Shown here in pieces: positions 1 to 37,210 of a DNA stretch of 37,210 nucleotides (the first letter of the stretch is position 1; the number at the start of each line of letters is the position of its first letter). Below the pieces are notes generated by a model. That model saw only the letters and a list, made by a program, of their open reading frames with translations. It was not told the origin of the DNA and did not search any database. A program made the position numbers and the translations under genes. Source of the stretch: a virus; the IMG/VR virus record IMGVR_UViG_3300009149_000117, positions 1-37,210 of that record; one strand, 5' to 3'.

Positions 1-2
1 AA

Positions 3-1313
3 CAACAAGAGCTAGATTCTGGCATTCCAGAAGAAGAGCGAACCGAATTTTTGGAAATAGGAAAAGGAGAACCTATCAGGAAGGTTCATATTGAGCAATT
101 GCGAATTTCTACTGAAAAAATTCTAATTGCATCGGGTTTTATTAAAGAAAAAGAAAACGAAGAAGAACCTAATGAAGCAGATTTAGACGAATATTTTAAC
201 TATGATGTAGAAGGTGCTGAAACGAGGACTGAACATCAAACTGAATGGGTAGATATTGATAGAGATAATACAGATAAATTACCTTTACTTCAATCAGTAA
301 AGGTTCCAATAAAAGCTATCCATATAGAAGATTTGAGACATCCTATCCTCATTCCTTGGATTGAAACTTGGACACCTGTAGAAATACCTATAAGCCCATA
401 TGAAGAAGACTATTGGACTCAGTCTTTTTATCCTGTCCCTATGGATTTCTATCCATATATAGCCTATAATACTGTAGCTTGTTTTGGCTATAGACAAAAC
501 TATATTCCAGCTAAATTAGGAGCTTGGTCTTCAAACTATTCCCTTGCTATTGCTCACATTCACCCAAGTCATTGTCAATATAAAGAACTGAAATATTATA
601 ACTATACTTATCCACACGAACATTTGGGAGAATATCTAGGAAGTTCAGGAAAAGCTGATTCACATATAAGTATAATAGAAGATGAAAAAGAAAATAAGAA
701 ATTTAGAATTAATGCGTTCTCAGAAGCATCTATTGTGCATTATCAAACCAGAAATGACAGACCTGACGACCCCACTGATAGCCTGTGGGCTTATTCTTTT
801 CCTCCTATAGAGGACACAATTATGCTTCCTGGTTCTACCTTCTCTATTGTCTCCCCCACAGTCTATTATGATAGATTAAGACATATACATAATACAGATA
901 AATTTGTTTTTGATATAAAGTTTAACTCTTTTAAAGATAATAAAGTTGACGACCCAACGGCATCAAATGTAGGGGTGTCTCCATCAATTATTAACTTTAG
1001 AGTTTGGTTTGGAACATATATTCAGGGGGTCTGGCATACCACATACTACATATATATTTCTTTTGGAACTGAAGTAAAGGAAAAAATATCAGGACCAGAT
1101 TATTGCTTTTATTATATATCTCCAAATTCAGGTCATTATGTGTTTCCATTAACAGATATTCACCCAGATTCATATTATTTAGGGCGGCTTCAAATTTTTT
1201 GGTCACTAGGAGGAATAAACAACTGGGGGTATGAAGACCAGGAACATTACCCAACGATTATTCAAAGAGCAGAAATAGATGCAGAAATAGATAATATAGG
1301 AATTATAAAATAA
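3..1313 (+). CDS. Virion or tail-associated protein, 5' end outside window
   Basis: The reading frame is open to the left edge, so this is the C-terminal part of a longer protein; a TTG at 51 is not needed as a start. Two short motifs of the form h-H-I-E-(Q/D)-L-R occur near the beginning (VHIEQLR and IHIEDLR), a pattern I associate with tail and fibre-like proteins of uncultivated phages. The rest is rich in aromatic residues and predicted beta strands, with no catalytic motif and no membrane segment. It is followed after 13 bases by a homing endonuclease gene and then a tail-type protein, which supports a structural role. The exact part of the virion cannot be told. Confidence 0.6.
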   Translation, partial: QQELDSGIPEEERTEFLEIGKGEPIRKVHIEQLRISTEKILIASGFIKEKENEEEPNEADLDEYFNYDVEGAETRTEHQTEWVDIDRDNTDKLPLLQSVKVPIKAIHIEDLRHPILIPWIETWTPVEIPISPYEEDYWTQSFYPVPMDFYPYIAYNTVACFGYRQNYIPAKLGAWSSNYSLAIAHIHPSHCQYKELKYYNYTYPHEHLGEYLGSSGKADSHISIIEDEKENKKFRINAFSEASIVHYQTRNDRPDDPTDSLWAYSFPPIEDTIMLPGSTFSIVSPTVYYDRLRHIHNTDKFVFDIKFNSFKDNKVDDPTASNVGVSPSIINFRVWFGTYIQGVWHTTYYIYISFGTEVKEKISGPDYCFYYISPNSGHYVFPLTDIHPDSYYLGRLQIFWSLGGINNWGYEDQEHYPTIIQRAEIDAEIDNIGIIK

Positions 1314-1326
1314 AGAGGAGGAATAA

Positions 1327-2199
1327 ATGGCAAGCTACAAAATTACGAAAAAGTTATTAGAAAATAGATATAGCGCAAAAAGAAAAAGCATTTGTCAAAT
1401 TGCTAATAAATTTAATTGTTCTCCTCAAAATATCTTTTATTTTCTTAAAAAATATGGTATTGCTATAAGAAGTGGATCAGAATCTCATAAAGGGAAAAAG
1501 TTAACTATAAAGTGGAAAGAAAATATAAGCAAAGGTTGTAAAGGTATTCCTAAGCCTTGGAAATCTGGTAGAAGAGCTATTCGGAAGCATAAGTTAGATG
1601 AGTACTATTTTTGTCAAATTGATTCAGAAGGTAAGGCTTACTGGCTTGGTTTTCTATATGCTGATGGAAATGTGTCTGCTAATAGTAAATTTTGGTATCG
1701 TTTAAGTGTTGGGCTTCAAAAAAGGGATAGAAATCATTTAGCTAAATTATTAAAATCCTTAAATGCTTCCTATTCTATCGGCGAATACAGTATTAGAAAT
1801 AAATATTTAGTAAGCAGTATAAATATATACTCAAAACAATTAATTTTGGATTTAATAAAACAAGGTTGTGTTCCCAAAAAATCTTTGATTATCAAGTTTC
1901 CGAACCTATCTCCCAAATTGATTAGACATTTTATAAGAGGTTATTTTGATGGAGATGGTTGTATTTCTGGTAATCATATGTCTATATGTTCTGGTTCTCG
2001 CAAATTTTTAGCTACTTTGCAAAACCACTTAGTATCTTTTACAAGGATTCCAAAAGGTACCATAAGTAAAGTCAAGAATAGCCCGTGTTATTACTTTCAA
2101 TATGTTGGTAAACATTTAAGTAAAATTTATAAATATATGTATGCTGGCGGTACTATTTATTTAGAGAGGAAGCACTTAAAATTTATGGAGGTAATATAA
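1327..2199 (+). CDS. Free-standing LAGLIDADG homing endonuclease
   Basis: A 290-residue protein with two LAGLIDADG helices: YWLGFLYADGN at residues 105-115 and HFIRGYFDGDG at about 201-211. Each ends in the acidic residue that binds catalytic metal, so one chain can form the full nuclease. Residues 1-45 look like a helix-turn-helix, and 55-75 (KGKKL..KWKENISKG) look like a DNA-binding modular motif. Enzymes of this type cut an intron-less or intein-less allele and copy their own gene there. It starts after a strong AGAGGAGG site. Its last codons carry the GGAGG site of the following structural gene and the two join as TAATG, so the insertion has been fitted to keep downstream translation. No splicing element surrounds it. 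Confidence 0.9.
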   Translation: MASYKITKKLLENRYSAKRKSICQIANKFNCSPQNIFYFLKKYGIAIRSGSESHKGKKLTIKWKENISKGCKGIPKPWKSGRRAIRKHKLDEYYFCQIDSEGKAYWLGFLYADGNVSANSKFWYRLSVGLQKRDRNHLAKLLKSLNASYSIGEYSIRNKYLVSSINIYSKQLILDLIKQGCVPKKSLIIKFPNLSPKLIRHFIRGYFDGDGCISGNHMSICSGSRKFLATLQNHLVSFTRIPKGTISKVKNSPCYYFQYVGKHLSKIYKYMYAGGTIYLERKHLKFMEVI

Positions 2200-2972
2200 T
2201 GAGTACTTTTAAATTCTCGGTCGGAAAAGTTTTACTGAAACAAGGTGGTGTGTTAAAGAAAGAGATAGTTCCCACAACGGACATCTCCATAGACTATGCC
2301 ATAACAACTCATAAGGAATATGGCACACAAGGAGAAATAACTGACGAAACTAAAGATACAGAAACACTAACTATAACTATATCCTATTCAACAGATATTT
2401 ACGATACCGCTTTAGTTAAGGGTGAGGATTACGATATTTTCTTTGAAACTGGACACGATGGTGGTGGAGTTGCAGTTACTTTTGCAGATTGTAGATTAAC
2501 TGGATATTCTGTAAGGACAGCTCAAAGCGAATTTTCAATTACAACACTAACATTTTCAAAACGTGGTGCTATTGATGCTGTGCCAGGCGAAGAAATCACA
2601 AAACAGAAAGTTAAATTTGGAAGCGTTTATATAGGTGATTCTGCTTCTGTATCTCCCTCATATTCGGGGAATGTTCAACCACTTATAATTCCCACAGCTT
2701 TGGGAGTATTGATACAGTCTACCAGCGATTTAGGTGGTGGGCATTTAACTATCAGGGTAAATGGCTTCGTGAAAAAAGACACAAGGCTTGAATTGGAGCA
2801 ATATTTAATTAATCTATATTCTCTGTTGGCTACAGGCAAAGATACACTAACTATTGAACATGGACTAACATCTTATACGATACCTAATTGCTATTGGTCT
2901 GGTGGTTCGCCTGGGGCTGGGAACCGACAGTTTACAGATTTTGAGTTGACTTTTGTAAAATCAGCATTTTGA
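2199..2972 (+). CDS. Tail-type structural protein with two similar beta-rich halves
   Basis: A 257-residue protein built almost wholly of predicted beta strands. The halves (about 1-125 and 126-257) look alike: each has an early strand with K(V/F)..G.VL or KFGSVYIG, a middle T-rich strand, and a closing segment (ITTLTFSKRG near 110-119; FTDFELTFVKSAF at the end). Tandem copies of a tube-like fold are common in tail tube, tail terminator and baseplate hub proteins, so a tail role is likely. I cannot name the family. A GGAGG site precedes the ATG. Both neighbours are selfish endonuclease genes, which often sit next to conserved phage genes. Confidence 0.55.
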   Translation: MSTFKFSVGKVLLKQGGVLKKEIVPTTDISIDYAITTHKEYGTQGEITDETKDTETLTITISYSTDIYDTALVKGEDYDIFFETGHDGGGVAVTFADCRLTGYSVRTAQSEFSITTLTFSKRGAIDAVPGEEITKQKVKFGSVYIGDSASVSPSYSGNVQPLIIPTALGVLIQSTSDLGGGHLTIRVNGFVKKDTRLELEQYLINLYSLLATGKDTLTIEHGLTSYTIPNCYWSGGSPGAGNRQFTDFELTFVKSAF

Positions 2973-3658
2973 TGATTATGAAAACCAAATATTATTGTGA
3001 ATGCAGAAAAGAAATAAGTTATAGTAGTTGGTATCGTGGAAACGGCAGATGTTATTCTTGTGCTAATAAGGTTAGATGGAATGATCCTGAATATAAAAAG
3101 AAAGTTAGCAAAAGTATAAGCAAAGCTTGTAAAGGTAGAAAGCCAAACTTTTATATTGATGGCAGGACAAAAAGAATCTATTATTGTTTAGAGTGCGACA
3201 AAAAAATTTCTATTGCTAGTGGTATATATGGAAATCATATATGTAGAAGTTGTGCTCGTAAAAAATTAAAACATTCAGAAGAGTATAAAAGTAGACTTCA
3301 TATAAAAATGTCTGGAGAAGGTAATCCGATGTTTGGAAGGCCTTCTCCAAAAGGTTCAGGAAATGGTAGAGGAGATTATTACAGAGAAATATGGATGCGA
3401 TCATCTTATGAAATTGCTTATGCTAAATGGTTAGATAAACAAGATCTTAAATGGCAATACGAACCAAAAAGATTTAATTTAGGAGATACTACTTATTGTC
3501 CAGATTTTTATCTTCCTAAGTTAAATAAATATATTGAAATCAAGGGATATTTTTCAGATTTCGCTAAAAAGAAAATAAAACAGTTTAGAAAAAAATATCC
3601 TGCTATAAAACTGGAAATACTATTTCAAAAAGAATTGGAAAATTTGGGGGTGCTTTGA
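2972..3658 (+). CDS. Homing endonuclease, PD-(D/E)XK type with zinc fingers and NUMOD3-like motif
   Basis: The N-terminal half has two zinc ribbons (CxxC pairs near residues 27-30 and 72-75/91-94), then GEGNPMFGRPS near 115-125, which matches the NUMOD3 DNA-binding motif of phage homing enzymes. The C-terminal half has a restriction-enzyme-like core: RSSYEIAYAKWL, a YEP strand, CPDFYLP and YIEIKGYF, giving the PD...ExK catalytic signature at about 177-191. The start is uncertain: TTG 2969, ATG 2972 (overlapping the previous stop) and ATG 2978 are all possible, and none has a clear ribosome site, so coupling to the gene before is likely. It lies between two structural genes, as mobile endonucleases do. 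Confidence 0.8.
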   Translation: MIMKTKYYCECRKEISYSSWYRGNGRCYSCANKVRWNDPEYKKKVSKSISKACKGRKPNFYIDGRTKRIYYCLECDKKISIASGIYGNHICRSCARKKLKHSEEYKSRLHIKMSGEGNPMFGRPSPKGSGNGRGDYYREIWMRSSYEIAYAKWLDKQDLKWQYEPKRFNLGDTTYCPDFYLPKLNKYIEIKGYFSDFAKKKIKQFRKKYPAIKLEILFQKELENLGVL

Positions 3659-3659
3659 A

Positions 3660-4301
3660 ATGAAAAAAAAGCTAAACTGTAGCATTGGCAAAAAATGGAA
3701 AAAAAGAGAAAAGTTTGATAAGCAAAAGTTTTGGTCTGGTTTTTCAGGGCTACTAGATCCTGTGGGCTGGGCTAAAGACTTTATGGGGCTATTCAATGTT
3801 CGTAAATTGGTTACTTATGCTGTTATACTTGGTTTTGTAGCGAGTTATTTTTATGTCCAAGGAAGAGGAAGCAAACCTGTAAAGATCGATATTGGTTATG
3901 GTAAAGAAGCTATTTTGGAAGTTAATAAAGAAGGGGACCATGTTTATATTGCTAAAGATGGTTCTGTTTATTTTAGAGATAAAGATGGAAATATTTTGAG
4001 GCAATTAACAGTTAAAGATATTCCAGGATTAAAGAAGAAACTTGCCCCAGTGGGATTTCAGTTAAAGCCGATTGGTATTATGGGAACAGGTTTTGGATTA
4101 GAAGGTATTGCTTTTGAAGGTGGGGCGGGCATATCATTTTTGAGGTATTGGAAAATGGAATTTGAGGCATTTTTGACCAATCGAGGCATCTATTTAGGCA
4201 CATCTTATAAAATAACAGATAATTCAAATATAGGTCTTGGAGCAGGCAAGGGATATAAAGGTGATAATAGGATGATTTTGTATTACAGATGGAAATTTTA
4301 A
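3660..4301 (+). CDS. Single-pass membrane protein, function unknown
   Basis: A 213-residue protein. The N-terminus is very basic, followed by a membrane segment at about 47-65 (LVTYAVILGFVASYFYV). After it come predicted beta strands, a Gly-rich stretch (GIMGTGFGLEGIAFEGGAG near 139-158) and alternating strands to the end, which finishes ILYYRWKF. Ending on Phe after an amphipathic strand resembles outer-membrane beta-signals, but the internal membrane anchor argues against a simple outer-membrane barrel. It follows the endonuclease gene after 1 base, with GGGGGTG upstream. A role in the tail tip, DNA injection or host membrane contact is possible but not shown. Confidence 0.55.
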   Translation: MKKKLNCSIGKKWKKREKFDKQKFWSGFSGLLDPVGWAKDFMGLFNVRKLVTYAVILGFVASYFYVQGRGSKPVKIDIGYGKEAILEVNKEGDHVYIAKDGSVYFRDKDGNILRQLTVKDIPGLKKKLAPVGFQLKPIGIMGTGFGLEGIAFEGGAGISFLRYWKMEFEAFLTNRGIYLGTSYKITDNSNIGLGAGKGYKGDNRMILYYRWKF

Positions 4302-4336
4302 TGACACAAGATTTGAAAAAATTAGGAATACTGTAA
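4301..4336 (+). pseudogene. Tiny ORF resembling the 3' end of the PD-(D/E)XK endonuclease
   Basis: An 11-codon ORF (MTQDLKKLGIL, then stop) begins inside the previous stop codon (TAATG). Its ending matches the ending of the endonuclease 650 bases upstream (KELENLGVL) in pattern: acidic-Leu-x-x-Leu-Gly-(I/V)-Leu-stop. It may be the leftover 3' tail of an earlier endonuclease insertion, or just a coupling peptide before the AAGGAGGG site at 4336-4343. Confidence 0.25.
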
Positions 4337-4348
4337 AGGAGGGATATT

Positions 4349-4510
4349 ATGGATAACAGAACTATTGGTTTAATTTGTCAGGCAAGTGGTTGTGGTTTAG
4401 GTTTGATTTCGGTTTTAGCAATCATTCGTCAGAATCCTTTGGTCGTAGGAGGGATTTTGGTGGGGGCTGCTTTATATTTTGTTGGAAGATATATAAAAGA
4501 CAGATTCTAA
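4349..4510 (+). CDS. Small two-helix membrane protein, holin-like
   Basis: A 53-residue protein after a strong AAGGAGGG site. Two hydrophobic stretches (residues about 5-26 and 29-47) are joined by RQNP, and the tail is charged (GRYIKDRF). Size and layout fit a small phage holin or another membrane microprotein, but no family motif is present. It is the last plus-strand gene, and its stop overlaps the end of the convergent minus-strand gene. Confidence 0.6.
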   Translation: MDNRTIGLICQASGCGLGLISVLAIIRQNPLVVGGILVGAALYFVGRYIKDRF

Positions 4511-4821
4511 TTTACAAATTTATTTTTTTTAATAGCCTTATCGATGGCATTCTTGATAACAGGGTGAATGTTGTCGGTGAGGCTTTTTATTTCAGACCAG
4601 TTTATCTTTCCTTTATATCCAATCGGCAACTGTACTACTGGCGTGTTAAAATAGCACAATCTCATGCCGAAGGATGTAGTAACTTTACTGGTGCAACAAT
4701 AACGCCATAAATCATCAGATTTTGGATTAGTGAAATCAACTTTGCCCCAGTTGGTTCTCAAGAGTTTTTTTGAGCAGATAGGGCACAGATCATTACTTCT
4801 TTCCTTCGGAATGCCTCTCAT
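4507..4821 (-). CDS. Zinc-ribbon protein, unknown function
   Basis: A 104-residue protein with an N-terminal CPIC (residues 13-16) and a later pair of adjacent cysteines (WRYCC, about 40-43), suggesting one zinc site. The rest is mixed strand and helix with no known motif. It is the last gene of the minus array and overlaps the preceding gene by 4 bases (ATGA). Confidence 0.6.
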   Translation of the reverse strand: MRGIPKERSNDLCPICSKKLLRTNWGKVDFTNPKSDDLWRYCCTSKVTTSFGMRLCYFNTPVVQLPIGYKGKINWSEIKSLTDNIHPVIKNAIDKAIKKNKFVN

Positions 4822-5222
4822 TTTTTATTTTCTTCCTCAAAAAATCTTTTTAAGTGTTCCTCATTAAGAAATTTAGTTAATCCATATTTATTTTTACCAT
4901 AGTGCCAATCGTTATACAGTTCAATATTTGTTATTTCTATCTCAAATTCAAAACTTTTAGGTTCTGTAATCTGATAATTGATACCCAACTTATTTGGTTT
5001 GATATTGATATTTCCACACATGCAACTTCTATAGTCTTTCTTTGTTCTTCTAAAAATAACATATCCACACATAGGACAAAAGTAACCTGTTAGATACATT
5101 TTGCCTTTTAGATATTCATCTATTAATCTTTTAGCACTTTCAAGGGCTTCTTCTTTGCTATTAAATGGCCCTACTGGACCACTAAATCCAATGTCAGATA
5201 CTTTCAACTGCTTCTTTTTCAT
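4818..5222 (-). CDS. Zinc-ribbon protein, unknown function
   Basis: A 134-residue protein. The centre has CPMCGYVIFRR and, 15-20 residues later, CMCGN, a compact four-cysteine zinc ribbon at about residues 49-73. A helical N-terminal part with FNSKEEALESAKRL precedes it, and a beta-rich part follows (FEFEIEITNIELY). I do not recognise the family. It is coupled by ATGA overlaps on both sides. Confidence 0.6.
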   Translation of the reverse strand: MKKKQLKVSDIGFSGPVGPFNSKEEALESAKRLIDEYLKGKMYLTGYFCPMCGYVIFRRTKKDYRSCMCGNINIKPNKLGINYQITEPKSFEFEIEITNIELYNDWHYGKNKYGLTKFLNEEHLKRFFEEENKK

Positions 5223-5521
5223 TTTTTATCATCCCCAAATAATTTATCAAGCTCGTTTACTTCGTCTTGGGCATATAATGCTTTTAGAAGTGCAATAAAA
5301 ACTACCTCCATTGCTACAATATCTTGTGCAGGCATCCCTTGTTTATTACATGCTTGACAATATAGAGCAAACCAACTTAAAAGATAGGGTTGTTTCTCTT
5401 GCAGGCCTTTAATCTCTTTTTCAAAAAGGGATATATTCTGAATTTTATAGCTTTGTTCGGACATATTTGCTAATTTCTTGGCAATTTCTGATATTACTTC
5501 AATTGAGATTTGTGGTATCAT
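5219..5521 (-). CDS. Hypothetical helical protein
   Basis: A 100-residue, almost wholly alpha-helical protein with a hydrophobic middle (PYLLSWFALYCQAC; MEVVFIALLKALY) and an acidic end (VNELDKLFGDDKK). No family recognised. Its ATGA overlap with the next gene suggests shared expression. Confidence 0.5.
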   Translation of the reverse strand: MIPQISIEVISEIAKKLANMSEQSYKIQNISLFEKEIKGLQEKQPYLLSWFALYCQACNKQGMPAQDIVAMEVVFIALLKALYAQDEVNELDKLFGDDKK

Positions 5522-5530
5522 TTTGGCTCC

Positions 5531-6310
5531 TTATTTTTCATCTTTAGGACAACAATCTTTATATGGGCAATAACCGCACTCCTTACTTTTCGATGAGTAA
5601 TCACAAGGGGGTAGTTCGTTTTTGCCGATATAATATTTCAACAATTTGAAGCGTTCCAAAATTCCCCGAACAGAAATTCGCTGATCCAATTCTCCATTTA
5701 CAATAGGATAAATATCATTCTCTATTTTTACAAAATCGATTCTATGTTCGACACCATCAGCCTCTACCCAATCATTCATTTTAGCCCCATATGCCAAGGG
5801 TGATTTTCTGTAAAGAATAATCCAGTAGGGCAAGCGTGGCTTATAGCATAATAGATAAAATAGAGCCTGCATAGTATGAGTATCTTTGGGTTTATCTGCC
5901 ACAACACTAGTTCGTGAAGAGTATGATTTAATCTCCAACCCTACTTCTTTTCCTCGCCTTTTAGTAATAGCATCAATTTCACCAGATATAACAATCCCCT
6001 CGATTATCTCTGCCCTGAAATGCCTGTCCTTTTTAGATTTGTCAACTAACTCGCCACTATGGTGCAAGCAATCCTTGGTATCAACCTCGATATATTTACC
6101 AATTTTTCTTGCAACACGAGCAAATAAACTGGGCTGATTAGTAATAGGGACTTTCTTCCACCCATAATAGGTTCGTCTTAAACAGTTTCCCACTACCTTG
6201 CCATCTATAATGCAGGAAGCCTCGGATGGGTAGAATAGCCACTTGGTTCGTTTAGGTGGCCTGTCTTTAGAATCTGCTTTGAGCAAACTGATTATATGGC
6301 TCTGTTTCAT
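5531..6310 (-). CDS. Cas4/RecB-like PD-(D/E)XK nuclease with probable iron-sulfur cluster
   Basis: A 259-residue nuclease. The core shows ISGEIDAI (D113), LEIKSYS (E126, K128) and a following helix with Q148, the RecB-type PD-(D/E)XK signature. One cysteine lies early (GNCLRRTYY, C43) and three near the end (CGYCPYKDCC, about 245-254), the arrangement that holds a 4Fe-4S cluster in Cas4 and AddB. Phage relatives process DNA ends for recombination, as exonucleases. No CRISPR genes are near, so a CRISPR role is unlikely. It lies in the terminase-distal part of the operon. Confidence 0.85.
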   Translation of the reverse strand: MKQSHIISLLKADSKDRPPKRTKWLFYPSEASCIIDGKVVGNCLRRTYYGWKKVPITNQPSLFARVARKIGKYIEVDTKDCLHHSGELVDKSKKDRHFRAEIIEGIVISGEIDAITKRRGKEVGLEIKSYSSRTSVVADKPKDTHTMQALFYLLCYKPRLPYWIILYRKSPLAYGAKMNDWVEADGVEHRIDFVKIENDIYPIVNGELDQRISVRGILERFKLLKYYIGKNELPPCDYSSKSKECGYCPYKDCCPKDEK

Positions 6311-6320
6311 TTTGATAGCC

Positions 6321-6680
6321 TCATTTCCACCGAAATAAAATCTGTTTTAATAATTGGGATGCCTTATTTAACTTTTTCTCATCTGCACGACTTAATAAAT
6401 GTTTTTTATTTAATATCTTTTCCAAATTGACTATTATGCTCATAGGAATATCCAATGTTGTTTGTAGAAAACCATTTTCCGAAACCCCCTCATTTTTAAA
6501 TACATTTTTAAACCATCTATGATATGAGAGCCAGTAAAAATTTTTATCATTTGGTTGTTGATACACTATTGAGATTTGTTTGAGGAGTACATCTTTCTTG
6601 ACCCCTTTTTGGAGATGGGATTTTAGTTCAGCCAAAAATTTGATTAAAATTTTAGTTTCTTCAGATGTTATCTGAGCCAC
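6321..6680 (-). CDS. Hypothetical helical protein
   Basis: A 119-residue, Lys- and Leu-rich helical protein beginning with GTG (AGGAGAGTGTC upstream). No cysteine pairs, membrane segments or catalytic motifs. It sits directly before the Cas4-like nuclease with 10 bases between them. Confidence 0.5.
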   Translation of the reverse strand: MAQITSEETKILIKFLAELKSHLQKGVKKDVLLKQISIVYQQPNDKNFYWLSYHRWFKNVFKNEGVSENGFLQTTLDIPMSIIVNLEKILNKKHLLSRADEKKLNKASQLLKQILFRWK

Positions 6681-6760
6681 GACACTCTCCTATTTATCTC
6701 TTTTCTTTTCATTAATTGTTGGTCTCTAAAAAATGGTTTTCTATAGCATACGAGAATATT

Positions 6761-7024
6761 TTATTTTATACCTTCTTTATAACACTTTTCAGAAAAAGAA
6801 TTAAATCCTTTCATATATTTAGCGAGCCTTTCTCTAACACTCTCAAAGGTTTCATTCATTGAGAAACTAATAAGTTTTTTCATTGCAGGAGAATTTAATT
6901 CTTGTTTAGTCATTTTCACCGATGCTTCAAAAGGAACTTTTGCAACTGCTCCATAAACGATTTGAAGTCTCTTTCCCTTTTTCTGTCTTCTGACTTCTTT
7001 TGGGTGAGTTAATGTGATTTTCAT
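6761..7024 (-). CDS. Hypothetical protein, paralogue of 17442-17720
   Basis: An 87-residue protein counted from the ATG at 7024, which follows AGGTAGGTG; the GTG three codons earlier is unlikely because the paralogue starts at the matching ATG. About 58 of 87 residues match the protein at 17442-17720, including the first 15 (MKITLTHPKEVRRQK), AVAKVPFEASV, MNETFE and ERLAKYM. The family is unknown to me. The shape suggests a short beta sheet followed by a long amphipathic helix. Confidence 0.65.
   Translation of the reverse strand: MKITLTHPKEVRRQKKGKRLQIVYGAVAKVPFEASVKMTKQELNSPAMKKLISFSMNETFESVRERLAKYMKGFNSFSEKCYKEGIK
6979..7024. repeat. Exact 46-base match to 17675-17720
   Basis: The 5' end of this gene is identical over 46 bases to the 5' end of its paralogue. 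A second identical stretch of 28 bases lies in the middle of both genes (the part coding KVPFEA). Confidence 0.85.
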
Positions 7025-7033
7025 TTTTAACAC

Positions 7034-7255
7034 CTACCTTTCTTTATATTGTTGTTGATAAATTTTATTATCCGTAATTCCCTTACAAAAATAATAAATT
7101 TGCTTTGTAGAATACTTATAGTAATATCCCTTAACTATATGCATAGGAATTAATAATATGTGATACCAGTATTGATGGGCAAGCCAACACCAGAAGTTAA
7201 ATAATCTACTACCATTTTTTATCAAGCCCTTTGTATAGAGATAACCAAAAACCAT
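7034..7255 (-). CDS. Small Trp/Tyr-rich protein, possibly membrane-associated
   Basis: A 73-residue protein with many aromatic residues (FNFWCWLAHQYWYH) and a hydrophobic stretch HILLIPMHIV. The tail is basic. The start ATG has only a weak GGGAAT upstream. Its last codons provide the ribosome site of the next gene, which supports it being real. Function unknown. Confidence 0.45.
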   Translation of the reverse strand: MVFGYLYTKGLIKNGSRLFNFWCWLAHQYWYHILLIPMHIVKGYYYKYSTKQIYYFCKGITDNKIYQQQYKER

Positions 7256-7343
7256 TTCAAAATTCCCTTATATTTGCCCAAATTTGCGATTTCCTCAGAA
7301 GTAGTGGTTTGCTACCATTTGGTTGCTAATAATTCAAACCTGC
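7256..7343. other. Non-coding gap of 88 bases
   Basis: I see no gene here. The plus strand holds two imperfect copies of TGGTTTGCTA/TTGGTTGCTA (7307-7330). No convincing promoter or terminator. Confidence 0.4.
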
Positions 7344-7796
7344 CTATTTCTGAGTGGTTTTGAGCCACTTTAGTCTGATATACCGATGTCCTATCTCTTT
7401 CATTTCCTCATAAGTTAGAATATCATTTTTTACAGTATTGCATTTGTAGCAAGCCAAGGCCAAATTCTCTACTGGATACCCTTTTTCGCTATCTTTTTTA
7501 TCTATTTCTAATCGTCTTTTATATTTCTTAATACATAAATCTTCAGGCAGCCCACAATATTCACAAATACGCTTTTTATAATTATAGAAATTTTTAAACT
7601 CAACAAAAGTGCAGCAAGGTTGTTTTCTTTTCCTTGCTCTTATTCTTAATTGATACCATATTTTTTTGGGGCTCCTATCTGCTGCCAGGAGGCGACATTC
7701 CTTTGAGCAATATATTTGCCAACTTATCCCACTTGAAAATTTATTACCACATCGTTTACAATATCCTATATATAGTTTTGTATGTCGTTCTCCCAT
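7344..7796 (-). CDS. HNH endonuclease
   Basis: A 150-residue protein. Two cysteine pairs at the start (CKRCG at 13-16; CSKEC at 30-34) form a zinc ribbon. The nuclease core is ICEYCG (78-81), LEIDKKD (97-102), GYPVENLALACYKCN (107-120) and TVKND, matching the HNH pattern with its structural zinc. The first histidine position is replaced (IDKKD instead of the common IDHI), which may lower activity. It is probably a free-standing homing endonuclease; a packaging role is less likely because it is several genes beyond the terminase. AAAGGAT precedes the ATG. Confidence 0.85.
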   Translation of the reverse strand: MGERHTKLYIGYCKRCGNKFSSGISWQIYCSKECRLLAADRSPKKIWYQLRIRARKRKQPCCTFVEFKNFYNYKKRICEYCGLPEDLCIKKYKRRLEIDKKDSEKGYPVENLALACYKCNTVKNDILTYEEMKEIGHRYIRLKWLKTTQK

Positions 7797-7861
7797 TATA
7801 TCCTTTCAGTAAAATAGATATATTTTTACCAGCTATAAAATAACAGTTAATTATTTCTAGC

Positions 7862-8068
7862 CTATTTCGCCAATCCCTCAACTTTGCCCTGCTTAACTGT
7901 GATATTGAGCTTGTTTCTTAATTGCTCGTGCTCTTTCAGGAGTCTATTCGCTTTTTCGACCTGACCATTATATTGAGTTATCTTGGTGTATAGGCTCTTG
8001 ATAAGTTTAACAGCTTTTTCTAATTGAGCAGTATCAAAAATCAGGGCTAGTGTATTGAACTTTTGCAT
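7862..8068 (-). CDS. Small coiled-coil protein
   Basis: A 68-residue protein, helical from end to end with heptad-like Leu spacing (LEKAVKLIKSLYTKITQYN; RLLKEHEQLRNKL). AGGAGAATAG lies upstream of the ATG. No function recognised. Confidence 0.5.
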   Translation of the reverse strand: MQKFNTLALIFDTAQLEKAVKLIKSLYTKITQYNGQVEKANRLLKEHEQLRNKLNITVKQGKVEGLAK

Positions 8069-8077
8069 TCTATTCTC

Positions 8078-8245
8078 CTATCTTTTCATTTCTATTTTAA
8101 ATGGTGTGTAAAAGATTTTGGCTTTATTCTTGTTTATTATCTCGATTTTTTTTACAGGAAATTTATGTATATTATAAATATGGCAGGCCACAACATACAA
8201 AATATTGTCCTCTTTAGATGTTAGGATTATAGATTTGAGTTTCAT
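8078..8245 (-). CDS. Small hypothetical protein
   Basis: A 55-residue beta-rich protein (MKLKSIILTSKEDNIL...). I chose ATG 8245 because GGGGAG precedes it and it overlaps the stop of the protease gene (TAATG); a longer TTG-initiated form would lie within the protease gene. Confidence 0.5.
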   Translation of the reverse strand: MKLKSIILTSKEDNILYVVACHIYNIHKFPVKKIEIINKNKAKIFYTPFKIEMKR

Positions 8246-8838
8246 TAATAACTCCCCAATAATATTTTGAACATCGGCCAAAACAATATAACCAATAATA
8301 CTGCATAAAATTGCAATATCATCAGAATAGCAAAGCCATATTTTATGCTTGTCCCCATTATTTCCAATCCTCGTTTTTTACCAAATGGTTTCTCTAATAA
8401 TAATAGTAGAGGATAGCTCCCATCTAATGCAGGAATGGGTAAAAGATTTGTAATTCCGAGCCAAATGGATAACTGTGCGAACACAAATAGGCATGGAAAC
8501 CGATTAGTCAAAAATAATGCCGTTATTCCCATAATTATATTAGTAAAACAACCAGCGACTAAAATGCAGAACTTTGCTACATATCGTTTGTTAGTAAAGG
8601 CTGTTGGGCTTTCACTATATTTTAGTTCGCCCTCAAGACGACAATAGCCACCTAAAAATGGGAGTAAACTTATTCTATAGTCTGTGCCATGATATTTGAA
8701 GCCACACAATCTTTTGCCGAAACCAATACTAAAAACTTCTACTCCCACATTAAATAGTTTGGCTACTACTAAATGAGCAGCCTCGTGGAAAATAATTATG
8801 AAGAATATTGGGATGAGAAATTTTAATAATAGTGTCAT
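8245..8838 (-). CDS. Site-2-type (M50) intramembrane metalloprotease
   Basis: A 197-residue membrane protein. HEAAH at 18-22 in the first membrane helix is the zinc-binding HExxH, and NLLPIPALDG at 131-140 in a later helix gives the third ligand (D139), both diagnostic of the M50 family. Three to four membrane helices are visible and no PDZ domain is present, so this is a minimal version. Cellular relatives cut membrane-bound anti-sigma factors or remnant signal peptides. In this phage, directly downstream of the terminase gene, its substrate is unknown: a host stress or envelope regulator or a phage membrane protein are both possible. Confidence 0.9.
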   Translation of the reverse strand: MTLLLKFLIPIFFIIIFHEAAHLVVAKLFNVGVEVFSIGFGKRLCGFKYHGTDYRISLLPFLGGYCRLEGELKYSESPTAFTNKRYVAKFCILVAGCFTNIIMGITALFLTNRFPCLFVFAQLSIWLGITNLLPIPALDGSYPLLLLLEKPFGKKRGLEIMGTSIKYGFAILMILQFYAVLLVILFWPMFKILLGSY

Positions 8839-8849
8839 TTTAACTCCTT

Positions 8850-10733
8850 TCAGACCATATAGACCGAGGACTCCACAAATTGGCTTGCTGCATAAGTTGC
8901 GAGGGCGAGGCTATCCCCATAATCATCCTTCGCAGACCTATCATCTAAGTTTGCATGACAACTCATCAAACCTGATAACTTATACTCTTTTTCCAGTTCC
9001 ATCATTTGCTGCTTAAATCTCAAATATTCTTTTGCAAACTTTGGTGGTGGAAACTTTGGCCAATGAATTTTGCCTTGTTGAATTAAATTCTGTAAATGTT
9101 TATATATCTTATCTTTATGCTGAATATCAAAACTAATACCCACAACTGGCAATCCTGCTTGAGCTAATATATCAAGAGGAGCCAAGCCAATAGGTGAACT
9201 ATCAATGTATATGGCTTTCATTCTTGGGTGAAATAAATTCTTAATAAATCCAATCTGCTCGGTGAAATCTGTTCCCTGTAACTCCCACCATCCGACAACG
9301 TAGAGGTGTTCGGGATTATCTGGGTCTTGCCTTACCTCTGTAATAACAGTTGAATCCCGTAAGCGGGCAACATCAATCCCAAGAAATTCGCCCCGCAATG
9401 GTTTTCCTTCCGTATCATCGAAATCATAATGGAAACAGCATTTTTCCCATTCCTCATCAGACAGAAACATTCCTATATTGGATTTTTCCCAACTTAATTC
9501 ATACTGGGCTGCAAAGGATATTGGGTCGTCTGCTTTTCTTGCCAATACATAATCCCTGTCCAAAATAGGGCACTTATCCCAAGGATATAGATGTTGTCTA
9601 TACCCAAATGGATTGGTTTCAGGGTCGTATATATTTCTAAATGCTTTATGAAAATGCGTTCCCCTAACTCCAGGGACACCACATTGAATAATTTTAGCCC
9701 CACCCTGAACTGCACCACCCATTGGTAGTATCGATTGAGAAACTTTATAGGGAGAAATTGATTGTGAATTACTTACAATGAAATTATTAGCAATATATGT
9801 ATGGTTGTCTTTTACTTCAATATCATAAACATATTTATTTTTTGAATTAATTATTTCTATACTTTCTATTTTACCATACATTGGTTTATGTCTCCTAATT
9901 TTTTGAGTTTCTAATTCTCTTTTATCACCACATTTCTCAGAGCAAGTTTTACATTTAGAGGTTCTGGGATGAAAAGGTTTGTCACAGATAACACATTTGA
10001 AGGTTCTGGAATTATGTTTTTTTAACCTTCTTATTTTACCTAATTTTTGTTCTGCTATTCTTTTACATTTTTTGTTACCACAAATTATTTGATGATTTCG
10101 ATAAATCTCAAATTTTTTATCGCAATATTTACATTTTTTATGCTTAATTGGGCATAGTTTTTGTAGTTTATATTTCATGGAAGATAATAAATGAGGCTTA
10201 ATTAATTTATAAAATCTTCGTAAATTATTTCCAGTAAAAACCAATATATAATATAATTTTCCGAATTTTGGATATTTTCTTATTTCTGCAATGATACTAA
10301 ATCGTTGTTTTAAAAAATCACATAGAATTTCTAAGTCTTTCTTAGTAAAACATTGGGTATTTAGTGTATTTCTATACCCATCATCCATATACCATACAGC
10401 AAGAGATAGCGAAGTCATTCCTTTGAGCCACTCTTTAGATATTATTTTTTTAGGTTTATATATTTTTCCATAGTATATTTTTAATTCTGGAAAGCACTTA
10501 GTTTGAATACGATACATTATCTTACCACAATTATATGCCCCTTTTCCTGTAATATACTTACCAATAGCAGGATTCAAATTTCTCAACTCTTTGAATAACC
10601 ACTTTATATAAGGATACTGCTTTTTACAGTGGTTTATTGTTAGTCTTGAATTTGCGTTATTGGTTTGGGGCTTCTCTAAATTACCATCGCCCAACATTGT
10701 CCCAATAATTATAGCCTTTAATCGTTTATTCAT
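8850..10733 (-). CDS. terL: Terminase large subunit, C-terminal part, preceded by intein C-part with LAGLIDADG endonuclease
   Basis: A 627-residue ORF. Residues 1-322 are intein: GTMLGDGNLE (11-20) and AVWYMDDGY (112-120) are the two LAGLIDADG helices, cysteine pairs at 201-270 form extra zinc fingers, and YVYDIEVKDNHTYIANNF..VSN (301-322) are splicing blocks F and G. Ser323 is the +1 nucleophile. Residues 323-627 are the terminase nuclease domain: FLGIDVARLRDSTV (catalytic Asp), AIYIDSSPIG, and DDYGDSLALA near the end, an RNase H-like fold that cuts DNA at packaging. The ORF starts at an ATG overlapping the stop of the N-terminal ORF (ATGA); its own frame is closed five codons upstream. The two halves make a 463-residue terminase once spliced. 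Confidence 0.9.
   Translation of the reverse strand: MNKRLKAIIIGTMLGDGNLEKPQTNNANSRLTINHCKKQYPYIKWLFKELRNLNPAIGKYITGKGAYNCGKIMYRIQTKCFPELKIYYGKIYKPKKIISKEWLKGMTSLSLAVWYMDDGYRNTLNTQCFTKKDLEILCDFLKQRFSIIAEIRKYPKFGKLYYILVFTGNNLRRFYKLIKPHLLSSMKYKLQKLCPIKHKKCKYCDKKFEIYRNHQIICGNKKCKRIAEQKLGKIRRLKKHNSRTFKCVICDKPFHPRTSKCKTCSEKCGDKRELETQKIRRHKPMYGKIESIEIINSKNKYVYDIEVKDNHTYIANNFIVSNSQSISPYKVSQSILPMGGAVQGGAKIIQCGVPGVRGTHFHKAFRNIYDPETNPFGYRQHLYPWDKCPILDRDYVLARKADDPISFAAQYELSWEKSNIGMFLSDEEWEKCCFHYDFDDTEGKPLRGEFLGIDVARLRDSTVITEVRQDPDNPEHLYVVGWWELQGTDFTEQIGFIKNLFHPRMKAIYIDSSPIGLAPLDILAQAGLPVVGISFDIQHKDKIYKHLQNLIQQGKIHWPKFPPPKFAKEYLRFKQQMMELEKEYKLSGLMSCHANLDDRSAKDDYGDSLALATYAASQFVESSVYMV
9768..10733 (-). mobile_element. 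Intein C-part (LAGLIDADG domain plus C-terminal splicing blocks)
   Basis: Codes for residues 1-322 of the downstream terminase ORF. It ends in Val-Ser-Asn before Ser+1. The penultimate residue is Ser rather than the usual His, a known but less common variant. The joined extein reads ..HIILLEE-SQSISPYK.., an uninterrupted terminase Walker B region, which fixes the boundary. Confidence 0.85.
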
Positions 10734-11509
10734 CGATATAATACCCTATCCGATTTGAAGAGATTTTTAGCTTTAATTAATCCCCTCTTTGTCATAACTT
10801 TATGTTCACCTGTGCATTTCAATACTCTAATTCCTTTTTCAGTTTTTATCTTTATCTTGTATAATTTACCACTATATAAGGGTTTTTTAAAATAATTAAC
10901 TATTCTCTTTTTTTCAATTTGACCAGTTTTTTTATTGTAAGACATTATTTTTAAGGGAAGTTTTTTTTCTACGATTTCTTTGATAGTTTTTTGATAATGC
11001 TGGTCAATAGAGATTTTTGTTTTACCATCAACACATTCTTCTAATAAAATGATATGAACTGTAAGCCCCTCGATTTCTGCATTTCTCGATGCTGTTACTG
11101 CTCTTATTTCTGTTCCATTAGCGAATTTGATTCTATCGGCTTTATCTACTACAATGGCACCAGCATAAATATTATAGGGATTATTATGAATAAAACCAGA
11201 AAACCTGTCAAAACTAATTTGTGCCTGTTCTAATTTTGGTGCAAAAATGTAGAAATGAATATTGTCATAAAATATAGGCAATATGGCACAGGCGAGTGCA
11301 ATCACTTCCGTTTTTCCTGCCTGTCTTGCTGTTGAGAATAAAACTCGCTTAACTTTTGGGTCTAAAAAATCTCTCAAAGCATACCACTGATTGGGATATA
11401 GTTTGCGACCAAAGAAATTATAGACAAAAGCTCGCAGATTATAGCAGTCTTTCCTTTTGCTTAATATCTTGGTTAGCCATATTTGTCGCTCAGATTTACT
11501 TAGTTTCAT
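10730..11509 (-). CDS. terL: Terminase large subunit, N-terminal ATPase part, followed by intein N-part
   Basis: A 259-residue ORF. Residues 1-158 are the start of the terminase packaging ATPase: Walker A STARQAGKTEV (59-69) and Walker B VHIILLEE (151-158). At Cys159 an intein begins and the ORF ends 101 residues later with TGA. The missing C-terminal ATPase strand and nuclease lie in the next ORF, whose ATG overlaps this stop. The insertion point, right after the catalytic Walker B glutamates, is a highly conserved site favoured by inteins. Without splicing in trans, this fragment cannot package DNA. Confidence 0.9.
   Translation of the reverse strand: MKLSKSERQIWLTKILSKRKDCYNLRAFVYNFFGRKLYPNQWYALRDFLDPKVKRVLFSTARQAGKTEVIALACAILPIFYDNIHFYIFAPKLEQAQISFDRFSGFIHNNPYNIYAGAIVVDKADRIKFANGTEIRAVTASRNAEIEGLTVHIILLEECVDGKTKISIDQHYQKTIKEIVEKKLPLKIMSYNKKTGQIEKKRIVNYFKKPLYSGKLYKIKIKTEKGIRVLKCTGEHKVMTKRGLIKAKNLFKSDRVLYR
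10733..11035 (-). mobile_element. Intein N-part (N-terminal splicing blocks)
   Basis: Codes for residues 159-259 of the upstream terminase ORF. It starts with Cys159 (CVDGKTKI, block A) and contains block B (LKCTGEHKVMTKRG), then stops after FKSDRVLYR just where a contiguous intein would pass into its endonuclease domain. Confidence 0.85.
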
Positions 11510-11994
11510 TTATTCTTCCTTTTTTCACTATATTTTAATTCTGTGATAACTTTGTCTAATAATTTCCAAGTTTCAGTATGTAATCTAAATTCATTCTTAT
11601 TTTTCTCTAACCAAACCCAATTATTTACATTTGGATATTTTCCTTCATAAGCCCTGCCTGCACCTAACCAATCTGCCACCATCTCTCTCACAGCCCATTC
11701 TGGCATTGGAATAGGCACATTATCTGGATAAGGTGGATTACATTTATTATGCCCTGTTCTCGGTATCCAATATTCCCAATGATGCGGATGTAAGTTTTGG
11801 TGGTGAAGCCAACAATTTATAAAACCTTTAGGGTCATCTGCTGAACCAAAAAACTGTTTTTGATAATGAGGCAATTCAGCAGGAGAGAATTTGCTCCAAT
11901 CGTGAATAATTAATCTCCATATGGGAGCCTTAACTTTCAAACCAGCAAAAAATACAAACCATTTATGCTTAATTATTAACCAAAAATATTTCAT
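11506..11994 (-). CDS. DUF5662 family protein
   Basis: A 162-residue protein matching the DUF5662 pattern as I know it: an N-terminal helix IIKHKWFVFFAGLK, then IIHDWSKFSPAEL (27-41), HYQKQFFG and LHHQNLHPHHWEYW (63-76). The HD pair and several conserved histidines suggest a metal-dependent HD-like hydrolase, but the substrate is not known. The family is frequent in phages. It starts at a TAATG junction with the glycosyltransferase gene and overlaps the terminase start. Confidence 0.75.
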   Translation of the reverse strand: MKYFWLIIKHKWFVFFAGLKVKAPIWRLIIHDWSKFSPAELPHYQKQFFGSADDPKGFINCWLHHQNLHPHHWEYWIPRTGHNKCNPPYPDNVPIPMPEWAVREMVADWLGAGRAYEGKYPNVNNWVWLEKNKNEFRLHTETWKLLDKVITELKYSEKRKNK

Positions 11995-13223
11995 TATATT
12001 TTTACCACCCCTGGGTATCTCTCATTTTTAATCGCAGTTAAATGTGCCCTTGTATAGCAAATATAATTCTGCTTGTGAAACTCGGTTGGATTATAATTTA
12101 ATATTCTCTGCACCTGAAATCTGCATTTAATTGCTGGAACATATTTGGCATAGTTTTTATCGGTATAATACCAGAAAGAGTTGCTATTGAAAAAACTTAT
12201 GTGCGTAGGGTCTTGATACGCCCCACGGCCATCGGTTGAAGGCACTTCTATCAAAAACCACCCACCATCCACTAAGACCCTATATGCCTCGTTCATCGTA
12301 TTTACTGGGTCTTTTAGGTGCTCGATTATATCATTCGCCCGCAGTAATCCTATTGAGTTATCCCTAAATGGCCACTTTTTATTCAGGTCTGCTGTTATAT
12401 CTGCCCCATACAAATCAACACCAATAAATCCCACTGGCTTGCCATACTTTGCACCTAAATCAATCATTGGATAATTATTTAATTGGCACCATCTCTTTGC
12501 CATATTGAATATGTATTTGTCATATAATTTTAGGGTGCCAGTTTGGATTTCTTTATTAAATCGCCTGAATGACTGCCCAGAATAATTGCGATATAAATAT
12601 AGGCACTCTGGTATATGTTTCATTTTTGTCGTTAAATAAAATCTGGATACTAAATCTTGGTCATCTAAAACCCTATATTCAGGATTGTGTTTCCCCACTT
12701 TTTCGTATGCTTCTACTGTCCATGCTCGCACATGATTCGGGGCAAAATGTATGCTTCCTATGCTATGTGGGGTTGGCTCAAACGCCTTCGTAACCAGAAA
12801 CCTGTGCCCATAAAAATATTTCTCTTCACATTTCCACCCATATTGAGAGCCATATGTGGCTGGCTTCCAAGATACATCTTCAAACTCTGCAAAATCACTG
12901 TAAGCAAAACCTATTTCTGGATTTTTAAATGCTTCCTTGATATGATAGACTGCGATTGGTGTGAGTAAATCATCGTGGTCGAGTTCGGCACAGATGCCTT
13001 CCTTTACTTGGCTAAAAGCAAAATTCTTTACTGCCCCCACACTAATTGGGGCATTTGGATAATTTATTTGTTTTACCCTATAATCTTTGATGTTAATATG
13101 CTGGGCATCGCCATTTAGCACGATAAGCCACTGCCAATCTTTATCAGTTTGGGCGAGTAGGCTGTTGTATGCCTCTTTGATATATTTGGTATTGTGGGTT
13201 GGGGTAACGATTGTGAGTTTCAT
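11994..13223 (-). CDS. Fusion of family 2 glycosyltransferase and SAM methyltransferase
   Basis: 409 residues from ATG 13223, which overlaps the stop of the methylase gene (ATGA); 15 further in-frame codons upstream are unlikely to be used. Residues 1-215 are a GT-A glycosyltransferase: TIVTPTHN (4-11), a sugar-nucleotide strand and ELDHDD (80-85), the DXD metal site; VLDDQD (185-190) is the usual acceptor-side acid motif. Residues 250-405 are a class I methyltransferase: IDLGAKYGKP and GVDLYGADI (SAM site), ANDIIEHLKDP (296-306) and YRVLVDGGWFLIEVPS. Two-step sugar transfer and sugar methylation on one acceptor is the simplest idea; whether that is DNA, a virion protein or host glycan is open. 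Confidence 0.8.
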   Translation of the reverse strand: MKLTIVTPTHNTKYIKEAYNSLLAQTDKDWQWLIVLNGDAQHINIKDYRVKQINYPNAPISVGAVKNFAFSQVKEGICAELDHDDLLTPIAVYHIKEAFKNPEIGFAYSDFAEFEDVSWKPATYGSQYGWKCEEKYFYGHRFLVTKAFEPTPHSIGSIHFAPNHVRAWTVEAYEKVGKHNPEYRVLDDQDLVSRFYLTTKMKHIPECLYLYRNYSGQSFRRFNKEIQTGTLKLYDKYIFNMAKRWCQLNNYPMIDLGAKYGKPVGFIGVDLYGADITADLNKKWPFRDNSIGLLRANDIIEHLKDPVNTMNEAYRVLVDGGWFLIEVPSTDGRGAYQDPTHISFFNSNSFWYYTDKNYAKYVPAIKCRFQVQRILNYNPTEFHKQNYICYTRAHLTAIKNERYPGVVKI

Positions 13224-14086
13224 TCTTTTATTCCTTTTAATATATGGACTATAATATCTACAGTCCAACCATCGCCAATAATTCCTATTCTTTTACCAAT
13301 ACTTTTTATACAATCTGTATAGTTATCTGGCAATGTTTGTAATCTTTCTGCTTCTATGGGGTGACATCTCCTATATTTATTATCACCCAACCAAATATTT
13401 AATTTATTTGATGGATTTGCTTTTGGAACGGTACACATTTTATCATCTTTAAAGTATGCTCTATCTTGTTGTGACCAATATCCTTTTCCACTCAAATCCC
13501 ATTTTATATAATGCTTTGTAAATTTTCTTGTCCTATCAATTCTTATATCTGTGAAAACTTTAAAATCATCATCGTAAATTATATCCTTAATGAAAAGTCC
13601 TTTATCTTTTGGTGGAGATGAATATGAGATATTAGTCCAGTATAATCTTTTTCTATTTTGTGCCGAAACAAGATTTGAATTTAATTCAATTGGCTTAACA
13701 CCCAAGATTGTTGTTACAATCTCTTCCCATTCTTGTTTCATTTTTACATTTTCTAAAAGGAAAAAAGTAGGTTTAATTTCTTTTAAAAGTCTATTAAACT
13801 CGTAGAACAGTTTGCTCTTTTCTCCATTCAAACCTTCGCCATTTGGTTTAGCATTACTCAAATCTTGACATGGACTACCACCAGTTAATAAATCAATTTT
13901 TGGTAAATTACACCCCTTTATTTTTGTTATATCTCCCAATTGAATAATATCAGGATAATTTTTCATAGCAATTTTAATTGAGTCTTTATTTATTTCAGAG
14001 GCATAGTATTTGCAAGGAATACCTAATCTATCCATTGCTATTCTTGCCCCACCCAGACCATCAAATAAACTTAAAACTGTAATCAT
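13220..14086 (-). CDS. DNA (cytosine-5) methyltransferase
   Basis: A 288-residue enzyme with motifs in normal order: I FDGLGGARIAM (8-18), IV GGSPCQDLSNA with catalytic Cys73, VI LLENVKM (110-116), VIII QNRKRLYWTN (143-152), then a short recognition region (about 165-235), IX RRCHPIEAERLQTLPDNYT and X GDGWTVDIIVHIL. It transfers a methyl group from SAM to C5 of cytosine. The small recognition domain and GLGGARIAM resemble the Dnmt3-like group of phage enzymes. Likely use: protecting phage DNA from host restriction. It overlaps genes on both sides by ATGA. Confidence 0.93.
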   Translation of the reverse strand: MITVLSLFDGLGGARIAMDRLGIPCKYYASEINKDSIKIAMKNYPDIIQLGDITKIKGCNLPKIDLLTGGSPCQDLSNAKPNGEGLNGEKSKLFYEFNRLLKEIKPTFFLLENVKMKQEWEEIVTTILGVKPIELNSNLVSAQNRKRLYWTNISYSSPPKDKGLFIKDIIYDDDFKVFTDIRIDRTRKFTKHYIKWDLSGKGYWSQQDRAYFKDDKMCTVPKANPSNKLNIWLGDNKYRRCHPIEAERLQTLPDNYTDCIKSIGKRIGIIGDGWTVDIIVHILKGIKE

Positions 14087-14178
14087 TTTATTTCTTCCAA
14101 TTGTTCACCACAACTTGGGCATAATGCTTCTTCCGATTCTACTACTACAAATCCGCAATTAGGACAATATTTCGTCAT
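14083..14178 (-). CDS. 31-residue zinc-ribbon microprotein
   Basis: MTKYCPNCGFVVVESEEA-LCPSCGEQL...: two CPxCG knuckles 14 residues apart make a minimal zinc ribbon. It has TGAGGAAAT upstream, and its stop overlaps the methyltransferase start (ATGA), so it is translated with it. Possibly a DNA- or protein-binding adaptor; no direct evidence. Confidence 0.7.
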   Translation of the reverse strand: MTKYCPNCGFVVVESEEALCPSCGEQLEEIK

Positions 14179-14190
14179 TTTAATATTTCC

Positions 14191-15057
14191 TCATATTAGT
14201 GTATCAATTTCCGCATTAGCTACACAAACTACTTTATCTGTCCCTCCATAATAAATATAGAGTTTATTTGCCACTAAACAAGCACCACAAGTAAAAACTA
14301 TTCCTGATTTAGAATTACATATTTCATATTTCTCTTTTGGAAACAAAATAGGTTCTTTACTTCTATATAATACTTTAGATGGGTCTTTTAAATCTAAAAT
14401 ACAATAACCTAAACTATAATTTCTTTCATCTACTCCATGATAAATTATTAACCACCCTTCTTTTAATTTAATTGGTTGAGCACCTACCCCTATTTTTAAT
14501 CTTTCCCAATTTTCAACTGGTCTTAATATCTTTAAAAAGTATCTCCTCCACATTTTCAAATCTTTTGAAAAAGCTAAATAAATTCCATATGGACAATCTT
14601 TATCATTCATATCCTTTCTACACAACATTGCATAATAGCCATCAAATAATTCAGGAAATAATACTCCATCCTTATTATCTGAAATTATGCCCAATCTTTC
14701 CCACTGAATAAAATTTTTCGTAACAGCTAATCCTAATTTTGTTCCCCATTTTGAATAGGCTGTATAGGTCATATAAAATTTATCGCCTATTTTTGTTATT
14801 CTTGGGTCTTCGCATCCTTGAGATTCTAATTTTACTAGCGGTTTAAATACAGGTTTATCAAATCTTTTAAAATTATAACCATCAATACTCACTGCATAGC
14901 CTATTCTAGAAATCTCATCTACCCCTTGTGCCCTATATAGTAAATGAAAAAGACCTTTATCATAAATTGCAGCTGTATTAAATACTCGTTCAGATTCCCA
15001 ATTATTCGATTTAATTGGTTTTAAAATTGGATTTCCTAAATACCTTTTGAGTTTCAT
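14191..15057 (-). CDS. GH130-like beta-mannoside phosphorylase family protein
   Basis: A 288-residue five-bladed beta-propeller pattern: GNPILKP (8-14), WESERVFNTAAI (20-31), FHLLYRAQG, SRIGYAVSIDG (50-60), ESQGCEDPRIT (78-88), YMTYTAYS, and later GVGAQPIKLKEGWLIIYHGV and YYGGTDKVVCVANA. GCEDPRI includes the Asp proposed as catalyst in family GH130 (mannoside phosphorylases and related hydrolases). Such an enzyme is uncommon in a phage. It could trim or rearrange a mannose-type host glycan, or process the sugar handled by the glycosyltransferase two genes on. GAGGAAAATAAG precedes the ATG. Confidence 0.8.
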   Translation of the reverse strand: MKLKRYLGNPILKPIKSNNWESERVFNTAAIYDKGLFHLLYRAQGVDEISRIGYAVSIDGYNFKRFDKPVFKPLVKLESQGCEDPRITKIGDKFYMTYTAYSKWGTKLGLAVTKNFIQWERLGIISDNKDGVLFPELFDGYYAMLCRKDMNDKDCPYGIYLAFSKDLKMWRRYFLKILRPVENWERLKIGVGAQPIKLKEGWLIIYHGVDERNYSLGYCILDLKDPSKVLYRSKEPILFPKEKYEICNSKSGIVFTCGACLVANKLYIYYGGTDKVVCVANAEIDTLI

Positions 15058-15251
15058 CTTATTTTCCTCTTTTCTATTAAAGAGTTCAATTGTATTCTTA
15101 ATTTCCGAAGTCTCTTTTGCATACTAATAACAGTTTTATGATACTTATTAGCCTCATCTTCGTGTTCCTGAATAATGTCCCTATAATTTTTTATCCTATT
15201 TTGGAGTATCTTGATTTCATCCTTTATCAGGACTATTTTGCTCCGTTTCAT
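15054..15251 (-). CDS. Small coiled-coil protein
   Basis: 65 residues from ATG 15251, chosen because CAGGAG lies just upstream. Continuous charged helix (LIKDEIKILQNRIKNYRDII; MQKRLRKLRIQLNSLIEKRK) typical of a coiled coil. It overlaps the end of the small terminase gene by 35 bases. It could be a terminase partner; unknown. Confidence 0.55.
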   Translation of the reverse strand: MKRSKIVLIKDEIKILQNRIKNYRDIIQEHEDEANKYHKTVISMQKRLRKLRIQLNSLIEKRKIR

Positions 15252-15804
15252 CAGCTGGCTCCTGTTCTGTTGTATCTTCACTTTTCTCAATGCTTTTTGG
15301 TTCAGTAATAATAATATCTGCTTCCTCTATATCATCGGGCATAGTAAAAACTTTGTCCCTTAATATCTCCGCTTTTTTAACATCTTCCTTAGTTTTGGCA
15401 TTCAACAGATTAAAGATATTGATACGCAAATCCTGCCTTCCAGCCTCAATTCTGTCAATTAACTCATTTAAGTTGCGTAATTCTGCCCCTAATTCTGTAA
15501 TCGTCCTTTTAAGAACTTTCTGCCCATCTTCGAGTTCGTGGGCACGAGCATACTTATATCTTACAGAAACATCGTCTCTGAGTTCCTTCAACGCCTCCAA
15601 TGCGGTTTCTGGGCTAACTAGCAAATCCTTATAAACCTTGCGTTGTTCTTTAGTAAGATATTTCTCTATCGTGAGATACATTGGTTGCATAAGATTTTTA
15701 TCTTTCGCTTCCTTTTTAGTAGGGAACTGTTTAAGCCGAACCCTTGTATCTTTATCCTTTGCACCCTTGGGACGGCCTGCGCCTGGTCTGTGGCCTCCAC
15801 GCAT
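15217..15804 (-). CDS. terS: Probable terminase small subunit
   Basis: A 195-residue protein that begins GGHRPGAGRPKGAKDKD, the Gly/Arg/Pro hook common at the start of phage small terminase subunits. A helical middle (residues about 35-135, LTKEQRKVYKDLLVSPETAL...) could form the oligomer ring, and the end is acidic (TTEQEPADETEQNSPDKG). The small subunit recognises the packaging site and recruits the large one. The large-subunit halves lie 3.7 kb downstream in the same operon, parted by accessory genes. AAAGGAGGT upstream. The family call rests on the N-terminal motif and position. Confidence 0.65.
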   Translation of the reverse strand: MRGGHRPGAGRPKGAKDKDTRVRLKQFPTKKEAKDKNLMQPMYLTIEKYLTKEQRKVYKDLLVSPETALEALKELRDDVSVRYKYARAHELEDGQKVLKRTITELGAELRNLNELIDRIEAGRQDLRINIFNLLNAKTKEDVKKAEILRDKVFTMPDDIEEADIIITEPKSIEKSEDTTEQEPADETEQNSPDKG

Positions 15805-15821
15805 TTTTTACCTCCTTTTAA

Positions 15822-16106
15822 TTAAACTTCTATCTCTATATTTTTAATTCCATTGAGATAATGTTTTTTAACTTTATCTAAGCAACCTTTAAGGGTTTTA
15901 TCATAAATAAATTGGTATAGACTCTTAGAAAATCTGTATGTATCCGAAGTTAGCCATCTATCCACTATAAATCCTTTTCTCTTAGCTTCTCTTAATTTTT
16001 GTCTGGGAATAATTAATATTTCTGTCTTAACAATTTTATTTTGTTCTTCCAAGTAAAGATATATAGCTCTCTTCTTTCCAGAAATTATTTTATCACCCAC
16101 CTCCAT
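15822..16106 (-). CDS. Hypothetical protein
   Basis: A 94-residue mixed alpha/beta protein with a strand-rich start (KIISGKKRAIYLYLEEQ; KTEILIIPRQ) and basic helices. It lies between the sigma factor and the small terminase genes, with GGAGGAT upstream. No family recognised. Confidence 0.5.
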   Translation of the reverse strand: MEVGDKIISGKKRAIYLYLEEQNKIVKTEILIIPRQKLREAKRKGFIVDRWLTSDTYRFSKSLYQFIYDKTLKGCLDKVKKHYLNGIKNIEIEV

Positions 16107-16115
16107 TTTATCCTC

Positions 16116-16592
16116 CTATTTAATTAATTTTCTAACTTTCGTAAAAATCTGTTGTAATTTTCGCTGAACTGCTACTTGATTTATATTCAATTGTTTACTA
16201 ATTTCACTCTGAGTCCACCCTTCCAGAAAGAGTTTAACTATCTTCCCCTCCAGTAAGGTTAACTTGCTCTTGATAATTTTCAAATCTATTTTTTTTATAC
16301 TGTTACTGCTCTCACCTAATATCTTGTTTCTCTCTGCGAAGCTTAAATTTTCCAAATAAATAATATTATTGTCAACCTTCCTGAGTAGATTTTTTAGACG
16401 GTTTTGCATCGCTATTTGCATTATAGTGCTTAGTGCCCCCCTTTTCTCATCATATTTCTCAAGAACTTGCCATGCAACTATTCTTAGCTCTTGCAGATAG
16501 TCTTTATAGTAACACTTGGTTATTTTAAACTTTTGCAAGATTTTGTGCATTAAAGGCTCAAGATTTTTTATTTGTCTATCAGCAGAAGTCAT
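16116..16592 (-). CDS. Phage RNA polymerase sigma factor (sigma-70 family)
   Basis: A 158-residue protein. Residues 30-73 (YYKDYLQELRIVAWQ..YDEKRGALSTIMQIAMQNRLKNLLRK) match sigma region 2, which binds core polymerase and the -10 element. Residues 110-156 (LTLLEGKIVKLFLEGWTQSEISKQL..VAVQRKLQQIF) match region 4, with the -35-binding helix-turn-helix at 126-146. Regions 1 and 3 are absent, as in small ECF-like or phage late sigma factors. Its position, just ahead of the terminase genes, suggests it directs the host polymerase to late promoters, probably those of the plus-strand virion genes; this is inference. Confidence 0.8.
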   Translation of the reverse strand: MTSADRQIKNLEPLMHKILQKFKITKCYYKDYLQELRIVAWQVLEKYDEKRGALSTIMQIAMQNRLKNLLRKVDNNIIYLENLSFAERNKILGESSNSIKKIDLKIIKSKLTLLEGKIVKLFLEGWTQSEISKQLNINQVAVQRKLQQIFTKVRKLIK

Positions 16593-16837
16593 TTTCTGGT
16601 TCCCCGCAAAAATAATACTTCCGATAATATAATTAATGCCAGCATTCTCAAAAAGGTTAATGTTGGTAAATTAAATAATGGTGCCAAATAGTTCCAGCAT
16701 AAACAACCTATGAGTGTTAAAACACTGTATTGAATAACTTTTGCCACAACTATAAGAACCATTTGTACACCCGCTGAATAATCTTGCCCATCCAAAGTTT
16801 GTGTGTATTGTTCCTTTCGGAAATCGTTTAAACTCAT
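16589..16837 (-). CDS. Small membrane protein, two helices
   Basis: An 82-residue protein with membrane segments at about 25-45 (MVLIVVAKVIQYSVLTLIGCL) and 58-77 (FLRMLALIILSEVLFL). AAGGGAGA lies upstream, and it overlaps the sigma gene by ATGA. Holin-like size, but function is unknown. Confidence 0.6.
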   Translation of the reverse strand: MSLNDFRKEQYTQTLDGQDYSAGVQMVLIVVAKVIQYSVLTLIGCLCWNYLAPLFNLPTLTFLRMLALIILSEVLFLRGTRK

Positions 16838-16848
16838 AATAGTCTCCC

Positions 16849-17160
16849 TTATGTTTCAAACCCTATTAGTTTATTAGCAATTTTTTGCAGTTCTTCCACT
16901 ACGACTCCTGGAGTTATCGGTTTCAATTTTTTGGCCTTCCTTTTGCCGATATATCTTACTCTGGCATAAATCTCAATAATTCCCTTACCTATATCAGTTT
17001 TAGAATATATCGGTGTTAGGCGTTGACAGCCCTGCTTAACAATATAACCGTCTAACTCCTTCTTTCTGAGGGCTATATTAGCCTGCATTGGAACGAAAAC
17101 CCCGATTCTCTTTATAGCCTTATTTTTTGGGGTCTTTTTCTTCCATTTTCTTTTCACCAT
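16849..17160 (-). CDS. Hypothetical basic protein
   Basis: A 103-residue, very basic protein (KRKWKKKTPKNKAIKRIG) with beta strands (RIGVFVPMQANIAL; IIEIYARVRYIGKRKAKKL) and a C-terminal helix. It starts within the end of the preceding gene (41-base overlap) after TTGGAGG. Charge suggests nucleic acid binding. Family unknown. Confidence 0.5.
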   Translation of the reverse strand: MVKRKWKKKTPKNKAIKRIGVFVPMQANIALRKKELDGYIVKQGCQRLTPIYSKTDIGKGIIEIYARVRYIGKRKAKKLKPITPGVVVEELQKIANKLIGFET

Positions 17161-17440
17161 TCTTGATTTCCTCCAACAGTTTCTTTACATCCTTTAGAGA
17201 GTTGGAAAGCCCTTGATAAGTATTAATCAGGGTATTGAGTATAGGATTGGTGATGTAGGAGTCTAACGCCTCTTTTAAAAGACCCTTTACCTCGTCTCTA
17301 TACCTAATATTCTTCAGGACATGAACTGTAACATTTCCAGCTTTCTTGGTCAGCATAATTGCTACATCTGACTCTTTTACTATGTCTTTAGCTTCTCTCG
17401 ATTTTTCTGGTTGTTTTGTTCTTCTTGGTAATCCTAACAT
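17120..17440 (-). CDS. Hypothetical helical protein
   Basis: A 106-residue protein with a basic start (GLPRRTKQPEKSR), a short strand (NVTVHVLKNI) and long charged helices (SNSLKDVKKLLEEIKNGEKKMEEK). It directly follows the paralogue gene. No motif recognised. Confidence 0.5.
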   Translation of the reverse strand: MLGLPRRTKQPEKSREAKDIVKESDVAIMLTKKAGNVTVHVLKNIRYRDEVKGLLKEALDSYITNPILNTLINTYQGLSNSLKDVKKLLEEIKNGEKKMEEKDPKK

Positions 17441-17441
17441 T

Positions 17442-17720
17442 TTATTTCGCCTCCTTTAATGTTCTACCTTTTTTATATAACTTTTCAGAAAATCTATCAA
17501 ATCCCCCCATATATTTAGCAAGTCTTTCTTTAACCAATTCAAATGTCTCATTCATTGCGAAATTAGTTAGCTCCTGAAATGTAGGAGAACTTATATCTTG
17601 CATAGCTACATTTACTGACGCTTCAAAAGGAACTTTTGCAACTGCTCTATAAATTACTTGAAATTTCTTTCCCCTTTTCTGTCTTCTGACTTCTTTTGGG
17701 TGAGTTAATGTGATTTTCAT
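17442..17720 (-). CDS. Hypothetical protein, paralogue of 6761-7024
   Basis: A 92-residue member of the same family as the protein at 6761-7024: identical in MKITLTHPKEVRRQK, AVAKVPFEASV, MNETFE and ERLAKYM, and different mainly in the middle and in a five-residue C-terminal extension. GAGGTAAG is upstream. The two copies lie about 10.5 kb apart in the same operon and orientation. Confidence 0.65.
   Translation of the reverse strand: MKITLTHPKEVRRQKRGKKFQVIYRAVAKVPFEASVNVAMQDISSPTFQELTNFAMNETFELVKERLAKYMGGFDRFSEKLYKKGRTLKEAK
17675..17720. repeat. Exact 46-base match to 6979-7024
   Basis: Second copy of the shared 5' coding sequence of the paralogue pair. Confidence 0.85.
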
Positions 17721-17726
17721 CTTACC

Positions 17727-17933
17727 TCACCCCTTTATTTCTAATTCTTTAAACTGATTTATTATCGAACTTCCTACTGCCCCACCAGTTTGTTCTTTTG
17801 TTTCAACATTTTCAAAAGTAGCAGTGGGATTACTAGGGAAGATACTCCAAATTGGGGAGGTATAAGAAATCATCCTCCACATATCCTTCCCATTTACAGT
17901 AAACAATTTCCCCAATTTAGTTTCATTAACCAT
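17727..17933 (-). CDS. Small hypothetical protein
   Basis: A 68-residue protein (MVNETKLGKLFTVNGKDMWR...) with GAAAGGAGG before the ATG. Beta-type start with Trp, Gly-rich middle. No family recognised. Confidence 0.55.
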   Translation of the reverse strand: MVNETKLGKLFTVNGKDMWRMISYTSPIWSIFPSNPTATFENVETKEQTGGAVGSSIINQFKELEIKG

Positions 17934-18096
17934 TTTTCCTCCTTTCTAATAATTCTCTAATATCCAACAAAACTTCCAAACCTAAACTTAATAATCTCTT
18001 TAGTCCTTTTATATCATTAGCATATCTGTCAACACCTTTGAGATAACAATCACTTTTGGGTATTAGTTCCCTTTCTATTTCTTGTCGTTTACGCAT
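17926..18096 (-). CDS. Small basic helical protein
   Basis: A 56-residue ORF (MRKRQEIERELIPKSDCYLK...LLEVLL-type helix ending ERRKNG). Its last codons hold the AGGAGG site of the following gene, which it overlaps, and it overlaps the preceding gene by 22 bases. AAGGTAAGAAG is upstream. Coding is supported by packing only. Confidence 0.55.
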   Translation of the reverse strand: MRKRQEIERELIPKSDCYLKGVDRYANDIKGLKRLLSLGLEVLLDIRELLERRKNG

Positions 18097-18611
18097 TTTA
18101 CTTTCTTCTTACCTTTCTTTTTAAATGCAATTACCAATAAGTTATTTGTCTCCTTTTTCTTTATCGTGTTTAATTTAACATTTTTGGGAATGGTTATTTC
18201 TTGTTTCCTTTCATCGTTTCCGATAGTAAGAGTATTATCTTGTAATGAACATTCTTTCGTTCCTTCTACGATTAATTTATACTCTTTTTTCTCATCAAAT
18301 ATATCAGCGAAAAGTTGTTTTTTCGGTTTAATTATCATTGTTGGCACTTTATTTGTTCTGCCCGACCTTTTAAAAACATTGGGTTTCCAGTTATCTTGAA
18401 AACTATTTGAGAGTCTTCCTATCCCACCTACTCTACCGATTGATAGTCTAAAATCATTTTTAAATCTTGATATACTATGCTTTTGAAGATGGGCTAAATT
18501 TGATTGTGGTAAAATAGTAACTACCCGATTACAGTTAGGGCATGTTTTACCATTAAGATAAAACCGTCTGCCTTCTCGATCATAACATTTTTTACAATAA
18601 TATCTACCCAC
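18075..18611 (-). CDS. Zinc ribbon fused to an HSP20/alpha-crystallin-like domain
   Basis: 178 residues from a GTG at 18611 (GGGAGAC upstream; it overlaps the preceding stop). C6/C9 and C24/C27 form a zinc ribbon. A basic, low-structure linker follows (about 35-95). Residues 97-165 look like an HSP20 fold: KQLFADIFDEKKEYKLIVEG, then DNTLTIGND, KQEITIPKNVK and a final NNLLVIAFKKK, which mirrors the N-G-V-L-x-(I/V) strand of small heat-shock proteins. The usual inter-subunit I-x-I tail is missing. It might be a chaperone or binding adaptor. The fold call is from pattern only. Confidence 0.55.
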   Translation of the reverse strand: MGRYYCKKCYDREGRRFYLNGKTCPNCNRVVTILPQSNLAHLQKHSISRFKNDFRLSIGRVGGIGRLSNSFQDNWKPNVFKRSGRTNKVPTMIIKPKKQLFADIFDEKKEYKLIVEGTKECSLQDNTLTIGNDERKQEITIPKNVKLNTIKKKETNNLLVIAFKKKGKKKVKCVNDKK

Positions 18612-18759
18612 TTAAGTCTCCCAGTATGTCATTTATCTTTTTAAGATGTTGTTTAGCTGTTTCAATGGCTTTTCTTTGTTCTTCATTCTTTGGTTGTCTT
18701 TTAATTATCGCCACGAGTTTTTCTCGCAACTCTTTTAATCGTTTTACCTCATCAGTCAT
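18604..18759 (-). CDS. Small coiled-coil protein
   Basis: A 51-residue ORF (MTDEVKRLKELREKL...), fully helical with Leu heptads. TGAGGAGAAAAA precedes the ATG; its end overlaps the GTG of the next gene by 8 bases. Unknown function. Confidence 0.6.
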   Translation of the reverse strand: MTDEVKRLKELREKLVAIIKRQPKNEEQRKAIETAKQHLKKINDILGDLSG

Positions 18760-18877
18760 TTTTTCTCCTCATATACTGGGCTACATTTTGAATAATATTT
18801 AATAACCTATAATATTTTTCTCTGACATAATTCTTGAGTTCTTTCCACGACATATTAAATGTTTTCTGTCTCGTCAT
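18752..18877 (-). CDS. Microprotein, unknown function
   Basis: A 41-residue helical, basic ORF (MTRQKTFNMSWKELKNYVRE...). AGAAAGGAAAG is upstream. Its final codons carry the AGGAG site of the next gene, which it overlaps by 8 bases. Confidence 0.55.
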   Translation of the reverse strand: MTRQKTFNMSWKELKNYVREKYYRLLNIIQNVAQYMRRKND

Positions 18878-19007
18878 TACTTTCCTTTCTTTCTCGCCGA
18901 ACTAAATGAACAGCGGCAACTGAATAATCCCCTAAATATCTATCAAATAAATCTGACCAATATCTCGCTATAAGTTCCACTATCCATTGGTGAAAATATA
19001 TTTTCAT
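18855..19007 (-). CDS. Microprotein, unknown function
   Basis: A 50-residue ORF (MKIYFHQWIVELIARYWSDL...). The start forms an ATGA overlap with the SbcC stop; GGGAGCCGCATAGG is upstream. The aromatic, amphipathic N-terminal helix could touch membrane or protein. It ends inside the next gene. Confidence 0.55.
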   Translation of the reverse strand: MKIYFHQWIVELIARYWSDLFDRYLGDYSVAAVHLVRRERKESNDETENI

Positions 19008-20662
19008 CCTATGCGGCTCCCATTTCTATCCCTAATTACCTCCACGACATTTTCGCAGTTTCCCTGCAACTCGTAATCGTGCGTAATTAAAAATATCTTC
19101 CTAAACTGGAACTTATTTTTTACATAACTAATCGCCGACATCACCTTCATTTTATTCTGTGCGTCTAAACTGCTAAATGGCTCATCTAATATCAATGTTT
19201 CAATTTGTGCCCCACTTCGTCGTGATAAAATAATAGACAAAGCAATCCTCAATGCAAAATCAATCAAAGTTTTCTCGCCACCAGAATAATTATAATATGG
19301 TCTATCACCAGTAGAATCCGATATGATTATATCCAATGTTTCCGCTTCCTTACCGCTTTTTAACTGTTTTTGTGTCTGGATACCCAATCTAAAATCCGAT
19401 ACCTTACTTATTATATCGTTTGTGATATTGTTTAGTTCGGGGATTATATTGTCTATTATATAAGCCTGTATCCCATTCTTGCCGAAAGCATTCATTAATT
19501 TGGTATAAATGTTTATTTTATTGAGTAATAGTTTTTTATTTTGAGCGAGGTTTGCTTTCTTATTTTTAATTTCTTTAAACTCTTTAGCAACTTTCTCAAT
19601 AGATACCAATTTAGCCTTTAAATTTCCCAGTTTCTCTCTCAAATCATTATCTTGTTCCTGTAATTGTTCCACTTTATCTGACATAGATTTTGGTAGTGTG
19701 TCCACTTTTTCTTTAATCTGAACATCTAATTTATCTATATATTGCTGCTCTTTTAGTTCTTCTGCACAAATACCTTTTAAGATACCCTTTTTATATTCTG
19801 TTTCTACCTGTTGAAAACATGTCGGACACTCGTCTAACTGCTTAAATTTGGTCGCTTTCCTTTTTAACCGCTCGACTTCTTGGGTATGGTGGTATCGTTT
19901 GCTCTTTAGTTCATTGACCTGCTTCTTAATCTCTTCTCTTTGTCCTTCTATTACTAAATACTCTGTATATTGCTTTTTTATTTCGGCCACCTGTTTCTGA
20001 ATTATTGCGATGCGATTTTCGGTATTTATGCGGCTTTCGGTATTTGGCGAAACATCAATATCTTTTAACAGAGATAGTTCCATTTCTATTTCGCTATGCT
20101 TTAAACTCAAATCATTACCAATTTCTTTTGCCCCTTTATAATATCCGTCCCATATAGCCAATTGTAATATTCGCATTAAAACTTCTTTTGCTTCCGACGG
20201 AGAAAGTTCAGAAAAAGAATTCATCTTCTTCTGCTCAAAATAAACAGAGTGTCTGAAGGTATCGTAATCCATCCCAATAATTTTTTCCAATACAGCCTGT
20301 GTTTCTTTTATGCTATTACCACATTTGCCATTGATTGTGAGCTTGGTAGTTTTGCCTCGTGTTCTTTTCCGTAGCACAATACTTCGTTTGTTATTTTTAA
20401 TGAAAGTAATCTTGACAGACATTTTGTCAGTATTATCGGTAATCAAATTATCTCCAGCTCTTATACAACGAGAACCGTTACCATAAAGAGCAAATGAAAT
20501 ACTATCCCCAATAAGATAGCTTTTCCCACTCCCAATACTAAATCCTGTCAATTTATTTTTGCCAAGGATAAGATATAATCCATCTTTAATTAATTTTATT
20601 ATAGCATGCTTATATAAAGCAAATTGGTATAATTCAATCTCTGTTATGTTCACTTTATCCAC
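19004..20662 (-). CDS. sbcC: SbcC/Rad50-like recombination ATPase
   Basis: A 552-residue member of the SMC-like family, similar in size to T4 gp46. The P-loop GSGKSYL is at 44-50 after ILGKN. Long coiled coils (about 180-275 and 285-380) flank CPTC at 279-282, the zinc hook that joins two molecules. The signature YSGGEKTLIDFALRIA (459-474) and Walker B ETLILDEPFSSLD (488-500) follow, then the His of the H-loop (LITHD). With SbcD it opens and trims DNA ends, feeding RecA. The SbcD gene lies 1.6 kb upstream in the operon. Confidence 0.95.
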   Translation of the reverse strand: MDKVNITEIELYQFALYKHAIIKLIKDGLYLILGKNKLTGFSIGSGKSYLIGDSISFALYGNGSRCIRAGDNLITDNTDKMSVKITFIKNNKRSIVLRKRTRGKTTKLTINGKCGNSIKETQAVLEKIIGMDYDTFRHSVYFEQKKMNSFSELSPSEAKEVLMRILQLAIWDGYYKGAKEIGNDLSLKHSEIEMELSLLKDIDVSPNTESRINTENRIAIIQKQVAEIKKQYTEYLVIEGQREEIKKQVNELKSKRYHHTQEVERLKRKATKFKQLDECPTCFQQVETEYKKGILKGICAEELKEQQYIDKLDVQIKEKVDTLPKSMSDKVEQLQEQDNDLREKLGNLKAKLVSIEKVAKEFKEIKNKKANLAQNKKLLLNKINIYTKLMNAFGKNGIQAYIIDNIIPELNNITNDIISKVSDFRLGIQTQKQLKSGKEAETLDIIISDSTGDRPYYNYSGGEKTLIDFALRIALSIILSRRSGAQIETLILDEPFSSLDAQNKMKVMSAISYVKNKFQFRKIFLITHDYELQGNCENVVEVIRDRNGSRIG

Positions 20663-21057
20663 CTAAAATGTTCTTGTGCAGGCAATCCGATTATATCTGG
20701 GTAATACTCTTTTGTATAAGTAAAACCTTTTCCTAATATTTCCAATCTTAAATCAATACCTGTAGTATCTTTATAAGGTATATATCCAAAAGATAAGCCA
20801 AAATTTAATAGCGATAAACCTGTCCAGCCATCTTCTCCACAATTTGCTGCGATTATCAAACGCCAAGGATTTAACCAAGCTATTGCAAGTAGGATATAAT
20901 TTGTTGTCCTTAATAGAAGATATTTAGTTGTTATTTTTATAGTAAACGAGCCTATTTTCTTTTTCACTTTACTCTCTTTAGGCTTTAATCTTTCACGATG
21001 TATTTTTCGTGCCTGATCAATACTTGTTAATAAATCTTTAAAATCTTTCTTTTTCAT
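20650..21057 (-). CDS. Hypothetical protein
   Basis: A 135-residue protein with a basic helical start and a hydrophobic, beta-like centre (YLLLRTTNYILLAIAWLNPWRLIIAANCG) that could be buried or weakly membrane-bound, then GLSFGYIPYKD. It overlaps the SbcC start by 13 bases. Not recognised. Confidence 0.5.
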   Translation of the reverse strand: MKKKDFKDLLTSIDQARKIHRERLKPKESKVKKKIGSFTIKITTKYLLLRTTNYILLAIAWLNPWRLIIAANCGEDGWTGLSLLNFGLSFGYIPYKDTTGIDLRLEILGKGFTYTKEYYPDIIGLPAQEHFRWIK

Positions 21058-21254
21058 TTTATTTCCCTTTTAAAAATTAAATCCCCATTAATATAATAAA
21101 AATCTAACTTTAAATCTGTATTTTTGGCTATCACTAATTGAGCCCATCCCTTACTTTTCTTGAAAACTTTCGTTAATTTTTTAACTTCTCCTGATGAAAG
21201 CCAATCTGTTAAACTCCAACCTTTATTATTAGAATATATTTTTGCTCTTTCCAT
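21054..21254 (-). CDS. Small hypothetical protein
   Basis: A 66-residue alpha/beta protein (SLTDWLSSGEVKKLTKVFKK; LDFYYINGDLIFKREIK). It has an ATGA overlap with the next gene. Not recognised. Confidence 0.5.
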   Translation of the reverse strand: MERAKIYSNNKGWSLTDWLSSGEVKKLTKVFKKSKGWAQLVIAKNTDLKLDFYYINGDLIFKREIK

Positions 21255-21255
21255 T

Positions 21256-21414
21256 TTATATCACCTCCTTTATCTCTTCTTTCATTATAGTAAAACAAAC
21301 TACATTTTCTTCTTCATTCAAATATACATCATACCCCTGTCTTACTAATGCTACTATTAAATTATCTACATAATCTTTATTAAGAATTTCTATTCTTATT
21401 TCATACTTTTTCAT
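21256..21414 (-). CDS. Small hypothetical alpha/beta protein
   Basis: 52 residues from ATG 21414, preceded by GGAGGCAATAAG; a longer upstream form is not needed. KKYEIRIEILNKDYVDNLIVAL..GYDVYLNEEENVVCFTI suggests a small beta-alpha-beta fold. It overlaps the preceding gene by ATGA. Function unknown. Confidence 0.6.
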   Translation of the reverse strand: MKKYEIRIEILNKDYVDNLIVALVRQGYDVYLNEEENVVCFTIMKEEIKEVI

Positions 21415-21584
21415 CTTATTGCCTCCGCTAAATTTAATTTTGCTGTTAAACTCCAATTTCTCATAGAACTATAATCTTTTTTATAAGGCCACAAACTAAT
21501 ACCCGAATTTCCCCAAAGTATAAAAGTTTTCATTAAAAAATAAATGTCGGTCTGATTATAGAAATGATAGGTATAACTAAACAT
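21411..21584 (-). CDS. Small hypothetical aromatic-rich protein
   Basis: A 57-residue ORF (MFSYTYHFYNQTDIYFLMKTF..) joined to the RNA ligase stop as TAATG, with TGGAGAA upstream, and to the next gene as ATGA. Aromatic, beta-like sequence. Its last codons hold the GGAGG of the next gene. Confidence 0.55.
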   Translation of the reverse strand: MFSYTYHFYNQTDIYFLMKTFILWGNSGISLWPYKKDYSSMRNWSLTAKLNLAEAIR

Positions 21585-22252
21585 TATTTGTTCTCCAGAA
21601 AATCAACATATTTTATTTTCGTAATAACCCTTTCACCCGACCGACTTTTCAGTTCCACTTTGGGTCGGATAACTAATCCTTCAGCCATAAAATCCCCAAA
21701 CATAGATGTAAAGCCTCTTTTAATAAAATTAATAGCCTCATTTATAGTGCCATTACCAACAACAGGAACAAACTTAATTCCGAGTTGGATGGCTATTTTT
21801 TCTACATCTTCCCTTTTTAGCCACCAATTACCTATGCGAATATCGAACAATATAAAATCTACCTCTTTCCTACCACCGAAATATTTACATCCAGACTGGA
21901 TTTTATAGCCATATCCTTCGCCATATAAATATACATCTGGCTTTTCTTCACTTAATTCAAATATAGAAAATACTTTTTCTTTAGTAAATAATTCTTGTAA
22001 TTTTTCTAACAAATGTTGGGGCATATCTGCTTTATCAGTTTTGCCTTTAAATTCTATTTCTTGGATAAGTGGATTTGTATAAATACAAATTCTGGTATTT
22101 GTTCCATTTATCTTCTCTGTCCAAACCCATTGAATATCTTTAAGTAATTCAAATTCAGGTTTGCTATATTGTCCTATGATAAATTTTCCATAGTTCTGGC
22201 TTTCTTTGTCCATATCTCTTTTGTATAGACCCTGAATTTTTGGGTATTCCAT
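21584..22252 (-). CDS. RNA ligase (covalent nucleotidyltransferase family)
   Basis: A 222-residue enzyme. Motif I TEKINGTN (45-52) gives Lys47 as the AMP-carrying lysine. Motif III is VYLYGEGYG (near 107-115), IIIa VDFILFDIRIG, IV AEGLVIRPK and V ITKIKY near the end. This is the RNA ligase/Rnl2-like set rather than the DNA ligase one, and no OB domain follows. Phage RNA ligases mend host tRNAs cut by defence nucleases. No polynucleotide kinase is visible, though two metallophosphoesterases precede it. It follows SbcD without a gap. Confidence 0.9.
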   Translation of the reverse strand: MEYPKIQGLYKRDMDKESQNYGKFIIGQYSKPEFELLKDIQWVWTEKINGTNTRICIYTNPLIQEIEFKGKTDKADMPQHLLEKLQELFTKEKVFSIFELSEEKPDVYLYGEGYGYKIQSGCKYFGGRKEVDFILFDIRIGNWWLKREDVEKIAIQLGIKFVPVVGNGTINEAINFIKRGFTSMFGDFMAEGLVIRPKVELKSRSGERVITKIKYVDFLENK

Positions 22253-23260
22253 TTAGACTTTCTCCTCAATTATTTCTAAACCTCTTTTAATAACTTCCTG
22301 CCCCAAATCCTTCTCTTTCCCATACTGTATAAATGCCTGTGCTGGTGTAACTCTCTCATTTATTTTCTTATTTCGCAGTCTTGCAGATTTAGTATAATCA
22401 TAGTGTGTAGAATAGGAATAAGCCCCATCAAATTTCTCTCCCACTAACTTTGGCTCGAATTTGTTTTTATCCTCTTTGGCACAATGAAAAATAACCTTAG
22501 TAATAGCACCCTTAACTTTAGCAGTATCAATATCTTGCAACTCTTTTACTGTCCTAATGTCAAACTGTATCATTGGGCGAGTTTTTAGGCGATAAAATTT
22601 GTAATGATTGTGAATAATGTTATCCTTATCCTTTGTTATATCTGTATAAAATAAATATTTATGTTCATTTCTTTCGGCAAAATCAATATGGTCAATGCTA
22701 CCCAAATAACACATAAATGGGTCTTTGTTCAATATTTGGGCTCTATGTATGTGCCCAAGCAAGAAAATGTCGGCAATGTCCCCAGAACTGCCCTTATTCA
22801 TAGCGAGGATTGTCTGTATTGAAAGATTTTCGGCAGAGTTGGGGCTATACCCCAATGCCCCTAATTTCGCCCCCTGAACCATTGTGTGAAGCATTCTGAT
22901 CCTCACCCCATCACGGGTTATGAATATATCCCCATTGTCAAGTACCTGCACACCCTGTATATTCAGGTTGTTAAACTCATCAACAACCGATATATTCTTG
23001 TCATAATCGTGCTTGCCTTTTAGCCCTGGTATCATTACAACTTTTATCTTATTCTCGACAAACCGCAATACCCAAGTTTCAAAGGCGTGGCGTTCTATAT
23101 TTTTGGGACGCTTATACTGATAAATGTCACCGAGTATCATTAGGTAATTCGCCTTTTTGTAAATAGCGAAGTCCAAAACCTGCTTCATTACATTTAAGGT
23201 GTCTTTGAAGCGCCTGGAAAAATCCAAATGAATATCGGCAACTGCTACAATTTTTGACAC
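22253..23260 (-). CDS. sbcD: SbcD/Mre11-like nuclease
   Basis: 335 residues from a GTG with GAGGATAAT upstream. It is a calcineurin-type phosphoesterase with ADIHLDF (8-14), LGDIYQYKRP (43-52), KGKHD (81-85) and LGHIHRAQ (about 166-173). It partners SbcC, as gp47 does gp46 in T4. The third motif is KGKHD where the family usually has GNHD, so the metal-binding Asn is replaced by Lys. The end (residues 230-335) would be the capping and SbcC-binding part. Confidence 0.9.
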   Translation of the reverse strand: MSKIVAVADIHLDFSRRFKDTLNVMKQVLDFAIYKKANYLMILGDIYQYKRPKNIERHAFETWVLRFVENKIKVVMIPGLKGKHDYDKNISVVDEFNNLNIQGVQVLDNGDIFITRDGVRIRMLHTMVQGAKLGALGYSPNSAENLSIQTILAMNKGSSGDIADIFLLGHIHRAQILNKDPFMCYLGSIDHIDFAERNEHKYLFYTDITKDKDNIIHNHYKFYRLKTRPMIQFDIRTVKELQDIDTAKVKGAITKVIFHCAKEDKNKFEPKLVGEKFDGAYSYSTHYDYTKSARLRNKKINERVTPAQAFIQYGKEKDLGQEVIKRGLEIIEEKV

Positions 23261-23284
23261 AGCATTATCCTCATCTTTCTTTGA

Positions 23285-23377
23285 CTAAATAAGGAGTAAA
23301 ACCAAAATTGAAAGGGTTATAATAAGACATACCCCCAAAATTACTAGCCCGATTGCAGCTTTAGAAATTTCTGTCAT
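23285..23377 (-). CDS. Possible internal-start membrane peptide
   Basis: An in-frame ATG inside the previous gene would give MTEISKAAIGLVILGVCL..., a 30-residue membrane peptide. The codons for EEEEK before it read as a near-perfect ribosome site (GAGGAGG, about 6 bases away). This is a suggestion, not an established product. Confidence 0.3.
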   Translation of the reverse strand: MTEISKAAIGLVILGVCLIITLSILVLLLI

Positions 23378-23596
23378 CTTTTCCTCCTCTTCTTTTCCCT
23401 GAAATCTTATAAAATTTATGGTATGCCCACCCCGTTTTATAGGTTTGTTTAATTTAGCAAAGTTAGGGTTTATTTTCTTTCCACATCTTGCACAAGTAAG
23501 AGATGGGTAATTTTTCCAATTTTTGTCAGTTACTTTTATTTTTCCCTTTTCATCGTGTCCAAAAGAAGCACAAATTATTCTTTCAAATAAATTCAT
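23285..23596 (-). CDS. Zinc-ribbon protein with C-terminal membrane anchor
   Basis: A 103-residue protein. SLTCARCGKK (about 32-41) is a single zinc knuckle; C9 and H14 could complete the site. Residues 80-103 (AAIGLVILGVCLIITLSILVLLLI) are a membrane helix at the very end, as in tail-anchored proteins. An in-frame ATG inside it (23374) is preceded by an AGAGGAGG sequence, so the 30-residue helix may also be made alone. Confidence 0.6.
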   Translation of the reverse strand: MNLFERIICASFGHDEKGKIKVTDKNWKNYPSLTCARCGKKINPNFAKLNKPIKRGGHTINFIRFQGKEEEEKMTEISKAAIGLVILGVCLIITLSILVLLLI

Positions 23597-23763
23597 TTTC
23601 TTCTCCTAATCTTCTTTATTATATCCATTGCAATTCTTGGCGTTTTCAATAACTCTTTCACCTTAATATCCTCGTAAAACCACCTTCGCAACACTGTTGA
23701 TAAATTATCCTCTGTTAAATTTAGTCCTGAACCGTATGTTATTTTGAAAATTTTAGTGGGCAT
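23593..23763 (-). CDS. Small basic hypothetical protein
   Basis: A 56-residue ORF (MPTKIFKITYGSGLNLTEDN...KKIRRRK). AGGAGGAATGAGAG precedes the ATG, it overlaps the phosphoesterase end by 11 bases, and it ends with ATGA onto the next gene. A short strand followed by helices; the tail is strongly basic. Unknown function. Confidence 0.6.
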   Translation of the reverse strand: MPTKIFKITYGSGLNLTEDNLSTVLRRWFYEDIKVKELLKTPRIAMDIIKKIRRRK

Positions 23764-24307
23764 CTCTCATTCCTCCTTTTAACCATTTACTGTATCTTTG
23801 CAAAATATCTTCAATTGTAACAGGATAAAAATCCCACACATCCACGCCTACATTGATACAATCTGTAAAACTATACCCTCGTCTAATTCTTTGAATTTGC
23901 CATTTTTCGTGAATATGTCCCACCAGATTAATTTTGTAATTTATATCGGCAAATTCTGGATTATGGACTAAATTAATTCTTTTACCGCCCAAATTTATTA
24001 CGACCCTTTGGATTATCGTTTTTAAAGAATTTGTCTTATCATGGTTGCCTTGTATAAATATAATATTCTTGCAATTTAATTGTTGTCTGTGAATTTCTGC
24101 TTTGGTAGGTTCTCCCTCACCTCTACCAGTCCCAGACTTGAAGCAAAAATCGCCGATGTGGAAAACCATATCATCTGGCTTAACTCGTTCATTAAACTTT
24201 TGTATAATAATCCTATTCATATGTTCTAATGATTTGAAAGGTCTGCCACAGTATTTTATAATATTTTTGTGCGACAAATGAAAATCACTTGTGAAGAAAT
24301 ATCTCAT
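23753..24307 (-). CDS. Calcineurin-like metallophosphoesterase
   Basis: A 184-residue enzyme: SDFHLSHKNII (7-17), HIGDFCF (50-56), IQGNHDK (85-91), LVHNPEF (113-119) and GHIHEKW (130-136) with NVGVDVWDFYPV near the end. All metal ligands of the family are present. This subgroup is common in phages and bacteria; its substrate is not fixed (cyclic nucleotides, 2',3'-phosphates or others). It is distinct from the SbcD gene just downstream. Confidence 0.88.
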   Translation of the reverse strand: MRYFFTSDFHLSHKNIIKYCGRPFKSLEHMNRIIIQKFNERVKPDDMVFHIGDFCFKSGTGRGEGEPTKAEIHRQQLNCKNIIFIQGNHDKTNSLKTIIQRVVINLGGKRINLVHNPEFADINYKINLVGHIHEKWQIQRIRRGYSFTDCINVGVDVWDFYPVTIEDILQRYSKWLKGGMRDAH

Positions 24308-24334
24308 CCCAATCTCCTATATCTAACGATTTCA

Positions 24335-24529
24335 TTATAGATTTACCCTAAATTTTTTAGCCATTGCCCGCATAATTGTATTCATACTTTCAATTAACTT
24401 TTGAGTATCGGCCATTTGTATTCCCAGAAGAAAAAGCACATAAACTAATCTAGAAAGCAGGAAGGCAATTACAGCCAAGAGGATATTTCGTATAAAGATA
24501 TTTATTTTTGTAAATAGCCCATTACTCAT
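24335..24529 (-). CDS. Small membrane protein
   Basis: A 64-residue protein with a long hydrophobic span (IFIRNILLAVIAFLLSRLVYVLFLLGI, about 11-37) and a basic helical tail. It starts at a TAATG junction with GGAGG upstream. Unknown role. Confidence 0.55.
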   Translation of the reverse strand: MSNGLFTKINIFIRNILLAVIAFLLSRLVYVLFLLGIQMADTQKLIESMNTIMRAMAKKFRVNL

Positions 24530-24630
24530 TATTTCCTCCGTCTCCTAATATCTCTGATATAATCGTATAAGCAAACAGCAAATACAATCGCCATTAACAC
24601 AACCAGAAAAATTGCCGCAATCTCTTTCAC
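24529..24630 (-). CDS. 33-residue membrane microprotein
   Basis: Starts with GTG at 24630, overlapping the previous stop (TAGTG), after AAAGGAGGAAAAG. One membrane helix (IAAIFLVVLMAIVFAVCLY), then a basic end DYIRDIRRRRK. It ends as TAATG onto another membrane gene, so the two may work together, as with spanin- or holin-like pairs; unproven. Confidence 0.6.
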   Translation of the reverse strand: MKEIAAIFLVVLMAIVFAVCLYDYIRDIRRRRK

Positions 24631-24812
24631 TATACTTTTCCTCCTTTGAATCTTTTTGGCATTTGTTTAATATTGTCCAATACATTCTGAAGCAGTTTAG
24701 GGCTGCCTATGTAACGTTTTTTCGCTTTCCTAATCTTATTTTTGTATCTTCGATTTTCAGCCCTGTATCTTTTTTGAGCTGGCTGATTTTGATGATTTCC
24801 TGGCTTTGCCAT
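24630..24812 (-). CDS. Small, very basic protein
   Basis: A 60-residue protein (MAKPGNHQNQPAQKRYRAEN...) with about one third Lys or Arg and two helices. Probably binds nucleic acid; no family recognised. Its last codons contain the ribosome site for the GTG gene after it. Confidence 0.55.
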   Translation of the reverse strand: MAKPGNHQNQPAQKRYRAENRRYKNKIRKAKKRYIGSPKLLQNVLDNIKQMPKRFKGGKV

Positions 24813-24822
24813 AATTTACCTC

Positions 24823-25044
24823 CTATATTTCGTAGTCTTTTTCTATCATTCCAGGGAGATGGCTTTCAAACTCTTTATCTGATGGTTCTAATAAAGAGGA
24901 TTTTAGTCGCAAACCTTGTTTAGTTTTTAACCATATTGCCATACATTTATTACAATGATACTGTTCTTGTTTGGTAACTTTGTCTAATAAACCTAATGCT
25001 GATAACATTGTTTTACAATTTGGGCAATATTCAAAATGTTTCAT
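24823..25044 (-). CDS. Zinc-ribbon protein
   Basis: A 73-residue protein with YCPNCKTML (7-15) and YHCNKCMAIW (about 29-38), a full four-cysteine ribbon like those in transcription factors and metal-binding adaptors. The remaining part is acidic. Unknown function. Confidence 0.6.
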   Translation of the reverse strand: MKHFEYCPNCKTMLSALGLLDKVTKQEQYHCNKCMAIWLKTKQGLRLKSSLLEPSDKEFESHLPGMIEKDYEI

Positions 25045-25053
25045 TTTATCTCC

Positions 25054-25620
25054 TCAATCCCAAAGCCGAAAATATTCGGTCTGGAAAGTTTCCCAACCCT
25101 TTTCGTAGGTTAAACTTTCTCGCTTAGTCATCACTCTATCTTTATTTTTTATTTTCTGACAAGTTCTTTTATACTTCTTATATTTAGCCCAAGTAAATTC
25201 TTTGGAGGAGATGTAGATTAAATCTCCTTCTGATATTTTCTTTGCGGTCTCAAATGTTTTCTTTATTTCTTTGAAGGCTTTAGAACTGTGAACTTCGTGA
25301 TTTCCATATTTAATTAAATTTCCAACTCCTTTAGAAATCACATCTGCTAAGTAATAGTCCAGACACCAACAATCACTATCGCTTATTCCATTTTTACCTC
25401 GTTGAATGAAAGTTCTGATTCTCAAAGGAATAGCTTCAATTTTATTTTTAATGCCATAGAGAAGCCACCACCATATTTGTTTAATTTTTGTTAATGTAGG
25501 ATATCTCTTTTCCCATTTTCTTTCTTCTTCCCACTCTTTAAATACTGTTTCAGCAGGAATCAATTTGCCTTTTTTAATATCTTTCATTCCTATTTTGATG
25601 CTTTTCTCTTTCTTAATCAT
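25054..25620 (-). CDS. Conserved-looking phage protein, unknown function
   Basis: A 188-residue helical protein. Its centre, GKNGISDSDCWCLDYYLADVISKG, resembles a motif with W-S-D-x-D-x-W I recall from many uncharacterised phage proteins; no biochemical role is known to me. The N-terminal part has Trp-rich helices (IKQIWWWLLYG). It has an ATGA overlap with the preceding nuclease-like gene's end. Confidence 0.55.
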   Translation of the reverse strand: MIKKEKSIKIGMKDIKKGKLIPAETVFKEWEEERKWEKRYPTLTKIKQIWWWLLYGIKNKIEAIPLRIRTFIQRGKNGISDSDCWCLDYYLADVISKGVGNLIKYGNHEVHSSKAFKEIKKTFETAKKISEGDLIYISSKEFTWAKYKKYKRTCQKIKNKDRVMTKRESLTYEKGWETFQTEYFRLWD

Positions 25621-26090
25621 TTTCGATTTTCCTTTAATTCTTCGACTATCGCTTCCAAATCCTCTTTTCTCAAAACACAGTAATTATCCTTACCCATTCT
25701 AATCTGTAAATATGGTACTATATCCTCATCTCTTTTGCTGGATTCATATACAGACTCATAAAAAATCTTTTTCATCACATCTCGTCTCAAAGCATAACTG
25801 TTCTTATCAGTAAACTTAATCTCAATAAGGTGTAATTTTGTCTTTACATCGCCCTTATGATAACCAGCACCACTCATTGGCTGCCTTCTGCCGCCAGTTT
25901 CTTTGGCAATTTGTTTCTCCTGCTTAATAGACTTCCTCCTGACTTTTTGTCGCTTTCTCTTATCATAAAATTGCTGAGTAGTAGATAGTTTTTTCCAAGA
26001 AGCACAATAAAAATCATCTCTCACTGCTATCTTAAACATTATACAATAGCCATTCGGAGCATATTTACAACTGGAACAAGATTTAATCAT
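25617..26090 (-). CDS. Hjc-like PD-(D/E)XK nuclease with zinc motif
   Basis: A 157-residue protein. Four cysteines at 5, 8, 16 and 29 make an N-terminal zinc site. The core GGRRQPMSGAGYHKGDVK (66-83) followed by LIEIKFTDKNSYAL (88-101) is the G-D...E-x-K pattern of Holliday-junction-resolvase-like (Hjc type) nucleases, and the SGA..KGD loop is typical of phage members. It may cut branched recombination intermediates. Another resolvase-like gene (RuvC fold) is 1.6 kb upstream. Confidence 0.75.
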   Translation of the reverse strand: MIKSCSSCKYAPNGYCIMFKIAVRDDFYCASWKKLSTTQQFYDKRKRQKVRRKSIKQEKQIAKETGGRRQPMSGAGYHKGDVKTKLHLIEIKFTDKNSYALRRDVMKKIFYESVYESSKRDEDIVPYLQIRMGKDNYCVLRKEDLEAIVEELKENRK

Positions 26091-26091
26091 T

Positions 26092-26199
26092 TTAAATTCC
26101 CCATATTCTATTGAAAAATAAAATTACTCCGATAAAACTTAGTAATATAAATATGAACCATTTCCCAAAAAATATAATATTATCTAGCCTTGTTTTCAT
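26092..26199 (-). CDS. 35-residue membrane microprotein
   Basis: MKTRLDNIIFFGKWFIFILL... with one hydrophobic helix. It begins 1 base after the recA stop, with only a weak site (TTTAAG), so reinitiation would be needed. Uncertain. Confidence 0.45.
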   Translation of the reverse strand: MKTRLDNIIFFGKWFIFILLSFIGVILFFNRIWGI

Positions 26200-26200
26200 T

Positions 26201-27202
26201 TTACTTAAACAATATGCCCCTTATATTATCTTTTAACTGATTAGTTAATTTAGGATTATCGGTTAGATATTTAATTAAAGCCCGCTTGCCCCTAAATTTC
26301 TTTTTATCAAAGGCATAGCTCGATCCACCCTTTTTAATAAAGTCATAAAAAATACCATATTGAATAAGGCTTGTATAATTACCTACTGAACCATTCTTGA
26401 AATAAATGTTAAATACCCCAACCCTAAATGGTTCATATGTCTTATTTTTCTTAACAGTAAAAGCTACAACTTGACCAATTTTTTTCTTTGTATCATCCTT
26501 TTCTTGAAGCCATTCCTTTCTACTTAACCTAACTCTAATATCAGCAGCAAATCCCACACCCTTTCCGCCTGGGGTGGTTTCTGGGCTACCGAACATCACT
26601 CCGATTTTCATTCTAATCTGATTTATAAGAACCACAATACATTTATTATATGACTCCTTATTTCCTAAATCTTTCGGTTGTAGTGCCGATTGAACTTTCC
26701 GAACCATTTTATTTGTCAAGCGAGCAGCCACCCCCATTTGTTGGTCAATCGCATCTGTTTCAAGTTCAACCATAGGAACCATTGAGGCAATTGAATCGAC
26801 TACGATAATGCCTAATTCTCTGCTATTGACCAATTTATCTACTGTATCTATCGCTTGTTCTGTCGAGGAGGGTTGTGCAATAATTAAATCATCTATATTT
26901 ACACCTATCTTTTTATACCACCCTAAGTCAGGGGAACCCTCCAAGATAACCAATGCAGCTTTCCTCTCCAATTTTTGTGCTTCTGCTATCGCCTTCAATG
27001 CTAAAAACGTTTTACCTGATGAAAGAGGCCCAAAAATTTCAACTATACTTCCTTCAGGCCATCCTCCACCAATAGACATATCTAATGCAAAAGAGCCAGT
27101 AGAAATCCTATTCTTTTTAGTATAAGCACATTTGCCAAGTCGCATTACCGAACCTGGATATTGCTTATTTATATCATTTAAAGCTTGGTCTAATTTACTC
27201 AA
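26201..27202 (-). CDS. recA: RecA recombinase
   Basis: 333 residues from a TTG with AAAGGAG upstream. It shows all bacterial RecA marks: FGPLSSGKTFLALKA (57-71, Walker A), LGIIVVDSIASMVP (Walker B), GVAARLTNKMVRK, and INQIRMKIGVMFGSPETTPGG (loop 2 with the NQIR switch). The acidic C-terminal tail of cellular RecA is missing. It pairs homologous DNA during recombination-driven replication and repair, with SbcCD preparing ends and the SSB-like protein covering single strands. It is closer to bacterial RecA than to T4 UvsX. Confidence 0.96.
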   Translation of the reverse strand: MSKLDQALNDINKQYPGSVMRLGKCAYTKKNRISTGSFALDMSIGGGWPEGSIVEIFGPLSSGKTFLALKAIAEAQKLERKAALVILEGSPDLGWYKKIGVNIDDLIIAQPSSTEQAIDTVDKLVNSRELGIIVVDSIASMVPMVELETDAIDQQMGVAARLTNKMVRKVQSALQPKDLGNKESYNKCIVVLINQIRMKIGVMFGSPETTPGGKGVGFAADIRVRLSRKEWLQEKDDTKKKIGQVVAFTVKKNKTYEPFRVGVFNIYFKNGSVGNYTSLIQYGIFYDFIKKGGSSYAFDKKKFRGKRALIKYLTDNPKLTNQLKDNIRGILFK

Positions 27203-27203
27203 T

Positions 27204-27380
27204 TTATCTCCTTTTTTTTCTAATTTGCCTAATTATATCCTTTATTGTTATGTAAACCAATTCCCACCAATAATTATGTAAACATGTATAAACTCCCAGT
27301 CTACCACATTCTATACAATAATATGCTGGTGACTTAACTTTATTATGACAATAACTACATCTGTAATAAATTTTAGGCAT
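27204..27380 (-). CDS. 58-residue zinc-ribbon protein
   Basis: MPKIYYRCSYCHNKV..YYCIECGRLGVYTC: two CxxC knuckles 10 residues apart. The tail is helical and basic and carries the ribosome site for recA. It starts at TAATG on the previous stop. Function unknown. Confidence 0.65.
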   Translation of the reverse strand: MPKIYYRCSYCHNKVKSPAYYCIECGRLGVYTCLHNYWWELVYITIKDIIRQIRKKRR

Positions 27381-27715
27381 TAGTATCCCCTTTTAATTTC
27401 TAATCTTTCTCGCTTTTCTCTTGTGTAAACAGTTCTATCTATATATCTAACTACTTTGCCAACGATTTCTGGTTTGGCATCCTTCGGCAAACATTTTTGG
27501 CAATAAATATCCTGCTCTACAATTTCCCATCCAACAGTTTCTTTCACAACTTTTGGGGCGGAAGGAATAAGTTTAGGAATACCAGTAACATCATCTATTT
27601 GTCTGCTTAAATATACATTGCGGAAAAGATATTGGACTTTTCTCGCTTTGGTTACTACTGTTCGTTGTTTAGTCCCTTTTTTTACAAGTCCGCAGGATTT
27701 ACAATAGAAGCTCAT
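27380..27715 (-). CDS. Zinc-ribbon protein
   Basis: A 111-residue protein with FYCKSCGLV at 3-11 and IYCQKCLPKD at about 69-78, so one zinc site across a beta-rich insert, then a basic tail (VYTREKRERLEIKRG). Found between RecA and the RuvC-like gene. No family recognised. Confidence 0.6.
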   Translation of the reverse strand: MSFYCKSCGLVKKGTKQRTVVTKARKVQYLFRNVYLSRQIDDVTGIPKLIPSAPKVVKETVGWEIVEQDIYCQKCLPKDAKPEIVGKVVRYIDRTVYTREKRERLEIKRGY

Positions 27716-28308
27716 AGCTTTTTCTCCTTTAACTGTGCCATTAATGCTTTACCGATAACTATTGCGTCGGCTTCGTGATTCGATAACCCACTTTCTTTTG
27801 CGAATTCCTCGCTAAACTTTTTATCAGCTCGGTAGTCAAATTGCCCCTTTGTTATTTTTTTATCACTATACTGCTGATAGAGATTTCCGATTTTGCCGTG
27901 ATATTTATAAAAAATCTTATCGTCCACCAGTCCATATTCTTTAGCAATTTTGAGTTGGGTCTCTATCTTTTTACAGTTGCCTTTCAGTTCCGAGTATCCA
28001 CGTGCCTGTCTTGCCATAATAAAATGTGCTTCCTTATTAAACTTGCGATAACAGAGATATTCTACGGCTCCTGCTAATCTTGATAGATGTTTAAATGTAA
28101 TAGGATTTTTCGCCATAAAAGTATCTTCAATAATTATCTCATCGATTTCGTCCTTAATAGAGTAGATATAAAAAGCCATTTCAATCTCTTTCTGAACTTC
28201 GGTCTTGCTAGATAGAGTAAGTAACTTCCGCTTAATCAGGCGTAGATTGTGGTCTAATATAGCGATGCCACAGTAGTTTGTATCTAAATCGAGTGCTAAT
28301 ACTTTCAT
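27712..28308 (-). CDS. RuvC-like Holliday junction resolvase
   Basis: 198 residues from ATG 28308, chosen since the fold begins directly (MKVLALDLDTNYCGIAIL); an upstream ATG would lie inside the preceding gene. LALDLDT gives the first Asp, IIEDTF (about 59-64) the Glu, and SNHEADAIVIGKAL near the end the last acids: the RNase H fold of RuvC. It would resolve crossed strands before packaging. It is followed by an ATGA junction. Confidence 0.8.
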   Translation of the reverse strand: MKVLALDLDTNYCGIAILDHNLRLIKRKLLTLSSKTEVQKEIEMAFYIYSIKDEIDEIIIEDTFMAKNPITFKHLSRLAGAVEYLCYRKFNKEAHFIMARQARGYSELKGNCKKIETQLKIAKEYGLVDDKIFYKYHGKIGNLYQQYSDKKITKGQFDYRADKKFSEEFAKESGLSNHEADAIVIGKALMAQLKEKKL

Positions 28309-28312
28309 TTTA

Positions 28313-28879
28313 TTATTTGTTTGCCTCAAAAAATGCTTTTGCAAATCCTCTTGGTGTAATGCTTCTCAACATTGCTCTGTTCTCCGATGGTGGGTATTTA
28401 TGTATTTTACTGCCTTCGGTTGCCTTGACAGTATTTTTTATAGGAATATTAAAATCGCCCCACAATAAAGTTTTCTTGGTATAAGGGTCTCCATAATCAC
28501 AGGGATTAAATATCAGTTTCGGCTCACCTAATAAATATCTCATTTTACCTACTGGATTTTCTAATGCCCAAAATTTGGGTTTACTATTATAAATAATTCT
28601 CAAACCAGCTATCAATATTCTGGAAGCTTCGAATATTTCATCTGAGGTTCTATTAGCCCACCACCTTGCCCCAGAACCAGCCCAGACAGTGCAAGGAGGG
28701 GCGAACAATATTCCATAAGGATCTAGATTTATACAATATTTAATAGTTTTTTCTTCAGTAATATTATAGTTAGGTAAGGTAAAATTTATAACCTTATAGC
28801 CAGCTTTTATATAAAATTCACTCCAAGCACTTGTTCCCCCACATAAATCTTCAATTATTAAATCAGACAATTTAGTCAT
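28313..28879 (-). CDS. C5-cytosine-methyltransferase-like protein without recognition domain
   Basis: A 188-residue protein. IEDLCGGTSAWSEFYIKAGY (9-28) is a SAM-site-like start, FAPPCTVWAGSGARWW (59-74) has the Pro-Cys of motif IV (C63), ALENPVGKMR (105-114) matches motif VI with Pro for Val, and YGDPYTKKTLLWGDF (129-143) matches motif VIII. There is almost no room for a target recognition domain. This compact type occurs in phages and is usually labelled cytosine methylase; base or nucleotide modification other than methylation cannot be excluded. CTGGTGGAAA upstream. Confidence 0.7.
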   Translation of the reverse strand: MTKLSDLIIEDLCGGTSAWSEFYIKAGYKVINFTLPNYNITEEKTIKYCINLDPYGILFAPPCTVWAGSGARWWANRTSDEIFEASRILIAGLRIIYNSKPKFWALENPVGKMRYLLGEPKLIFNPCDYGDPYTKKTLLWGDFNIPIKNTVKATEGSKIHKYPPSENRAMLRSITPRGFAKAFFEANK

Positions 28880-28894
28880 TTTCCACCAGTTTAA

Positions 28895-28920
28895 GGTGGG
28901 GCACTATTAAGCACCCCACC
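28895..28920 (-). ncRNA. Strong intercistronic RNA hairpin
   Basis: In the minus-strand transcript a 10-pair stem (GGUGGGGUGC with GUGCCCCACC) closes a 6-base loop UUAAUA. Pairs 8 and 9 are U-G and G-U, which would be C-A mismatches in a plus-strand RNA, so the structure suits only the minus transcript. It sits between the SSB-like and the methylase-like genes, 15 bases before the latter's start. There is no U-run, so a simple terminator is unlikely; a stability, processing or translation-control element is more likely. Confidence 0.7.
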
Positions 28921-28932
28921 GATTTAACTGTT

Positions 28933-29457
28933 TTAGAATGGGAGCTCTTCCTCTGTTATTTCTTCTCCCTGTCCTGTATCGTTTTCATCTACAAGCAATG
29001 GTTCCTCTTCTACTACAGGTCTGCGACGAGTAGTAGTTTTACCTTGCTTGCTTGGTCTGACTTTGGTAACATTTTGATAAGTGTTGTCCCCTACTTCCTT
29101 GTTGTCCAGAGAAATCTCATAAACCTTACCAATAAGGTCGCCAAGTTTAACTTTCTCAGCAACTTCCAAGGGTCTGCCCAAATGCTCACCTATCGCAAGA
29201 TAAAGGTCAGCCTTCTCTGTTACAGTTTTATGAAGCGGGACAGAGCGATATGCTCTACGAACTTCTCCCTCATACTCTTTAACTGTCTCATAAACGAAGT
29301 TAGCTCTTTGACCCTTTTGGGTGCTCTTGGACTTTACAGCAATTAGTGTAGCTGGCAGCCAAGTCCTTTCGGGTAAAAGATAATAATCTCCACCACTACC
29401 ATCGCTAACAGTAACCTCAAAGTTGGCAAGATCGTTATTGTCTTTTCTTTCAGCCAT
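28933..29457 (-). CDS. Single-stranded DNA-binding-like protein
   Basis: 174 residues from ATG 29457 (AAGGAGGTGTGAGA upstream). The middle is beta-rich (LPATLIAVKSKSTQKGQRANFVYETVKEY; ADLYLAIGEHLG; KVYEISLDN), in keeping with an OB-type fold. After a basic linker (KQGKTTTRRRP) the tail is acidic and ends TEEELPF, much like the D-D-I-P-F ending of bacterial SSB that recruits partners. It is surrounded by recombination genes. The fold assignment is inferred; the tail is directly seen. Confidence 0.6.
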   Translation of the reverse strand: MAERKDNNDLANFEVTVSDGSGGDYYLLPERTWLPATLIAVKSKSTQKGQRANFVYETVKEYEGEVRRAYRSVPLHKTVTEKADLYLAIGEHLGRPLEVAEKVKLGDLIGKVYEISLDNKEVGDNTYQNVTKVRPSKQGKTTTRRRPVVEEEPLLVDENDTGQGEEITEEELPF

Positions 29458-29476
29458 TCTCACACCTCCTTATCAT

Positions 29477-29917
29477 TTATTTTTGTTCTTGACTTTTATC
29501 CTCACGCACAAACTTCAATGTCTCTCTGCACATAATAGATGCCTCACCAAAATCCCTACGCTTATTCGCTAACCAGTCTACCAATATTTCTGCGTTTACC
29601 CGCTCCTTTTGCAGAGTCTGCCAATCAGTATCACCTTGAGCTTTTCTCAATTTAGCTGCTTCACTTTTTTCATCGGCTTTGGACATAAGCAGATTTAGCT
29701 TATTATCCCGCTGAATTTTGATATGCACTTCATATCGTTTTGCTTTGGTTAGTAAGTCTGTCATTTTCATTTTCGCTTGTAGAAAAAGCACATGCAAAAC
29801 CATAGCATCGTTTTCTGGGATAGTGCCATCTCTGGGGATTTGCTTCTCGACCTTCATTACTCGTTTGATATCTTCCACTAACTTCAACTTTTTCAAAATC
29901 TTGTCTAATGTATCCAT
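29477..29917 (-). CDS. Hypothetical helical protein next to SSB-like gene
   Basis: A 146-residue, all-helical protein with coiled-coil character (AKMKMTDLLTKAKRYEVHIKI; SKADEKSEAAKLRKAQ). AAAGGAG upstream. It could be a loader or mediator for the SSB-like protein, but only position suggests that. Confidence 0.5.
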   Translation of the reverse strand: MDTLDKILKKLKLVEDIKRVMKVEKQIPRDGTIPENDAMVLHVLFLQAKMKMTDLLTKAKRYEVHIKIQRDNKLNLLMSKADEKSEAAKLRKAQGDTDWQTLQKERVNAEILVDWLANKRRDFGEASIMCRETLKFVREDKSQEQK

Positions 29918-29929
29918 TTTATCTCCTTT

Positions 29930-30112
29930 CTAATAACTCCATCGCTCAATTTTTCCAGTTAAAAAGTTGTCTATAAAACACATCCCACAATCTTCACATT
30001 TATAAATATTGCCTGTATGTTGGTCTATTTTTGTTCTTTCTGTATTGATATTTGAATAAGTTGTATCGTGTATATCAAGTTCTTTACCGCATTCCAAACA
30101 TACGATACTCAT
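29930..30112 (-). CDS. 60-residue zinc-ribbon protein
   Basis: VCLECGKEL (4-12) and YKCEDCGMCF (about 37-46) form a four-cysteine ribbon. It is the first gene after the promoter at 30129-30158, with GAGGT before the ATG. A regulatory role is conceivable but not shown. Confidence 0.65.
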   Translation of the reverse strand: MSIVCLECGKELDIHDTTYSNINTERTKIDQHTGNIYKCEDCGMCFIDNFLTGKIERWSY

Positions 30113-30128
30113 ATTACCTCCTATTAAC

Positions 30129-30158
30129 AGTATATCACATAAAGTATGCTATCGTCAA
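30129..30158 (-). promoter_or_regulatory. Sigma-70-type promoter
   Basis: Minus strand TTGACG (30153-30158), 18-base spacer, TATACT (30129-30134). Transcription would begin near 30122, giving a leader of about 10 bases before the zinc-ribbon gene. It fits host primary sigma, so this block can be read early. It is the best promoter match I find in the minus array. Confidence 0.65.
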
Positions 30159-30160
30159 GG

Positions 30161-30349
30161 TTATCCCTGATATTTTTTAATGTCTTCGTCAACCAGTTTG
30201 ACCACGCCATTTTGAAGCAGTTTGGCGACCCTCTTGACATCCTCGCCATCGTTGACTTCGGCTTCTAATGAGGCGAAAAAACGGGCAGTTTCGTAGTTGC
30301 CGAGATTCACATTTTTCCCAAACCCACGAACTACTTTTGTTATCTTCAT
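30161..30349 (-). CDS. Small hypothetical protein
   Basis: A 62-residue protein (MKITKVVRGFGKNVNLGNYE...) of the alpha/beta kind, with the phrase NYETARFFASLEAEV. GC is a little higher than in its neighbours. AGGATAAG upstream. Its stop is 2 bases from the promoter's -35 element. Unknown function. Confidence 0.55.
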   Translation of the reverse strand: MKITKVVRGFGKNVNLGNYETARFFASLEAEVNDGEDVKRVAKLLQNGVVKLVDEDIKKYQG

Positions 30350-30377
30350 CTTATCCTCCTTCGTTCTTGTATTTCTT

Positions 30378-30656
30378 TCAAAACTTTTCTTTCACAAATT
30401 TTACAGATTCCTCGTTTACTAACATTATTTCTAAAAATTGAATACCCATTTCCTTTGTGCTTTTTTCTATCCCATATATAAAGTCCATCAAATCTATTCC
30501 ATCCCATTGACAAAGTGGCCCAGTTGGGGACATAATTAAATAATTCCCACCTTTATCTTTCTCTGCTCTGTATAAATGAGTTTTGCGAAGGTCTCCTAAT
30601 TCTGACCTGTCTGCTCCTGTTATAAAACCTAATTTATTAAATTCTGTTACATTCAC
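30378..30656 (-). CDS. Hypothetical protein after the polymerase gene
   Basis: A 92-residue alpha/beta protein (MNVTEFNKLGFITGADRSEL...; GGNYLIMSPTGPLCQWDG). Six bases separate it from the polymerase stop, and the likely GAGGAGGAT site lies in the polymerase's last codons. Not recognised. Confidence 0.5.
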   Translation of the reverse strand: MNVTEFNKLGFITGADRSELGDLRKTHLYRAEKDKGGNYLIMSPTGPLCQWDGIDLMDFIYGIEKSTKEMGIQFLEIMLVNEESVKFVKEKF

Positions 30657-30661
30657 TTTTT

Positions 30662-33600
30662 TTAATCCTCCTCGAATTTATCGGGCTCGACCATCGAACC
30701 CCATCGTTCACCAATTTTAATATCCACATCTAAAGGAACTTTAAATCCCTCTGGTGCTTTTGACATTTCCTCTTTTATTATCCCAGAAACTATGTCAATT
30801 TCTGAAACTTCAAGGACTATATCATCGTGAATAGTTAATACAATTTTAGACTTGCTATTTATTTTCTTTAGTCGCTTATATATCTCAATCATTTGTAGCC
30901 CAATAATATCTGATGCTGTGCCTTGGACAGAAGTTGCCACCACTTTCCTTTCTTCCTTTTCACGCAATTCTTTATTTTTATCATTGATAAATGGCAAAGG
31001 TCTTTTTCTACCAAACCAGTTTTTAACATATCTATGAGTTCTTGCTCCAATTATCACAGCCCTATTCCACCTTGATGCCCTTGGATAAATCTGGTTAAAG
31101 TATCTTAACTGTTCCTCTGCTTCTTCTACTGTTAATCCATACTGTTCTGCAATTGCTTTCGCACCACGCCCATAAGGGATGCCAAAAACAAATGGTTTGC
31201 TTTTATCACGCTGTTCTTTAGTAACATCTTCTTCTTTTACTCGGTATAATCTTGTGGCAGTAATAGTATGAATATCTTTACCACTTTTAATATCTGCTAT
31301 CATTCTTTGGTCTGCTGATAAATGTGCAAGAACTCTGAACTCGATTTGACAATTATGATTAATAAAACCATTACTAATGTATGTTAAGGTATTGGGGATT
31401 GATAAATCATAAACATGTTTTTTACCAATAAATTCTATTTTAGTAATTTTATCAAATATTTGATTAAATTTAGTTATGTGATATAACCCCAAAGATTTTG
31501 CTATTTGCGGATATTTTCTTGAAATTTTATATGCTAACTTCAAACTAATTTGGCGGCCTAATGAAGAAGTATTGTTTAATAATTTTTGTACTTTTCCTTT
31601 AAATTTAAAATCTAATGCCTTATTTTTAAGATTGGGCATTCCCCCATAAAATGAGCTATAACCAACTTTTTTACTTAATAAAAAAAGTTTTTGTTTTTTT
31701 CTTTTAGAAATAAAATTTACTCCCTTTTGAAATCTTTTTGTAAAAGCAGTTGGGATAGTAATATAATAAATATATTTATGGTTACTATAAAATCCAGCTT
31801 GACTATGATTAAACTTGTTTCTTCTTGATGGAATATTTAACAGTAATAATAATTGTTGTACTTCTTTAGCTAAATTTTCAGAGATAGTTGAAAAAGATAC
31901 TCTCCCACCTTTCAAGTTATTGCTCTGAACACTACCATCAGCTTCAAATAATCCTCTTAAATAGGCAGCAATAATATCAAAAGAAGCTACCCATAAATAT
32001 TTAGGTACACTCTTTTTAGATGCTCCTATATTACATAGCCATTTTAACAAGGGTTTGCTATGAATTCTTAAATCTATAGCTCCCTTTCTTTCTTTGTCTT
32101 TATCTATAATAATCTTGAATAATTTTTCAATTAATAATTCCATTTTTTTAATTAAATCTATATCCTGAGAACACAATGTTAATTTAATATCTTGTGAACC
32201 CAAAGATCCATCCCCTGTTAGATAACCCATAAATTGAGCCAAATCTGTATTAACTATTTTTGGAACAGACACAATTTTATTATTAAAATGATTAAAAATT
32301 ATTTTGGGAAGAGTTAATTTTTTCTTTTGAGCAAAATATTTTCTAGGTTGAATAACTACATAATCTTTATTTCTATCAATCTTATTAATATCTTTCCAAA
32401 TATATTCGCCTTCTTTATTCAATATCCTAATTCGATGAGTTTTTGTCGCTTCTAATTCATATCCCATATTAGTTGTAATTTTAATCGTATCTTGAAATCC
32501 TTGATCTATTATTTTTGATACCAAAGATAATTTATTGTTATTATCAGTATAAACCCTATCTCCCACACAAATATTTTGGATTGGTATTAGTCCTCGTATT
32601 GTAGAAATCTTTGAATCTTCGGGTAAACAAGAATCAGCTGACAATAATTTATATCCCTCTTTCGCTATAAAACAATCTCGGAAATCCTTACCATATTCTT
32701 TCGGAACATTTTGCAAATTTGGTTTACTTGAGCTTAAACGACCAGTCGCTGTAATATGCTGATTATATTCTGTATGTATTCTATCATTTTCATCTAAGCC
32801 CTCAAATGTTGGGCAGATATAGGTATTATACATTTTTGTCAGTCTTTTATATTCAAGTATTAAATTTATAATTGGGTGCTTATCCTTTAATTTTTCCAGC
32901 GTCTTTTTATCAGTTGAAAGGGCTGTTCCTTTTTTAGTTTTCTCTGGTTTAGGCATTTTCAAAGCTCGGTAAAATAAATCTGCTAATTGCTGATGTGAAT
33001 TAAAATTAAACTTGGGTCGTTCCACCTTATCCAAATATTCCTTTAGAGAACATCGTTTTTTTATTATTTTAGAATCCTGATATTTCTTTTTCTGCTTATC
33101 TACTGCTATTTTATACTGCTTATTAGTAACAGATTTAATCTCTGCGATAGCATATAATTTAGTTTCAGTTTCTTTCAAATTGTTGCCATACTTGACCTTT
33201 AATTGTTCTAATTTTCGCCTGTCAATCTGGACACCATTTAATTCAATACTCGCCAATACAGTAGATTGTGGAAGCATTATCTTATATAAAACAAATTCCA
33301 TTTTCTCTTTCTTAATCTGTGGCAATAATTTACGATAAATCCTAAATGTGCAATCAGCATCGGCACAGGCATATTGCAATATATCATCATAATGTTCCTT
33401 AATATATTTAAGGTTTCCAAATTTGCTCGCATCTATATTTTCGGAGTAGTTACCCATATCTGTATATGTCCAAGCCATTTCTTTTAATTTGTGACTTGAC
33501 CGTTGACCACTCTGATTTAAGACATAGTGAGCCAACATAGTATCAAAATTAATCCCAACTCCAATGCCTAAATGATACTTGAACCACTGTATATCGTGTT

Positions 33601-34471
33601 TGCCATTTTGAAATATCTTTTTGACACCTTTACGAGAAGTAAACTCGCCAAACTTTTTCAATATCCAACTATATTGTGCATTGTTCCAGCACCGCTTTAA
33701 ATTTCTGTCCAATATAGGTAAAACTATTGCTGTGTTACTTTTCCAAGAAAATGATATGCAAAGCAACTTACCATTGTAAGGTCGCAAGCAAGTAGATTCT
33801 GTGTCAATCGTTACCTCTTTTACCTGAGCCAATCTCGAAAATAATGCCTTAACTTTATTCATATTATCACAAACCACATATTTAATTGGTGAAACTTTCC
33901 GCTTAATTGGATTTTTAGTTTTGCTGGCTTCTTTAACAAACTTGAGGGCATTGATAAATTTTTCCCTAACCTCCATATTATCCTGATTTCTAATGATATA
34001 ACTGGGATGTATTAGGGGGATACAAGTAACCTGAAATTCATCGCTCCAAAATGGTTGCCCCTGATACTTTAGTGAGCCAGTTTTGCCCAGAACCTGTTTC
34101 ATCGCTATGTTGCCGAGAAGCCCGATGACATTAGGTTTGATAGAGTTTATCTCGTTTACCAAGAATTCTCGGCAGGCTTTCAGCTCTTTAGTATTCGGGT
34201 CACGGTTATCTGGTGGTCGGCAACGACAACTATTGCTCAAAAATATCTCGGCTCGATTTATCCCTGCCTCTTTCAAACATTTGTCCAGCTCTTTGCCCGC
34301 CTTGCCCACAAATGGCTCTTTCTTAAATAGCTCATCATTTCCAGGAGCCTCACCAATGAGCATAATTTTGGCAGATTTAGAGCCGCAACCAGAGAGGCAG
34401 ATTACCTTGTGCTTTTTATCGTTTGTGAAACTCGTTAAATATAAGGGACATTTTGTGCAGTATATGGACAT
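30662..34471 (-). CDS. Uracil-DNA glycosylase / DNA polymerase I fusion, interrupted by an intein
   Basis: A 1269-residue protein. Residues 1-165 are a family 4-type uracil-DNA glycosylase: GEAPGNDE (40-47), HPSYIIR (155-161) and four cysteines (5, 8, 84, 100) fit for a 4Fe-4S cluster. Residues about 195-390 are the 3'-5' proofreading exonuclease: DTE (223-225), NGKHD (289-293) and YACAD (367-371). The family A polymerase follows: motif A LLSADS (609-614), cut by an intein (615-1040), then CQIEFRVLAHLS; motif B R1088..K1092...F1096...Y1100; motif C IHDD (1214-1217). Phe1096 matches E. coli Phe762. No 5'-nuclease domain. GAGGTAAG precedes the ATG. It is surely the replicative polymerase. Confidence 0.95.
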   Translation of the reverse strand: MSIYCTKCPLYLTSFTNDKKHKVICLSGCGSKSAKIMLIGEAPGNDELFKKEPFVGKAGKELDKCLKEAGINRAEIFLSNSCRCRPPDNRDPNTKELKACREFLVNEINSIKPNVIGLLGNIAMKQVLGKTGSLKYQGQPFWSDEFQVTCIPLIHPSYIIRNQDNMEVREKFINALKFVKEASKTKNPIKRKVSPIKYVVCDNMNKVKALFSRLAQVKEVTIDTESTCLRPYNGKLLCISFSWKSNTAIVLPILDRNLKRCWNNAQYSWILKKFGEFTSRKGVKKIFQNGKHDIQWFKYHLGIGVGINFDTMLAHYVLNQSGQRSSHKLKEMAWTYTDMGNYSENIDASKFGNLKYIKEHYDDILQYACADADCTFRIYRKLLPQIKKEKMEFVLYKIMLPQSTVLASIELNGVQIDRRKLEQLKVKYGNNLKETETKLYAIAEIKSVTNKQYKIAVDKQKKKYQDSKIIKKRCSLKEYLDKVERPKFNFNSHQQLADLFYRALKMPKPEKTKKGTALSTDKKTLEKLKDKHPIINLILEYKRLTKMYNTYICPTFEGLDENDRIHTEYNQHITATGRLSSSKPNLQNVPKEYGKDFRDCFIAKEGYKLLSADSCLPEDSKISTIRGLIPIQNICVGDRVYTDNNNKLSLVSKIIDQGFQDTIKITTNMGYELEATKTHRIRILNKEGEYIWKDINKIDRNKDYVVIQPRKYFAQKKKLTLPKIIFNHFNNKIVSVPKIVNTDLAQFMGYLTGDGSLGSQDIKLTLCSQDIDLIKKMELLIEKLFKIIIDKDKERKGAIDLRIHSKPLLKWLCNIGASKKSVPKYLWVASFDIIAAYLRGLFEADGSVQSNNLKGGRVSFSTISENLAKEVQQLLLLLNIPSRRNKFNHSQAGFYSNHKYIYYITIPTAFTKRFQKGVNFISKRKKQKLFLLSKKVGYSSFYGGMPNLKNKALDFKFKGKVQKLLNNTSSLGRQISLKLAYKISRKYPQIAKSLGLYHITKFNQIFDKITKIEFIGKKHVYDLSIPNTLTYISNGFINHNCQIEFRVLAHLSADQRMIADIKSGKDIHTITATRLYRVKEEDVTKEQRDKSKPFVFGIPYGRGAKAIAEQYGLTVEEAEEQLRYFNQIYPRASRWNRAVIIGARTHRYVKNWFGRKRPLPFINDKNKELREKEERKVVATSVQGTASDIIGLQMIEIYKRLKKINSKSKIVLTIHDDIVLEVSEIDIVSGIIKEEMSKAPEGFKVPLDVDIKIGERWGSMVEPDKFEED
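31352..32629 (-). mobile_element. Intein with LAGLIDADG endonuclease in the DNA polymerase
   Basis: Residues 615-1040 of the polymerase ORF (426 residues). Block A is CLPEDSKISTI, block B ELEATKTHRIRI, the endonuclease helices are FMGYLTGDGSLG (747-758) and YLRGLFEADGSVQ (837-849), and the end is HVYDLSIPNTLTYISNGF..NHN with Cys+1. It lies between the catalytic Asp of motif A and the rest of that motif, so polymerase is dead until splicing. All splicing residues look intact (Cys1, block B T-x-x-H, His-Asn, Cys+1). Confidence 0.93.
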
Positions 34472-34478
34472 TCTTACC

Positions 34479-34550
34479 TCACCAGTTTAATAATTTAACT
34501 GCTCCATAACCTATTAAAATAATCAGCACTATCACAGCTAACAATATCAT
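34479..34550 (-). CDS. 23-residue membrane microprotein
   Basis: MILLAVIVLIILIGYGAVKLLNW: a single membrane helix. TAGGTAAAA is upstream, and its stop region (TGAGGTAAG) is the ribosome site of the polymerase. It may act mainly as a leader that couples translation. Confidence 0.45.
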   Translation of the reverse strand: MILLAVIVLIILIGYGAVKLLNW

Positions 34551-34583
34551 TTTTACCTACTCTCTGAATAATATAAATAATCT

Positions 34584-35078
34584 TTAAGTTTCATTATATT
34601 TACCCTTATATATTCTGTAACTCTCTGCTTTTACAAAAATAATCTGAGCCACCCTACTTTCCTTTGCCAAATACATATTCAAAAATGGATAAATCGTCAA
34701 TGATGGCGTGCCCCTAAATCCACTATCGAACAGTGTCCCACGAATGATAATCCCAGCCCTATTGAAACTACTTCGAGAGAATATTAGCCCCACCATATCT
34801 TTGGGAATATACACCGATTCTATCGTTCTTATTTCATAAGGCACGAATTTCTTCAGGAAATAATATAGCTTATGATTATTTAATCGTCTCGGTCGCAGAA
34901 TACCATATGCTCGCTTTTTTATATTTTTATCATCTGCTATTAGAATAGAGTCTAAATCTGTAGTTATCTCATACACGCCCTTAACTCGTAAGTCATAACC
35001 ATTTGGCGTAAGATTTTGTGGTCTACCCTTTATGATATAGCCTCGCTTAAATAAGGTATAAGGATTAATCAACGACAT
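34584..35078 (-). CDS. dUTPase/dCTP deaminase superfamily protein
   Basis: A 164-residue protein. IPKDMVGLIFSRSSFNRAGI (91-110), TLFDSGFRGTPSLTI (115-129) and RVAQIIFVKAESYRIYKGKY (142-161) are the trimeric dUTPase-fold motifs; the NGYDLRV start (26-32) is like dCTP deaminase. The Glu used by the deaminase in the middle motif is not evident, so dUTP hydrolysis is favoured. Either reaction changes dUTP levels, and the next large gene carries a uracil-DNA glycosylase domain, so the phage appears to guard against uracil in its DNA. Confidence 0.82.
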   Translation of the reverse strand: MSLINPYTLFKRGYIIKGRPQNLTPNGYDLRVKGVYEITTDLDSILIADDKNIKKRAYGILRPRRLNNHKLYYFLKKFVPYEIRTIESVYIPKDMVGLIFSRSSFNRAGIIIRGTLFDSGFRGTPSLTIYPFLNMYLAKESRVAQIIFVKAESYRIYKGKYNET

Positions 35079-35259
35079 TTATATCCTCTGTTAAATATAC
35101 ATCTCTTAATCTTTGTTCTAATTCAGCATCTTCTTTATAATAATTATCCCCAGCAGTAAAGACATTACCCAATAATTGCATCAGTCTCAAATCAGGATTT
35201 TTACGCCATATCTTGCCGATTAGTTTGGATATTCTATTTATTCTTTTTATATCTCTCAA
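35065..35259 (-). CDS. Small conserved-type phage protein
   Basis: A 64-residue helical protein. RISKLIGKIWRKNPDLRLMQLLGN (9-32) has the W-x-x-x-P-D-x-R-L-x-Q-L pattern I recall from many small phage and plasmid proteins of unknown role. It overlaps the next gene by 14 bases. Confidence 0.6.
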   Translation of the reverse strand: MRDIKRINRISKLIGKIWRKNPDLRLMQLLGNVFTAGDNYYKEDAELEQRLRDVYLTEDINVVD

Positions 35260-35268
35260 TTTATTCTC

Positions 35269-35562
35269 CTATTTTCGACCTGTCGTTTCCTTCTTATTTT
35301 TATTGGTTTTCTTATCTTTCTCTGCTTTTTCTTTCGCTAACTTATGTTCTCCTAAAAGGTCTACTTTGCCTAGTGTTGATGCAATCTTTGTTTCATCTTT
35401 TTTTCTGAGCTTAAATCTAAAAGGATTAAATTTAGGCAAACCATATACGCTCATTCCTTCTCTCCATTTATCTTCTCTGATAGCTTTAGCAAGCCTCTCA
35501 TGTCTCTGAAGTACCGACCTCGATTTATTTTTTCTTGGCTTTAAACTATTGTGTATTGACAT
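35269..35562 (-). CDS. Homologue of the PVC-type 'small basic protein' family
   Basis: A 97-residue, Lys-rich protein. Residues 1-48 follow a pattern I know from the small basic protein family (TIGR04137 as I recall it) of Planctomycetes, Verrucomicrobia, Chlamydiae and allied phyla: MSIHNSLKP at the start, then SRSVLQRHERLAKA and a closing WREGMSVYGLPK. The tail is a Lys/Glu/Thr-rich, unfolded extension (KEKAEKDKKTNKNKKETTGR). The cellular role is not settled in my knowledge; ribosome association has been considered. A phage copy would mimic or replace a host protein. Confidence 0.65.
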   Translation of the reverse strand: MSIHNSLKPRKNKSRSVLQRHERLAKAIREDKWREGMSVYGLPKFNPFRFKLRKKDETKIASTLGKVDLLGEHKLAKEKAEKDKKTNKNKKETTGRK

Positions 35563-36185
35563 TATACATCTCCCTTTATTTTATAACTAAAAAACTTGAG
35601 CAATATCCTATATGCTAACTGTTCTGCCAATTTAGGGCTCCCAGCGAATACAACTTTTATGTTGTGTTTTATCATAAGGCTAATTAATGTCGCCACTACT
35701 AATTTTATACTAACTTTTCCTGGGAGTTTTTTCATCTCTACTAAATCCCTAAATGAACCCTCTATCAAAAGAAATTTATATGGAATTTTTTCCATTCTTT
35801 CTACTTCCCGCATAAATCGTTCCCTATCCCCAGCAAAATTTCCAAATAGTTCAGCTATTCTTTTCCTCTCAATAACAATTTCATTCTCATATCCCTCTAA
35901 GCTATAATCGCCCACATCCAATTTCTTTATAACTATTTTAGCCTCTGCTTCTTTGCCCTTGAATAAATAACCTGCTTGCTCTCTTGAGTCTGTGATAATT
36001 GTTGGGATATGAATATCTTTCTTACGCCTTTTTATTCGCTTGAGCCAGTTTTCACATTTATAACTTGTGGCTTTGGTATGGGCACAGCTATCGGTTCTAT
36101 TAAGCCCACAGATTTTGCCTTGGTTCCAGTATTCGCACAATAGTTTTTTAGTCTTACTTTTTATCGTCATATCGCTGAATTCCAT
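35562..36185 (-). CDS. ERCC4-type (XPF/Mus81-like) nuclease with zinc finger
   Basis: 207 residues from ATG 36185 (AGAGGAAT upstream). An N-terminal Cys/His finger (C17, C26, C34, H36, C44) comes first. The nuclease core has TDSREQAG (65-72), LDVGDYSL (89-96) and IVIERKRIAEL (103-113), the D-x-R-E-Q, G-D and E-R-K signature, with Glu in place of the last Asp. Eukaryotic and archaeal relatives cut branched DNA; phage ones are thought to serve repair or replication. No helicase domain or helix-hairpin-helix follows. Confidence 0.88.
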   Translation of the reverse strand: MEFSDMTIKSKTKKLLCEYWNQGKICGLNRTDSCAHTKATSYKCENWLKRIKRRKKDIHIPTIITDSREQAGYLFKGKEAEAKIVIKKLDVGDYSLEGYENEIVIERKRIAELFGNFAGDRERFMREVERMEKIPYKFLLIEGSFRDLVEMKKLPGKVSIKLVVATLISLMIKHNIKVVFAGSPKLAEQLAYRILLKFFSYKIKGDV

Positions 36186-36363
36186 TCTTAAATTCCTCTA
36201 TAGCCTCATCCAAATAGCCCTTCAAATAATTAATAACATCCACCCCTAATCTGAATTGGGCGAGTGGTTGCCATTTATCTTTCTCTGGGCTCTCCTCGAC
36301 TATATACCAGCCATTTTCCTGAACGAGCCTAACTTGTCCTATTGTGATAGTTTGTCTGTCCAT
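36154..36363 (-). CDS. Small hypothetical protein
   Basis: A 69-residue protein with a beta start (TITIGQVRLVQENGWYIVEE) and a helix (INYLKGYLDEAIEEFKNG). It overlaps the ERCC4 gene by 32 bases. Not recognised. Confidence 0.5.
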   Translation of the reverse strand: MDRQTITIGQVRLVQENGWYIVEESPEKDKWQPLAQFRLGVDVINYLKGYLDEAIEEFKNGIQRYDDKK

Positions 36364-36368
36364 TTTAT

Positions 36369-36605
36369 TTACTCCTCATACTCTGCACTTATAGATTTTC
36401 TTACAGTAACATTATTTACATTTAATTCAGCATCAATAGCTACTGCTAATCTTTCAGCATGTTTAAAAGCACTTTCATATGGTTGTCCTAGTCCTAATTC
36501 TAATTTCATTGTTACAGTATAAATTTCTACAACTTCTAAGTCATATCCTCCAGCATCTCCCAATTTCCATACATTAATTTTTAAACCTTTATACATTTTA
36601 TCCAT
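36369..36605 (-). CDS. Small hypothetical protein
   Basis: A 78-residue alpha/beta protein (MDKMYKGLKINVWKLGDAGG..; ESAFKHAERLAVAIDAEL). It starts at a TAATG junction. The second Met, three codons on, is an alternative. Not recognised. Confidence 0.5.
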   Translation of the reverse strand: MDKMYKGLKINVWKLGDAGGYDLEVVEIYTVTMKLELGLGQPYESAFKHAERLAVAIDAELNVNNVTVRKSISAEYEE

Positions 36606-36949
36606 TAAATTATCTCCCCAAACTCGTTTACTTTCATCGCCTCTTTTACTGGTTCTTCCACAGGTGCTATCGGGGCTGCCTCCAAGCCGTCTATTTTCTG
36701 TTGCAAAATAATCAGTTCCTGCCTAATTTCCTCATATCTTGCATTAGTCGTGCCAACATCATTTGACACCTTTTCAACCTGTTGTTGCATAGAATCATTC
36801 AAACGCCTTAACAACTGGTGAACTGGGGTGTTACGCATTTCATCCCGATTCTGGGTTGTGTCGTGTTCGGGGCACAGTTTAGCGATTGCCCGTTCATCTG
36901 TTACCTCAACTAATTTACCACAGACAAAGCATGGAATCTGCTTAGCCAT
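36605..36949 (-). CDS. Zinc-knuckle and coiled-coil protein
   Basis: A 114-residue protein: IPCFVCGKLVEV (5-16) and LCPEH (25-29) give a Cys3His-type zinc site; residues about 45-90 form a coiled coil (LLRRLNDSMQQQVEKV; YEEIRQELIILQQKIDGLEA); the tail is Pro/Glu-rich. Possibly an oligomeric adaptor. AGGAGGAATAAA upstream. Confidence 0.55.
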   Translation of the reverse strand: MAKQIPCFVCGKLVEVTDERAIAKLCPEHDTTQNRDEMRNTPVHQLLRRLNDSMQQQVEKVSNDVGTTNARYEEIRQELIILQQKIDGLEAAPIAPVEEPVKEAMKVNEFGEII

Positions 36950-36950
36950 T

Positions 36951-37139
36951 TTATTCCTCCTTTTTATTTACAAATAAATTTTTATCTGGTTTTCCCATAG
37001 TGGAATAATTATGATAATTGCCACATCTATTACACCAAATTTCTAGTAGGTATTGTTGCTCATAACCATATTCCAAATCGCAGCCTCTGATATGGCAGAT
37101 TAATCTTTGAGTTAAGAACCATTTTAGTAGATGAAGCAT
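36951..37139 (-). CDS. Zinc-ribbon protein
   Basis: A 62-residue protein with LICHIRGCDLEY (13-24) and IWCNRCGNYHNY (34-45), a four-cysteine site. AAAGAGGAGTGAGAGATAA lies before the ATG. It shares the ICHIRGC-type knuckle with the partial gene just upstream. Confidence 0.55.
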   Translation of the reverse strand: MLHLLKWFLTQRLICHIRGCDLEYGYEQQYLLEIWCNRCGNYHNYSTMGKPDKNLFVNKKEE

Positions 37140-37146
37140 TTATCTC

Positions 37147-37210
37147 TCACTCCTCTTTATCACCCACATACTGATTGCACTTTCGTATATGGCATGTAAT
37201 TTTAATTAAG
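37147..37210 (-). CDS. C-terminal end of a gene cut by the window edge
   Basis: The frame LIKITCHIRKCNQYVGDKEE-stop is open to the right edge. TCHIRKC resembles ICHIRGC of the next gene, so a related zinc knuckle is likely. Its last codons hold the ribosome site of the following gene. Too short for more. Confidence 0.45.
   Translation of the reverse strand, partial: LIKITCHIRKCNQYVGDKEE

What the first reader, a model, noticed from the sequence alone, without database searches (positions are those of the whole stretch)
8850..11509. Large terminase broken in two inside an intein, with ATGA coupling: possible natural split intein carrying its endonuclease on the C-half
The N-terminal ORF holds Walker A, Walker B and intein blocks A and B; it stops with TGA. 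The next ORF starts at an ATG overlapping that TGA by 3 bases and holds two LAGLIDADG motifs, zinc fingers, blocks F and G and the terminase nuclease. Joined exteins read HIILLEE-SQSISPYK without a gap, and the two intein parts sum to 423 residues. The downstream frame is closed five codons before its ATG and no slippery heptamer is seen. Most split inteins have lost the endonuclease or carry it as a separate gene; here it stays fused to the C-part. If real, DNA packaging depends on protein trans-splicing.
Basis: partly seen in the sequence, partly recalled or inferred. Interest (0 to 1): 0.88.

Follow-up and report, generated by a model that had tools for sequence, protein, structure and literature searches.

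The report
Terminase split inside an endonuclease-bearing intein
In this environmental phage the gene for the DNA-packaging motor is cut into two overlapping genes in the middle of a self-splicing protein insert, so the motor can probably only be made if the two proteins find each other and splice together, and unusually the insert's DNA-cutting enzyme is still joined to the second half.

Summary
On the minus strand, TerL-N (11509-10730, 259 aa) ends in a TGA that overlaps the ATG of TerL-C (10733-8850, 627 aa). N carries 158 aa of terminase plus a 101-aa HINT N-half. C carries an I-SceI-like LAGLIDADG_2 endonuclease, two zinc-like motifs, the HINT C-end (Asn322) and 305 aa of terminase. A second assembled contig (99.95% over 19 kb, 10 SNPs, no gaps) has the identical break, so it is not a sequencing error. 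I found intein-free orthologues (71% identical): the joined exteins match them over exactly 463 residues with no gap, which fixes both splice junctions. All splicing residues and the terminase catalytic residues are present, and the terminase shows no rate acceleration. The break lies at the canonical HINT/endonuclease boundary with no lost or junk residues. Related orthologues carry either no intein or a contiguous intein 11 residues downstream; no contiguous version of this intein was found. Best reading: a canonical-site natural split intein that acts by trans-splicing and retains its endonuclease on the C-half. TerL split inteins are already known (AceL-, GOS-TerL); the fused endonuclease is the new point. 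Not shown: splicing itself, or that the split is old.

The parts
11036..11509 (-). TerL N-extein, 158 aa: Walker A (ARQAGKTE) to Walker B (IILLEE)
   Evidence: gap-free match to intein-free orthologues L282/L283; 38% to phage G gp1
10733..11035 (-). Intein N-half (HINT-N), 101 aa: block A Cys1, block B CTGEH
   Evidence: Pfam Intein_splicing; homology to contiguous inteins L002, L007, L122 runs to the last residues before the stop
10730..10733 (-). ATGA: stop TGA of the N gene overlapping start ATG of the C gene
   Evidence: identical in the second contig G006
10744..10747 (-). AGGG, possible Shine-Dalgarno, 10 nt upstream of the C-gene ATG
   Evidence: weaker than most start sites in the window
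10212..10715 (-). LAGLIDADG_2 homing endonuclease domain (C-half residues 7-174), motifs IIIGTMLGDG and LAVWYMDDG
   Evidence: E 4.5e-30; aligned with I-SceI and its solved relatives
9930..10133 (-). Two Cys-rich zinc-like motifs (C-half residues 201-223 and 247-268)
   Evidence: sequence; no Pfam match
9768..9878 (-). Intein C-end (HINT-C): block F YDIEVKDNHTY, block G IVSN, Asn322
8853..9767 (-). TerL C-extein, 305 aa, +1 Ser; nuclease acids D290, D347, D439/D440 in joined numbering
   Evidence: residues invariant against orthologues, phage G and HGTV-1

Best explanation
This is a canonically split class 1 intein in the large terminase gene of an environmental tailed phage. Two polypeptides are made from one message: TerL-N with IntN (101 aa), and, by start-stop coupled initiation at ATGA, IntC with TerL-C. 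Here IntC begins with a complete I-SceI-like LAGLIDADG endonuclease and ends in the HINT C-strands. The HINT halves associate; Cys1 and Ser+1 carry out the acyl shifts, Asn322 cyclises, and a 463-residue terminase is released. The endonuclease leaves as part of IntC and could still cut intein-free terL alleles. Shown: the two genes, the break, the residues, the splice boundaries, the empty orthologous sites. Inferred: translation of the C gene, assembly, splicing, endonuclease activity.
For: Break identical in a second contig differing at 10 sites. Joined exteins 463 aa, 71% identical and gap-free with intein-free L282/L283 and with the intein-removed L280; 52% with intein-free L288. The N-half ends and the C-half starts at the HINT/endonuclease boundary without lost or extra residues. 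IntN of 101 aa matches the roughly 100 aa of typical natural split inteins (PMC11923092). Catalytic residues C1, TxxH, block F D and H, N322, +1 S, Walker A and nuclease acids kept. No acceleration of TerL against orthologues: 37 vs 30 changes, chi2 0.7. 3 of 4 SNPs in the gene pair are synonymous, against 0 of 6 elsewhere (small numbers). Without joining, the ATPase fold is cut just after Walker B, so separate halves should not work (inference). [quoted passage not shown]
Against: No splicing data. No diverged relative has the same split; the two contigs are near-identical. All about 17 distinct comparable inteins with this endonuclease type and both HINT ends visible are contiguous. IntN is strongly basic (+21) and HINT-C about neutral, not the opposite charges described for inteins split at this site (PMC11923092), which suggests a recent split. 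The start signal of the C gene is only moderate.
Confidence: 0.62

Rival explanations
1. A recent frameshift in an ordinary contiguous intein has inactivated terL; the sampled genomes are defective or a doomed lineage, and the clean ATGA is luck.
For: All comparable inteins and the intein of the sister phage TerL are contiguous; no charge adaptation to a split state; no diverged relative with the break.
Against: The break is in two contigs that differ at 10 sites. All splicing and terminase residues are intact. A random indel would rarely fall in the ~18-codon linker (about 4% of 423 codons) and meet an in-frame start-stop overlap (7 of 19 linkers), so roughly 1%. No other frame break among window genes alignable to relatives.
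Confidence: 0.17
2. The split is real and splicing works, but it is only a recent neutral frame break tolerated because co-translated HINT halves splice anyway; it is not an evolved split intein and may revert.
For: Same as above on recency; artificially split inteins often splice when co-expressed (PMC11923092).
Against: Cannot be separated from the best explanation with present data except by age; it is a narrower version of it.
Confidence: 0.13
3. Programmed -1 frameshifting (or other recoding) fuses the two frames, so a contiguous intein precursor is made and spliced in cis.
For: The C frame lies -1 to the N frame and is open for four codons before the ATG.
Against: No X XXY YYZ slippery heptamer in the few overlapping codons; the ATG sits exactly at the endonuclease boundary and overlaps the stop, as coupled genes do elsewhere in this window.
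Confidence: 0.06
4. Assembly or sequencing error in a contiguous gene.
For: Metagenome contigs only; reads not available here.
Against: Identical 60-base junction in a separately assembled contig with 10 SNPs; no homopolymer at the junction.
Confidence: 0.02

Closest known systems
AceL-TerL and GOS-TerL natural split inteins (PMC11766414)
   Same: Natural split inteins in a phage-type large terminase, found in metagenomes; trans-splicing shown
   Different: Atypical split site (IntN 25 and 37 aa, IntC 104 and 115 aa), no endonuclease; here the split is canonical (IntN 101 aa) and IntC carries an endonuclease
Fractured genes (Dassa et al. 2009, paper not held; examples AceL NrdHF PMC7891396, MIJ3 PolB PMC6892783)
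   Same: Phage gene broken by a split intein at the endonuclease insertion site, with an endonuclease at the break
   Different: There the endonuclease is a separate ORF between the halves (GIY-YIG, HNH); here a LAGLIDADG endonuclease is in frame with IntC and the C-extein
Contiguous LAGLIDADG_2 inteins (L002 aminotransferase, L122 LigD phosphoesterase)
   Same: Same order HINT-N, LAGLIDADG_2, HINT-C; 30-32% identity over about 290-300 residues
   Different: One reading frame
Artificially split PI-PfuI with endonuclease (cited in PMC7090010)
   Same: Trans-splicing with an endonuclease domain still present on a split intein
   Different: Engineered, archaeal RIR1 intein
Free-standing rRNA-intron endonucleases of Patescibacteria
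   Same: Closest endonuclease sequences (up to 37%); many have a Met within a few residues of the position of the C-half Met
   Different: Not in inteins

Membership tests
Intein (class 1) | HINT splicing domain with blocks A, B, F, G and nucleophiles Cys/Ser1, C-terminal Asn, +1 Cys/Ser/Thr | tested here: met
   C1, CTGEH, YDIEV..NH, N322, S+1
Intein (class 1) | Insertion in a conserved site of an intact host protein, absent in other alleles | tested here: met
   gap-free intein-free orthologues
Natural split intein | Halves encoded by two separate genes, split between blocks B and F | tested here: met
Natural split intein | Protein trans-splicing activity | not testable with these tools
   needs expression
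Natural split intein | Split conserved among diverged relatives (supporting, not strictly defining) | tested here: inconclusive
   only the near-identical contig shares it; the other alleles are intein-free or have a contiguous intein at another site, so no diverged copy of this intein exists to test
Natural split intein | Complementary charge of the halves (capture and collapse; typical, not strictly defining) | tested here: not met
   IntN +21, HINT-C -1
Fractured gene arrangement | Free-standing endonuclease ORF between the two split-intein genes | tested here: not met
   endonuclease is in frame with IntC; genes overlap by 4 nt
LAGLIDADG_2 (I-SceI-like) homing endonuclease | Two LAGLIDADG-type motifs with active-site Asp | tested here: met
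   LGDG and WYMDDG aligned with LGD and WFMDDG of the 6x1j chain
Large terminase (TerL) | Walker A, Walker B, RNase H-like nuclease acids | tested here: met
   Walker B Asp is Glu (LLEE), seen in 3 of 94 aligned relatives

The most novel reading that the evidence does not exclude
A natural split intein that still carries a potentially active homing endonuclease fused to its C-half: a mobile split intein, and an intermediate between contiguous endonuclease inteins and the endonuclease-free split inteins, in which the endonuclease's own start region became the start of IntC.
Probability: 0.45. Interest if true: 0.72.

Novelty: new variant of a known kind. Interest (0 to 1): 0.58.

Why it matters
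Natural split inteins are thought to arise when an endonuclease-bearing intein gene breaks at the endonuclease site, but those described in the papers I could read have no endonuclease in the split protein or have it as a separate gene. An allele caught with the endonuclease still in frame with one half would document the step from contiguous to split. The same phage group holds intein-free, contiguous-intein and split-intein terL alleles, so homing and splitting can be compared directly. If it splices well, it is also a new canonical-site split intein in an essential packaging enzyme.

Tried and rejected
Sequencing error: rejected by the identical junction in a second contig. Frameshift-prone assembly: rejected, no other frame break among window genes alignable to relatives. 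Slippery heptamer: none in the overlap. Intron at the break: no room, the genes overlap by 4 nt. Relaxed constraint on terL: relative-rate test shows none; dN/dS could not be used because synonymous sites are saturated. Walker B Glu as a sign of decay: rejected, Glu also occurs in 3 of 94 aligned relatives. Second terL in the group: search of the 106-kb relative G004 gives one gene only. Same intein in sister phages: not found. Searches with single halves or broad terminase profiles found only the twin contig and distant terminases; the useful relatives came through the DNA polymerase. Survey of WYMDDG inteins for other C-half-only ORFs: four candidates, all cut by the end of the locus. Structure prediction not run: a monomer model cannot show assembly of the two halves.

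Full report
What is there. On the minus strand two ORFs share an ATGA: 11509-10730 (259 aa) and 10733-8850 (627 aa). The first is a terminase ATPase part that ends after Walker B (IILLEE) and continues with CVDGKTKIS..., a HINT N-half of 101 residues. The second starts MNKRLKAIIIGTMLGDG, a LAGLIDADG_2 endonuclease (Pfam E 4.5e-30, residues 7-174), passes through two Cys-rich motifs and HINT-C (VYDIEVKDNHTYIANNFIVSN) and continues with the rest of the terminase (phrog_2 and phrog_5909). Each half alone scores below the Pfam cut-off for Intein_splicing (31.1 and 28.5 bits, cut-off 35.8); joined they score 64.6 over the whole profile. The break falls between profile positions 92 and 100.

Is the break real. 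The only near-identical contig in IMG/VR, IMGVR_UViG_3300024262_000305, matches over 19,001 bases at 99.947% with 10 mismatches and no gap, and its junction is identical. The junction is not a homopolymer. Window genes that can be aligned to relatives are otherwise in single frames. An assembly error is very unlikely. Four of the ten SNPs lie in the gene pair and three of those are synonymous; the six elsewhere (five codons) all change the protein. The one-sided exact chance of that is about 0.03, and the numbers are too small to lean on.

Relatives. Direct searches found only the twin contig and distant terminases. The DNA polymerase of the window (30662-34471) led to relatives at 76-89% identity, and in one of them (G004, 106 kb) to a terminase about 70% identical. 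A two-sequence profile then gave five loci and a four-sequence profile one more. The terL alleles are: intein-free in L282, L283 (71% identical) and L288 (52%); a contiguous 362-aa LAGLIDADG intein after residue 169 in L280/L284/L286; and the split intein after residue 158 in the window and its twin. With inteins removed, ours, L282, L283 and L280 are all exactly 463 aa and align without a gap. Our terminase is the more diverged allele (71% against 89-93% among the others), but Tajima-type counts with L288 as outgroup show no acceleration (37 vs 30, chi2 0.7). Walker A and the nuclease acids are kept; Walker B Asp is Glu, as in 3 of 94 aligned relatives.

Where the break lies. In the contiguous inteins L002 and L122, with the same order of domains, HINT-N passes into the endonuclease through a short linker (SDQLITNYLQPNPYQRELILGTMLGD in L002). 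Ours reads SDRVLYR, stop, and MNKRLKAIIIGTMLGD: nothing conserved is missing and nothing extraneous is added. Free-standing endonucleases of the same family in Patescibacterial rRNA introns often have a Met within a few residues of our Met, so the C-half begins much as a free endonuclease gene would. In 19 ORFs examined, an in-frame start-stop overlap lies in the linker in 7; with the linker at about 4% of the intein, a random indel would give such an arrangement in about 1% of cases (inference). Either selection kept a rare functional outcome, or this was luck.

How it works (inferred). Start-stop coupling gives both polypeptides. HINT halves assemble; Cys1 attacks at E158, Ser+1 takes over, Asn322 cyclises, and the exteins join. 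The N-extein stops just after Walker B, so the ATPase fold is incomplete without joining, and terL is essential for a tailed phage. Inteins artificially split at this position often splice when co-expressed (PMC11923092), and PI-PfuI works in trans with its endonuclease present (PMC7090010). The penultimate Ser in place of His is also found in the contiguous relatives L007 and L122.

Limits. Splicing was not observed. The split is not shared by any diverged relative, so its age is unknown. IntN is very basic (+21) and HINT-C neutral, unlike the opposite charges described for inteins split at this site (PMC11923092). About 17 distinct comparable inteins are all contiguous; four HINT-C/endonuclease ORFs lacking HINT-N were all truncated by locus ends. 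A recent break, functional or not, is therefore possible.

Known versus new. Split terminase inteins are known (AceL-TerL, GOS-TerL, PMC11766414), with an atypical site and no endonuclease. Fractured genes have the endonuclease as a separate ORF (AceL NrdHF with GIY-YIG, PMC7891396; MIJ3 PolB with HNH, PMC6892783; Dassa 2009 itself was not held). I found no report of a natural split intein with the endonuclease fused to IntC, but the library holds only open papers. I file it as a new variant of a known kind.

Noticed in passing
window 31352-32629 (-): The DNA polymerase (30662-34471) holds a contiguous LAGLIDADG_3 intein of about 426 aa (C615-N1040) that the relatives covering the site (L270-L273) lack; it is not close to the terL intein.
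   Followed up: partly
window 30662-34471 (-): The polymerase is a fusion of a uracil-DNA glycosylase-like domain (residues 30-177), a 3'-5' exonuclease and DNA polymerase A.
   Followed up: no
L280:6948-9425 and L280:4528-6486: The sister phage has a contiguous 362-aa intein in terL 11 residues downstream of ours and another intein in its methyltransferase gene; its glycosyltransferase part has an interruption between 4458 and 4528.
   Followed up: partly
L007:4001-4465: A mini-intein in a helicase of phage record LR745208 sits directly after the Walker B DE, the equivalent place to the terL site, and is about 31% identical to both halves of our intein.
   Followed up: no
window 6759-7027 and 17455-17723: Two small genes are about 80% identical DNA repeats of each other.
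   Followed up: no
L093-L119 (genome contigs): Patescibacterial contigs carry two or three of these LAGLIDADG_2 endonucleases about 1 kb apart, in what look like rRNA introns.
   Followed up: no
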